Source of the DNA: a virus
Strand: one strand, 5' to 3'
IMG/VR virus record: IMGVR_UViG_3300037070_001233
Location: 1-43,873 of that record
DNA: 43,873 nucleotides
Below, piece after piece: positions 1 through 43,873 of the stretch; position 1 is the first letter of the stretch, and the number at the start of each line of letters is the position of its first letter. Under the pieces are notes generated by a model. It saw only the letters and a program-made list of their open reading frames with translations. It did no database searches and was not told the DNA's origin. The translations under genes and the position numbers were made by a program.

Positions 1-460
1 AACGATCCAGCTTACTGCCGTGACGACACAGGTTGATCTCTGGGACATCGCCCCGGCCGACGATAAGCCCGTCAAGCTGCATGCCGTCTACCTGGGCCAG
101 AGCACCGAGCTTGGCGACGCCGCCGAGGAGCAGCTCGGGATTCAGATCATCAGGGGCTTTGCCACGGTCGGGTCGGGCGGGTCGTCCGCGACCCCGACGC
201 CGGTCGGCAACTCCATTGACACGGCTGCTGGTGCTACTGTGCGCGTGCTCGATACGACGGTCGCGGTCGTTGGCGGTGGATCGACTACGCATCTGCACGC
301 CGATACCTGGAACTTACGGGCGCCGTATCAAGTGATCTGGACACCAGAGATGCGCCCTGGCTGCTCGCAGGCCGACACTCGAATCATTATCCGCACGACG
401 GGCGCGCCGGCCGACTCGGTGACGCTAGCGGGCGTCTGCTATTTCGAGGAGCTCGGCTAG
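1..460 (+). CDS. Phage structural-type hypothetical protein, 3' part of a gene that starts at 43726
   Basis: The frame is already open at base 2. Across the terminal overlap it joins the start at 43726 (ATG, MGRVYSVPIQL), giving a 159-residue protein. The in-frame GTG at base 20 is therefore not the true start. It is a soluble, beta-rich looking protein with a Gly/Ser/Thr-rich middle and no transmembrane segment. It reads like a recurrent family of unnamed phage proteins that begin M.RVYSV. It lies between a LamG-like protein and a repeat protein, which suggests a virion or decoration component; that role is inferred from position only. Confidence 0.8.
   Translation, partial: TIQLTAVTTQVDLWDIAPADDKPVKLHAVYLGQSTELGDAAEEQLGIQIIRGFATVGSGGSSATPTPVGNSIDTAAGATVRVLDTTVAVVGGGSTTHLHADTWNLRAPYQVIWTPEMRPGCSQADTRIIIRTTGAPADSVTLAGVCYFEELG
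3..128. repeat. Terminal direct repeat, left copy
   Basis: Bases 3-128 are identical to 43748-43873, while the two bases before each copy differ (aa at 1-2, gc at 43746-43747). The repeat shows that the contig closes into a circle or that the molecule has redundant ends. An overlap of about 126 bp is also what a de Bruijn-graph assembler leaves when it closes a circle, so it need not be a physical terminal repeat. Confidence 0.95.
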
Positions 461-468
461 GGTAGTCG

Positions 469-1377
469 ATGTACGTCTTCCGCCGGCCGTTTGACTACGC
501 GGTACTCGCCGCTCGTCGGCTCGTGCCGTCGAAGGCTGCTACGAGCGTCACCGGCACCGGCGATATCAGCATCGGCGTGCCGGTGCTGGCGGCGACAGGA
601 TCGTTCACGACGACCGGCGCCGGCGCCATCAGCATCGGCGCTCCGATCATCGCCGGTACTGGGTCATTCGCGGTCACCGGGACGGGCGCGGTCAGTATTG
701 CCGTGCCAGTCCTCGCGGCATCAGGCTCATTCGCCACAACGGGCACTGGCTCCATCAGTATCGGTATCCCGGTCCTGGCGGGCACCGGCACGGTCACCGG
801 TCCACCTGGCAGTGGCGATATCACCATTGCACCCCCTGTCATTGACGGGACGGGCTCGTTTGTCACGACCGGCAGCGGCGCTATCGCGATCTCCCCTCCG
901 GTGCTCGCCGCTGCCGGTTCCTTCGCCACCACCGGGACAGGCGCCATCACCATCGGTGGGCCAGCGGTTGCCGGCTCCGGCACGGTAGCCGACCCTGGTA
1001 CCGGCAGCGGCGCTATCAGCATCGGGCCGCCCCAGGTAGCAGGTACGGGCAGTTTCGCCACCACCGGGGCAGGAGCGGTCAGTATCAGCCCGCCAGTCCT
1101 GGCCGGGTCGGGCACGTTCGTTGGTCCGGCGAGCGGCACGGGCGTCATCACGATTCCAGCGCCCGTCCTGGCCGGCACCGGGACGCTGATCTATACCGGC
1201 GCCGGGACGATCACGATTCCTGGTCCACTGCTCTCGGGCTACTCGGTGTTGGCTACCAGGGCGGCAGCAAGCGACTCCGCGTATGGTGGAGCTACGGCGA
1301 GCGACGCCGCCTACGCTGGCGCTGGGGCCGGCGACCTGGCGCTCGTGGGAGCTACAGCAAACGATTCGGAGGTCTGA
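469..1377 (+). CDS. Low-complexity repeat protein, candidate virion decoration or fibre protein
   Basis: This 302-residue protein is built from about ten degenerate repeats of roughly 20 residues, each of the form GTGSFTTTG-GAISIG-PVLAG, covering residues 25-255. The sequence is almost entirely Gly, Ala, Ser, Thr, Val, Ile and Pro, consistent with a beta-solenoid or stacked beta-turn fibre. Residues 1-20 (MYVFRRPFDYAVLAARRLVP) form a distinct N-terminal tag and the last 40 residues carry shorter Ala-Ser-Asp-Ala-Tyr-Gly repeats. It sits 8 bp after the previous gene and its stop overlaps the next start. The many Ser/Thr residues make it a plausible substrate for the glycosyltransferases encoded 1-4 kb downstream; this is inference. 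Confidence 0.75.
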   Translation: MYVFRRPFDYAVLAARRLVPSKAATSVTGTGDISIGVPVLAATGSFTTTGAGAISIGAPIIAGTGSFAVTGTGAVSIAVPVLAASGSFATTGTGSISIGIPVLAGTGTVTGPPGSGDITIAPPVIDGTGSFVTTGSGAIAISPPVLAAAGSFATTGTGAITIGGPAVAGSGTVADPGTGSGAISIGPPQVAGTGSFATTGAGAVSISPPVLAGSGTFVGPASGTGVITIPAPVLAGTGTLIYTGAGTITIPGPLLSGYSVLATRAAASDSAYGGATASDAAYAGAGAGDLALVGATANDSEV

Positions 1378-1610
1378 TGTCAGCATTCACGAAAAGGGAT
1401 CTGGTGACCTGTGGTGACCATGTCGAGGTACTGGCTGCTACGCTTCGGAGCTTGCAAGACATGACCATCGTCGGGCACCCGGACGGCGACCGTTGCCCCT
1501 ATCAGGTCGGGCATTCGATGACAGAGCACTGCGTCATCGGCCTGGGGCTATTCGACAGCATCGAGACATTTGATGCCGCGATCGGCCGGCACGCGAGGGC
1601 ACGCCGATGA
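1377..1610 (+). CDS. Small hypothetical protein
   Basis: A 77-residue protein whose ATG shares one base with the stop of the repeat protein (TGATG), indicating translational coupling. It has three Cys and several His residues but no clear zinc motif. I do not recognise a family. Its stop overlaps the next ATG (ATGA). Confidence 0.65.
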   Translation: MSAFTKRDLVTCGDHVEVLAATLRSLQDMTIVGHPDGDRCPYQVGHSMTEHCVIGLGLFDSIETFDAAIGRHARARR

Positions 1611-1894
1611 GCGCTTATCAAAAGGGTCAGTCGGTCAGGCTGGCCGTCGCGTTCACGGACGCCAACGGGACGGCTTCCAACCCGACGACCGTTACCTGTG
1701 AGGTCGAGGAGCCGGACGGGACGGAGACCACGTACACCACGCCGACCATCACCAACCCGTCGACCGGCACCTTTCAGCTGATCGTGGTGCCCGATCAGAG
1801 CGGCATGTACTCCTACCGCTGGGAAGGCACCACCGGGACCAGCGTTGCCGTCGACGAGGATCAGTTCCACGTGCTCGGATCGGTCTTCCCATGA
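1607..1894 (+). CDS. Ig-like/beta-sandwich small structural protein
   Basis: This 95-residue protein starts at an ATGA overlap. After MSAYQKGQSVRLAVAF it has alternating beta-strand patterns, a segment around residues 34-48 with EVEEPDGTETTY, and then GTFQLIVVPDQSGMYSYRWEG. This resembles the strand E-F-G region of immunoglobulin-like domains (D.SG.Y.Y.W) found in phage decoration and tail proteins. A virion accessory role is inferred from the fold pattern and the neighbours. Confidence 0.65.
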   Translation: MSAYQKGQSVRLAVAFTDANGTASNPTTVTCEVEEPDGTETTYTTPTITNPSTGTFQLIVVPDQSGMYSYRWEGTTGTSVAVDEDQFHVLGSVFP

Positions 1895-2328
1895 GCGATG
1901 ACGACATCTGGCGAGAGGACGCACGCACTGACCGGGCCGTCGAGCTTACGATGCTTGGTCGGGCAAAGACTGATGCGGACGGCGAGGTCGTCGCCCGCCA
2001 TCGGTACAGCCGATCGCTGAAGCATGCCATCGTCGAGGCGACCTGGAACATCGACCCGTGGGGTAAGCGATCGTTCACATTGAGGCGTGAAGATCGTGGC
2101 GGTATCTGGGTCATGATCTGCGAGATCGAGGGGCAGCAGGATTGGGAGCAATACGGCGAGTGTCGGTCAGATGAAGATGCTTACGACCATTCGGCGCTCG
2201 CGATCTGTCGGGCCTTGCTGGATTTCGGCGCCGAGGACGATAAGACCATGACGCCCGATCAGGTCATAGCGATGCTTGAAGAACAGCGGCGCCGATGGAC
2301 GGACTTGCTACGGGTGAAGCGCGCATGA
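1891..2328 (+). CDS. Hypothetical protein
   Basis: A charged 145-residue soluble protein starting at an ATGA overlap with the Ig-like gene. Residues 1-100 contain alternating polar and aromatic strands. The last 35 residues (MTPDQVIAMLEEQRRRW) look helical. No family is recognised. Its own stop overlaps the ATG of the first glycosyltransferase, so it is probably co-translated with that cluster. Confidence 0.65.
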   Translation: MSDDDIWREDARTDRAVELTMLGRAKTDADGEVVARHRYSRSLKHAIVEATWNIDPWGKRSFTLRREDRGGIWVMICEIEGQQDWEQYGECRSDEDAYDHSALAICRALLDFGAEDDKTMTPDQVIAMLEEQRRRWTDLLRVKRA

Positions 2329-2954
2329 GACCGCTGGTCTCCGTGGTAACGCCGACCTGGCAACGGCCGGAGCTGCTGGCCGAGACGATCCGCCACCTTC
2401 GGGAGCAGGACTACCGCCCCTTCGAGCACATCGTCATCAGCGACGGCCTCGACCTCAAGGCCGCCGTCGTTGTCGATGATGCACGGCCAGACTCCGATGC
2501 GCTCAGCGCGCTCGAATGGATCGAACTCGGACGGAACTGGTCCGGGCTGATGCCGTCGTCGTTCGGCATAGCTCCGCTCCTGGTCGGCTACCTCGCCGCC
2601 GGCGGCGAGTACATCATGAACTGGTCGGACGACGACCGCGCCCTGACCCAGAGCCACATCAGCCGCCTCGTCGATCTCCTGGAATCCAGCGGCGCCGACT
2701 TCGTCTACCCTCGGGTCCGCATCTGGCGGAACGGCAACCCGGCCGGCCCGGAGACGAAGACGATCGGCACCGACCCGCCCCAGCACTCGCAGATCACGCA
2801 CATGCTATTCCGAGCGTCCTGCCTGCACCGCTTTGGGATGCCGCGCTGGGGCACGCACCCGGTTGACTGGTCGCTGGTCGACGACTGGATGAAGGCGGGT
2901 GCTACCTGGGCAATGCTCGACGAATGCACGTTCTCTCACAGGTTGGATCAATGA
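2325..2954 (+). CDS. Family 2 (GT-A) glycosyltransferase, copy 1
   Basis: A 209-residue protein predicted to transfer a sugar from a nucleotide-sugar donor. It begins with the GT-A nucleotide-binding signature VSVVTPTWQRPELLAETI (residues 4-21) and HIVISDG. It carries the metal-binding D-x-D region MNWSDDDRALT near residues 95-110 and a GTDPPQ-QITH acceptor-side motif further on. It is a clear paralogue of the gene at 4153. I place the start at 2325, where ATGA overlaps the previous stop; an upstream in-frame start at 2295 would bury it in the preceding gene. It is near the minimum size for a GT2 domain and has no membrane anchor. Confidence 0.85.
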   Translation: MRPLVSVVTPTWQRPELLAETIRHLREQDYRPFEHIVISDGLDLKAAVVVDDARPDSDALSALEWIELGRNWSGLMPSSFGIAPLLVGYLAAGGEYIMNWSDDDRALTQSHISRLVDLLESSGADFVYPRVRIWRNGNPAGPETKTIGTDPPQHSQITHMLFRASCLHRFGMPRWGTHPVDWSLVDDWMKAGATWAMLDECTFSHRLDQ

Positions 2955-3166
2955 GCGAGATGGGACGCTGCCGCGATTGCCGCTGGTGGGAAGACTCCGT
3001 GCAAGCGGAGGACAGCGGTAAGCGATTCTGTGGACTGGCTACCAGTGACGATGGCAGGGCTCTGCATGCGGGGACACCGTTCTGGGCAGTAGCAACAGAT
3101 GGCGGCGAGGCGGTCGTGTTCACCAGCGCCGACTTCGGCTGCACCGAGTTTGAGGCGAAAGAGTGA
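2951..3166 (+). CDS. Small cysteine-rich (zinc-ribbon-like) protein
   Basis: The start at 2951 overlaps the previous stop (ATGA) and gives 71 residues. An early CRDCRWW motif is followed by a Cys at CGLAT and a late GCTEFE, so four Cys could bind one zinc. The CxxCxWW opening is common in small phage proteins of unknown function. It sits between two glycosyltransferases and is probably co-expressed with them. Confidence 0.65.
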   Translation: MSEMGRCRDCRWWEDSVQAEDSGKRFCGLATSDDGRALHAGTPFWAVATDGGEAVVFTSADFGCTEFEAKE

Positions 3167-3285
3167 GGACGGTTGTGCTGGCCTGCCTGCTGGCCGTGCT
3201 GTTCCAGATGGTCGGCCGGCGCTTCTGGCGCTGGTGGAGCTTCGGCAGTGAACTGCCGGCCGATCTTGTGCGGAGGTCTCAGTGA
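3163..3285 (+). CDS. Small single-pass membrane protein
   Basis: A 40-residue frame from GTG at 3163 (GTGA overlap with the previous stop) to TGA at 3283. Residues 3-15 (TVVLACLLAVLFQ) are hydrophobic and are followed by an Arg/Trp-rich stretch (GRRFWRWW), typical of a short inner-membrane anchor with a cytoplasmic positive flank. It exactly fills the gap between two genes and its stop overlaps the next GTG, which supports it being real. Confidence 0.5.
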   Translation: MRTVVLACLLAVLFQMVGRRFWRWWSFGSELPADLVRRSQ

Positions 3286-3872
3286 GTGCTGACCTGACCG
3301 TGGTTATCCCAACACAGGGCCGGGCGACGCTGCCGACGTGCCTGGAGTCGATGCGTCCGCTTCGGCAAGGCGACGTGCCGGCCCAGATCCTTGTGGTGGC
3401 CGATACCCACTCGCCGCTCCTGATGGACGTACAGGCGCTCTGCCGTGAGGAACGGGTCACCTACCTGGAGCTCGACGCCGGCTGGCACGATTGGGGCTAC
3501 CCGCAGCTCCAGTATGGCTACGATCTGGCCCTCGGTGATTACATCATGAACATCGGCGACGACGACGTCTACACCGAAGGCGCCTTCGAGGTCATCAGGT
3601 CGGCCATCGCCGGGCTGCCGTCTCGCCGGCCGTTGCTGTTCCGCTCGCTGATGCACCCGAGCGTCAGCCGTCCGTGTGGCGATCCGCTCCTGCTCTGGCG
3701 GCTGCGCAACCAACTGATACGCGGGACCGTGACCGGTCAGAACCTCGTCGCCCCGAACGTGCCGGCCAAGCTGGGCACCTGGGTTGACGACTTCATCCAC
3801 CTGGAGCAGACGGTGAACCTGTGGGATGGACTGGTGGAGTGGCGTGACGAGGTCATAGCCAAGTGTTTTTAG
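3282..3872 (+). CDS. Family 2-like glycosyltransferase, copy 2 (divergent)
   Basis: A 196-residue GT-A type transferase. It has an N-terminal DLTVVIPTQGRATLPTCLES nucleotide-binding segment, a middle YDLALGDYIMNIGDDDVY motif carrying the metal-binding acidic cluster, and a C-terminal EWRDEVIAKCF. Spacing and motifs match the two neighbouring GT2 genes, but the sequence is more divergent and lacks their GTDPPQ motif. It starts with GTG at a GTGA overlap. Donor and acceptor are unknown. Confidence 0.8.
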   Translation: MSADLTVVIPTQGRATLPTCLESMRPLRQGDVPAQILVVADTHSPLLMDVQALCREERVTYLELDAGWHDWGYPQLQYGYDLALGDYIMNIGDDDVYTEGAFEVIRSAIAGLPSRRPLLFRSLMHPSVSRPCGDPLLLWRLRNQLIRGTVTGQNLVAPNVPAKLGTWVDDFIHLEQTVNLWDGLVEWRDEVIAKCF

Positions 3873-4156
3873 AGGAACGGACACCGGATGGGCATATTCA
3901 AGTCTGGTTGCTGTACCGGCCGGAGCCGTTCGCGCCGTGGTCGGATGACGACCGCAGTATCCACCTCTGGGTCAGGCGTGCCGACGTCTTCACGAGCCGC
4001 GTTGTGGCTATCGCGTTCTTGGACAACCTGCTGGGCTATCAGGTGACCTGGCAGCCGTACAACGAGGCGTTTCCAGAACTGTGGATCGGCTGGGCCCGGG
4101 GCGACCGCTGGCTGCTCTGTCCGGCGCCGGTCGATCCGCCAGGAGGGAAGCTGTGA
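3863..4156 (+). CDS. Hypothetical protein in the glycosyltransferase cluster
   Basis: A 97-residue protein from GTG at 3863, overlapping the preceding gene by 10 bp. It is rich in Trp and aromatic residues (13 or so Trp/Tyr/Phe), with no Cys pairs until near the C-terminus and no membrane segment. I do not recognise a family. The 3' end carries the AGGAGG ribosome-binding site of the next glycosyltransferase. Confidence 0.6.
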   Translation: MFLEERTPDGHIQVWLLYRPEPFAPWSDDDRSIHLWVRRADVFTSRVVAIAFLDNLLGYQVTWQPYNEAFPELWIGWARGDRWLLCPAPVDPPGGKL

Positions 4157-4800
4157 GGAAGCTCGTCTCCGTCGTGACCGGAACCTACCAGCGCGTCGAC
4201 CTCCTGCTGGAGGCGATCCAGAACGTCCGCGCTCAGACGTACCGGCCGCTGGAGCACGTCATCGTCGCTGACGGCCCAGACTCGGAGCTGAGTTTCATGT
4301 TCGGTATGGAGGATGAGCACCGCTGGGCCGACGATGGCATGGAAGACCCGCGCTGGGTGCCGATCCGCTTCGCCGAGCTGGGCTTCTGGTCGTCCGGCCT
4401 GCTTACCAATAGCATCAGCGCGGCGCCGTTCATGGTCGCGCAACTCCTTGCTCGTGGCGAGTATCAGATCACGATGTCGGATGACGAGCGCTTCCTCGAC
4501 CCGGACGCGATCGCGAAGCTCGTAGACAACCTCGAAGCCTATGAGGCTGACTTCGCCTACTCGCAGGCCGAGATCACCTTCGCATGGAACAACCCGTCGT
4601 ATGTCATCGGGACCGATCCGCCGCAGTCCGGGCAGATCACACAGTTTCTCTACAAGCGCGAGATGCTCGACAAAGGCATGCTGTTCCGGGTGCAGATCGG
4701 GAACGCGACCGACTGGGACGCGGTCAGTCGCACGATGGCGAGCGGCGGCCAGTGGGCATTCGTCCCCGAGGTTCTGGTGACACATCGTGCTGATAAGTAG
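4153..4800 (+). CDS. Family 2 (GT-A) glycosyltransferase, copy 3 (paralogue of copy 1)
   Basis: A 215-residue transferase starting with KLVSVVTGTYQRVDLLLEAI. It has HVIVADGPD, a metal-site motif ITMSDDERFLD and a GTDPPQSGQITQFLY motif. Each aligns with the matching segment of the gene at 2325, so the two are tandem paralogues separated by an unrelated transferase. I chose GTG at 4153 because AGGAGG at 4141-4146 sits 6 nt upstream and the GTGA overlaps the preceding stop; the upstream in-frame start at 4081 has neither. The target glycan or protein is unknown. Confidence 0.85.
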   Translation: MRKLVSVVTGTYQRVDLLLEAIQNVRAQTYRPLEHVIVADGPDSELSFMFGMEDEHRWADDGMEDPRWVPIRFAELGFWSSGLLTNSISAAPFMVAQLLARGEYQITMSDDERFLDPDAIAKLVDNLEAYEADFAYSQAEITFAWNNPSYVIGTDPPQSGQITQFLYKREMLDKGMLFRVQIGNATDWDAVSRTMASGGQWAFVPEVLVTHRADK

Positions 4801-4927
4801 GAGGCGACGGTGCCTCATCCCGATCGCTCGCCGGTTGCGGCGGCACGACATCGTGCGGTTCTGTCCCTTCACGTACCGCCTCGGCCTCCTGGGTGGCCTG
4901 AGAGAGAGGATGGCAGTCCGTGGCTGA
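4787..4927 (+). CDS. Small basic protein (tentative)
   Basis: A 46-codon frame from GTG at 4787 to TGA at 4925 overlaps the upstream transferase by 14 bp and the downstream gene by 8 bp. It is very Arg-rich (MLISRRRR..., RRLRRHDIVR). I prefer this frame because its third codon positions are mostly G or C, as in the neighbouring genes. A competing frame, GTG 4810 to 4935, has a good AGGAGG site but A/T-rich third positions. No function can be assigned. Confidence 0.4.
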   Translation: MLISRRRRCLIPIARRLRRHDIVRFCPFTYRLGLLGGLRERMAVRG

Positions 4928-5114
4928 CCGACTGAAAGATGCGCCCGTCATCGTCTCGTGCGGATCGTGCGGCTACTTGTTCGGGATGCTCGGCGATCTC
5001 GGCCAGAAGGCCCTGATCGACTACCACTACCAGACCTGTACCGACTACCTGAACGGCGAGGGGCTCAAGAAAGGGCGGCCGATTGCCTACCACTTCGAGG
5101 ACGATGATGCCTGA
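4920..5114 (+). CDS. Small CxxC protein
   Basis: A 64-residue protein from GTG at 4920. It has an SCGSCGYLFGM motif near residue 14 and a later TC, so a zinc site is possible but incomplete. The acidic C-terminus (HFEDDDA) overlaps the start of the next glycosyltransferase by 8 bp. Similar short CGxCGY proteins occur in phages without known function. Confidence 0.6.
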   Translation: MADRLKDAPVIVSCGSCGYLFGMLGDLGQKALIDYHYQTCTDYLNGEGLKKGRPIAYHFEDDDA

Positions 5115-6210
5115 CCGACTGACCGGGCCGTCCATCCTCGCGCTCGTTGGCCGGCAGCAGACCGGCCCCGATCTCTGGCGCGTGCTCCAGCCGATCACGG
5201 CACTGGAAAAGCAGAACTACCCGGCGGGCTGGGATTTCAAGGATGCCGACCTGCTGGGACTGGTTGCCGCTGCTGCCGAGGCGATCCTGATGCCGCGTAT
5301 GGAGTGGCCGCCCGAGTACCGGCGAGTCGCCGAGGCGTGGTTCGCCGACAACCGCGCGAAGGGCAAGACGACGATCTACGATGCCGACGACGACATCTTC
5401 ACGGCAGCAGAGACCCAACGCCGGGTCGAGCTGGGCTGGATGGAGGGCCACACCTACGAGCAGCTGGAGGCGTCGCGCTTCGAGCGGATCTGGGCCATGC
5501 AGCAGTGTGACGGCGTGACGGTCAGCACCCAGAGGCTAGCCACCATCGTCCGCAGCTTCACCACGAAGCCCGTCATCGTCGTTCCCAACGCGATAGACCT
5601 CGCCTGGTTCAAAGGCGTTGTACGGGCCACCAGCCGCCAGATCCCGGGCCTCACGATCGGCTGGGCCGGCGGCCGGCGCCACGACCGCGACGTGGAGATG
5701 ATGGCCGAGGCCTGGGGACGGATCGCGCGACGCTACCCGGCCGTCCGCTTCGTCGTGCAGGGCCATGTGCCGCCGGTCATCCTGGAGAACGTCGACCGCG
5801 ACCGGCTGGCTATCCTGCCGTGGATGCGCCTGGAGGAATACCCCTATGGCATCCGACAGATCGACATCGGCTGCTGTGCTGTCGCGGACACGCCGTTCAA
5901 TCGCCCGAAGTCGAACATCAAAGCGATGGAGTACGCAGCCGCCGGCGCCGCAGTCGTCGCGTCCCCGACCCTCTACGCCGGATTGGTGGACCACGGTTAC
6001 AGCGGATTCATTGCTGAGTCAGCCGTGGAGTGGGACGATAGCCTGTCGCAGCTCGTGGAGAGCAACGCTACCCGGCGGATGATGGCGACGCGGTTGCTCC
6101 GGGCGGTCGAGAAGCGACACTCGCTGGCCGGCAACCTGTGGAGATGGCCGGCGGCATGGTCGACGATAGCCGAGAGTGCGAAGGTGCGCGGTGGCCTCAT
6201 CCTGGCGTGA
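5107..6210 (+). CDS. GT-B (family 4-like) glycosyltransferase
   Basis: A 367-residue enzyme with the layout of GT-B, family 1/4 glycosyltransferases. The N-terminal acceptor domain includes TIYDADDDIFTA. A VVPNAIDLAWF linker precedes the C-terminal Rossmann domain, which opens with TIGWAGGRRHDRDVE and has RFVVQGHVPP. The donor-binding segment SNIKAMEYAAAGAAVVASP near residues 265-285 matches the E-x7-E region of GT4 enzymes. The start could be ATG 5104 or 5107; CGAGGA at 5096-5101 favours 5107. It is the last and largest of four transferases in a cluster and presumably extends or starts a glycan that the smaller GT2 enzymes decorate. Confidence 0.85.
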   Translation: MPDRLTGPSILALVGRQQTGPDLWRVLQPITALEKQNYPAGWDFKDADLLGLVAAAAEAILMPRMEWPPEYRRVAEAWFADNRAKGKTTIYDADDDIFTAAETQRRVELGWMEGHTYEQLEASRFERIWAMQQCDGVTVSTQRLATIVRSFTTKPVIVVPNAIDLAWFKGVVRATSRQIPGLTIGWAGGRRHDRDVEMMAEAWGRIARRYPAVRFVVQGHVPPVILENVDRDRLAILPWMRLEEYPYGIRQIDIGCCAVADTPFNRPKSNIKAMEYAAAGAAVVASPTLYAGLVDHGYSGFIAESAVEWDDSLSQLVESNATRRMMATRLLRAVEKRHSLAGNLWRWPAAWSTIAESAKVRGGLILA

Positions 6211-6367
6211 ACCTAACCCGCCCCGCATGCAGGAGTACCGCTGCCGCGATTGCGGGCGCCTCCTGTTCAAAGCGGATGGCAAGGGCCGCGTTGAGGTCGT
6301 CTGCGCTGACCGGCGATGCCGCCGCATGCAGACGAAGACGCTCGACCAAGGGGGCCGAAGTGGCTGA
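6191..6367 (+). CDS. Com-like zinc-finger protein
   Basis: A 58-residue protein whose C-terminal 46 residues (from the ATG at 6227) show the pattern of phage Mu Com: YRCRDCGRLLFKADGKG followed by EVVCADRRCRRMQT, i.e. two CxxC-type knuckles around a short hairpin. Mu Com binds mRNA and activates translation of the DNA-modification gene mom. Here no mom homologue is adjacent, so only a zinc-binding, possibly RNA-binding, role is supported. The start could be GTG 6191 (GAAGG upstream) or ATG 6227. It overlaps the preceding transferase by 20 bp in the first case. Confidence 0.65.
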   Translation: MASSWREPNPPRMQEYRCRDCGRLLFKADGKGRVEVVCADRRCRRMQTKTLDQGGRSG

Positions 6368-6647
6368 AGATCACCACTGCTCATGCTGTATGCACACTGT
6401 TTTTGATGGGATGGCGGCCGCCTTGCATCGGGCGGCGGAATCGAACCGCGAATGGGAGACACGCTTTGGCGAGCGATGCAGGAGCATCGCCGCGACGTAT
6501 GACATCGCGCCGGAAGAGGTGGCCAGGATCATTGGGGAGGCCGTCGTGCAACGCCACATCGAGAATGGCGGGGAAATGCTGGCGGTTGCGGATGTGATCG
6601 AGGGGGCCAGCAAGGCGACGACTATCGATCCGCCGTCTTCTCGGTAG
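6360..6647 (+). CDS. Small hypothetical protein with HCSCC motif
   Basis: GTG at 6360 overlaps the end of the Com-like gene and gives 95 residues. The N-terminus has an HHCSCCMHT metal-binding type motif; the rest is helical (AAALHRAAESNREWE, EEVARIIGEAVVQRHIE). No family is recognised. Its last 26 bases overlap the 3' end of the convergent ribbon-helix-helix gene. Confidence 0.6.
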   Translation: MAEDHHCSCCMHTVFDGMAAALHRAAESNREWETRFGERCRSIAATYDIAPEEVARIIGEAVVQRHIENGGEMLAVADVIEGASKATTIDPPSSR

Positions 6648-6783
6648 CTCGCTGGCCGGCGTACTGACGCAGGGCGTGCAGGATCAAGCTGTGGAGCGAC
6701 CGATCATCCTCCTGAGCTAGGCGCTTGAGGATGTCGCGAAGGTCGGCCGGTAGTCTCAGAGTCATCGGTGTGCGCTCCTGCAT
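6622..6783 (-). CDS. Ribbon-helix-helix (Arc/CopG-type) repressor
   Basis: This 53-residue reverse-strand protein contains the compact pattern MTLRLPADLRDILKRLAQ followed by SLHSLILHALRQYA: one beta-strand and two helices, the size and layout of ribbon-helix-helix DNA-binding proteins. I use ATG at 6783; the upstream extension to 6882 has no helical or beta logic and would cross the operator region. It is divergent from the gene at 6862. The intervening DNA carries interlaced inverted repeats, so it probably represses both genes by binding there. Confidence 0.75.
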   Translation of the reverse strand: MQERTPMTLRLPADLRDILKRLAQEDDRSLHSLILHALRQYAGQRATEKTADR

Positions 6784-6861
6784 GGGATCAATCGTACACC
6801 AGACTGGTATCAGGTATCTGTCTGGTGGTAAGATGATACCACTTAGATGTCTGGAGGGAAG
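6784..6861. promoter_or_regulatory. Divergent control region with interlaced inverted repeats (operator candidate)
   Basis: Two inverted repeats interleave: accagac (6798-6804) with gtctggt (6820-6826), and ggtatca (6806-6812) with tgatacc (6834-6840). A further ggtatc lies at 6813-6818, so ggtatc half-sites occur three times, one of them inverted. The region separates the ribbon-helix-helix gene from the forward gene at 6862, whose ribosome-binding site is ggaggg at 6853-6858. I see no strong -35/-10 pair on either strand. Confidence 0.5.
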
Positions 6862-7416
6862 ATGCCGGAACAGGACAAGCAACCCAGCGCCCGAGCCCGT
6901 CTTCGTGCATGGATTCGTCAGCAGGTTGCCGGCAAGTCAGAGGTCAGCCTGCCCGATCTCGCCGAGCGCGCCGTCAAGTGGGTGAGGCAGGACAAGGCGC
7001 TTGAGAGGGCGATGCTGGAGGAGTTGTTGAGCGCGCTGGTCTACGAGGAATCGCGGCTCGTCCTGGCCGATTCCAGGAAGGCGCCCAGGGGAGCCGGCGA
7101 AACACTGGTTCAGATGGGCGACCAGATCGTCAGCCGAGGCGCCCTCAAGAGCAGGGCCGCTGCGATGGAGCGCTTCTGGAGTCGCGCTAGAGAGCACGCC
7201 GGCTCCCGACACGTCCTCGTGCTGGACATGACCGAAGACGACTTGGCGCTGGCCGAGGCCGAGCGCCGCAAGCGCGGCGATACCGAATACGAGTTCGCCG
7301 ACCTCTGGGCCATGCTGCGCAAGCGTCTGGAGAAGGGGCAGCGCGTCCGCGATGTCTGGTCCGTCGAAGAGATCGAGGCTGCCCGCCAGTCGATCAAAGC
7401 CGCACGGGCTGCCTGA
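6862..7416 (+). CDS. Hypothetical charged helical protein
   Basis: A 184-residue, Arg/Glu-rich protein predicted to be largely helical. I choose ATG at 6862 because GGAGGG at 6853-6858 precedes it; ATG 6847 lies upstream of that site. Segments such as LRAWIRQQVAGKSEVSLPDL and VRDVWSVEEIEAARQSI look like DNA- or nucleotide-interacting helices, but I cannot name a family. It is the only gene driven rightwards from the ribbon-helix-helix operator and is followed by a long non-coding tract, so it may be a separately regulated one-gene unit. Confidence 0.65.
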   Translation: MPEQDKQPSARARLRAWIRQQVAGKSEVSLPDLAERAVKWVRQDKALERAMLEELLSALVYEESRLVLADSRKAPRGAGETLVQMGDQIVSRGALKSRAAAMERFWSRAREHAGSRHVLVLDMTEDDLALAEAERRKRGDTEYEFADLWAMLRKRLEKGQRVRDVWSVEEIEAARQSIKAARAA

Positions 7417-7818
7417 CCGTGGTCTCGTTCACTACCCGGGTTACTTCCCGGTATTCGACAAGTCGCGTCTTCTCATGCCACGTCCCTGCATTTCGCACCG
7501 ACATCCCATGTCTCGGCCCGCCTATGCTTGCCGCGCCGACAAACCTGGCCCCCTCTCGTCAAGCCCGACCCCGCTCGCCCCTCGCCTCGCCGACATCCCA
7601 CGCCGCGCCCGCTCAGCACTCGACGTGCCGCGTCAAGTCTCACCGACTTACCTATCCGCGCCTCGCCGTGTCCCACCGTCCCGGGCCGTGCCTCGTCACG
7701 CCATGCCGAACCGACATCCCGTCTCATACCCGCCTACATCACCCCTGGTCCCACCGACGTACCCGCCCCAACCGCGTCTCGTCCCGCCAGCCCTGATCGA
7801 CAACCACTGGAGGAACAC
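7417..7818 (+). promoter_or_regulatory. C-rich, G-poor non-coding tract (possible Rho-utilisation or structured leader)
   Basis: This 402-bp gap holds no convincing gene. The top strand is extremely C-rich and G-poor: 7561-7620 has 34 C and 12 G. The core CCGACNNNCC recurs at 7498, 7536, 7590, 7643, 7711 and 7753, three times as CCGACATCCC. Open frames through it exist only because stop codons are rare in such sequence; their products are Arg/Pro/Ser/Thr low complexity. C-over-G bias of this kind is the hallmark of Rho-utilisation sites, so transcription termination after the gene at 6862 is one reading. A structured or protein-bound leader for the gene at 7819 is another. Confidence 0.5.
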
Positions 7819-8574
7819 ATGGGAATCTTCGACACCGACACGTTCACGACCTATCACGCCCGCATCGTCTTTCGGGACCGCCTGATGGGCGGCATCCCGA
7901 TGAACCCGAAGATCATCGAAGGCTGGCTTCGCTCGAAGGCTGGCATCGAAGCTGAGGAGGAGATCCGCCGCGCCATGCTCCGCACGCTACTGGAGCTGGG
8001 CGCCGACGTCTCGCCAGACATGACCTTCGAGGAATTGGAGCGGGCTTCCGAGGGACTGGCCGCACAGCGCCAGACCAACGGTTTCAAGGTTGACGAAGGC
8101 GGTCTCTACATCGAGAGCCGCCAAGTCAAAGCGATGCTCAAGGAATCGGCCAACATTCTCTATCCGTACACCGGCCCGAAGTGGGGAATGGTCCAGAAGA
8201 CTACGACGAAGAAAGGCGTAACCGAGACTAGAGACACCGGCGGGAAGAGCGCCAAGAGCTTCATCGCGGAGCGCGTCTTCGTCTCGCCCGATCGTCTCCA
8301 CGTTGGCAGGCCGGACCCGGACGGGATTGAATTGTTCATCGGACATGTGACCGGCCCGTCCGGGCCGCAGTCGACTCTGACGTATCACCAGTACGTCGAG
8401 CGCGCGGTGATCGAGTTCGATGTGATGGTTTGCCGTAACGAGGTCAAGGCCGAACACTGGCCGGAGATCTGGGTGCATGCCCAGGAGAACGGCATCGGCG
8501 CGCTGCGCTCGCAGGGATTCGGGCGGTTCGACATCGAGCAGTGGGAGCGCTCCCCTCTTGCGCTAACCGCCTAA
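7819..8574 (+). CDS. Unknown phage protein with RAMP-like motifs
   Basis: A 251-residue protein starting at ATG 7819, with GGAGG at 7809-7813. It belongs to a phage protein family I recognise by pattern but not by function (YHARIVFRDRLMGGIP near the start). Two stretches recall RAMP/Cas5-Cas6-Cas7 type RRM proteins. Residues 97-114 (YIESRQVKAMLKESANIL) look like the helix after the SSLKG-type motif. Residues 225-237 (GIGALRSQGFGRF) look like the C-terminal glycine-rich loop. Residues 147-160 and 170-200 supply beta-strands. This is a motif-level suggestion, not a detected homology. It is the last gene before the head protease and is preceded by the C-rich tract. Confidence 0.7.
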   Translation: MGIFDTDTFTTYHARIVFRDRLMGGIPMNPKIIEGWLRSKAGIEAEEEIRRAMLRTLLELGADVSPDMTFEELERASEGLAAQRQTNGFKVDEGGLYIESRQVKAMLKESANILYPYTGPKWGMVQKTTTKKGVTETRDTGGKSAKSFIAERVFVSPDRLHVGRPDPDGIELFIGHVTGPSGPQSTLTYHQYVERAVIEFDVMVCRNEVKAEHWPEIWVHAQENGIGALRSQGFGRFDIEQWERSPLALTA

Positions 8575-8608
8575 CGGGCGCATACTAGACACAACTGAAT
8601 CAGCTCTC

Positions 8609-8655
8609 GGGCTCCGAGCCCCTACCAGTTGCGCACAGCGACGGGAAGGGGCTCG
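8609..8655 (+). promoter_or_regulatory. Alternative hairpins covering the protease ribosome-binding site
   Basis: Two hairpins compete. A short one pairs gggct (8609-8613) with agccc (8617-8621). A longer one pairs cgagcccc (8615-8622) with ggggctcg (8648-8655), a perfect 8-bp stem. The downstream arm contains the aagggg ribosome-binding sequence of the protease gene at 8660. Forming the long stem would hide that site and the short stem would free it, an arrangement typical of translational control. Confidence 0.5.
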
Positions 8656-8659
8656 TTGC

Positions 8660-9391
8660 ATGTTGGAATACAAGTCAGTCGCCTTCCGAGTAAAGGAAAT
8701 CGTCGACTTGGCCGGCGGCGGTTGGGAAGTCGGCGGGTACGCGAGCACGTTCGGAGGCACCCCCGACTCATATGGGGATGTTGTCGCCAAAGGTGCATTC
8801 CTCGATTCGATTGCCGTCCGGCCGACGAAGTTCCTGTATGAGCACTTCGAGCCGATCGGCAAGCAACTTGAGATCCGAGAGGATGACGACGGCCTCTTCG
8901 GACGCTGGTCGATCACAAACACCCGCGCCGGCGAGGATGCCTACAAGCTGATCAAGAGTGGCGTCCTCGACTCGCTCTCGATCGGGTATTTCACCGTTGA
9001 GGCCGAGTTCCGCGAGGACGGCATCCGGGTGCTACGCAAGGTCGATCTCTTCGAGGTCTCCTGTGTGGCGATCCCGGCAAATCAGCGGGCAACGATCACC
9101 GACGTCAAGTCGCTCGGCCGTCCATTCGAGCAGCACTCCGAGACCGTCAAGGCGGTTATCGGCGAGTGGCTCTCGCGCGTGAAGTCTGGGTCAGACATCC
9201 GCGCTACCGATGGCCGGGCTCTCTCCGAGGCGCGCAAAGCCTTGATTGCTGCCATGAGCGGGTCGCTCCGAAGTGCAGCCGATGAGGTCGACGCGCTGCT
9301 CGTGCCGCCTGATCCGCCCGAGGTTATCAACGTCGGCGCGGAGCTACGCCGCCGGCGCTATCAGAGCGCCGGCCTGGAGCGACCCGCATGA
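8660..9391 (+). CDS. HK97-type prohead maturation protease
   Basis: A 243-residue serine protease of the HK97 gp4/U35 family, which cleaves the scaffold-like part of the capsid protein during head maturation. Residues 25-47 (GGYASTFGGTPDSYGDVVAKGAF) match the family N-terminus. His62 in LYEHFEP and Ser107 in LDSLSIGY are the expected catalytic pair. The EVSCVAIPANQRA segment matches the conserved third block (normally E.SLV..PAN). The C-terminal 80 residues are a variable tail. It directly precedes and overlaps the capsid gene (ATGA). Start ATG 8660 has AAGGGG 8 nt upstream. Confidence 0.93.
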   Translation: MLEYKSVAFRVKEIVDLAGGGWEVGGYASTFGGTPDSYGDVVAKGAFLDSIAVRPTKFLYEHFEPIGKQLEIREDDDGLFGRWSITNTRAGEDAYKLIKSGVLDSLSIGYFTVEAEFREDGIRVLRKVDLFEVSCVAIPANQRATITDVKSLGRPFEQHSETVKAVIGEWLSRVKSGSDIRATDGRALSEARKALIAAMSGSLRSAADEVDALLVPPDPPEVINVGAELRRRRYQSAGLERPA

Positions 9392-10752
9392 GCGTTTCAT
9401 CTGCTGACCCAATCCTGACCGTAGAGAAGGTCAGGAACATGAGCCTCAGCGAGTGCATGGCCGAGAGCCGCACCCGCTACGAGAAGTGTGCCGCCATCGA
9501 AGCGAAGCATCCGAACGGCGTCACCCCGGATGCGGCCGAGGACTTCGCCGAGGTCAAGCGCCTGCTGACCGAGGTCGACCTGATCGAGACCCGCACCGCC
9601 GAGCTTGAGGACGCCGGCAACCGCAGCCGCCGGATCACGGAGAACACGAAGCGGCTCGGCAAGCCCGCTGAGCGCCACGAGCAGCCAGCCGGCGCCGACT
9701 CCAAGAACATCCTGACGATGTTCGGCTCTCAGTTCATCGAGGACCAGCAGTACAAGAGCGTCGTTGAGTCGGGCGTCCTCAACAACGGGATGGCCCGGCC
9801 AGAGTTCGGCATCCAGCTCAAGGGCTCGATGCTCGACTACATGACGCACAAGGCGCTGGTCTACTCGGCATCGGGCCAGGGCGGCAACCTCATCACCAAC
9901 GATCGGCTGCCAGGCTTCCGCGAGATCCTTCAGCGGCAGTTGACGATTCTGGATCTGATTCCAACGTCGGCGACCACGTCGAACACGATCGAGTACGTCC
10001 GGGAAAAGACGTTCACCAACAACGCTGCTGAGGTCGCCGAGGCGACAGCGACCACAGGCACCACCGGCACCAAGCCCGAGTCGGTGCTCAACTTCGAGCT
10101 TGCGACCTCGCCCGTCCAGACCATCGCCCACTGGATTCCCGTCACGAATCAGATGCTCGCCGATGCGCCCCAGATCCGGGGCATCATCGACAACCGTCTG
10201 ATCTACGGCCTGAACCAGCGGCTAGAAACCGAGATCCTGGGCGGCAACGGCACCCCGCCGAACCTGCTCGGCATCCTGAACACGCCGCTGATTCAGACGC
10301 TCGGCCTCGCCGCCGGCGCCACCTACGGTGGTCAGGCGACCGTGGTAGACGCCGCGTTCGCCGCAATGGTCCAGATCCAGGTGACGGGCCTGGCGAATCC
10401 CAACGGGTTCGTGTTCAACCCCGTTGACTGGGCGGCCGTCCGTCTGATGCGCGAAAGCGCCGTTACGGGCAACGTCAACCCCGGCGGCTACCTCTACGGC
10501 CCGCCGTCCGTCGCTGGTCCGATGACGCTCTGGGGTCGGCCGGTCGTCGAGGCGGTCGGCATGACGCTGAACACGATGCTCGTCGCCGACTTCCAGCTCG
10601 GGTGCATGCTGTTCGACCGCGAGCAGGCGGCTATCCGGGTCGGCACGATCAACGACCAGATGATCCGCAACATGCAGACGATCCTGGCGGAGCTCCGGGC
10701 GGCGTTCGTCGTATTCCGCCCGACGGCTTTTGCACAGGTAACGGGCGTCTAG
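9388..10752 (+). CDS. HK97-fold major capsid protein
   Basis: A 454-residue capsid protein. Residues 1-110 are charged and helical (delta domain, presumably removed by the protease). The shell domain begins near FGSQFIEDQQYKSVVESG and contains segments typical of the family: GGNLITNDRLPGF, LTILDLIPTSATTSNTIEY, VQTIAHWIPVTNQMLADAPQIRGI and, near the end, a P-domain loop with DFQLGCMLFDREQAAIRVGT. The size is right for an HK97-like subunit carrying its own delta domain. It overlaps the protease by 4 bp. Confidence 0.93.
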   Translation: MSVSSADPILTVEKVRNMSLSECMAESRTRYEKCAAIEAKHPNGVTPDAAEDFAEVKRLLTEVDLIETRTAELEDAGNRSRRITENTKRLGKPAERHEQPAGADSKNILTMFGSQFIEDQQYKSVVESGVLNNGMARPEFGIQLKGSMLDYMTHKALVYSASGQGGNLITNDRLPGFREILQRQLTILDLIPTSATTSNTIEYVREKTFTNNAAEVAEATATTGTTGTKPESVLNFELATSPVQTIAHWIPVTNQMLADAPQIRGIIDNRLIYGLNQRLETEILGGNGTPPNLLGILNTPLIQTLGLAAGATYGGQATVVDAAFAAMVQIQVTGLANPNGFVFNPVDWAAVRLMRESAVTGNVNPGGYLYGPPSVAGPMTLWGRPVVEAVGMTLNTMLVADFQLGCMLFDREQAAIRVGTINDQMIRNMQTILAELRAAFVVFRPTAFAQVTGV

Positions 10753-10756
10753 TCAG

Positions 10757-10954
10757 GTGACGACGTACCGGGTGGGAGATGAGGGTGCAGTCGTCTTCAA
10801 TGAGGACGGCGAGGCCATAGCGAACCTCCGGCCCGGCTACGTCGTCGTTCCTGGCTCGCTCAGAACACCGGGCTCGCTTGCGGACCAGCACCGCAAGCGG
10901 GTCCGAAACTATGCCGATAAGGTCATCCGACCAGCCGAGGATAAGGCCCGATGA
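10757..10954 (+). CDS. Small hypothetical protein after the capsid gene
   Basis: A 65-residue protein from GTG at 10757, 4 bp after the capsid stop, ending in an ATGA overlap with the connector gene. It is basic at the C-terminus (QHRKRVRNYADKVIRPAEDKAR) and has a short beta N-terminal half. Small proteins in this position are common in siphovirus head modules; no domain is recognised. Confidence 0.65.
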   Translation: MTTYRVGDEGAVVFNEDGEAIANLRPGYVVVPGSLRTPGSLADQHRKRVRNYADKVIRPAEDKAR

Positions 10955-11532
10955 CTGCCTACACAGATGCAAATAAGGTTGCCCTGTACCTGGGAGTGAC
11001 CCTCACTGGCCCTCAGCAGAATCAGGCCGGCATTGCCGCTCAGGCGGCCTCCGACTGGATCGACCTGTTCAAGGCCAGATCCTGGCAGGCGGCGACGCCA
11101 GTCACCGATGAGCTGCACACTCTGATCGGGAATCGCGTCTACCTCAACGCTCGCCCGGTCGCCACCATCACGACCGTCAAGACCAGAGCGGCGGCGTTCG
11201 TCGACTTCGGCTGGACGACGCTAGCGGCAGGCCAGTACGAACTGATCGACGCGCAGAACGGCGTTCTGCTCATCCAGGGCTGGAGCGCATCGTCAGACGC
11301 GCTGGTGCAGGTCGCCTACACCCACGCGACCCAGCCGCCGGCGCATGTGGCCTTCGCTGCGACCATGATCGCCGCGTCGCTGCTGGGCCCGACCATCCGC
11401 CCGAACACGAGCGGCCTGGAGTCGGTCGCGGTGGGCCAGAACGACGTCGCCGTCAAGTTCTCGGTTGACTACGGATCGGTGCCCACCGAGGCCCTGTCAC
11501 TGCTCGGCGCTCGCGGCGTCGTGGTGGCCTGA
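10951..11532 (+). CDS. Head-tail connector (adaptor) protein
   Basis: A 193-residue protein with the layout of HK97 gp6/SPP1 gp15-type adaptors, which dock beneath the portal. An N-terminal helical start (MTAYTDANKVALYLGV, AAQAASDWIDLF) leads to a central beta insert (NARPVATITTV, YELIDAQNGVLLIQGW) and a return to helices with PPAHVAFAATMIAASLL. Position after the capsid gene agrees. It starts at an ATGA overlap. Confidence 0.8.
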   Translation: MTAYTDANKVALYLGVTLTGPQQNQAGIAAQAASDWIDLFKARSWQAATPVTDELHTLIGNRVYLNARPVATITTVKTRAAAFVDFGWTTLAAGQYELIDAQNGVLLIQGWSASSDALVQVAYTHATQPPAHVAFAATMIAASLLGPTIRPNTSGLESVAVGQNDVAVKFSVDYGSVPTEALSLLGARGVVVA

Positions 11533-11954
11533 TGGACGCGCAGGAGCAGGCCATCGTCGCCGTAGCGAACGCCACCGCTGAGGAGATGCGCGCCATGTCC
11601 GAGAAGGCGCTCGCGTTGGGTCGCGACACCGCATTCACCGGCGAGCAGGCCGCCGAAGGGATCAAGGCGCTCGCCGACGCCGGCCGCGCCACACCGATCT
11701 CTGTCGCCGAGTTTCAAGCCTCAACAGGAAAGGACCCCGGCATGCAAGTCATCATCAGCAACGACAAGACCGGCGAGCAGTACGAGATCGACTCGGCCGA
11801 CTTCCGCCGTGGCAAGCACTACCAGCAGCCTGACGGCGAGATGGTCTCGTTTGAGGAAGCCGGGTTCAAGATCGTCAGCCACCCAAACGGCGAGCCGTAC
11901 ACCGGGCCGCTCAACGACCCGCCGAAGGCCGAGAAGGCCGAAGGCTCGTCATGA
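11532..11954 (+). CDS. Chimeric small protein: tape-measure-like N-terminus plus unrelated C-terminal domain
   Basis: A 140-residue protein starting one base into the previous stop. Residues 17-52 (EEMRAMSEKALALGRDTAFT, then EQAAEGIKALADAGRA) align without gaps to the TP901-type core of this phage's own tape measure protein (SEMEALTKSALQLGKDTSFS, then EAAQGIEELVKAGVS). Residues 71-140 form a different domain beginning MQVIISNDKTGEQYEIDSAD. The ATG at 11742 that opens this second part has AGGAAAGGA 7 nt upstream, so a separate 70-residue product is possible. It looks like a small head-module gene that captured a tape-measure fragment; function is unknown. Confidence 0.7.
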   Translation: MDAQEQAIVAVANATAEEMRAMSEKALALGRDTAFTGEQAAEGIKALADAGRATPISVAEFQASTGKDPGMQVIISNDKTGEQYEIDSADFRRGKHYQQPDGEMVSFEEAGFKIVSHPNGEPYTGPLNDPPKAEKAEGSS

Positions 11955-12133
11955 CGATCGAGCCAGGCCCGGACGTCATCGCGCAACTGGATCAGGCAGC
12001 CGCCGGCTCCAGGAATCTGGCCGCCCTCTTCGGCGCCTACTTCCGATACCTGATCGATCAGGGATTTTCCCGGGATGAAGCCCTCTGCATGGTCATTGAG
12101 TACCAGCATATCGTGCTCGTTGAGAAGGCGTGA
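11951..12133 (+). CDS. Small hypothetical protein
   Basis: A 60-residue helical protein (NLAALFGAYFRYLIDQGFSRDEALCMVIEYQ) starting at an ATGA overlap and ending in a GTGA overlap with the head-closure gene. The pattern is that of short phage proteins of unknown role. The amphipathic helices could mediate dimerisation. Confidence 0.6.
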   Translation: MTIEPGPDVIAQLDQAAAGSRNLAALFGAYFRYLIDQGFSRDEALCMVIEYQHIVLVEKA

Positions 12134-12489
12134 CCGTGCCCCTGCCTATCGACTTCCTGCGCGCCCTGAGCAACCAGTTCCTCCCGGACACCGCGACCAT
12201 TCAGCGGTACGTCGAGACCAGCACCGGCGACGGGACCACGCAGACGTGGTCGGACCTGGCTACGGGCGTTGCCTGCCGGGTCTCGCCGCTCGCATCTGGT
12301 TCCACCGAGGCGCTGGGGGCTGATGCCAGCTTGCAGGCGGTCGCGCAATGGACGATCTGGTTGCAGGCCGGGCAGGACGTCACGGTCAAGGATCGGATTG
12401 TCTACGGCTCCAGAGTCTTCGAGGTTGCCAGGGTCGGCGCTCGGAGCTATGAGACGGTCAGGGAATGTATCTGCCGTGAGGTCGTGTAG
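12130..12489 (+). CDS. Head closure (head-tail joining) protein
   Basis: A 119-residue protein with the compact beta-barrel pattern of SPP1 gp16/HK97 gp7-type head closure proteins. The opening ADTATIQRYVE-type strand is present as DTATIQRYVETSTGDG, followed by WTIWLQAGQDVTVKDRIVYGSRVFEV and a short C-terminal strand. These close the connector after packaging. GTG start at a GTGA overlap. The order adaptor, small genes, closure fits. Confidence 0.75.
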   Translation: MTVPLPIDFLRALSNQFLPDTATIQRYVETSTGDGTTQTWSDLATGVACRVSPLASGSTEALGADASLQAVAQWTIWLQAGQDVTVKDRIVYGSRVFEVARVGARSYETVRECICREVV

Positions 12490-12495
12490 TGCCTG

Positions 12496-12774
12496 ATGTC
12501 AGACGTCGTGCTCTCGCCCCAGACCGTCGTGCTGGTCGGCACGCTAGTCACTGGGCTGGTGACGGCGATCGTCGCCCAGTACCGCCAGGCGCTCAAAGAC
12601 CGAGACCGGCTGTTAGACGAGGTGTCGCGCGACCGGGACGAGAAGGCCATCAGGATCATCGCCCTGGAGGGCATGAGCGAACGTCTCCAGGGACTGACCG
12701 TCGATGCGATGGCTGTCGCTCGCCTCTCGACCGAACGGATGTTAGCCGAGGAGGGGCGAGCGAGGCAGCCCTGA
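12496..12774 (+). CDS. Membrane-anchored coiled-coil protein
   Basis: A 92-residue protein with one N-terminal transmembrane helix (VVLVGTLVTGLVTAIVA, about residues 10-28) and a long charged helix afterwards (QALKDRDRLLDEVSRDRDEK). Size and topology resemble class III holins, Rz-type proteins without a lipobox, or other phage membrane proteins. It opens a run of seven small membrane or exported proteins. Function is not assigned. Confidence 0.65.
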   Translation: MSDVVLSPQTVVLVGTLVTGLVTAIVAQYRQALKDRDRLLDEVSRDRDEKAIRIIALEGMSERLQGLTVDAMAVARLSTERMLAEEGRARQP

Positions 12775-13031
12775 TGTGTCAGCTCACCACGACGCTGCGC
12801 CGCCTCCTGGGTATCCGTCCGTACGTCTGGAAGCCACGACCTGCGCCCCGAACCGGCGTGCGCGGTGTCGAGGTCAACGGGACGGCCGCCGGGTGGCGGG
12901 TCTCCGACACGACCTACGGCCTCACCCCCGAGGAGTGTCGGATGCTGGAGAAGCTAGAGGGGGACCAGCGGCTCATCCGCCAGATGATCGCCGACGTGAA
13001 GCGCGCGCGATGTCGGGGGCAACGTGAGTGA
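12774..13031 (+). CDS. Small hypothetical basic protein
   Basis: An 85-residue protein from ATG 12774, overlapping the previous stop by one base. The N-terminus is basic (TTLRRLLGIRPYVWKPRPAPR) and the C-terminal third is helical and charged (EECRMLEKLEGDQRLIRQMI). No membrane segment. It lies between two membrane-protein genes and is coupled to both by overlaps. Confidence 0.6.
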   Translation: MCQLTTTLRRLLGIRPYVWKPRPAPRTGVRGVEVNGTAAGWRVSDTTYGLTPEECRMLEKLEGDQRLIRQMIADVKRARCRGQRE

Positions 13032-13291
13032 CCATCCAGACGATATTCGACGCGATCCTGGGGCAGGCGGGAGTCATCGTCCTATTGCTCGTCATCCTCT
13101 GGTCAGGGTGGAAACGCTACTGGGTGTTTGGGTCGTACTACGTCGAGATGCAGCAGGAGTTACGAGCGCAACTCTCCAAGACGGAGCACCGGCTTGATCG
13201 CGCCCTGGGAGCGGCCGAGACCGGCACTGGGTTGGCGGCCAGCGCCATACGGCAGGCAGAAGGCCGGGCTAGCGATGAGCGACCTGACTGA
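13028..13291 (+). CDS. Small membrane protein with cytoplasmic or periplasmic helix
   Basis: An 87-residue protein from GTG 13028. Residues 13-27 (AGVIVLLLVILWSGW) form one strong transmembrane helix. The remainder is an amphipathic, possibly coiled-coil, helix (EMQQELRAQLSKTEHRLDRAL). Topology parallels the gene at 12496 although the sequences are not clearly related. Holin or spanin-like roles are possible but unproven. Confidence 0.65.
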   Translation: MTIQTIFDAILGQAGVIVLLLVILWSGWKRYWVFGSYYVEMQQELRAQLSKTEHRLDRALGAAETGTGLAASAIRQAEGRASDERPD

Positions 13292-13481
13292 CATCATCCG
13301 TCACGTATTCGCCCGCTTCGGTCGCCCCCAGGTAGCGGAAGCGCACCGCGCGACTGACGAGAACATGGAGCTCCTTGACCATCGCCTTGGGGATGTCGAG
13401 GAGAAGCAGCGCGCGATTGCCGCGCGCCTCCGTCTCCTGGAGATTCAGGCCGACCCGCAGGGCAGGCTGCGACATGAGTAG
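13275..13481 (+). CDS. Small coiled-coil protein
   Basis: A 68-residue protein from ATG 13275, overlapping the upstream gene by 17 bp. The C-terminal half (ENMELLDHRLGDVEEKQRAI) has heptad-like hydrophobic spacing. No Cys and no membrane segment. It could be a soluble partner for the flanking membrane proteins. Confidence 0.6.
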   Translation: MSDLTDIIRHVFARFGRPQVAEAHRATDENMELLDHRLGDVEEKQRAIAARLRLLEIQADPQGRLRHE

Positions 13482-14034
13482 CCCGATGACTGATGAACTC
13501 GTGCTGAACGGGCTCCTGGTTGCTACGTTACTCCTGTCCCTGATCCTGGTCATCTTCTCGTCGGCAGCTCTGGGCCGCAAGATGGCTGATCTTGAGGTTC
13601 AGATCGAGAAGGGCGTTCAGGGCGCACCGCGCATCCAGAGCCGAGTCAACCTCCGCGTGCATATGAATCGCCTGCTTCTCGGGCTGTGTTTCTTCCTGAT
13701 CCCGGTACTGCTGTTGGCCGATGCGCCGAGCATATGGCGAACCTGGGTCAATCGCGCGCTCTTCCTGGTGATGCTCGCGTCCTACACGATCTCGTCCATC
13801 CTGGATTGGTTCGATGAGCGCAAACAGATGCGGCTGCTGATCGCCGAAGAAAACAAAATGATGGCTCGACTGATGGCGGCAGCGCGCGCGCCCGGGCAGG
13901 AGCCGAGAGAGAGCTTGCCGGAGCCGCCCGCCCCCGACCCGATGGAGTCGGTCGACGTTGCCAGTATTCAGCCCGAAGCTGTCGAGATGATCGCTGACGC
14001 CGTGCAAGAGCACCACGAGAGGGAGAGACCATGA
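13474..14034 (+). CDS. Membrane protein with three predicted transmembrane helices
   Basis: A 186-residue protein from ATG 13474. Hydrophobic segments lie near residues 10-32 (NGLLVATLLLSLILVIFSSA), 64-82 (LLLGLCFFLIPVLLLADA) and 92-108 (FLVMLASYTISSILDWF). A charged linker (GRKMADLEVQIEKG) separates the first two. The C-terminal 70 residues are acidic, Pro-rich and soluble. It is larger than a typical holin. Superinfection exclusion or another membrane function is possible; I recognise no family. Confidence 0.65.
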   Translation: MSSPMTDELVLNGLLVATLLLSLILVIFSSAALGRKMADLEVQIEKGVQGAPRIQSRVNLRVHMNRLLLGLCFFLIPVLLLADAPSIWRTWVNRALFLVMLASYTISSILDWFDERKQMRLLIAEENKMMARLMAAARAPGQEPRESLPEPPAPDPMESVDVASIQPEAVEMIADAVQEHHERERP

Positions 14035-14381
14035 AGCGGCTTGCGTTGATCCTGGGGCTTCTGGTGGCGACTATGAGCCCGTTGCCGGCCAGTGCCGCCA
14101 CCTGTGAGGCCGTGCATGAGTGGCACGGCGAAGTGGACATGACGAAGGGCCGCACCGATGGGATGGTCTACGGCGTCGACCACTCGGCCGGCGGCTGCCG
14201 TCTCATCATGACGAACTTGTCGCCGGCTGGCATCGGAGAGGCTCAGGGTAACGCCGGCCAGGCGGCTCGCTGCGCGCGCTACGGTCGCGAGGACACGGTC
14301 CGGTACTTCGCGGTCTATGGGATCGCGGTCAACGCCGACGACGTGAAGGTGTCATGCCGGAACTATGGAGGGCCAGACTAA
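14031..14381 (+). CDS. Exported small protein with Sec signal peptide
   Basis: A 116-residue protein starting at an ATGA overlap. Residues 1-23 are a textbook signal peptide: MKRLALILGLLVATMSPLPASA, with ASA before the likely cleavage site. The mature part of about 93 residues has five Cys (CEAVHEW, GGCRLI, ARCARY, VSCRNYG and nearby), so disulfides are plausible outside the cytoplasm. Exported phage proteins of this kind often act in lysis control or superinfection exclusion; here that is only a possibility. Confidence 0.7.
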   Translation: MKRLALILGLLVATMSPLPASAATCEAVHEWHGEVDMTKGRTDGMVYGVDHSAGGCRLIMTNLSPAGIGEAQGNAGQAARCARYGREDTVRYFAVYGIAVNADDVKVSCRNYGGPD

Positions 14382-14524
14382 TGCAGCTCGGGCTTGGTGG
14401 TGTCTGCTACATCGTCGCGGTCGTCCTGTTCGTGATCGCGTCCGGCGTGCCGCACGACTGGCCGCACAGCGGGCGACTGTCGACGCTTGCTCTGGCGTTC
14501 TTCGCGGCTGGTCACCTGCTCTGA
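14381..14524 (+). CDS. Small membrane protein, two predicted helices
   Basis: A 47-residue frame from ATG 14381 (TAATG overlap) to TGA at 14522. Hydrophobic stretches lie at residues 7-22 (GVCYIVAVVLFVIASG) and 33-47 (LSTLALAFFAAGHLL), with a short polar turn (VPHDWPHSGR). It ends in a TGATG overlap with the tail-completion gene. Perfect fit between neighbours supports it as a real gene. Confidence 0.6.
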   Translation: MQLGLGGVCYIVAVVLFVIASGVPHDWPHSGRLSTLALAFFAAGHLL

Positions 14525-14865
14525 TGGCCGGCACCGGGGTCACCGTCCGGATCGTCAGCAACAGGTTGCCTGCGATCTCGGCTGCCATCCGCCCGGCCGT
14601 TTCGGCTGAGGTCAAGAAGGCAGCGCTCGACGTGGAGGCGCTGGCGAAGGCTCGGGTGCCCGTCAAGACGGCCACGCTGCAACGGTCGATCCATACCGTG
14701 TTCCCGACCGACCTGTCGGCGATCGTCGGGCCGTCCGTCTTCTACGGGATCTTCGTGGAGATGGGCACCCGGCGGATGGGCGCTCGGCCCTACATGCGGC
14801 CGGCGGCTGAGGCCGTGCTGCCGAAGTTCGCCGGGACGATCAAAGCCCTGCTGGGGAAGCTCTGA
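14524..14865 (+). CDS. HK97 gp10-like tail/head-tail completion protein
   Basis: A 113-residue protein of the HK97 gp10-like family. It has the diagnostic helix-strand pattern: VEALAKARVPVKTATLQRSI, then YGIFVEMGTRRMGARPYMRPA. The G-T-x-x-x-x-A-x-P-(Y/F) block is characteristic. These proteins act at the head-tail interface or tail completion. Start ATG 14524 overlaps the preceding stop; an upstream in-frame start at 14365 would overlap the small membrane gene. Confidence 0.88.
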   Translation: MAGTGVTVRIVSNRLPAISAAIRPAVSAEVKKAALDVEALAKARVPVKTATLQRSIHTVFPTDLSAIVGPSVFYGIFVEMGTRRMGARPYMRPAAEAVLPKFAGTIKALLGKL

Positions 14866-15281
14866 TGCTCGAAGGGCAGCGGGTGGCGAGTCTGGTGTTC
14901 GACCTTCTGAAGGCTGACACCGGAGCTGGCGGCGTCAACACGCTGACGGGTGGCCGCGTTTACCGCGACCGCGTGCCACAAACCGCGCTGCTGCCGGCCG
15001 TCACGGTCACGCTGGTCTCGGCGACTGACACGAACACGCTCGGCGGTCTTCGGGTCTTCCAGAACGTGCTGGTCGACGTTCGCGTGGTCAGTGACGGGGC
15101 CGTCTACGCGAATGCGATTGCCGACCGGGTCGACACCGTCTTGCAGCAAGCGTCCGGCCTCAAGGAGACGGTCCACGTCAACGAGCTGCGCCGCGAGCAG
15201 GTGACGGCGTTCGTGGAAGACGACGCCGGCAAGAGCTACGCCCACATCGTGAGCACGTACCGCTCAGAAGCCTACGCCTAA
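14865..15281 (+). CDS. Tail terminator/tail completion protein
   Basis: A 138-residue protein with the alpha-beta layout of DUF3168/gp17-like tail terminators. The features are LVFDLLKADTGAGG, GGRVYRDRVPQTALLPAVTV, a central beta-strand series QNVLVDVRVVSDG, the helix AIADRVDTVLQQ and a last strand SYAHIVSTYR. It sits exactly between gp10-like and the major tail protein, the usual place. Overlap with the previous stop by one base. Confidence 0.82.
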   Translation: MLEGQRVASLVFDLLKADTGAGGVNTLTGGRVYRDRVPQTALLPAVTVTLVSATDTNTLGGLRVFQNVLVDVRVVSDGAVYANAIADRVDTVLQQASGLKETVHVNELRREQVTAFVEDDAGKSYAHIVSTYRSEAYA

Positions 15282-15296
15282 CAGGAGGGCACTGCA

Positions 15297-16292
15297 TTGG
15301 CCGATCGTTATCCAGTCAGCGAGAAGGTGCAGATCGGGATCGAGTCGACGATCGGCACGAACGTTGCGCCGACCATCGAACTCCAGGGGCTCAACGTCGA
15401 GCTGGACACGGCCCTGGAGGTCGACGAGTTCGGCCCTATGGGCATGATCCCGCAGACGCTCGTAGCCCCCCGTCAGGAGTGGAGCACGGGCGCTCTCAGC
15501 GGCTACCCGACCTACACCGAGATTCACTACGCGCTCGCCAACCTGCTCGGCGCTGCCACCATCACGACACCATCGGGCACCGTCCGTCAGTGGCTCTGGT
15601 CGCCCGACGAGTCAACCCCGTGGACCCCGAAGTCATGGACGATCCGGCGGGGCGTGCCAGGCGGGACGGCCGAGGAGGCAGGATACGGGCTGCTCTCTGG
15701 CCTCAATATGTCGTTCTCACGGACGGCAACGCCGGAGATCGGCGGCGACCTGTTCGCCCGCCGGCTCGACTACGCGGCCACGCTGGCGACGACGGGGCTG
15801 ACCGCGCCGACGCTCATCCCGATCCTGCCATCCGAAGGTGACATCTGGCTCGACCCCACCGCCGCAGCGCTCGGCACGACCAAGCTGCTCCGGGACTTCG
15901 CGTTCTCGTGGAGCATCTCCGATCTGCTCGGTCCGATCTGGCCGATCAACTCCAGCTTCAACTCGTTTGCCGCGCACGGCGTCCAGAAGCCGACGCTGGA
16001 GGCGATGCTGCGAATGGGCAACGACGCGGTCGGGATCGGGCCGGTGACCAACATGCGGGCGGGCTCGTCCACCTTCGTCCGGTACAAGGCGACGAGCGGA
16101 ACGGTCGTGCCGGGCTCGGCCACGCCGTACAGCCTGCAGATTGACCTGGCGCTCAAGGTGGCGGCGGCGCCCGCTCGCGGCGACGAGGACGGCCTGCTCT
16201 CAACGCTCGAATGGACGTTCCGCAATGTCTATGACGCGACCTGGGACGCCTGGGTCAAGGTCACGCTTATCACTGGCAGCACCGGACTCTAG
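15297..16292 (+). CDS. Major tail (tube) protein
   Basis: A 331-residue protein in the position of the tail tube subunit, between the tail terminator and the tail chaperones. It opens with VSEKVQIGIESTIGTNVAPT, a common start of phage tail tube proteins (QxGxE...GT...AA). Beta-rich sequence follows, ending with a strand-rich C-terminus (LSTLEWTFRNVYDATWDAWVKV without interruption by helices). The start codon is TTG at 15297, with a strong AGGAGGG at 15283-15289. A TTG start for an abundant structural protein is unusual. Confidence 0.8.
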   Translation: MADRYPVSEKVQIGIESTIGTNVAPTIELQGLNVELDTALEVDEFGPMGMIPQTLVAPRQEWSTGALSGYPTYTEIHYALANLLGAATITTPSGTVRQWLWSPDESTPWTPKSWTIRRGVPGGTAEEAGYGLLSGLNMSFSRTATPEIGGDLFARRLDYAATLATTGLTAPTLIPILPSEGDIWLDPTAAALGTTKLLRDFAFSWSISDLLGPIWPINSSFNSFAAHGVQKPTLEAMLRMGNDAVGIGPVTNMRAGSSTFVRYKATSGTVVPGSATPYSLQIDLALKVAAAPARGDEDGLLSTLEWTFRNVYDATWDAWVKVTLITGSTGL

Positions 16293-16301
16293 GGAGGGTA
16301 C

Positions 16302-16844
16302 GTGCCATACGATCTGCAATCGGTCGAGCGCGGCTACGGCGAGTGTGATGTTGACTGGAACGGCAACAGCATCCTCATTCGCTACCGCGCCGACCTCAAC
16401 AACCGCGCGCTGATCGCCATGAAGCGGGTCATGATTGGCGTCGTTGCTTTGGACGGCGTGACCCGCTTCCCGGACGTTGAAGCGATCATTGACGAGCTGA
16501 TCCGCGTGTTGATGCCGTCCGGGCCAGAGATCGACGAGGACGAACGGGGCTGGGATCTGACGGACGGCGGCGTCTCGATCCCGATCACGTTTGACACGCT
16601 GGTCGACTTGCCGCCGGGCCTGCCGGCTGCGATCATGGGCGCCATCTTCCGGGACGTGAACGACCCAAACCGTCGAAGGCCCTCCAGAGGTGGCTCGGCT
16701 CGGAAGGTCGACTCGGAGCAGGAGCCACCCCAGACTTTTATCCCCTCATCAAAGACGCCCAGTGGGCTGGCATCCCTCCCTGGTCCCTCGCAGGACTCGA
16801 CCATACCCGTGAATGGGCCTGTTGGGGCATCTTCGTTCGGGTAG
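16302..16844 (+). CDS. Tail assembly chaperone, zero-frame product (gpG-like)
   Basis: A 180-residue protein from GTG 16302 (GGGAGGG just upstream) in the position of lambda gpG, between the tail tube and tape measure genes. Residues 1-120 are a folded helical and beta domain. From about residue 124 on, the sequence is Ser/Pro-rich and looks like readthrough in a non-selected frame, because the coding signal continues in the -1 frame. A slippery CCCAAAC at 16664-16670 lies at this transition. Confidence 0.75.
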   Translation: MPYDLQSVERGYGECDVDWNGNSILIRYRADLNNRALIAMKRVMIGVVALDGVTRFPDVEAIIDELIRVLMPSGPEIDEDERGWDLTDGGVSIPITFDTLVDLPPGLPAAIMGAIFRDVNDPNRRRPSRGGSARKVDSEQEPPQTFIPSSKTPSGLASLPGPSQDSTIPVNGPVGASSFG

Positions 16845-16933
16845 TCCGGGTAGCCGAGATCGGGGCGCAGAACGAGCAGCAGAAGCGGCAACAACGGCAA
16901 CAGCGCATGAGGCAAGCGAGTGGCCGAAGGTAG
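16302..16933 (+). CDS. Tail assembly chaperone, -1 frameshift fusion (gpGT-like)
   Basis: Slipping -1 at CCCAAAC (16664-16670) joins the first 123 codons to an 87-codon frame that runs to TAG at 16931-16933, giving about 210 residues. The -1 frame continues with PSKALQRWLGSEGRLGAG, then PDFYPLIKDAQWAGIPPWSL and REWACWGIFVRVVRVAE, and ends in a Gln/Arg-rich helix. This is a sensible gpT-like domain, whereas the zero frame is low complexity. Lambda-type gpG/gpGT pairs, made by the same mechanism, recruit tape measure and tube proteins. Translation of the join is inferred from sequence, not shown. Confidence 0.75.
16664..16729 (+). promoter_or_regulatory. Programmed -1 ribosomal frameshift signal
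   Basis: The heptamer C CCA AAC (16664-16670) is in zero-frame register as X XXY YYZ, a canonical -1 slippery site. Downstream, ggtggctc (16689-16696) pairs perfectly with gagccacc (16722-16729), an 8-bp stem that could stall the ribosome. The spacer of 18 nt is longer than the usual 5-9 nt, so additional pairing between them may be needed. Confidence 0.7.
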
Positions 16934-16937
16934 GCGA

Positions 16938-17426
16938 TCAGTCAACCGAGAACGGCATCAGACGGGCACGCCCAGCCCGCGCGGCTTCGGCTGCCTCCTG
17001 CTCGGTTTCAAAGAGCCCGAGATGATGCTCTTTCCCGTCGAGCATCAGCCGTGCCCGCCACTTCCCGAGTCGGGCGATCCACCCTACGCCGCGCTTGCTC
17101 GACGTGCCGCGCTTCTGGCTCGGCAAGTTCTGATGCCCCTGAGCGCGTCTCACTCGGCGCAAGTTAGAGCGGCGGTCGTCAAGGGTGTCCCGGTTGATGT
17201 GGTCGCCTTCAAATCCGTCACCAGGGCGGAGGCCAAGCAACATCCGATGCAGGAAGATCGTTCGCTTCTGCCGCTTGGTTACCTCGCTGCGCGCGGCGTA
17301 CCCGGTGGTCAGATACCAGCGCCATCGGTTCACCCACTCGACATCGGCGGCGTCAATCAGGGCATAGGCTCGCACGCTGCCGTCTTTGGCGCGGAGCGGG
17401 ATACGGACGGTATCCTGGTTGGGCAT
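16938..17426 (-). CDS. HNH homing endonuclease with AP2-type DNA-binding domain
   Basis: A 162-residue reverse-strand protein from ATG 17426, with AGGAG about 8 nt upstream. The middle carries the HNH pattern: FLHRMLLGL, then FEGDHINRDTLDDRRSNLRRV (H, DH-N and N residues), the arrangement seen in phage HNH homing enzymes. The C-terminal 50 residues (KRGVGWIARLGKWRARLMLDG, HHLGLFETEQEAAEAARAG) are an AP2/integrase-type DNA-binding domain. It lies alone on the opposite strand between the tail chaperone and tape measure genes, as expected of a free-standing homing endonuclease. A TATAAT-like box on the reverse strand (17490-17495) may be its -10, but no matching -35 is evident. Confidence 0.88.
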   Translation of the reverse strand: MPNQDTVRIPLRAKDGSVRAYALIDAADVEWVNRWRWYLTTGYAARSEVTKRQKRTIFLHRMLLGLRPGDGFEGDHINRDTLDDRRSNLRRVRRAQGHQNLPSQKRGTSSKRGVGWIARLGKWRARLMLDGKEHHLGLFETEQEAAEAARAGRARLMPFSVD

Positions 17427-17446
17427 CAGGCTTACTCCTGGTGTCA

Positions 17447-17475
17447 GGCCCCGGCAGTTGACGCTGTGCGGGGCC
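17447..17475. other. GC-rich hairpin upstream of the homing endonuclease
   Basis: ggccccg (17447-17453) and cggggcc (17469-17475) form a perfect 7-bp stem around a 15-nt loop that itself has a cag/ctg pairing. It lies in the 90-bp gap between the HNH start and the tape measure start and would be in the leader of the HNH transcript. No U-run follows on either strand, so it is not a standard terminator. Confidence 0.4.
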
Positions 17476-17515
17476 ACTTTGCTGCTCCAATTATACCGAA
17501 TCAGAGGGCCGCCTG

Positions 17516-20500
17516 ATGCCTGACGTCGCCGCCCTGAATGTGGTCATCTCGGCCGACACCAAAGACCTGGAGGCCGGGCTTGCTCGCGCTGAGCAGTCGG
17601 TCAGCAAGGCCGGGTCTGCGATTCAGGCCGCGATGGGTGGCGCGCTGATCGCCGGTATCGCCGGTGTTGGCGCGGCGATGGTCGGGTCAGTCAAGAGCGC
17701 GGCTGACTTCGAGAAGCAGATGTCTGCGGTGGGAGCGGTCGCCGGGGCATCAGCCTCCGAGATGGAGGCGCTCACCAAGTCCGCGCTGCAACTCGGGAAG
17801 GACACTAGTTTCTCGGCATCTGAGGCGGCGCAAGGCATCGAGGAACTGGTCAAGGCCGGCGTCAGCGTGGCCGACGTGATGGGAGGTGGGGCGCGCGCTG
17901 CACTGGATTTAGCGGCAGCCGGCGCGATCTCGGTAGCGGACGCCGCCGAGATCGCGTCGAACGCCATGAACGTGTTTGGCCTCAAGGGTGCGGACATGGC
18001 CCATGTCGCCGACACCATCGCGGGCGCCGCTAACGCTTCGGCCATCGGTGTCAATGATTACAAGTTCTCGCTTGCTGCCGCTGGTGCCGTGGCGAACACG
18101 GTCGGGATCAGCTTCGATAGCCTGTCGACGGCCATCGCCGTTATGGGGAACGCCGGCATCAAGGGCAGCGATGCTGGTACTTCGCTCAAGACGATGTTGC
18201 TCAACCTCCAGCCGGCCTCGAAACAGCAGATCAGCCTGTTCCGCGAATTGGGCATCCTGACTGCGGATGGCGGAAACAAGTTCTTCGATGCCTCGGGCAA
18301 GGCCAAAGACTTCGCCGGCATCGCTCAGGTCCTGCAGGATGCGCTCAAGGGGATGACGAAGCAGCAACAGCTCGCCACCCTGGAGATCATGTTTGGATCA
18401 GACGCCATCCGCGCCGGTGCCGTCCTGCTCGATGCCGGGGCCGAAGGCTTCAACCAGATGGCCGAAGCGATGGGCAAGGTCACGGCTCAGTCGGTCGCGA
18501 ACGAACGCCTCAATAACCTCTGGGGATCGGTCGAGAAACTGAAGGGTTCTCTGGAGACGGCCGCGATTATCCTCGGCGGCCAGTTCACGCCTGCGCTCAA
18601 GCGGATGGCCGACGCCGCGACCGATCAGGTGAACGTCCTGATTGACGCCTTCGAGCAGATCCCCGACGTGATCGGCACGGTGCAGTCCGTGATTGCCGGC
18701 GACTGGGCGCCCGACGACTCGATCCGCCCGTTCACGCTGGCAGTCGGCGAAGCGGCCGTCATGGTGCGGGATACGTTCGGCCCGGCCATCGCGACGGCCG
18801 GCGCCATCCTCCAGCAGCTCAGCGGGTGGTTCACCGAGAACATCGCACCGATCGCCGCGTTCGTGGCCGGCTTCCTGGGCGCCATTGGTACGGCCGGACT
18901 GTTCACGGCTGCCATCGCTGCCGTGACGGCTGTGCTGACGCTGCTGCTCTCGCCGCTCGGGCTGGTTGCGATCGCGGTCGGCCTGCTGGCGGCTGCCTGG
19001 ACGACGAACTTCATGGGCATCCAGGAGGCGACGGCCGCATTCTGGGCGTGGCTCCAGCCGGTCCTGGTGCAGCTCGTCGACTGGCTCGGGCCGAAGCTGA
19101 CGGTCGTGCTGACCTGGCTGACGACGACCGGCTGGCCCGCTATGCTCGCGGCCGGAACTGCGGTCGGCGAGTGGATCGTAGGCACGGCTATCCCGGCCCT
19201 GACGCAGCTCGTGGATTGGCTCGGGCCGAAGCTCGCGCCGGTGGTCACCTGGATCTACGAGACGGGCTGGCCGGGGATGGGCGCAGCCGGCGAACTCCTC
19301 GCGACGGTCGTCACAACGATCATCGACTTCTTCACGAAGCTGTTTGCCGAGCTTGAGAAGCGCGGTGTCTTCGAGGAAGTTCGGGCCGTCTGGGATCTGC
19401 TGGTCGAGGTCGGCGGGCGGCTGTTCGCGGCGATCGGCAACATCCTCGGGACCGCTGCCGCGCTGATCGGATTCTTCGTCGACCTGGCCGTCAAGGGCGC
19501 CAGTTCCCAGACGGCGATGGATCTGGTCGCGACCTCGATCCAGACGTTCGTGAACAACGTCAAGGCGGGACTTGAGTTCATCAAGACGCTGCTCGGCTAC
19601 CTGGATCAGCTCGGGCAGATCAAGATCAACATTCCCTTCAACATGGGCGGCGGCGGTGGTGGCATTACGGGGCCGGCGTCGACCATGACGCCGCTCTCGT
19701 ATCAGGCGACGACCTCGGGCGGATTCATGAACAACGCCGAGCGGCTGGCGTTCGTCGGCGAGATGGCAGCCCAGTACGGCCACGATCCCGCTACCGTCCA
19801 GCGAGCCGCCATGATGGAGGGGGCCGGCCCGGCCGGGCCGGTGGGTGACAGCGGGCAGTCGTTCGGCGCCCTCCAGGCGTACACCGGCGGCGGCATGGGC
19901 AACACGTTCCAGCAAGTGACCGGCCTCGACCCCAGAGACCCAAACAACGAGAAGGCGCTGGTGCAGTGGCAGATCAGCCAGCTCGCCAACACCGGGTGGA
20001 CGCCGTACAACGGCCCGACGAAGGCTGGCGGCTATACGAAGTTTCAGGGCATCGGCACCGGGTCAGGTCCCGGCCGTATGGATCGTATCCCGCTCGGCGG
20101 TGGCGGTGTGGGCGGCGGCGCTCCCGGTGCCGACCCGTCGCAGTGGCCGGGCTTCATGAGCCAGGTCAACGAGCAGTTGCCGGACTACCTGACGAGCCTG
20201 GACACGATCCAGCAGGCCGGCACGCTCGCCTTCAACGGGACGGCCCAGGCGGCCACGGCGGCGACTACCGCCGTTACCCAGCAAATGAACCTGATGCAGA
20301 CCGGCGCGCTGACGTCAGTCACGAACCTCGGTACGGGATTCCTGACGACGGTGCAGACAACCGCCGGGACCGCTATCGCGACCGTCACGGACATGACGGG
20401 CCAGATCACGAGCCAGTACGCCACGCTCGCTAACGGCGTGGTGCTGAACGCTGGCACGATGCAGACGGGCGTCCTGACCGCGACCACGGCGATGCATGAC

Positions 20501-21121
20501 GGAACGATCCTGAGCGTGCAGGACATGGCCGGGAACGCGATCGTCACCGTGACGGACATGCACGGACAGGTCACCAACCAGTACACGACGATGGCGGCCG
20601 AGAGCGGCGCGGTGCTCTCCGAGTTCGCGGCGCTCAACCTGGAGCAGTTCGGCGCCGTTGCCGAGTCGGCGTTGCAGCCGATCGAGCCGATCGAGAACCT
20701 GGGTAGCGCGCTGGCCGACATCCCGCAGGCTGATATGTCCGACACCGTCAAGCAGTTCGGGGAGGCTGCCGCAGCTGCGAAGAAGGCGCAGGCTGCCATC
20801 AAGGCGCTGGCCGACGCGACCGAAGACCTGCCCGGCTCATTCGGCGGCAGCAAGGGCGGCAAGAGCAGCGGGCTCAGCAAGAAAGCGGCCGGCGGCTGGG
20901 CATCGGGCCTGACGCTGGTCGGCGAAGAGGGGCCGGAGCTGCTCTCCCTCAACCGGCCGCACTACGTCACGCCGAACAGCGCGCTCTCAGGTGGCGGACA
21001 GACGACTGTCGTAAACGTGTCGGTCAACGGCAGTCTGGTTGCCCAGAGCGAGCTCGAGGAAACCATCGCGCGAGCGGTTGCTACGAGCCTGCGCGGCGGC
21101 TCGCTGGCGTGGAGTAACTGA
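17516..21121 (+). CDS. Tail tape measure protein with lysozyme-like insert
   Basis: A 1201-residue protein that sets tail length and travels with DNA at injection. Residues about 60-280 are the TP901-type core (VKSAADFEKQMSAVGAVAGA, then ALQLGKDTSFSASEAAQGIE). Hydrophobic helices lie at about 445-500. Residues about 740-840 resemble a transglycosylase/lysozyme-like domain: MMEGAGPAGPVGDSGQSFGA, with Glu768 in the place of the catalytic acid. Residues about 915-1030 contain internal repeats (IATVTDMTGQITSQY and IVTVTDMHGQVTNQY). The C-terminus GGWASGLTLVGEEGPELLSL is the usual tape-measure end. ATG 17516 has AGAGGG 7 nt upstream. Confidence 0.92.
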   Translation: MPDVAALNVVISADTKDLEAGLARAEQSVSKAGSAIQAAMGGALIAGIAGVGAAMVGSVKSAADFEKQMSAVGAVAGASASEMEALTKSALQLGKDTSFSASEAAQGIEELVKAGVSVADVMGGGARAALDLAAAGAISVADAAEIASNAMNVFGLKGADMAHVADTIAGAANASAIGVNDYKFSLAAAGAVANTVGISFDSLSTAIAVMGNAGIKGSDAGTSLKTMLLNLQPASKQQISLFRELGILTADGGNKFFDASGKAKDFAGIAQVLQDALKGMTKQQQLATLEIMFGSDAIRAGAVLLDAGAEGFNQMAEAMGKVTAQSVANERLNNLWGSVEKLKGSLETAAIILGGQFTPALKRMADAATDQVNVLIDAFEQIPDVIGTVQSVIAGDWAPDDSIRPFTLAVGEAAVMVRDTFGPAIATAGAILQQLSGWFTENIAPIAAFVAGFLGAIGTAGLFTAAIAAVTAVLTLLLSPLGLVAIAVGLLAAAWTTNFMGIQEATAAFWAWLQPVLVQLVDWLGPKLTVVLTWLTTTGWPAMLAAGTAVGEWIVGTAIPALTQLVDWLGPKLAPVVTWIYETGWPGMGAAGELLATVVTTIIDFFTKLFAELEKRGVFEEVRAVWDLLVEVGGRLFAAIGNILGTAAALIGFFVDLAVKGASSQTAMDLVATSIQTFVNNVKAGLEFIKTLLGYLDQLGQIKINIPFNMGGGGGGITGPASTMTPLSYQATTSGGFMNNAERLAFVGEMAAQYGHDPATVQRAAMMEGAGPAGPVGDSGQSFGALQAYTGGGMGNTFQQVTGLDPRDPNNEKALVQWQISQLANTGWTPYNGPTKAGGYTKFQGIGTGSGPGRMDRIPLGGGGVGGGAPGADPSQWPGFMSQVNEQLPDYLTSLDTIQQAGTLAFNGTAQAATAATTAVTQQMNLMQTGALTSVTNLGTGFLTTVQTTAGTAIATVTDMTGQITSQYATLANGVVLNAGTMQTGVLTATTAMHDGTILSVQDMAGNAIVTVTDMHGQVTNQYTTMAAESGAVLSEFAALNLEQFGAVAESALQPIEPIENLGSALADIPQADMSDTVKQFGEAAAAAKKAQAAIKALADATEDLPGSFGGSKGGKSSGLSKKAAGGWASGLTLVGEEGPELLSLNRPHYVTPNSALSGGGQTTVVNVSVNGSLVAQSELEETIARAVATSLRGGSLAWSN

Positions 21122-21951
21122 TGGCGAACGAAGGGCTAACGCTCGTCCGGGATCGCTGGTATACCGCACTGACGGCCGACGTGAGCGCAGGAGCGACCAC
21201 GCTGCCGGTCGCGACGAATACGGTCGGCGGCAACGTCCTGCCGACGCCCTGCATCATCATGTGCGGCTTCGAGCAGATGTACGCGACCGCCTCGACCGCG
21301 ACCACGATCACGGTGACGAGGGGTTTCAACAGTACGGCGGCTATCCATGCGAAGGGCGCGACGGTCGGGATCGCCCGGGTCGCGGCGCATCACAACGACA
21401 TGATCGGGATTCTGGGCTCGGGCGGCGCCGGCGTGATGCGGAAGATCGCCAATGCCAGCGGGACGGGGGCAAGCGGCGTGCTGGAGTTCGCCTCGATCCC
21501 GTCTACGTACCGATCGCTCATGGTGATCGTTACGGGGCGGTCGGACGGTGCGGTTGCTGGCACAGACATCCGGATGACCTTCGAGACCAGCCCGACAGCG
21601 GGCGCATACGACTATCAGCGGGTGCGGGGGCTCGCGACAGCGGTAACCGCCAATGAGAACATTGGGGCAAGCGACTGGATCGAGGTTGGCACGGTGCCGG
21701 GGAATGCCGCGACGGCCAACGCCTACGGCGGCGCCCACATCCTGATTCCCGAGTACGCCACGACGGGGATGTTCAAGCCGGTCCGAAGCAACGCCTTGAC
21801 CGTCACGATTATCACCAGCGGCGGCATCGGGAACGACGACATCACGGGCGTCTGGGAGAGCACGGCGGCAATCGACCGAATCCGCCTGACGCTGGGCTCT
21901 GGCAACTGGACGACGACCAGCCGCGCCACGCTGTACGGTATTCCGGGGTAA
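21121..21951 (+). CDS. Distal/minor tail protein, possible receptor-binding component
   Basis: A 276-residue protein overlapping the tape measure stop by one base. Residues 1-95 form a domain with LPVATNTVGGNVLPTPCIIM and TITVTRGFNST. The C-terminal half has the pattern FASIPSTYRSLMVIVTGRS ... IRLTLGSGNWTTTSRATLYG, a beta-sandwich often seen at the ends of phage tail proteins. Position downstream of the tape measure supports a baseplate or tip role. No catalytic motif. Confidence 0.72.
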   Translation: MANEGLTLVRDRWYTALTADVSAGATTLPVATNTVGGNVLPTPCIIMCGFEQMYATASTATTITVTRGFNSTAAIHAKGATVGIARVAAHHNDMIGILGSGGAGVMRKIANASGTGASGVLEFASIPSTYRSLMVIVTGRSDGAVAGTDIRMTFETSPTAGAYDYQRVRGLATAVTANENIGASDWIEVGTVPGNAATANAYGGAHILIPEYATTGMFKPVRSNALTVTIITSGGIGNDDITGVWESTAAIDRIRLTLGSGNWTTTSRATLYGIPG

Positions 21952-21954
21952 CAG

Positions 21955-22449
21955 ATGCCGAAAAAAGTTTCCGTCAACGCGACAACCGGCGAGGTCACCG
22001 AAGTCGAGATGACCGGAGCCGAACTGGCCGCATATCAGGTGACGACGGCTCCCATCCCGCCCCCGAAGGCGCTCTACCGTCCGATCGTCGCCGAAGACGT
22101 CCGCACGACCGACGCGACACAGACGACGATGGTGTCCTGGCCGCTGGCCGTTCAGACGCTCTACACCGCTCGATTCACGATCCTGGCGGTTGACACCGTC
22201 AACGGCGACTGCCGGGTCTGGACGGCAAAAGCGACGGCCAAACGACTCGGCGCGGGTGCATTGCTGGTCGGGGCACCGACGCTGGAGACCAGCCACGCCG
22301 ACGCCGGCGCTGCTACCTGGGCGCTCTCGGCCGACGTCAACGCCAACAACTTCCGGGTGCGGATCACTGGCGCCGCCGGCCGGACGATCTCGTGGTCACT
22401 GGTCGGCGAGGTGCTCCGCGCCCGGCCTGACGGACTGGCGGATCTCTGA
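21955..22449 (+). CDS. Minor structural protein
   Basis: A 164-residue protein 3 bp after the previous gene. The N-terminus has a short linear motif VNATTGEVTEVEMTGAELAA, common in phage tail proteins that carry a short peptide plus tail-attachment segment. The remaining 120 residues are beta-rich (LYTARFTILAVDTVNGDCRVW). It probably belongs to the tail tip; function is not established. Confidence 0.65.
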   Translation: MPKKVSVNATTGEVTEVEMTGAELAAYQVTTAPIPPPKALYRPIVAEDVRTTDATQTTMVSWPLAVQTLYTARFTILAVDTVNGDCRVWTAKATAKRLGAGALLVGAPTLETSHADAGAATWALSADVNANNFRVRITGAAGRTISWSLVGEVLRARPDGLADL

Positions 22450-24368
22450 TGCCAGCAGACGGGCTGTACGGCACGCTAGGCGGTCTCTGGGGCGAGGCGA
22501 CCGACGAGGCGCTCTACCCGGCCTACACTGTCATTCTGGCCGGCCAGGGGCTCATGCTGCCGCCAGGCGGCTACGAGCGGACGCTGAGTCAGCAGTTCGC
22601 AGCGAAGCTCTCCATATCCGGCACGGCCGAGAGCGACCGCCTCGGCGAGCAGCAAGCCCTCATCAACGACTGGGGCGGCGGCGAAGGGCTGACTCGACTC
22701 GGCACGACACCGACGTCAGACCGCTACCGACGGGGCGCCGGCATCAACGTCTATGACGAGGACTCGACGGTCGGGCTCGGGCCGTATATGGCGGCACCGG
22801 CTGCGCTGCAAACGGCGTTCAACTCCATCACCGCGATGATGACCTACCGCCAGTACCTCATGCTCGGCCGGTCGGACGGGAAGGTCTACGTCTGGGATGG
22901 CACGACGCTTACGCTCGCCGGCGACACCGGGAAGACGACCGGCGGTATCACCGCATTCGGGCTCTACGAGTCTAACCTGTACATCGGCAACGGCCAGGAC
23001 GGCTCCGTCTGGCGCTGGGTCAATGAGACGCCGGGCGTCAGTTTCGCATCAAACTTCTCGGTTGGCGGCGTTGGCGGCGGCGGCGCGGTGACTGGCGTCT
23101 ACTCGATGGCGACGCATTATCGAGGGACGACGCAGAGCGCGTTTCTCGGGATGAGCTGCGGCTCGGTCGGGCAGTCCTACGCCGCCGAGTTCGTCAACAC
23201 GGCCGGCACGACCAGCTCGGCCACGGCAGGCTCGCTGCTCATCGAGGAACCGAAGGTCGCCGTCCTGCTCCAGTACCAGGATACGCTGTTAGCTGTCGGG
23301 ACGTGGGAGAATGCGCGACACTGGAGGCTCTACAGCGGCTCGAATGCCAACCCCGTCGTCTGGTCCCACAAGGCCGTCGTGGCGAACTCACGCGCGACGT
23401 GCGGCGTGGTCTTCAATGGTATTGCCTACTTCGGCGATGCCATCCAGGGCCGGATCTGGAAGTGGGACGGATCACGGCTGACGCTCTATCACCAGCTCGG
23501 GTCTGACCTCTCGCCGTACAACACCGAGATCACCGGCATGGCGGTATGGCGGGGCGTCCTCTGGATCGCGATCAGGGACACGGATGGGACGTGTGCGCTG
23601 CTTCGCGACGATGGCAACGGCCTACGATCGCGGCCGGTGACGGCCCTCACCGGGACGACGCCGGGCCCGCTGGCCGTCTTCTCGGATCAACTGCACTACG
23701 TCACACAGACGACCGGCGCGACGAAGGTCTTTCGGACCGATGGAACCTATGCCGCGACCGGCTGGGTTGAGTCGCCGCTGATGAACGCGAACCTTGACGG
23801 CACTGGCAAGACGTGGCTCGGCGTCGAGATCAACCATTCTGCGTTGGCCGCGACGCAGTCGGTCCTGATCCAGTACCAGTTGAACGATACGGGCTCGTGG
23901 GTGACGCTCGGGACATCCGACGTTGACGGGGCGAGTAACGCCGCGTTCGACTTCCCGAACGGGGTCGCATCAAACCAGATCGGTTTCAAGCTGACGCTGA
24001 CTGGCACGGCCGGATCGTCAACACCGCTCCGGGTGTTCAGCCTGGTGGCCCGGTATCTGCCGTCCTCGGAGGGTGGCAAGGAATGGCAGCTCACGGTCTT
24101 GATGTTCGGCACGGACGATATCCCGATGCCGCTCTCGGATGGATCCAACGAGCCGCTGACGGGCCAGGATCTCAGCGACTACGTCTGGTCGCTGGTAGAC
24201 GCCGGTGCGCCAGTGTCCTACCTGGATATCGACCGCCAGGAGTATCTGGTGTCGATCGCTGGCTGGTCGGAGAACTTCGCCGCTCGGGTGGGGTCGATGC
24301 AGCAGCGAGCGACGTCGGTCGGCTGGTCGCTCGAAGGCAGGATGAGACTGCGGGAGGTGCAGCCCTGA
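22449..24368 (+). CDS. Large tail protein with beta-propeller-like repeats
   Basis: A 639-residue protein overlapping the previous stop. Residues 125-420 contain repeated blade-like strands: YLMLGRSDGKVYVWDGTTLT, LYIGNGQDGSVWRW, GIAYFGDAIQGRIWKWDGSR and GVLWIAIRDTDGTCALLRDD. These suggest a beta-propeller. The C-terminal third is beta-sandwich-like (QSVLIQYQLNDTGSWVTLGT). Its place after the tape measure and two minor tail genes fits a central tail-tip or fibre-attachment protein. Confidence 0.72.
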   Translation: MPADGLYGTLGGLWGEATDEALYPAYTVILAGQGLMLPPGGYERTLSQQFAAKLSISGTAESDRLGEQQALINDWGGGEGLTRLGTTPTSDRYRRGAGINVYDEDSTVGLGPYMAAPAALQTAFNSITAMMTYRQYLMLGRSDGKVYVWDGTTLTLAGDTGKTTGGITAFGLYESNLYIGNGQDGSVWRWVNETPGVSFASNFSVGGVGGGGAVTGVYSMATHYRGTTQSAFLGMSCGSVGQSYAAEFVNTAGTTSSATAGSLLIEEPKVAVLLQYQDTLLAVGTWENARHWRLYSGSNANPVVWSHKAVVANSRATCGVVFNGIAYFGDAIQGRIWKWDGSRLTLYHQLGSDLSPYNTEITGMAVWRGVLWIAIRDTDGTCALLRDDGNGLRSRPVTALTGTTPGPLAVFSDQLHYVTQTTGATKVFRTDGTYAATGWVESPLMNANLDGTGKTWLGVEINHSALAATQSVLIQYQLNDTGSWVTLGTSDVDGASNAAFDFPNGVASNQIGFKLTLTGTAGSSTPLRVFSLVARYLPSSEGGKEWQLTVLMFGTDDIPMPLSDGSNEPLTGQDLSDYVWSLVDAGAPVSYLDIDRQEYLVSIAGWSENFAARVGSMQQRATSVGWSLEGRMRLREVQP

Positions 24369-25882
24369 TGTCTTCAATCGGGCTGAACGTCGACCGCGAG
24401 GGGCGCCACGACCCGGCCTTGATTCGCTCACTGGGTGCGACCTGGCTGCGGATTGTCGCGCTGCCGGGCCATGACCTGTCCGACTACTTCCGGCGCTGCC
24501 GAGGCGCCGGCCTCAAGATCCTGCTGGTGCTCGCCCGTGAGTCGGGCGGGGACTACGCCGCGCTCGCCGCCCGGTACGCGACGCTGGTAGACGCCTGGCA
24601 GGTTGGGAATGAGGCTGATTTGGACTCGCCTTCGTCGTGGACGATGTCACCGACAGAGTTGGCGTCGCTCGGTCGCGCTGTACGGGGCATCCTTCCTCGC
24701 CCGCATGTGCTCGTGACCTCGGGCATGGCATCAGGGCACCCCGAGTGGCTTGACGGGATGGACCTGTCCTGGGCCGATGCCGTGGCCTGCCACCCGTATG
24801 CGAAGGACGCGCCGAGCCCTGACGACATCGAAGACCTCCCGGATGCCGACGTACTGGTACGTGCGTACGGCGAGAAGACCGGGTTACCGGTCCTGGTCAC
24901 GGAGTGGGGCTGGTGGTCGGATGACGAGCCGCGAGCGAGCCAGGAAGTCCGGGATATGGTCGGCTGGGCGGGGGTGACCGGCGACTGTGAGGTGTTCTTC
25001 TACTTCTGCATCTCTGACAGCATGGTGCCTCCCTTTGGATTGCTCCGGTCCAACGGGCGAGAGAAGCCGAAGGCTAAGCCGTTCAAGGAGCAGGCGCCGC
25101 TCGCCGTACATTCGTTGTGGCCGGAAGTCGCCGATCCCGTCGAGCCTGATCCCGAGAAGCCCGACCCCTGGCAGCGATGGACAGCCGAGCAGATCGCAGC
25201 TGCCGCACAGTGCCCGGTCGACGCCGTCCGGGAGAACTGGCCGCGCCTCGTCGATCAGATGTGGCTGTGCGGTCTCAGCGATCCGCTGACCGATATCGCC
25301 ATGATCGGGACAACGGCCATTGAGTCGGCGAGCAGCTTCCGCCCGGTGCGCGAGGCGTTCTACCTCGGCGAGCCGGAGCCGGCCGAGTCGCACCGCAGGA
25401 CGCTTCGGTACTTCCCGTACTACGGGCGCGGATTTATTCAACTGACCTGGCGGGAGAACTACGCGGCCTACTCGCAGAAGGTGAACGAGTTGTGGGGCGC
25501 CGGCGGCGCGATCGACCTCGTCGCCCGCCCGGACGATGCGCTCGACCCCGATGTCTCGGCCGCCGACTCGGCGCTCTACTTCCGGGACCATGGCGGCGAT
25601 GGGCTGTGTCTGATCCCGCAGGCGGCAGCTCGGAGCGACTGGCTGGAGGTACGTCGGCTGGTCTACGGGGGAGTTGACCCGAACGGCGCCGCGCGCATCC
25701 GGCGGATTGAGCAGGCGCTTGGCGGCGGCATCTCGCCACCGGTCCCGCCGAAGCCGAATAAGGATGACCTGATCGCCGGCTACGAGCTGGCGCTGCGGAC
25801 GCTCAGAGACACGACGATCCCGGACCTGAGAGCGCAGGTTGATGAAGCAGACCGGATCGTCCGTCAGTTCATCGGATCATGA
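24368..25882 (+). CDS. Two-domain endolysin: clan-A glycosidase-like domain plus GH19 muramidase/chitinase-like domain
   Basis: A 504-residue protein from ATG 24368 (TGATG overlap). Residues 1-240 look like a TIM-barrel clan-A glycosidase: DAWQVGNEADL places acid/base Glu82, and PVLVTEWGWW places nucleophile Glu179, about 100 residues later as expected. Residues 265-460 resemble glycoside hydrolase family 19: AMIGTTAIESASSFRPVREA with Glu319 as likely catalyst, then YFPYYGRGFIQLTWRENYAAY. The last 40 residues are a charged helix. GH19 domains are common in phage lysins and cut peptidoglycan sugars. The N-terminal substrate is unclear. It could also be a virion enzyme, since it follows tail genes. 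Confidence 0.8.
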   Translation: MSSIGLNVDREGRHDPALIRSLGATWLRIVALPGHDLSDYFRRCRGAGLKILLVLARESGGDYAALAARYATLVDAWQVGNEADLDSPSSWTMSPTELASLGRAVRGILPRPHVLVTSGMASGHPEWLDGMDLSWADAVACHPYAKDAPSPDDIEDLPDADVLVRAYGEKTGLPVLVTEWGWWSDDEPRASQEVRDMVGWAGVTGDCEVFFYFCISDSMVPPFGLLRSNGREKPKAKPFKEQAPLAVHSLWPEVADPVEPDPEKPDPWQRWTAEQIAAAAQCPVDAVRENWPRLVDQMWLCGLSDPLTDIAMIGTTAIESASSFRPVREAFYLGEPEPAESHRRTLRYFPYYGRGFIQLTWRENYAAYSQKVNELWGAGGAIDLVARPDDALDPDVSAADSALYFRDHGGDGLCLIPQAAARSDWLEVRRLVYGGVDPNGAARIRRIEQALGGGISPPVPPKPNKDDLIAGYELALRTLRDTTIPDLRAQVDEADRIVRQFIGS

Positions 25883-26064
25883 CCGATACCCCGCTCGCGC
25901 CCGCCCTCGAACGCATCAAGCAGGAAGCTGTCGAAGAGGCAACGAGAGCAACCAGCCGGGCGTGGTGGGCCGAGGCGCAGAAAATCAGCGAGGCGACGAC
26001 CGACCCCGAGGCGCGGTGGGATCTGCTGCTCACGGCGCTGCGTCGGGTGGGATGGTCTCCCTGA
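25879..26064 (+). CDS. Small helical protein after the endolysin
   Basis: A 61-residue charged helical protein starting at an ATGA overlap with the endolysin. Sequence such as ALERIKQEAVEEATRATSRAW shows no membrane segment, so it is not a holin. Its last 35 bp overlap the 3' end of the convergent reverse-strand gene. Confidence 0.55.
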   Translation: MTDTPLAPALERIKQEAVEEATRATSRAWWAEAQKISEATTDPEARWDLLLTALRRVGWSP

Positions 26065-26437
26065 CTGTAAAGCCGGCTCGCTCCAGTGCCTTGATATCGT
26101 CTTTCGTAATCGGATGTGAACCAATCGGCCCGTAGGTCTTCACGTATTCGGTAAGCGCGTTCCATCCGTCGAGATGGGCTACGAGCGCAGGGTTGGCAAG
26201 GCCGGTCATAGTGCTCGTCTTCGAGTCGAACGACACCCAGGTCTTGCCTCCGTCGACCGACTTGAGATGGTAGGAGCCGAACCCCTCACTCCATCCGGAG
26301 CGCGTCCTGTACCACTGTTTGAAGAACGCAATCTCGCGGTCGCGCGCGGCGATCTGATCGCCACGCATCCACCAGCCAACCCCGAACATCAGCAGGATCA
26401 TGGCTGTGAGTACGATGGGCGCTATGCTGATTTCCAT
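26030..26437 (-). CDS. Reverse-strand membrane-anchored protein
   Basis: A 135-residue protein from ATG 26437, with GAGGAG about 6 nt upstream. Residues 4-24 (SIAPIVLTAMILLMFGVGWWM) are one transmembrane helix, followed by a basic-charged segment and a soluble domain containing KSVDGGKTWVSFDSKT. A longer version from GTG 26503 would begin before a strong hairpin; the ATG is better supported. It is the first gene left of the endolysin on the opposite strand. A lysis role cannot be excluded. Confidence 0.65.
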   Translation of the reverse strand: MEISIAPIVLTAMILLMFGVGWWMRGDQIAARDREIAFFKQWYRTRSGWSEGFGSYHLKSVDGGKTWVSFDSKTSTMTGLANPALVAHLDGWNALTEYVKTYGPIGSHPITKDDIKALERAGFTVRETIPPDAAP

Positions 26438-26454
26438 GTTCTCTCCTCGGTAGA

Positions 26455-26479
26455 TCGGGCGCCCCAGGAGGGCGCCCGA
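26455..26479. other. Strong 10-bp hairpin between reverse-strand genes
   Basis: tcgggcgccc (26455-26464) and gggcgcccga (26470-26479) form a perfect 10-bp GC-rich stem with a 5-nt loop. It lies in the gap between the stop of the gene at 26500 and the start at 26437. No U-run follows on the reverse strand, so it may attenuate transcription, stabilise an mRNA end or mark a processing point rather than be a full terminator. Confidence 0.55.
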
Positions 26480-26499
26480 CCTCGTGCTAGATAGGTCGG

Positions 26500-26676
26500 T
26501 CACTCAGATGGCGCGCTAGCCCAGACGGCGCGGTCAGCGTCGTCTTGCTGGTCACAGTTGTCGTCGCAAGCGCCGTGCTCCATGCCGGCGAGCACCATGC
26601 ACCCGCACGATGGGCAATGAAACATCCCCATCGGAACACCGACCAGCGGACTCGGATCGTACGTACAGCGTGTCAC
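26500..26676 (-). CDS. Small zinc-ribbon protein
   Basis: A 58-residue protein from GTG 26676, chosen because a strong AAAGGAGGG lies just upstream; upstream in-frame starts lack one. It has a FHCPSCGCMVLAG knuckle and a later HGACDDNC pair, so a four-Cys zinc site is likely. Acidic C-terminus. Role unknown. Confidence 0.65.
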   Translation of the reverse strand: MTRCTYDPSPLVGVPMGMFHCPSCGCMVLAGMEHGACDDNCDQQDDADRAVWASAPSE

Positions 26677-26720
26677 GCGCCCTCCTTTACGGGTCCAGTA
26701 ATCGTGCCTATCGTCGGCAC

Positions 26721-26915
26721 TCAATCCTCGGTGAGGAACTCGACCGTCACACGGACCCGACGCTGGCGGTTGTGCCCGAGCAGATCCAGCAACGTGTTGT
26801 CGTCATCCTCTTCGGCGCCAATCGCCTCGACGTTCTCGTGGCAGCATCCCGAGAAGATCGGGTGGCGATGCACTACTCGCCCATCGAAGACGTACCGCTC
26901 GATCACTTCTGGCAT
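26721..26915 (-). CDS. Small hypothetical protein
   Basis: A 64-residue reverse-strand protein from ATG 26915, with AAAGGAGGGG a few bases upstream. The leader cgtaaaggaggg(g)cg is nearly identical to that of the next gene (26676), as if duplicated with the site. The sequence (EVIERYVFDGRVVHRHPIFS) has His and Cys residues but no clear motif. An upstream extension to 27056 has no ribosome-binding site and is not used. Confidence 0.6.
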   Translation of the reverse strand: MPEVIERYVFDGRVVHRHPIFSGCCHENVEAIGAEEDDDNTLLDLLGHNRQRRVRVTVEFLTED

Positions 26916-26960
26916 CGCCCCTCCTTTACGGCCGACGAAAAGCTGCGTAGGTCCGCTCGT

Positions 26961-27128
26961 GGTGCAGATCGCCGGTGCAGTTCGCGTCGTCAGTGGCGAA
27001 ACTGACGCTCCTGGCGACTGTTTCGGGGCCTCCTGACTTGATACCAGGAGGGGCACAAGGCATAGTTTCGGTATGCGCTAGTCCTATCTGGTCAAGGCCT
27101 CCTGCTGGTGCAGTTCTCGGTGCAGTTC
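26961..27128. repeat. Paired GGTGCAG(A/T)TC repeats in a 272-bp gap
   Basis: The 10-mer occurs as pairs at 26961 and 26974 and again at 27107 and 27119, i.e. 12-13 bp apart within a pair. Between the pairs, cctcctg (27029-27035) and caggagg (27045-27051) form a hairpin. The region 26916-27187 upstream of the reverse-strand gene at 26915 holds no convincing gene; a 45-codon reverse frame (27063-26926) has no ribosome-binding site. The repeats may be operator sites; this is inference. Confidence 0.45.
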
Positions 27129-27187
27129 GCTCGCCGGCGCCAGCACCCGGCCGAGCGCCTTCGCCGTCCGGCGCTGCTCGTGGCTGA

Positions 27188-27604
27188 TTACGCCACCTTC
27201 TTGAGCCGATACACCGCCCGCACCGGCATGTTGTAGATGTCTGGACTCGGCCCATAGGTCACCAGTTCGACGTAGCCGGGCGTGCTCGCCTTGATCCCCA
27301 GGAATAGGCTGTCATCGAGGTACGTGCCGCTCATCTGGTCAACTCTGGTGCCGAGCGCCATAACGCCGTCGCCGTTGAGTCGGCCATTCCCAACGTAGGC
27401 CGCGGCGTGCGTCCCGTACGGGTTGGCCCAGATGACGCTGATATCGCCGCACGGATACACCATCAGGCGCATGTACGGGGACTCGTAAATCCCGGCTATG
27501 TCGTGCTGTTGGGGCGCGCCGGGATGGCAAACGGCAGCGTCGGCCGTCGTGGCCGGGATCATGAGGGCGGCGAGCATCAGGGTGATCGAGAGCAAGTAGC
27601 GCAT
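27188..27604 (-). CDS. Exported protein with Sec signal peptide
   Basis: A 138-residue protein from ATG 27604, with GGAGGAA 6 nt upstream. Residues 1-23 form a signal peptide (MRYLLSITLMLAALMIPATTADA), so the mature protein of about 115 residues is exported. It has two Cys and beta-rich sequence (SVIWANPYGTHAAAYVGNGR, YVELVTYGPSPDIYNMP). Being first from the divergent promoter region at 27640, it may be expressed early. An effect on the host envelope or on superinfecting phage is plausible but unproven. Confidence 0.72.
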   Translation of the reverse strand: MRYLLSITLMLAALMIPATTADAAVCHPGAPQQHDIAGIYESPYMRLMVYPCGDISVIWANPYGTHAAAYVGNGRLNGDGVMALGTRVDQMSGTYLDDSLFLGIKASTPGYVELVTYGPSPDIYNMPVRAVYRLKKVA

Positions 27605-27641
27605 GGTCAGTTCCTCCGCGCAAACACTAGCATGATGGGTG

Positions 27642-27676
27642 TTGCATACGCAATAGACATGCTGTATCATGGGCAC
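27642..27676 (+). promoter_or_regulatory. Sigma-70 type promoter of the Xre-type regulator, with overlapping palindrome
   Basis: TTGCAT (27642-27647) and TATCAT (27665-27670) are 17 bp apart, a good -35/-10 pair on the + strand. Transcription would start at about 27677, which is the first base of the regulator's ATG, so the mRNA would be leaderless. TTGCATACGCAA (27642-27653), an imperfect palindrome, overlaps the -35 and could be an operator for autoregulation. The region also faces the reverse-strand gene at 27604, whose own promoter is not clear. Confidence 0.6.
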
Positions 27677-27877
27677 ATGGATATCTCATCGGTCCAGGCG
27701 CGGCGCGAAGCTCTCGGCCTGTCACGTCGCCAGTTCGCTGATCTCCTGGGCGTCGACCATGTGTCCGTATGGCGCTGGGAGACGAAGGGGAAGACTCCGA
27801 TTCTGCTGGTGCAACGGGCGATTGAGGCTACACTGTCTCGTTTGGAGAGCGAGCACGCCGAGGGTCTCGCATCGTGA
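27677..27877 (+). CDS. Xre/Cro-type helix-turn-helix regulator
   Basis: A 66-residue DNA-binding protein. Residues 8-35 (ARREALGLSRRQFADLLGVD followed by HVSVWRWETKG) give the full Xre helix-turn-helix with the typical W-R-W-E recognition helix end. It has no extra oligomerisation or cleavage domain, so it resembles Cro or a minimal repressor rather than full-length CI. No Shine-Dalgarno sequence precedes ATG 27677, consistent with leaderless translation from the promoter just upstream. It heads the early gene operon and probably controls the divergent promoters. Confidence 0.82.
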   Translation: MDISSVQARREALGLSRRQFADLLGVDHVSVWRWETKGKTPILLVQRAIEATLSRLESEHAEGLAS

Positions 27878-28245
27878 AACGGCAAACCCCGTACCGACCC
27901 CGACAACCGATGGTGAAGCTGACGTTCGACCGGCGTGATGTCTCGGCGCAAGTCGTGTACTTCGCGTACGATGCACAGGCTGATCTCACCAAGATTGGCA
28001 CAACGTGGCTCGGACATCTCTCCGAGCGCGTCCGAACACACGAACGGGCTATCGGAAGACCGCTCAGGCTACTCGGCACGATCTGGGGTGATCGGCACGC
28101 CGAGAAAGAAATTCATGACGATCTGGAGGCCACCAGAGATCACGGCGAGTGGTTCCGCGCATCTCCAGACCTCGCGGCACTCGTTGCCATCCTGAACACG
28201 CACGGCTCTGCTGATGGTTTCTGGGGCGGATGGGAGGGATTCTGA
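27874..28245 (+). CDS. T5orf172/GIY-YIG-like DNA-binding or nuclease protein
   Basis: A 123-residue protein from GTG 27874 (GTGA overlap). The pattern QVVYFAYDAQADLTKIGTTW, R-x3-H spacing, RPLRLLGTIWGDRHAEKEIH and HGEWFRASPDL matches the T5orf172/MUG113 domain, a relative of GIY-YIG nucleases. Such domains appear in phage KilA-type regulators and nucleases. The YF-KIG, R and E(K) positions that correspond to the nuclease centre are present, so activity is possible. Confidence 0.75.
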   Translation: MKRQTPYRPRQPMVKLTFDRRDVSAQVVYFAYDAQADLTKIGTTWLGHLSERVRTHERAIGRPLRLLGTIWGDRHAEKEIHDDLEATRDHGEWFRASPDLAALVAILNTHGSADGFWGGWEGF

Positions 28246-28328
28246 TGGTCGTCAAGCGCGCGGCGCTGCACTTCCCGGAGCTGTACCCGATCGTGCTACG
28301 CGACCTCGCCGCCGAGGAGGTGGCGTAG
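28245..28328 (+). CDS. Very small peptide (tentative)
   Basis: A 27-codon frame from ATG 28245 (TGATG overlap) to TAG 28326 encodes MVVKRAALHFPELYPIVLRD and seven further residues. The tight coupling and G/C-rich third positions suggest translation. It also carries the gaggagg sequence preceding the next gene, so it may simply be a leader. Confidence 0.35.
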   Translation: MVVKRAALHFPELYPIVLRDLAAEEVA

Positions 28329-28331
28329 GTC

Positions 28332-28631
28332 ATGGCCGGCGAGCGAGAGCCCCTGATGTCCGTGGGCCAGGTGGCCGAGCGCCTGAACGTCAGCCCACGC
28401 TCGGCGCTGCGCCTCATCGAGCGCCACGAGCTGCGAGGCGTGCGGATCGGTCGTCTCTGGCGCGTGCGGGCCGAGGACGTCGAGCAGTTGGCGACGCCGG
28501 CCCCAGAGTCCTACACGGCCGGCGCCTTCGGACTGTCGAGCACGACCAACCTGACGCCGGCACCGGCAGGCGAGACGAGGTTCCGCGCACTCATGCGGAA
28601 CAACGAGAAAGCGCCTCTCAGCGGTAACTGA
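28332..28631 (+). CDS. Helix-turn-helix protein of the excisionase/HTH_17 type
   Basis: A 99-residue protein. Residues 9-54 (MSVGQVAERLNVSPRSALRL, then LRGVRIGRLWRVRAEDVEQL) are a winged helix-turn-helix of the excisionase/MerR-like class, with the usual RIGRLWRV wing. The C-terminal 45 residues are low complexity. With no integrase in the genome it is more likely a regulator or DNA-architectural protein than a true excisionase. Its stop codon lies within a strong hairpin. Confidence 0.75.
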   Translation: MAGEREPLMSVGQVAERLNVSPRSALRLIERHELRGVRIGRLWRVRAEDVEQLATPAPESYTAGAFGLSSTTNLTPAPAGETRFRALMRNNEKAPLSGN

Positions 28632-28639
28632 GAGGCGCT
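28610..28639 (+). terminator. 12-bp hairpin at the end of the HTH gene, terminator or attenuator
   Basis: agcgcctctcag (28610-28621) pairs perfectly with ctgagaggcgct (28628-28639) around a 6-nt loop. The HTH stop codon (28629-28631) is in the downstream arm. The following bases (cattcatc) are only weakly U-rich, so termination may be partial. A smaller hairpin, tcgggc/gcccga (28646-28663), follows directly. Confidence 0.5.
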
Positions 28640-28677
28640 CATTCATCGGGCTGGCAGGCCCGAGGAGGTTAGTACCT

Positions 28678-28872
28678 GTGACGATCTTATCAGATTTGCC
28701 GCCGCTCGTGGACATCGTCAGGCTGGTGCTCGAAGTCGAGCGCGCCGACGAAGAAGCCTCGATTCATGAGGCCGTGTGTCGCTACCGCCGCCAGGGCCTC
28801 CGCTGCTCTACCTGCGCGTCATTGAACGAGCGGGCGGCACGGCTGGTTCGGCTCGCAGGCGGCGCCTCGTGA
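28678..28872 (+). CDS. Small hypothetical protein
   Basis: A 64-residue protein from GTG 28678, with gaggagg at 28660-28666, slightly far upstream. It begins MTILSDLPPLVDIVRLVLEV and has a CRYRRQGLRCSTCASL segment with three Cys. Possible zinc site, no recognised family. It overlaps the next gene (GTGA). Confidence 0.6.
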   Translation: MTILSDLPPLVDIVRLVLEVERADEEASIHEAVCRYRRQGLRCSTCASLNERAARLVRLAGGAS

Positions 28873-29081
28873 GGGGCGCCCCGTCCATCTACGGCGAACT
28901 GACCCCCGAGGCCGAGGCTTCGTATTCGCGCTGGATTATGGCTTTGTTCGATCTCACGGAGCATGTCTCGTGGTGCAAGGCCGGCTGCCGAGACGCTGAC
29001 TACCGCTGCCCGGTCGGGCGCGTGCTGCACGCCGCCGAGCAATCCACATGGAAGCTCTGGAAGGGGGCGAGAAGTGGCTGA
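28869..29081 (+). CDS. Small Cys-containing hypothetical protein
   Basis: A 70-residue protein from GTG 28869. The middle HVSWCKAGCRDADYRCPVGR has four cysteine-rich positions in a CxxxC...C pattern, typical of short zinc-binding proteins in early regions of GC-rich phages. No function is known. It overlaps both neighbours by a few bases. Confidence 0.6.
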   Translation: MRGAPSIYGELTPEAEASYSRWIMALFDLTEHVSWCKAGCRDADYRCPVGRVLHAAEQSTWKLWKGARSG

Positions 29082-29316
29082 TTTGCAAGAGTGCATTTCC
29101 CTGTTCCATGTGACCCACGCGACGCGCCCTCCAGGCCGTCCCATCCGAGTTATCCGTGTGGCAATGCGCCACACGGCGACGTGGCGACGGGATTCCCGCT
29201 ATCTCGCGCTGTCATGGAAACGCGCCGGCGATCTGCCCGAGGCGGTGCGGTGCGACAGGCTCGCGGCAACTGGCGAGCACCTGGAACTGGAGCGCGTCGG
29301 GCTGGTGGTGAGGTGA
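29074..29316 (+). CDS. Small hypothetical protein
   Basis: An 80-residue protein from GTG 29074, with aaggggg at 29061. It is basic and strand-rich (PIRVIRVAMRHTATWRRDSR). No recognisable domain. It ends in a GTGA overlap with the next small membrane protein. Confidence 0.55.
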   Translation: MADLQECISLFHVTHATRPPGRPIRVIRVAMRHTATWRRDSRYLALSWKRAGDLPEAVRCDRLAATGEHLELERVGLVVR

Positions 29317-29399
29317 AGGACATGCCCGAGTGGTTGGTGCCCGTCTGGGTCGGCTTCCTCGTCGGCGCCGTCGTCGTGTTCTGGCTGCTGACGTCATGA
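29313..29399 (+). CDS. Tiny single-pass membrane protein
   Basis: A 28-residue protein from GTG 29313 (or ATG 29322), mostly one transmembrane helix: WLVPVWVGFLVGAVVVFWLL. It is flanked by exact overlaps with both neighbours (GTGA, ATGA), which supports it. Function is unknown. Confidence 0.55.
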   Translation: MKDMPEWLVPVWVGFLVGAVVVFWLLTS

Positions 29400-29698
29400 G
29401 CGATCAGCCGCTAGCTGACACGGTCCCCTGCCGGCGCTGCGGCGCCCCGAGGGTGGTGGGGAAGCAGTGCAAAGAGTGCCGGCTGAACACCATTCGTCGC
29501 CATTTCGACGGGGTGATACGAGAGGTGAGCAGGACGTCACCTGTCCCGCTGCAACGGTCCTGTAACCGGTGCGGTGCAACGCGACTCCCCTTTCAACACT
29601 GCCGTCCGTGTGAGATCGCGAAGGGAAGACGGGTCGGCAGTTTCGAGCTAACAGAGGCAACGACACCGACGCAACGAAAAGAGAGGGCCACCCTGTGA
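29396..29698 (+). CDS. Double zinc-ribbon protein
   Basis: A 100-residue protein from ATG 29396. It has two similar Cys blocks: CRRCGAPRVVGKQCKEC and CNRCGATRLPFQHCRPC, each of the CxxC-CxxC zinc-ribbon type, an internal duplication. The intervening and C-terminal parts are basic and Thr-rich. Likely nucleic-acid binding; role unknown. Confidence 0.7.
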   Translation: MSDQPLADTVPCRRCGAPRVVGKQCKECRLNTIRRHFDGVIREVSRTSPVPLQRSCNRCGATRLPFQHCRPCEIAKGRRVGSFELTEATTPTQRKERATL

Positions 29699-29961
29699 GC
29701 GACAACCTGCTCAGGCTCAAGCCCGAGGACATGGCCGAGCCCGTCAACCAGCCGATGAACGAGGACGTGATCTCGGCGATGACCGAGGCGCAGCTGCTCG
29801 AGGTCGTCGGCAAGCTCGGCGCCGCGCAGAGGTTCATCCTGCTGACCTTCGAGCAGTCGATGAGCCCGTCGTCGCGCAAGCCGCTGCGACTCGCCTACGG
29901 GGCCGTGAACGACGCGATCAGGCTGGCACAGGCGCTCGTCGACTCGACGAGGCGGTTCTGA
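29695..29961 (+). CDS. Small helical hypothetical protein
   Basis: An 88-residue protein from GTG 29695 (GTGA overlap). It is helical: EAQLLEVVGKLGAAQRFILL and AVNDAIRLAQALVDSTRRF. No Cys, no membrane segment. Overlaps the next ATG by one base. Confidence 0.6.
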   Translation: MSDNLLRLKPEDMAEPVNQPMNEDVISAMTEAQLLEVVGKLGAAQRFILLTFEQSMSPSSRKPLRLAYGAVNDAIRLAQALVDSTRRF

Positions 29962-30254
29962 TGCCACGGAAGTACCCGCGCGGCGAGATCGGGAAGTGGC
30001 GAGACCCGCTTCCGCCGTTCCAGCGCGACAAGCACCTCTGGCAGCGGTTCTGCCGGACGGTCGAGCAGCGTATTGAGTGGATCAGAGCGGACGAGGGGAT
30101 CGATGGGCGCCGCGAAGACTGGCAGACGTTCGAGCTGCGGTTGCCGGCCAGGGTACTGCCGTTCCGCCCGTACCGATCCCATATGCGAGACGCGCCGACA
30201 ACCCCGAGAGACGCTAGGGGCCGGCTGATGGCCCGATCTATGGAGGCATCTTGA
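29961..30254 (+). CDS. Small basic hypothetical protein
   Basis: A 97-residue protein rich in Arg, Pro and Trp (RKYPRGEIGKWRDPLPPFQR; FRPYRSHMRDA). It may bind nucleic acid. It precedes the annealing-protein candidate and is coupled to it by overlap, so it may belong to the replication/recombination set. Confidence 0.6.
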   Translation: MPRKYPRGEIGKWRDPLPPFQRDKHLWQRFCRTVEQRIEWIRADEGIDGRREDWQTFELRLPARVLPFRPYRSHMRDAPTTPRDARGRLMARSMEAS

Positions 30255-31012
30255 CTACCGACATCGTGCGACAGGACGCGACCGTTGAGCCCGTCCGACT
30301 GCCAACCTACGAGATGGATCTGTCTGCCATCGAGCGGCTGATCGTGCTCGGTGACCTGTCCAAGCTCTCGCCCGACGAGCGCTGGAGCTACTACATCCAG
30401 GTCTGCCGGTCGGTCGGGCTCAACCCGGCGACCCAGCCGTTTCAGTACATCACGCTCTCCGGCAAGCTCGTCCTCTACGCCACGAAGGGCGCGGCCGAAC
30501 AGCTCCGAGACAACAACCACGTCAGCATTGACATCACGAGCCGCGAGCGGATCGACGACCTGTACGTGGTGACGGCTCGCGCGACGACGCCGGACGGCAG
30601 GCACGACGAAGAGATCGGGGCGGTACCGATCGGCACCCTCAAGGGTGACGCGCTCGCTAACGCACTGATGAAGGCGACCACGAAGGCGAAGCGCCGGGTC
30701 ACGCTGTCGATGATCGGGCTCGGCATGCTCGACGAGACCGAGGTCGAGACAATCCCGAACGTCCGCTATGAGACGAATAGCGACGTGCACGGGGATCGCG
30801 GCGGCGACCTCCAGCGGATCATCTCGCCGGAGCGCGCGACGCTTGAAGAAGAGTACCGTCGCTTGGCGACGCTCGCGCGTGCGCGCGACTACAGGCACGT
30901 CGCGAAGCTCAATGCCACCAACATCGCCGAGAAGACCGACGACGAGGTCGGACGGGCGGTCGCGACGCTCAAGAAGTGGGAAGCGTCACTCGGCGACGAT
31001 GAGGCGTTCTGA
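30251..31012 (+). CDS. Single-strand annealing protein candidate (RecT/Red-beta/Rad52-like)
   Basis: A 253-residue protein, TTG start at 30251. Two patterns recall phage annealing proteins. One is CRSVGLNPATQPFQYITLSG, close to the GLNP...Y motif of RecT/Bet relatives. The other is DALANALMKATTKAKRRVTLSMIGLGM, the A-x-K-A-x-x-K-A-K-R helix seen near the end of the conserved core. The C-terminal 70 residues are a charged helical tail. It sits just upstream of the replication ATPase. A direct RecT match would need a profile search. Confidence 0.6.
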   Translation: MTTDIVRQDATVEPVRLPTYEMDLSAIERLIVLGDLSKLSPDERWSYYIQVCRSVGLNPATQPFQYITLSGKLVLYATKGAAEQLRDNNHVSIDITSRERIDDLYVVTARATTPDGRHDEEIGAVPIGTLKGDALANALMKATTKAKRRVTLSMIGLGMLDETEVETIPNVRYETNSDVHGDRGGDLQRIISPERATLEEEYRRLATLARARDYRHVAKLNATNIAEKTDDEVGRAVATLKKWEASLGDDEAF

Positions 31013-31013
31013 C

Positions 31014-31217
31014 ATGGCTATCTGCAAGCTCTGCGGCATCGAGATCGAGTTTGTTCGGACGGCGAAGGGCAAGCTCGCCCCAATCAACGTCAAGACCGGG
31101 AAGACGCACTTCGGCGACTGTCCGGTCTACCTCGCGCAGCGCAAGGCCGGCTATGCCCAGTCGTCTTTCGAGGACATGGCCGCGCCGAAGCCCGAGACGC
31201 GGGACTATCCCGGGTGA
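31014..31217 (+). CDS. Small zinc-finger protein
   Basis: A 67-residue protein from ATG 31014. It opens MAICKLCGIEIEFVRTAKGK and later has THFGDCPVYL, giving a CxxC plus H-x3-C arrangement. This is a recurrent phage type (C..CG..I.F...GK..P.......H..DCP). Probably binds zinc; role unknown. Confidence 0.68.
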   Translation: MAICKLCGIEIEFVRTAKGKLAPINVKTGKTHFGDCPVYLAQRKAGYAQSSFEDMAAPKPETRDYPG

Positions 31218-31636
31218 GGCCGGACTACGTCGGCCCCTGGGCGTGGTTGGAGCACCACTACGGACTGATCGAGGAAGGCATGCGGCAGGCCGACTGCCTG
31301 ATGGTCTGCGTAGAGCACAAGGGCCGACACCCGTTCATCGACGGAGGGTGTCACGAACTGCCGAGGCCGCTACCGAAGCGCGAGCGGGTCAGGATCGCCA
31401 ACCAGGACCGGGAGCAGGAGGCCGCTCCCGTCCGGGTGCAGTTCGACGTGGACGATATCGCCGAGGCGATCGTCAAGGCCGAGTTGTATTTAGCTTCACG
31501 TCGCCAGGAGCGCGCGCCGGCCGCACAGGCACTCCAGGGCGCCCCCGCACCTAAAACCTCTCCTGAGCCCGTGAACGGCCAGCACGAGGCTCCTGCGCCC
31601 TCGCGCCGCATCCTGGACATGGACGATCAGCCATGA
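31214..31636 (+). CDS. Hypothetical protein with acidic helix and Pro-rich tail
   Basis: A 140-residue protein from GTG 31214. The N-terminal half includes EEGMRQADCLMVCVEHKGRH and GGCHEL, with scattered Cys and His. The second half is helical (VDDIAEAIVKAELYLASRR) then Pro/Ala-rich. No family recognised. Coupled to the replication ATPase by an ATGA overlap. Confidence 0.6.
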   Translation: MRPDYVGPWAWLEHHYGLIEEGMRQADCLMVCVEHKGRHPFIDGGCHELPRPLPKRERVRIANQDREQEAAPVRVQFDVDDIAEAIVKAELYLASRRQERAPAAQALQGAPAPKTSPEPVNGQHEAPAPSRRILDMDDQP

Positions 31637-32973
31637 AGCCAAGCCAGTTCCGACGCGACGGCGACGAGTTCTTAGCGATCTGGGAGGGCGCCGGCGTCGG
31701 GATTGGTTTTAGCCGGATCAGGGAGTCGGACTCGGGGATGCTGTACGCCGAGCTTGACGTGCAGTCGATCCGCCCCGACGCGCAGGGGACGCTGCTCTCA
31801 CCGTCCCGGTTCAACCTGATGGCAGCGACCGAGCGCAAGCGGTTGGCCGAACTGCTGGCGCAGCGCGCGCCCGACGTCGTCTGGGCCGATGCGTTAGAGG
31901 CGGCGATCGGCCGGGTGATCCGGGATTGGCGCACCCCAGAGCCACTGGTCGACCTCTGGGACGTGGAAGACCCGGGCTCACTGACCTATCTGACGAAGCC
32001 GCTGCTCGTCGAGAACGACACCAACATCTGGTATGCCGACGAGCAGTCGTTGAAGTCGTATCTGGCGATGGCGACGGCGGCGTCTGTCGTCTCAGGACTG
32101 GAATTGTCCGGCATTGGCTGGCCGAGCAAGCAGGGGACGGTCCTGTACTACGACTGGGAGACGTTCGACCAGCGCCAGCGTCGGCGCCTCACCAGGGTCG
32201 TCAACGGGCTCGGGCTTCCGATGCTCCGCAACATCAAATACCGGCGGATGACGCGCCCGCTGTTGGACGTGATCGGCCTAATCCGGGCCGAGGCGAGCAG
32301 GCTAGGGGCGGTACTCGTGATCTTCGATTCGCTCGGGTTTATGTGCGGCGGCGACCTCAATAAGCCGGAAATCGCGCTACCCGTCATCAACGCCGTGGGA
32401 TCGATCCAGGGCGTTACCCGGCTGATCCTGGCGCACCACGGCAAGAGCGGCCGGCAGGACGGGGAGAAGCCCTCGGTATTCGGGTCGGCGTTCTTCGAGG
32501 CGGGATCACGCAACCGCTGGCTGATCCGAAAGGCACAGGGGGAGGAGGAATCGACGGTCAGGATCGGCCTCTACAACGACAAGACCAGCGACGATCAGCG
32601 TCACAAACCGTTGGGCCTGGCATTCAACTTTGATGCCGAGCGAGACAGCGTGATGCTCAGCCGGGCCGAGATTGAAGACGAGCCGGAGCTGATGAAGTCA
32701 GCCACGGCAGCCGCCAGAATCCGAGCCATGCTGCGCCGTGCAGCCTACGGCCGAGCCACGGTGGAGGTCATCGCAGACGAGACCGGGCTGACCGGCAACA
32801 CCGTCGCGAAAGAGCTTCGGCGAATGAAAGATACCGTCAACCTGAACAGCCCCGGAGGGGGGAAGGGAAAGAAAGGTGAGTGGGGTCTGATGGACCTCTC
32901 ACCCCAAACCCAAACCCAAACTTTGCAAACCCATACCAACGGTTCGGGTTTAGCCGATGAACTCCCATTCTGA
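31633..32973 (+). CDS. RecA-fold replication ATPase/helicase with winged-helix C-terminus
   Basis: A 446-residue protein. Residues 130-148 (TNIWYADEQSLKSYLAMAT) align with the Walker A of phage RepA/DnaB-like ATPases (YG-GxxKSxLA) but are degenerate: Lys141-Ser142 are kept and the usual glycines are replaced. Residues 170-176 hold YYDWE with a likely catalytic Glu. Residues 226-240 (AVLVIFDSLGFMCGG) are Walker B, and LILAHHGKSG near 270 is the downstream motif. Residues about 360-400 form a winged helix. The final 50 residues carry Gln-Thr repeats encoded by the origin-like DNA. Confidence 0.75.
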   Translation: MKPSQFRRDGDEFLAIWEGAGVGIGFSRIRESDSGMLYAELDVQSIRPDAQGTLLSPSRFNLMAATERKRLAELLAQRAPDVVWADALEAAIGRVIRDWRTPEPLVDLWDVEDPGSLTYLTKPLLVENDTNIWYADEQSLKSYLAMATAASVVSGLELSGIGWPSKQGTVLYYDWETFDQRQRRRLTRVVNGLGLPMLRNIKYRRMTRPLLDVIGLIRAEASRLGAVLVIFDSLGFMCGGDLNKPEIALPVINAVGSIQGVTRLILAHHGKSGRQDGEKPSVFGSAFFEAGSRNRWLIRKAQGEEESTVRIGLYNDKTSDDQRHKPLGLAFNFDAERDSVMLSRAEIEDEPELMKSATAAARIRAMLRRAAYGRATVEVIADETGLTGNTVAKELRRMKDTVNLNSPGGGKGKKGEWGLMDLSPQTQTQTLQTHTNGSGLADELPF

Positions 32974-33142
32974 TGGGCGGTTTGGGTTTGGTATGGGTTT
33001 GGGTATGGGTTTCCACCATTACACGCGCGCGCGTGTACGCTCGTGTTAAGTCCCCTACGGGGACATAGGGGAAACGAGTATCAGTTTCCCAGTATGGGTT
33101 TAGGAAGAACGGCGATGGGATTTCATGGGGGCTCCGCCCCCA
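32901..33142. other. Origin-like region: iterons, inverted repeats and palindromes
   Basis: GTATGGGTTT occurs at 32991-33000, 33003-33012 and 33092-33101, and inverted at 32927-32936. A perfect 14-bp inverted repeat links 32926-32939 and 32988-33001. An 18-bp perfect palindrome of alternating purine and pyrimidine, tacacgcgcgcgcgtgta, lies at 33020-33037. Hairpins follow at 33051-33063, 33069-33090 (gggaaac/gtttccc) and 33126-33142 (tgggggc/gccccca). The first part overlaps the end of the helicase gene; 32974-33164 has no gene. Iterons next to a replication ATPase suggest a replication origin. Confidence 0.6.
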
Positions 33143-33164
33143 CACCCCCGGAGGCGAACTGCTA

Positions 33165-33680
33165 ATGACCGTCCGCGTCCTCGTCGGCGATGCGCTCTCC
33201 GTGCTAAAGACGCTTCCGGATGCGTCAATTCAACTGTGCGTGACATCTCCGCCCTATTTCGGGCTCCGGAGCTATTCCACCGATCCGCAGATCTGGGGCG
33301 GCGACCCGGAGTGCGGGCACACGTTTATGCCGTCCGGCTCGTGCCCGTACTGCGGCGCGTGGCGCGGCGAGCTGGGCAGCGAGCCCACGCCATCCCTGTT
33401 CATCGAGCACCTCGTCTCGATCTTCGATGAGGTGTGGAGAGTTCTGCGGAAGGACGGCCTAGTTTTCTGTAACTTAGGCGATAGCTACGCTGGCTCTGGA
33501 AAGGGACCGCAAGGCTTAAGCGGCATGGGAAATCAAGACATCCGGATGGCCGGCGTGATTGACCCGAAGGGGGACAAGAGCAAGACGACCTATCCGGGGG
33601 AGTGGGAACTACGGGCCGACCTGACTGACGAAGAAGTTGCCTATGTTTTGCGGGAGTTGGCGGCGTGCAAGAGCTTGTGA
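33165..33680 (+). CDS. DNA methyltransferase, N-terminal half (motif IV)
   Basis: A 171-residue protein containing the first part of a beta-class DNA amino-methyltransferase. It has LVGDALSVLKTLPDASIQLC followed by the catalytic SPPY motif (residues 28-31, in VTSPPYFGLR), a Cys/His zinc-like insert (CGHTF, CPYCG) and VWRVLRKDGLVFCNLGDSYA. It breaks off after VAYVLRELAACKSL. The SAM-binding DPFLGSGTT motif is in the separate gene at 34726. A TSPPY motif fits N4-cytosine or some N6-adenine enzymes. Its 3' end overlaps the HNH gene on the other strand by 40 bp. Confidence 0.85.
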   Translation: MTVRVLVGDALSVLKTLPDASIQLCVTSPPYFGLRSYSTDPQIWGGDPECGHTFMPSGSCPYCGAWRGELGSEPTPSLFIEHLVSIFDEVWRVLRKDGLVFCNLGDSYAGSGKGPQGLSGMGNQDIRMAGVIDPKGDKSKTTYPGEWELRADLTDEEVAYVLRELAACKSL

Positions 33681-34183
33681 CACGAGCGGCAGAGCGCCAT
33701 CAGGTTCTCGGGGGCGTGGTTCGTCTTCGTGAAGTCCCGATGGTGCAGATCGAGCGGGTAGTCGGGTCGGGCGTCGCACCGTTCGCAGGTGCCCTCAGCA
33801 CGGGCGCGGATCTTCTGACGGTAGCCGCGGCCCCAACCGGGCGCGTATCCCGTCGTTCGGTTCTTGCCCTGATAGTTCGGGTTGTTTTCGCCGGCCAGCG
33901 ATTCGGCAATCTGCATGAGCCAGTCTCGATTCTCGGCCTGAGCAAGGCCACGGATGCGGGCTTCCTCGCGCATCTCGGATGTCCACGCGGCGCGGGCTTT
34001 AGCGCCATGCTCCGGACGCTTCCGCCCCTGAAGTTTCGGCTTAGGCACGCCCTGCTGGCGTCGGCTCATAGCCGCGCGCCATTCGGGGGTACGGATGTAG
34101 GGCAGCGTATGCGCTCGGCAGAATGTCGCGGTAGGGGCGCAGGGCGCCCCACACTGCGAGCACGGGTGCTTCGGACTTGGCAT
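33641..34183 (-). CDS. HNH endonuclease inside the methyltransferase locus
   Basis: A 180-residue reverse-strand protein from ATG 34183, with gagggg 7 nt upstream. The N-terminus is a zinc-ribbon (CSQCGAPCAPTATFC). The C-terminus is a complete HNH domain: CERCDARPDYPLDLHHRDFT, then NLMALCRSCHKLLH, with HH, N and H residues plus two CxxC pairs. Residues after KLLH (AANSRKT) are read from methyltransferase DNA, so the insertion junction is near 33663. A homing-type mobile gene that carried the flanking genes with it is the likely explanation. Confidence 0.85.
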   Translation of the reverse strand: MPSPKHPCSQCGAPCAPTATFCRAHTLPYIRTPEWRAAMSRRQQGVPKPKLQGRKRPEHGAKARAAWTSEMREEARIRGLAQAENRDWLMQIAESLAGENNPNYQGKNRTTGYAPGWGRGYRQKIRARAEGTCERCDARPDYPLDLHHRDFTKTNHAPENLMALCRSCHKLLHAANSRKT

Positions 34184-34186
34184 GGT

Positions 34187-34456
34187 TCAGCCCCTCAGCC
34201 GGGGCGTGGCACGGTAAAAGAGGCCGTCTCGATCCTTGCCGCGCGAGAGGACGCCTCGTCGGGCCATCTGACCAATCTTTCGCCGTACCGCTGCGATGGT
34301 CGGGTCGGGATCGTACATCGCGGATTCGGGGCGTGTGGCGTCATACAGGCGAAACCCAACATCACGGGCGCGGATACCGCAGTTTTCCCGTCCGTAGGAT
34401 GCCCGAGACTCGGCTTGGATCGCGGCAATGATGTCGGCATCCGAGTACGTCGCCAT
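34187..34456 (-). CDS. Small winged-helix-like protein in the HNH cassette
   Basis: An 89-residue protein from ATG 34456. It has DADIIAAIQAESRASYGREN, then a helix (TIAAVRRKIGQMARRGVLSR) and a strand (GLFYRATPR), the order of a winged-helix DNA-binding domain with Arg-rich recognition region. It overlaps or abuts both cassette neighbours. A regulator of the cassette is possible. Confidence 0.6.
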   Translation of the reverse strand: MATYSDADIIAAIQAESRASYGRENCGIRARDVGFRLYDATRPESAMYDPDPTIAAVRRKIGQMARRGVLSRGKDRDGLFYRATPRLRG

Positions 34457-34708
34457 CTAGCTACCCTCGTATTCGGTCAGCAGGCGGTCGGCGATCTCGG
34501 CAGCGGCGCACGAGACGGCCTCGTCATGCGAGCCGTGCTGGTGGTGGCACGTCGCGACGGCCGGCACGATTGCCGACCCGTCCTTGACCGCGCCGCAGGA
34601 CGCGGGATAGTGGCAGATGTTCTGGAGGCTGGCGATGATCCGTCGTTCTGTCGGCTGCTGCGGTGCTCGTCGGCTGGCGGTGTTCACGGTAGGTACTCCG
34701 TACTTCAA
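34457..34708 (-). CDS. First gene of the HNH cassette, small hypothetical protein
   Basis: Reverse-strand frame of 83 codons from TTG 34708, or 76 from GTG 34687. The C-terminal part (CHHQHGSHDEAVSCAAAEIA) is His/Cys-rich and helical. The promoter at 34718-34746 would start transcription at about 34711, so the TTG version would be almost leaderless and the GTG version would have a short leader. No family recognised. Confidence 0.5.
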   Translation of the reverse strand: MKYGVPTVNTASRRAPQQPTERRIIASLQNICHYPASCGAVKDGSAIVPAVATCHHQHGSHDEAVSCAAAEIADRLLTEYEGS

Positions 34709-34717
34709 TCTAGGGGC

Positions 34718-34746
34718 ATTGTAGCATGAAACTCCGACTTGGTCAA
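34718..34746 (-). promoter_or_regulatory. Reverse-strand sigma-70 promoter of the HNH cassette
   Basis: On the reverse strand TTGACC (34741-34746) is followed after 17 bp by TACAAT (34718-34723). Both boxes are close to consensus with ideal spacing. It lies inside the first codons of the C-terminal methyltransferase gene (start 34726), so transcription of the cassette and translation of that gene use the same DNA. Confidence 0.6.
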
Positions 34747-35703
34747 GAGGAAATCCCGCCGCATTTGAAGCGGTTTTTCAAGCCCGTGGGAGGACTGAAG
34801 CAGAAGAACCTCATGCTCGTGCCCCAGCGGTTCGCCATCGCCATGCAGGAGCGCGGGTGGATCGTCCGCTCGGAAATCGTCTGGGCCAAGACCTCGGCCA
34901 TGCCGGAGAGCGTCCGAGATCGTCCGACCTCGGCATGGGAGCCCATCTGGATGTTCAGCAAGAGCCAGCGGTATTTTTACGATGGGGATGCGGTGCGGCA
35001 GCCTCACGTGGCCCCCGAGCGGCAAGGCAAACCTAATACGGGATGGGACTATGGGGAGAATCGACGGAAGATTGGGGAGCCGTCTAACTCTAAGCACGTC
35101 CTTGAGTACCACCCAGCCGGCGCCTCGCTCCGTAACGTCTGGACGCTCGGGCCTGAGCCGTCCTCGCTGGAGCACTACGCAGGATTTGTGACCGCCATCC
35201 CGCGCCGCTGCATCCTGGCCGGCACCAGCGAGAAGGGCGCGTGCCCGGCGTGCGGGGCACCGTGGGTGCGGGTGGTGGAGCGGGGGGTCAGTCGGTACAG
35301 CGAGGTCATGAACGGTCGCTCGTGGCGCGATGTGGATGACGACGCCTATGAGCGCGGCATCGTGCCCCGGCGTGGTGAGGGTGGGCATACGCGGCTACCC
35401 GGATCGAAGGGAGCCGGCGATTTGACACCGAAGGGGGGCGGGACTCTCGGCTGGGCACCTTCCTGCTCCTGTCCTCCGGCCTCGCCGATTCCTCAGACGG
35501 TCCTCGACCCATTCCTGGGCTCGGGCACAACCGCGATGGTCGCGGATCGACTCGGACGGGACGCCATCGGCATCGAGCTGAACGCCGAGTACGCCGAGAT
35601 GGCGCGCAAGCGGATCGAGCAGGACGCCGGCAATCTCTTTGGCGATCCCGTCTCCGTCGAAGCGCCGGCACAGCTCGACCTGTTCGGGGAGGTGGCCGGA
35701 TGA
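34726..35703 (+). CDS. DNA methyltransferase, C-terminal half (motif I)
   Basis: A 325-residue protein from ATG 34726, with aggggc about 10 nt upstream. It contains EEIPPHLKRFFKPVGGLKQK, then LMLVPQRFAIAMQERGWIVR and SAMPESVRDRPTSAWEPIWM, typical of the target-recognition side of beta-class methyltransferases. Residues 261-269 are the SAM-binding motif DPFLGSGTT, then GIELNAEYAEMARKR. A zinc-like CPAC (173-176) pairs with CSC (247-249). Together with the gene at 33165 it makes one complete enzyme in two parts. Whether the halves assemble is unknown. Confidence 0.85.
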   Translation: MKLRLGQEEIPPHLKRFFKPVGGLKQKNLMLVPQRFAIAMQERGWIVRSEIVWAKTSAMPESVRDRPTSAWEPIWMFSKSQRYFYDGDAVRQPHVAPERQGKPNTGWDYGENRRKIGEPSNSKHVLEYHPAGASLRNVWTLGPEPSSLEHYAGFVTAIPRRCILAGTSEKGACPACGAPWVRVVERGVSRYSEVMNGRSWRDVDDDAYERGIVPRRGEGGHTRLPGSKGAGDLTPKGGGTLGWAPSCSCPPASPIPQTVLDPFLGSGTTAMVADRLGRDAIGIELNAEYAEMARKRIEQDAGNLFGDPVSVEAPAQLDLFGEVAG

Positions 35704-36077
35704 CCGCAGATGCCCCAAAACGCGCGCTCAAGGGGGCCAGGAGCGATTTTCCTACGCAAGTGGACTCTAGAGCCATCCCGGCATTTCGGGAGACGGAGAA
35801 GTCGTTTATGGCGTCCGTCGTCAAGTACGCCAATCTCATGGGCTGGCGGCACTACCACACCCACCGCTCCGAGAAGTCGCCGGCCGGCTTTCCGGACCTC
35901 GTCCTCGTCCGTGCCCGGCACCCGAAACCTCGCGTCGTCTTCGCCGAGCTCAAGGCCCAACGTACCCCGGTGACCGACGATCAGCGCGAGTGGATCGCCG
36001 ACCTCCGAGCGTGCGGCCAGGAAGCCTACATCTGGCGCCCGTCCATGTGGCAGGCCGTCGAGAGGATTCTTCGATGA
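35700..36077 (+). CDS. VRR-NUC domain nuclease
   Basis: A 125-residue protein at an ATGA overlap. Residues 30-110 match the VRR-NUC fold, a PD-(D/E)xK type resolvase-like nuclease: TEKSFMASVVKYANLMGWRH, then SPAGFPDLVLV (Asp), VVFAELKAQRTPVTDDQREW (ExK) and YIWRPSMWQ. All catalytic residues (D, E-x-K, Q) are visible. Such nucleases in phages process recombination or replication intermediates. It is the last gene before the 7-deazaguanine genes. Confidence 0.88.
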   Translation: MTADAPKRALKGARSDFPTQVDSRAIPAFRETEKSFMASVVKYANLMGWRHYHTHRSEKSPAGFPDLVLVRARHPKPRVVFAELKAQRTPVTDDQREWIADLRACGQEAYIWRPSMWQAVERILR

Positions 36078-36568
36078 TCGCACTCTCTGGCTACATCCTC
36101 TGCATCGTCGCAGCCAACGCCACGCTAGCGCTGGTCGGACTGGTGCCGGTCGGCTTCGGCCTGATGGCCCCCGCTGGCGTCCTCTGGGCGGGACTCGCGC
36201 TCACGATGCGTGATCTGACTCAAGATCAACTCGGCAAGCGCGCGGTCCTGTTCGCGGTCGCGGCCGGTGCTGGCCTGTCGTGGCTGATCTCGCCAGCGTT
36301 CGCCCTGGCATCGGGCGCCGCGTTCCTCGTTAGCGAGCTGGCCGACTTCGCGGTCTATTCCCCGATTCGTCGGCGCCACTGGCTGACCGCTGTGGCCCTG
36401 TCCAACACGGTCGGGTTGCTGGTGGATTCAGTCCTGTTCCTCTGGTTCGCCTTCGGGAGCCTGGAGTTCCTGGCCGGGTTGGTGGTCGGGAAGGTGTGGG
36501 TCACGGCGGCGACGGTTGCGGTGCTGTGGATCGTTCGCAGCCGACGAGTCGAGGTGGTGACGGCATGA
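36074..36568 (+). CDS. VUT/YhhQ-family transporter, probable 7-deazaguanine precursor importer
   Basis: A 164-residue integral membrane protein from ATG 36074. It has at least five hydrophobic segments, such as YILCIVAANATLALVGLVPV, GAGLSWLISPAFALASGAAF and LAGLVVGKVWVTAATVAVLW. The motif ALTMRDLTQDQLGKR followed by SELADFAVYSPIRRRHW and ALSNTVGLLVDSVLFL is characteristic of the VUT/YhhQ family. Family members take up queuosine precursors such as preQ0 or preQ1. Placement next to QueF-like and DpdA-like genes supports import of a base for DNA modification. Confidence 0.85.
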   Translation: MIALSGYILCIVAANATLALVGLVPVGFGLMAPAGVLWAGLALTMRDLTQDQLGKRAVLFAVAAGAGLSWLISPAFALASGAAFLVSELADFAVYSPIRRRHWLTAVALSNTVGLLVDSVLFLWFAFGSLEFLAGLVVGKVWVTAATVAVLWIVRSRRVEVVTA

Positions 36569-36789
36569 CGACGTACGCAGTACTGATCGAGACGGCCGGC
36601 GGCCACTGTTCGACGTCGGGAACGGGCCTCACGAGGGCGGATGCGTTGGTCCGCATGCGCGAAGTCGCCGAGTACGACATGCGCGAGATGGGACTCGGCC
36701 CCGATGAGATCGAAGGGTGGCGCGACGGCTCACTGCTCGCGCCGGGCGCCATCTACAGCGTGATCGCGGAGGACAGCTCGTGCTCGTAA
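36565..36789 (+). CDS. Small unknown protein inside the 7-deazaguanine cluster
   Basis: A 74-residue protein from ATG 36565 (ATGA overlap). It begins TTYAVLIETAGGHCSTSGTG and is followed by a helix (ADALVRMREVAEYDMREMGL). I do not recognise it. Its tight placement between the transporter and QueF-like genes suggests that it acts with them. Confidence 0.65.
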   Translation: MTTYAVLIETAGGHCSTSGTGLTRADALVRMREVAEYDMREMGLGPDEIEGWRDGSLLAPGAIYSVIAEDSSCS

Positions 36790-37109
36790 TCGAAGAACTC
36801 GAAGACGAGGAGTACACCGTTGAACTGGAGATCGCGGTGCGCGGCCTGACGTGTATCTGCCCCGTCAACGGTCTAACCGACAGGTTCGACATCGCGGTGC
36901 GCTATCGGCCGATGCGCGGGCGTGTGCTGGAGCTGGGCGCCTTCCGTCGCGGCCTGGATCTCTACGCCGAGGCCAGGATCGCCCACGAAGCACTGACTGT
37001 GGACGTGCTGACGACCATTGTCGAGCAGATCCAGCCGGCATCGGCCGAAGTCCTGACCACATGGGCGCCAGTCGAGGGTGTCGAGTGCATCGTCAGGGTG
37101 ACTACGTGA
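36780..37109 (+). CDS. QueF-like T-fold enzyme (preQ0 reductase or amidinotransferase type)
   Basis: A 109-residue single T-fold protein from GTG 36780. The motif LTCICPVNGLTDRFDIAVRY aligns with the QueF catalytic segment (TSLCP-TGQPDFATI in Bacillus). Cys27, Asp34, His69 and Glu70 match the four catalytic or binding residues in spacing and order. In contrast, the family NADPH motif (E[S/L]K[S/A]xK) reads ELGAFRR. That combination is like archaeal QueF-L amidinotransferases, which form archaeosine rather than reduce preQ0. It should act on preQ0 before or after insertion in DNA. Overlaps DpdA by GTGA. Confidence 0.78.
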   Translation: MLVIEELEDEEYTVELEIAVRGLTCICPVNGLTDRFDIAVRYRPMRGRVLELGAFRRGLDLYAEARIAHEALTVDVLTTIVEQIQPASAEVLTTWAPVEGVECIVRVTT

Positions 37110-37747
37110 TGTACCTGAGTGGGCAGGTCGGTATCGTCCTGGCGCGGCCTCACCCGAACCTCGGAGTGATGGCGAATCCACGTTCGCTCGGGGCCGGTCA
37201 GGTCGCTGAGATCGTGCGGCAGGGCATTCCGTGGGCCGCCGATAACGACGCCTTCACGAACTTCGATGAGGGCCGCTGGCTCACCTGGCTGGAGACGATG
37301 CCGGAGGCAGCTCGCGCGCTGTGCTTGTTCGCGGCAGCTCCCGACGTGGTTGGCGACGCCGAGGCGACGCTCGCACGTTCGTCGGGCTACCTGTCAGCCA
37401 TCCGCGCTATGGGCTACCCCGTCGCCTACGTGGCGCAGGATGGGTTCGATCCGAGCGTCGTGCCGTGGGACGCCGTTGACTGGCTGTTCATCGGCGGCAC
37501 CACGGCATTCAAGCGGGGCGAGGCCGGCGGCTACGCGGCTATCAGCGAGGGCAAGCGTCGCGGTAAGCGCGTCCACGTCGGGCGCGTGAACGGCGGCGGA
37601 TTCCTCCGGCAGCTCGCGGCGGCCGGGGCTGACACGGCGGACGGAACCAAGCTCTGCTTCGGTCCCGACACGAACTATCGGCTCGTGACGGGATGGCTCG
37701 ACGGTCTCGCCGCCCAACCGCCGATGACCCTGGAGGCCGTTGGATGA
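37106..37747 (+). CDS. dpdA: DpdA-like DNA transglycosylase (TGT superfamily)
   Basis: A 213-residue protein (GTG 37106 or ATG 37109) of the tRNA-guanine transglycosylase-like family used by phages to exchange guanine in DNA for a 7-deazaguanine base. Diagnostic segments are PWAADNDAFTNFDEGRW, LFAAAPDVVGDAEATLAR, YPVAYVAQDGFDPSVVPWD, DWLFIGGTTAFKRGEAGG and KRVHVGRVNGGGFLRQLA. The Asp residues in AADN and PDVVGD are candidates for the nucleophile and base-recognition acids. It is shorter than bacterial TGT but typical for the compact phage form. Last gene of the transporter-QueF-DpdA set. Confidence 0.85.
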   Translation: MMYLSGQVGIVLARPHPNLGVMANPRSLGAGQVAEIVRQGIPWAADNDAFTNFDEGRWLTWLETMPEAARALCLFAAAPDVVGDAEATLARSSGYLSAIRAMGYPVAYVAQDGFDPSVVPWDAVDWLFIGGTTAFKRGEAGGYAAISEGKRRGKRVHVGRVNGGGFLRQLAAAGADTADGTKLCFGPDTNYRLVTGWLDGLAAQPPMTLEAVG

Positions 37748-37844
37748 ACGGTCAACTTCATGCACTGGGACCACTTCGGTAGTAAGATGGTGGAAACGAT
37801 GGGACCACTTTGGTTGATACCGATTGATTCTTGGGAGCGTCATC
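37748..37844 (+). promoter_or_regulatory. Intergenic control region with direct repeats before the terminase genes
   Basis: tgggaccacttcggt (37766-37780) is repeated as tgggaccactttggt (37800-37814), 34 bp apart, about three helical turns. The region separates the early-type genes from the packaging genes and likely holds the late promoter or an operator. I see no clear -35/-10 pair; taagat at 37783-37788 is a possible -10 without a matching -35. Confidence 0.45.
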
Positions 37845-38204
37845 GTGGCAGGTAAGGGCAGCCCTCGCCCGGGTAATGGCGGGCGTAGGCCGGGCGCCGG
37901 CCGACCGCGCAAGGAAGTCCTCAAGGCCAAGCAGCCCGGGCCCGTCCGGGCCGCTGAGGATGCCTTCCGCGATGCCCTGCCCGAACTGGCGAAGGTCGCG
38001 CTTGAGGCTGCCCTCAAGGACAAAGACCGCAAGATGATCGTCTACTGCATCAACCGCGCGCTCGGAGCGCCGGCGCAGAACATCGACATCGACGTCCGCA
38101 GAGCTGCCGATCGCATTGCCGCCTCCATCGGCGCCGACGCCGAGTTCCTGATCCGCCGGGCCCAACAGCTCGCCGAAGAGAACGCCGAGGCTCAGGCGCA
38201 GTGA
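37845..38204 (+). CDS. Small terminase subunit candidate
   Basis: A 119-residue protein from GTG 37845, with ttgggag about 8 nt upstream. It opens GKGSPRPGNGGRRPGAGRPR, a Gly/Arg-Pro start common in phage small terminase and DNA-binding proteins. Helices follow (RAAEDAFRDALPELAKVALE; DKDRKMIVYCINRALG). The C-terminus is acidic and overlaps terL by 4 bp. Position and size fit TerS, but there is no strong domain match by eye. Confidence 0.7.
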   Translation: MAGKGSPRPGNGGRRPGAGRPRKEVLKAKQPGPVRAAEDAFRDALPELAKVALEAALKDKDRKMIVYCINRALGAPAQNIDIDVRRAADRIAASIGADAEFLIRRAQQLAEENAEAQAQ

Positions 38205-39511
38205 GCAAGTACAGCTCGGCCGTGCTGGCGGCGCTGCCGCTCGCCGCTGCCGAGTGGGAACAGCAGCGCGGCGCTGCGATCGCCGCCGGCGCCTCCGTCT
38301 ACACCTCTGACTGGGCACCACTGCCGCATCAGGTCGCCCCGCCCGGCGACTGGGATCTCTGGCTCCTGTTCGCCGGGCGTGGCGCCGGGAAGACCGACGC
38401 GGCGGCCTACTACACCGACCAGCACGTCAAGGGGCCAGCCTGCCTCCCTGGTATCCCAGGCGGCCACCGTATCGCCATCATCGCACCGACCCTCGGCGAT
38501 GCTCTGGAAGCCTGCGTCAACGGGCCCAGCGGGCTCAAAGCGCACAACCCCGGCATCACCTCAGCCTCGGGCATGGGCGGCACGTTCGTCCGCTGGCCGT
38601 CCGGCGCTCAGGCCAAGCTCTTTGGCGCATCGTCGCCCGAAGACGTCGAGCGCCTCCGTGCTGGCGGGAATCGCTGCTTCGCCTGGTGCGAAGAACTGGC
38701 CGCCTGGCGGCAGCTTGACGAGTGCTGGGACCATCTCCAGTTCGGGCTCAGGCTCGGGCCCCACCCGCGAGCGGTCGCGTCGACCACGCCGAAGCCGCGC
38801 AAGCTCCTGCGTTCCATGCTGACCGATCCGAAGGTGGCCGTCACCCGAGCGACCACGCACGACAACCCGCACCTGGCCGAGATGGTCAGAGCCCGCCTGG
38901 AGAAGCGGTACGCCGGCACCCGCCTCGGCCGGCAGGAGATCGGCGGCGAGCTGCTCGAAGACGTCGACGGCGCCCTCTGGACGTACTCGATGCTCGAAGA
39001 TCGCAGAGAGGCTCCCGACCTGACGCGCGTCGTGATCGGTGTTGACCCGTCAGGCGGCGGCAACATGCAGGGGATCATCGTTGCCGGCCTCGGCATCGAC
39101 GCTCGCGGCTACGTCCTCGCCGACCGTTCCTGCACCCTCTCGCCCGCTGGCTGGGGCGCCCGGGCCGTGCAAGCCTACATCGACTTCCAGGCCGATCGGA
39201 TCGTTGCTGAGCGCAACTTTGGCGGTGACATGGTCTTGGCGACCGTCCAGACGGCAGCGAAGGACATGGGCGTCACGGTCTCCGTCAAGATGGTCACGGC
39301 ATCCCGAGGTAAGGTCGTTCGCGCGCAGCCGATCTCGGCACTCTACGAGCAGGGACGGGTCTCGCACGTTGAGGCGTTCACCGATCTGGAGGATCAGCTC
39401 TGCACCTGGACCCCCGAGGACGGGACATCGCCCGACCGCCTGGACGCGCTCGTCTGGGTCTTCACCGAGCTGATCCCGCCCGATGGTGGGCGCCAAGCCT
39501 ATGTGTACTGA
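38201..39511 (+). CDS. terL: Large terminase subunit
   Basis: A 436-residue packaging motor. Walker A is LLFAGRGAGKTDAAA (residues 56-70, Lys64). Walker B is FAWCEELAAW (residues 160-169), where the usual Asp-Glu is Glu-Glu. STTPKP (194-199) is the coupling motif. The C-terminal nuclease domain starts VVIGVDPSGGGN (Asp282) and has further acids in DSLD-like DRLDALVWVF near the end. Length is normal for HK97/lambda-type siphovirus terminases. ATG... the start at 38201 is GTG at a GTGA overlap with the small subunit. Confidence 0.93.
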   Translation: MSKYSSAVLAALPLAAAEWEQQRGAAIAAGASVYTSDWAPLPHQVAPPGDWDLWLLFAGRGAGKTDAAAYYTDQHVKGPACLPGIPGGHRIAIIAPTLGDALEACVNGPSGLKAHNPGITSASGMGGTFVRWPSGAQAKLFGASSPEDVERLRAGGNRCFAWCEELAAWRQLDECWDHLQFGLRLGPHPRAVASTTPKPRKLLRSMLTDPKVAVTRATTHDNPHLAEMVRARLEKRYAGTRLGRQEIGGELLEDVDGALWTYSMLEDRREAPDLTRVVIGVDPSGGGNMQGIIVAGLGIDARGYVLADRSCTLSPAGWGARAVQAYIDFQADRIVAERNFGGDMVLATVQTAAKDMGVTVSVKMVTASRGKVVRAQPISALYEQGRVSHVEAFTDLEDQLCTWTPEDGTSPDRLDALVWVFTELIPPDGGRQAYVY

Positions 39512-39525
39512 GAGGGGGTGATACC

Positions 39526-41550
39526 GTGGGATTCCTGGACTTCCTGCTGCATCCATCCGGCAAGGCGAGAGGCTGGGATCAACTCCCGTCGCCCGGTGCC
39601 GAGCGGAAAGCGAGCTGGACGATTGACGACTACCGCGCTGTCATCGTCTCCCCGCTGGTGCATGGCCCGGGTGCGACCGACATCCTCAACGGCTGGCGCG
39701 GCGGTGATGGCAACTCGGCCGTGTTCGCCTGCCTCCAGGCGATCTCATCCGCCTATGTCGAGGCGCCCCTCACGGTCTACCGCCAGACCGCGCCGAAAGA
39801 ACGCGAGCCGATGTTCGACTCGCCGCTTCAATCCCTGCTCGACTACCCGAATCCGTGCATGGACATCCTGGAGATCATGGGCTACATCCAGTGGTGCAAG
39901 CATGTCGACGGGAACGCCTACCTCCGGAAGCTCAGAGCCGGCGACGACCTGACCGGCAACGTCGTGGAGCTGTGGCCGATCAGCCCGACCAGACTGGAAG
40001 CGCGGACGATCCAGGGGTCCGGCGAGTTCATCTCCTACTACCGCTACTACGTCCGGCCTGGCGTCTACGAAGACATCCCCGTCGAGAACATCATCCATTT
40101 CCGGATGGGGCTCAAGGATGGGGACCATCGCTATGGGGACTCGCCGCTCAAGCGGCTGGCCCGGGAAGTGAGCAGCGACGACCAGGCCACCCGATACGCG
40201 GACCGTTTGCTTGCCAACCTCGCGATCAACGGCCTCTCGCTGGAGTTCGACAAAGAGGCTCAGCCGATGACGAAGGCCGAGGCCGACGAAGCGAAGGCCC
40301 GCATTCAGGCGGCCTACGGCGGCGACAACGTCGGCGCGGTCAGCGTCATCTCTCCCGGCGGCAAGCTCGTGCAACACGGTTTCAGCCCCGAGCAGATGGA
40401 CTTGAAGGTGCTGCACCGGGTGCCAGAGGAGCGGATCTCGGCGGTCTTGCGGTGCCCCGCCATTGTCGCTGGTCTGGGCGCCGGGCTTGACCGCTCGACG
40501 TTCGCCAACTACGAAGAGGCGAATCAGTCATTCATCGAGCAGACCATCCTCAGCCTGTACCGAGACGATGACAAGAAGCTGACGCACTCTCTAGCATCGG
40601 ACTTCACGAGCGACCGCAAGATCAGCATCGCCCACGACATAACCCAGATGCGGGCCTTGCAGGACGACGAGGACAAGAAGGCGACCAGGTTGGCTGCCTA
40701 CGTGGTCGCCGGCATCCTCGACGTCAACGAGGCGCGAGCTGAGATCGGCCGGGAGCCGAGAGCTGAGCAGGAGCAGCCGGCGCAGAATGAGACGCCGAAT
40801 AATTCCCAGAATATTCCGCAGGAGCAGCGCAGCCGGCCGCGCATCCTCACCCTGCCGTACCGTGAGATCAAGGCGCCCGACGACCTGCCCGGCCTGTTCT
40901 CGGGACTGAAGGACGACCTCGACTCGACCTGGCAGTCCGAGATCGAATCGTTCCTGACCGCACAACTCAGGAGGATCAATGCTCGACTCCGTGCTGGCGG
41001 CGATACGGCGGAAGCTCTGGTGGCTGAGGGCGAAGCATCGTTGCTCGGAGAGACCCTACGGCCGTTGCAGTCTGACGTCCTGTCCGCTGTGCATCGACTC
41101 GTGGTGGCGGAACTCGGGATTTCGTTCGACCTGGACGATCCGGCTTCCCGAGCATACCTGCGCGACGCCGGCGGGAACATCGTCGGCGTCACCGAGACGA
41201 CCCGCGACGCTGTCCGGGCCGCCCTCATCGAGGGCCAGCAGGCCGGCGAGGGAATACCACAACTCGCTGCGCGACTGGAGCAACTACCTGCGTTCAACCG
41301 CGCTCGCGCCATCACGGTCAGCCGGACAGAGCTGGGCAACTCGACGAACCTGGCAGCGATACAGAACTACCGCTCGTCGGGTGTCGTCGTCGGCGTCAGG
41401 GTCTTCGATGGCGACTACGACGCCGAGTGCATCGCGATGAACGGACGGGTGTTCAGCCTCGAACAGGTGCCGCCGACGCTCCAGCACCCGCGCTGCCTGC
41501 GAGCGTTCGCGCCGATCACCGACGCATCAGAGCTGACGCGATCAGCATAG
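39526..41550 (+). CDS. Portal protein fused to Mu F/SPP1 gp7-like head morphogenesis domain
   Basis: A 674-residue protein from GTG 39526 (gagaggggg upstream). Residues 1-430 are an HK97-type portal: TIDDYRAVIVSPL, AVFACLQAISSAYVEAPLTV, IIHFRMGL, YGDSPLKRLAREV and RCPAIVAGLGAGLDRSTFAN. A Gln/Asn/Pro-rich linker (about 425-445) leads to a C-terminal Mu F/gp7-like domain: AITVSRTELGNSTNLAAIQN and VRVFDGDYDAECIAMNGRVF, then HPRCLRAFAPI. In many phages these are two genes. The fused form is known in some siphoviruses. It places a minor head protein directly on the portal. Confidence 0.92.
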   Translation: MGFLDFLLHPSGKARGWDQLPSPGAERKASWTIDDYRAVIVSPLVHGPGATDILNGWRGGDGNSAVFACLQAISSAYVEAPLTVYRQTAPKEREPMFDSPLQSLLDYPNPCMDILEIMGYIQWCKHVDGNAYLRKLRAGDDLTGNVVELWPISPTRLEARTIQGSGEFISYYRYYVRPGVYEDIPVENIIHFRMGLKDGDHRYGDSPLKRLAREVSSDDQATRYADRLLANLAINGLSLEFDKEAQPMTKAEADEAKARIQAAYGGDNVGAVSVISPGGKLVQHGFSPEQMDLKVLHRVPEERISAVLRCPAIVAGLGAGLDRSTFANYEEANQSFIEQTILSLYRDDDKKLTHSLASDFTSDRKISIAHDITQMRALQDDEDKKATRLAAYVVAGILDVNEARAEIGREPRAEQEQPAQNETPNNSQNIPQEQRSRPRILTLPYREIKAPDDLPGLFSGLKDDLDSTWQSEIESFLTAQLRRINARLRAGGDTAEALVAEGEASLLGETLRPLQSDVLSAVHRLVVAELGISFDLDDPASRAYLRDAGGNIVGVTETTRDAVRAALIEGQQAGEGIPQLAARLEQLPAFNRARAITVSRTELGNSTNLAAIQNYRSSGVVVGVRVFDGDYDAECIAMNGRVFSLEQVPPTLQHPRCLRAFAPITDASELTRSA

Positions 41551-41559
41551 GGAGACATC

Positions 41560-41979
41560 ATGGCCCTCGACCCGAGCATTACTACCGCAGCCGCCAACGC
41601 GGCCTGTGACGCGGTTGTCGACCTGATCGACGCCGGCACACCACCCGGGCTGCTCAAGATCTACGCCGGGACCGTCCCGACGAACGCCAACGCCGCGCTG
41701 GGCGGTGCGACCCTGCTCGGCACGCTGACGTTCAGTAACCCGGCCTTCGGCGCCGCCTCGGCAGGCGTGGCGACCGCCTCGGCGATCACGTCCGACACCT
41801 CGGCCGATGCGACTGGCACGGCGACGTTCTTCCGGATCACCAACGCGGCCGGCACGGTCATCATCCAGGGCGAGGTCGGGACGTCAGGCTGCGACCTGAA
41901 CCTGTCGTCAACCTCGATCACCATCGGCGGCACGATCGCCGTGTCGAGCCTGACGTACACCCAGCAGGGCCTGGCGTAA
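41560..41979 (+). CDS. Small structural-type protein
   Basis: A 139-residue Ala/Thr/Gly-rich protein. It begins DPSITTAAANAACDAVVDLI and has AGTPPGLLKIYAGTVPTNAN, then beta-strands (GTATFFRITNAAGTVIIQGE). This pattern is widespread in phage proteins next to portal or capsid genes. It is probably a virion component; exact role is unknown. Confidence 0.7.
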   Translation: MALDPSITTAAANAACDAVVDLIDAGTPPGLLKIYAGTVPTNANAALGGATLLGTLTFSNPAFGAASAGVATASAITSDTSADATGTATFFRITNAAGTVIIQGEVGTSGCDLNLSSTSITIGGTIAVSSLTYTQQGLA

Positions 41980-42092
41980 TGGCGTTCGCAGCCGGGGTCG
42001 TCAGCGGCGCTCTGGCGATGCTGGGTGGGCTGGTCGTCCTGGCTGCATGGATGACCCGGGATGACAAGCACGACCCCGGACGGGGAGAGTAG
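41979..42092 (+). CDS. Tiny membrane protein
   Basis: A 37-residue frame from ATG 41979 (TAATG overlap) to TAG 42090. Residues 3-24 (FAAGVVSGALAMLGGLVVLA) are one transmembrane helix, with a charged tail DDKHDPGRGE. It fills the gap exactly, and the next start is 3 bp on. Confidence 0.5.
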   Translation: MAFAAGVVSGALAMLGGLVVLAAWMTRDDKHDPGRGE

Positions 42093-42095
42093 GTT

Positions 42096-42389
42096 ATGGC
42101 TGCGACACTCGCACAAGACGCATCGCTCGCCGCTGACGCCACCTTCCGACTGCGGGTGCAGTCGGCGCTCGTGCGGCGCGTCCATACGCTGCTGGCCGGC
42201 AATCTGAGCAGCGATCAGCTTTCGCTCGCTCGGGCGATCCTCTACGACCCGCCGGCCTACGCTGCGACCATCGCCTACGGTTGCGTTACGGAGCCGGCGA
42301 TCAACGCGAGGGACGGCGTGCAAACGGCCGTGACGGACCCCGAGATTGCGAACGCCGTCAACGCTGTCGTCGTGCGGTACGTGAGGTAG
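42096..42389 (+). CDS. Small head-region protein
   Basis: A 97-residue helical protein (TLAQDASLAADATFRLRVQS; LVRRVHTLLAGNLSSDQLSL; DPEIANAVNAVVVRYVR). It reads like recurrent small phage proteins encoded between portal and capsid genes. Function is unknown. Confidence 0.65.
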   Translation: MAATLAQDASLAADATFRLRVQSALVRRVHTLLAGNLSSDQLSLARAILYDPPAYAATIAYGCVTEPAINARDGVQTAVTDPEIANAVNAVVVRYVR

Positions 42390-42392
42390 GCG

Positions 42393-42884
42393 ATGGCAAC
42401 CGCATCGCTCAACTACGCTGCCGCCGTCTCGATGACGGTGACGGCCCTGAACTCCAACACGTCATCCGCGACGGCAGCCTGGGCCAGCGCGGTCGTGGAC
42501 AACACCAGCAATAAGTACCTCGATGCGTTGGTGATGGTGGTACTTGATTACGCCAACACCGCGCCGGCCAACGACAAAGCGACCTATGTCTACGCTTACG
42601 GGGGACTGGAATCTGGCACCTACACCAACCCGATCAGCGGATCTGAAGGCGACGTGACGCTACTCGACATCACGTCGAACCCGAACAACCTGCGTCTCAT
42701 TGGCGTGATGCCGTACGGCACGGCGGATGAGGTCTGCGAGTCGAGCCCGATGAGTGTCGCAAACGGCTTCGGCGGCATCCTCCCGCCCTACTGGGGCGTC
42801 GTGATTCTCGATTACACCGGCGCCGCCATTGCCGCTTCCGGAAACACCGTGAAGTGGGTCGGCGTCAAGATCGACGTGGCCTGA
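42393..42884 (+). CDS. Beta-rich structural-type protein
   Basis: A 163-residue protein 3 bp after the previous gene. It begins with ATASLNYAAAVSMTVTALNS and contains KYLDALVMVVLDYANTAPAN and FGGILPPYWGVVILDYTGAA, beta-sandwich-like strands. Such proteins occur in phage virion gene blocks. The likely role is decoration or tail attachment; no specific function. Confidence 0.68.
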   Translation: MATASLNYAAAVSMTVTALNSNTSSATAAWASAVVDNTSNKYLDALVMVVLDYANTAPANDKATYVYAYGGLESGTYTNPISGSEGDVTLLDITSNPNNLRLIGVMPYGTADEVCESSPMSVANGFGGILPPYWGVVILDYTGAAIAASGNTVKWVGVKIDVA

Positions 42885-42887
42885 CCG

Positions 42888-43721
42888 ATGCCTGCTGGAA
42901 TCCTGCCGCGCGGAGGATGGGGGCACGCGAAGCCCCCGGCCGGTACGGCTATCGACTGGGGCAACCCGCTGACGGCAGGACTGATCCGCTCGTGGCTCGT
43001 CAATGAGGCGGGCGGGAAGATGCTCTCTGACGGTGCGAAGAACTACCCGAGCTACCTGACGACGGTCACGACTGCGCCAGCGTGGCGCCCCGGTCTGCGT
43101 GGGATGGGCGTCTCGTTTACTGATTTGGCATCGTACGCTCAGCCAACCGGGCCGGTCGTCAACACGGCGAAGGTCACGATAGAGGCGCTGGTCCGCTACG
43201 ACAGTAGTCCTGGTGGGAGCCAGACACCGCGCGACCTGATCGGATTCGTTGACGGTCACGGCTCCGGCACGCAGGACAAGGTTCTTTCTATTTACCGTGA
43301 CGGCGAGCCTCGGGCGTTCGCCTACGATGGCGCGAACCGCGACATCTTCGGCTCGGCGCAGATTGCGATTGGCACGACAACGCATCTCGTGATGACCGCT
43401 GACGGCACCAATCTCACGCTGTATCGCAACGGCGTCCAGGTTGCACAAGTGGCCTGCGGGGATACCTACACGTCGTATACGCAGCCGAATATCGTCATCG
43501 GTGCTCTGAGTGGCAGTTCTGGGTCAACCGTCACGATCTTCGTGGCCCGCGTCTGGACTCGTGCATTGCGCCCAGGCGAGATCATGACGCTGGCCGCCGA
43601 CCCCTTCTGCATCTACGCCCCGCCGGTCTGGCGGCGGTACTTCATGCCGTCTGTTTCCGGGGCAGCGGCGACATCACTGCCGCCGATTCGACCGTCGGTC
43701 TCGCACCTGATCGGGAGGTAA
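42888..43721 (+). CDS. LamG/concanavalin A-like domain protein
   Basis: A 277-residue protein. Residues 90-245 have the laminin-G/jelly-roll pattern: KVTIEALVRYDSS, DKVLSIYRDGEPRAFAYDGA, THLVMTADGTNLTLYRNGVQ and FVARVWTRALRPGEIMTLAA. The last 30 residues (YAPPVWRRYFMP) form a common tail of phage LamG proteins. These domains bind sugars or proteins. It may decorate the capsid or tail and act in attachment. It starts 3 bp after the preceding gene. Confidence 0.8.
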   Translation: MPAGILPRGGWGHAKPPAGTAIDWGNPLTAGLIRSWLVNEAGGKMLSDGAKNYPSYLTTVTTAPAWRPGLRGMGVSFTDLASYAQPTGPVVNTAKVTIEALVRYDSSPGGSQTPRDLIGFVDGHGSGTQDKVLSIYRDGEPRAFAYDGANRDIFGSAQIAIGTTTHLVMTADGTNLTLYRNGVQVAQVACGDTYTSYTQPNIVIGALSGSSGSTVTIFVARVWTRALRPGEIMTLAADPFCIYAPPVWRRYFMPSVSGAAATSLPPIRPSVSHLIGR

Positions 43722-43725
43722 TCCT

Positions 43726-43873
43726 ATGGGCCGTGTCTACAGTGTGCCGATCCAGCTTACTGCCGTGACGACACAGGTTGATCTCTGGGACATCGCCCCG
43801 GCCGACGATAAGCCCGTCAAGCTGCATGCCGTCTACCTGGGCCAGAGCACCGAGCTTGGCGACGCCGCCGAGG
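43726..43873 (+). CDS. Start of the structural-type gene that continues at base 1
   Basis: ATG 43726 begins MGRVYSVPIQLTAVTTQVDL and continues through the terminal overlap to the stop at 460 on the closed map, giving 159 residues. It follows the LamG gene by 4 bp with gggagg at 43713-43718 upstream. See the entry at 1-460. Confidence 0.85.
   Translation, partial: MGRVYSVPIQLTAVTTQVDLWDIAPADDKPVKLHAVYLGQSTELGDAAE
43748..43873. repeat. Terminal direct repeat, right copy
   Basis: Exact copy of bases 3-128. It shows that the sequence wraps around, so the unique genome length is about 43,745-43,747 bp. See the left copy. Confidence 0.95.

Follow-up and report, generated by a model that had tools for sequence, protein, structure and literature searches.

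An iteron cluster at the stop codon of a RepA-like helicase gene as the probable replication origin of a phage

Where does a phage begin to replicate its genome, and can that place be recognised when the letters of its repeats are found in no other phage? This question is raised by the IMG/VR record IMGVR_UViG_3300037070_001233, the whole of which (43,873 nucleotides, hereafter the window) was analysed, and in which a dense group of repeats lies across the 3′ end of a gene for a RepA-like helicase. The region 32,900-33,145 is probably the replication origin of this phage, as judged from its position and from its co-variation with the helicase gene. The two ends of the window share 126 bp (3-128 and 43748-43873), and the junction is covered without a break by another assembly (IMG/VR 3300037071_001344); therefore, the phage genome map is circular, with about 43.7 kb. 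The virus record itself is classed as linear despite this map. Terminase, portal, and laminin-like genes are located at 38.2-43.7 kb.

The repeat cluster and the helicase gene

The features of the locus are as follows.

31633..32973, + strand: RepA-like AAA_25 helicase of 446 aa (PF13481, E 5.8e-18), the proposed initiator
32871..33110, no strand: GC minimum over 240 bp (52.5%) and candidate unwinding region
32903..32921, - strand: CCCAAA array (3.2 units; GGGTTT when read on the - strand) within the 3′ end of the helicase gene
32926..32939, - strand: inverted iteron copy CAAACCCATACCAA, perfect partner of 32988-33001
32979..33012, + strand: G-rich array GGTTTGGGTTTGGTATGGGTTTGGGTATGGGTTT containing GTATGGGTTT twice (32991-33000 and 33003-33012)
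33020..33037, no strand: perfect 18-bp palindrome TACACGCGCGCGCGTGTA
33050..33064, no strand: hairpin GTCCCC-TAC-GGGGAC, in a position like that of the short-loop hairpins of relatives
33069..33090, no strand: hairpin GGGAAAC-8 nt-GTTTCCC
33092..33101, + strand: third direct GTATGGGTTT iteron
33126..33142, no strand: GC-rich hairpin TGGGGGC-TCC-GCCCCCA that marks the downstream limit, lacking a T-run and not called a terminator

The repeats, the palindrome, and the three hairpins described in an earlier sequence-only reading are all present where it had placed them. The iteron GTATGGGTTT occurs in three direct copies (starting at 32991, 33003, and 33092 on the + strand) and one inverted copy (32927), with no further copy in the window, and a perfect 14-bp inverted repeat has its arms at 32926-32939 and 32988-33001. 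In addition to the elements of that reading, two hexamer arrays face each other and bracket the helicase stop, CCCAAA (3.2 units) against GGTTTG/GGTATG (5.8 units); 3′ of these arrays are found, in this order, the palindrome, two hairpins, another iteron, and the GC-rich hairpin. Because the stop codon is at 32971-32973, the CCCAAA array and the inverted iteron copy are coding (SPQTQTQTLQTHTN).

Within the genome this cluster is exceptional. Its repeat score ranks first among 1,743 genome windows (99, against a mean of 16 and a standard deviation of 9), and a 10-mer with four copies was obtained in 4 of 5,000 dinucleotide shuffles and is absent from all other 242-bp stretches of the genome. 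Four copies of one short motif are thus present in a compact region, iteron-type arrays being defined by at least three copies beyond chance. The 240-bp GC minimum of the genome also falls here (52.5% against 65.0%), although for an unwinding region this is still 52.5% GC. Folded as single-strand DNA, the cluster is more stable than its shuffles (z = -5.1, in a fold that includes the coding arm). The 18-bp palindrome is weak by itself, since the genome has two others of that size. A switch in GC skew, which had been proposed earlier as a check, was not found at 33 kb, and the detrended extremes are at 12.3 and 37.9 kb; GC skew is an aid to locating an origin rather than its definition where most phage genes share one strand. 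A search of Rfam gave no family for the region, its sole match being a chance microRNA below threshold.

The helicase has been characterised by several comparisons. A profile built from ten family members has RSF1010 RepA as its best PDB match (1g8y, E 8e-7), and the C-terminal 70 residues of the family profile match winged-helix regulators (region 348-420). The AlphaFold2 model (mean pLDDT 77.5) has a RecA-fold core, three helices (359-401) and a short strand within residues 359-419, and values below 50 pLDDT at residues 427-446. A C-terminal winged helix is predicted from the model at about residues 359-419, and residues 427-446 would be a disordered tail encoded by the repeats. A fold search with the same model confirmed this core, returning RecA-fold ATPases in general and nothing narrower. 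Matches to Zalpha domains in the PDB were considered as support for Z-DNA and dropped, since many unrelated winged helices score similarly. Past the WGL motif, three homologues (L081, L082, and L084) have just a few more residues, and the helicase of the window extends about 26 residues beyond their ends, DLSPQTQTQTLQTHTNGSGLADELPF, coded across the repeats; this extension agrees with the earlier suggestion that the repeats have shaped the coding end.

Among the AAA_25 motifs, D232, S233, and H268 are invariant, and Walker A (residues 135-142; 32032-32058) has Leu where Gly is conserved, reading ADEQSLKS against ADGGSGKS in the nearest homologue, L081. With this altered motif, the protein may or may not still hydrolyse ATP. 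Its C-terminus GLADELPF (32947-32970) resembles the SSB tail DDDIPF, and acidic-PF ends are also present in a few homologues (DLDDLPF, KADEPF, NDEPPF, and PDEPPF, among L098, L104, L133, and L148); such an end may bind SSB-partner proteins. The closest full-length relative of the helicase (37% identity) belongs to a genome that shares its phylum with a SAR202 Chloroflexi genome. In IMG/VR, the only close relative, at 100% identity, was on another contig of the same phage, and a pattern scan of phages, plasmids, and GTDB contigs found none.

Several genes follow the cluster. An N6/N4 DNA methyltransferase is split over 33165-35703, with 33165-33680 matching positions 122-202 of phrog_67 and 34726-35703 matching positions 203-356. 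Between the halves, and overlapping their ends, there is an unrelated ORF of 354 aa (33665-34729) with no family match. A VRR-NUC nuclease gene (35700-36077, E 1.4e-8) possibly codes for a Holliday-junction resolvase. Another gene (35990-36568) belongs to the Vut_1 family of putative vitamin uptake transporters (PF02592, E 3.7e-10). This family includes queuosine-precursor transporters, and the phage may therefore scavenge precursors used in modifying DNA or tRNA.

Position of the repeats in relatives of the helicase

An element read by the helicase would be expected to keep its place at the gene while its letters drift. This prediction was tested with homologues from bacterial genomes of two phyla and from viral contigs, 48 of which were non-redundant and had downstream sequence. 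The mean repeat z at the helicase stop of these 48 was 3.7 (windows from -150) or 4.3 (windows from 0), against values between -0.5 and 0.4 elsewhere from -3000 to +3000 around the stop. The top repeat window of the whole locus was at the stop in 17 of the 48 cases, 0.95 being expected (binomial p 2e-17, which assumes independent loci, the tree showing partial dependence), and a z of at least 3 was found at 15/48 helicase stops in contrast to 5/391 stops of other long ORFs. On the tree the trait is grouped (9 changes against 14.7 in shuffles), still appearing on several supported branches. The letters of the repeats differ in each relative (GACGCATGCGTC, AACTTACAGG, TCCGGACAAGTGTCCG, GGTTACGGG, and others), and the exact letters of the window were found outside it only in the same phage. 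Conservation of the repeats in relatives, an earlier proposed check, is thus borne out for position and fails for sequence. A strong cluster is missing at the stop in about 30 of the 48 homologues, mostly where the next gene starts at once; therefore, the helicase has no need of a cluster there.

Hairpins show a similar preference. Of 54 stop regions, 28 have perfect hairpins, as do 17% of the control windows, which makes such hairpins three times commoner at the stops. A C(TAAA/TTTA)G loop was found in 7 of the 54 regions (0.22 expected), an enrichment that is a lead, the motif having been picked after inspection. The loop of the corresponding hairpin in the window is TAC, unlike this motif.

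Cultured phages provide a second line of comparison. The first six, all from Firmicutes, were judged by eye; fifteen more cultured relatives were retrieved after the score had been fixed and were analysed with the same score. The positives of this second sample are five Firmicutes phages, one streptococcal satellite, and one spring-water phage (rank 0 for Javan377, Javan539, Javan629, EFC-1, the satellite Javan319, and MW202867; rank 1 for Castelnaud). With the same score the cluster was missing in four actinophages, in one Pseudomonas, one Caulobacter, and one Vibrio phage, and in the spring-water phage MW202455 of that sample. The stop-codon cluster is a trait of some branches; many relatives are devoid of it, among them actinophages and marine clades. 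MW202867 has a gene order close to that of the window, namely repA, repeats, two small ORFs, methyltransferase, and terminase. The AAA_25 primase-helicase ("repA") phages of Streptococcus, Enterococcus, Bacillus, Paenibacillus, and Faecalibacterium resemble the window in their AAA_25 domain (checked in five) and in having repeats of both orientations across the stop, followed by hairpins; they differ in a fused primase domain (PriCT_2), in mostly AT-richer repeats of other sequence, and in a helicase with about 24% identity. In the streptococcal satellite phage Javan319 (L182, 5167-5430), the 700-bp gap after a stand-alone RepA helicase gene contains a dense cluster of TGTAAA/TTTACA repeats, which is likely the origin of the satellite.

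A positive control was available in phage Sfi21 (NC_000872), whose record annotates an origin of replication at 34487-34784, overlapping the end of the primase gene. The same locus gave a z of 18.8 and rank 0 of 466, with the top window 16 bp upstream of the stop codon. According to the Sfi21 work as cited in PMC6356513, this element is an independent origin activated by infection. The central claim of the sequence-only reading, an iteron cluster linked to a replication ATPase, is therefore strengthened on two sides, by a position kept in distant relatives and by an annotated origin in the same place in Sfi21.

Other explanations for the cluster

The repeats might instead be operators, through which the helicase or another regulator controls transcription of the methyltransferase genes that follow or sets its own copy number, with no replication start at all. 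Winged helices that bind repeats, such as those matched by the family profile, are often repressors, and a methyltransferase gene begins at 33165. However, no sigma-70-like promoter match was found in 32500-33700, relatives keep the cluster at the helicase stop although the gene that comes next varies (resolvase, methyltransferase, or unknown), and the Sfi21 element at the equivalent place is annotated as an origin. An operator function is accordingly unlikely. Less likely still is that the hairpins form a transcription terminator or another structure of the mRNA end, the repeats being incidental. Three hairpins do follow the stop codon, and the replication gene of pRN1 also has a terminator hairpin directly after it (PMC4234260); on the other hand, no terminator-like site with a T-run was found at the cluster, the gap folded as RNA is just weakly better than shuffles (z -1.8, against -5.1 for the DNA fold with the coding arm), and repeats on both strands that extend into the coding end would be left unexplained.

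A packaging (cos/pac) or recombination site is highly improbable: such sites likewise contain repeats and palindromes, and the terminase gene is 5.2 kb downstream, but an AAA_25 helicase is absent from most of the relatives identified by their terminase, and the clusters follow the helicase gene. Terminase-based relatives were for this reason unusable as a test set, their two strongest matches looking DnaB-like. Equally improbable is that the function resides in a G-quadruplex or Z-DNA structure with the repeats as a by-product. The array does have four GGG tracts, and a CG-alternating palindrome comes after it, but clusters that are neither G-rich nor CG-alternating (AACTTACAGG, AATGCTAA, TGTAAA) are present in relatives, and what is common to all is repetition in both orientations; the Z-DNA or cruciform suggestion of the earlier reading has no counterpart in relatives.

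Downstream origins and a possible mechanism

The origin reading has parallels in several known systems. In SaPIs, the C-terminal domain of Rep reads iterons directly 3′ of its own gene (Ubeda et al., 2007, as cited in PMC7581432), and the same downstream-origin layout, with a C-terminal DNA-binding domain, exists in Cch2 of SCCmec (PMC7581432). The window shares with SaPI Rep an initiator helicase (here proposed), a C-terminal DNA-binding domain (here predicted), and short iterons directly downstream; it differs in that the repeats also enter the coding end, and in that binding is known for SaPI Rep whereas here we infer it. SaPI Rep is not known to belong to the AAA_25 helicases of the RecA fold. 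The archaeal plasmid pRN1 requires a stem-loop of variable sequence that comes immediately after its replication gene (PMC4234260). Its ORF904 resembles the helicase of the window in the C-terminal winged helix (here predicted) and in having a structure immediately beyond the 3′ end of its gene, which is essential in pRN1 and there varies in its letters while its shape is kept (PMC4234260); on the other hand, it joins Prim-Pol and SF3 helicase in one protein, and its large stem-loop is without iterons. The 302-bp origin of Sfi21 (Foley et al., 1998, as cited in PMC6356513) likewise consists of noncoding repeats that start in the primase 3′ end and form the top repeat window of the locus. Unlike the window, the Sfi21 gene codes for a Pox_D5/DUF5906 helicase and Prim-Pol is in a separate gene; the helicase being of the D5 type, the layout spans helicase families.

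Another candidate was RSF1010, whose RepA is the closest solved relative (1g8y) and whose origin combines iterons with short ssi stem-loops. In this plasmid, however, the iterons are bound by a distinct protein, RepC, and the hairpins are read by a distinct primase. The scan of early-region genes recognised neither a separate RepC nor a primase, and the assignment to an RSF1010-type oriV was rejected. Downstream origins are recognised by repeats or a stem-loop that set in at the stop codon of the helicase gene, which are found here, and by a C-terminal winged helix in the helicase, which is here predicted. On the best reading, the origin would be bound by the helicase itself and would work like those downstream of SaPI Rep, Cch2, and ORF904, the helicase here having the SF4/RecA fold. 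A search of the open-access literature found no paper describing this layout for AAA_25 helicases, although one may still exist.

We infer origin activity, binding of the helicase to the repeats, a role for the hairpins, and the mode of replication. By means of its C-terminal winged helix, the helicase would bind the GGGTTT/GTATGGGTTT repeats of either orientation, both before and after its own stop codon, and would oligomerise on them. The AT-richer local DNA with the large inverted repeat would open, and the RecA-fold ring would load and then unwind. The downstream hairpins may emerge as single-strand structures for loading or priming; priming by the host is assumed because none of the genes scanned was recognised as a primase. 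It is further proposed, tentatively and as a possibility, that this is a case of one-protein self-initiation in uncultured phages, in which an SF4/RecA-fold RepA-like helicase with a winged helix would be its own origin-binding initiator, lineage-private repeats would be re-invented at the 3′ end of its gene, and an adjacent short-loop hairpin, often with C(TAAA/TTTA)G, would be the single-strand loading or priming site. Counter-evidence to the origin reading comes from the literature, in that RSF1010 RepA, the nearest solved relative, leaves origin recognition to RepC (PMC4234260); the missing skew switch, the relatives devoid of a cluster, and the altered Walker A of the helicase count against it as well.

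If the origin reading is true, the origins of many uncultured phages would be readable from the genome, at the stop codon of the AAA_25 helicase, and the helicase rule of SaPI, SCCmec, and pRN1 would be extended to another helicase superfamily. It would also provide a natural set of initiator/iteron pairs, matched yet unrelated, that would be useful for learning how winged-helix specificity changes.
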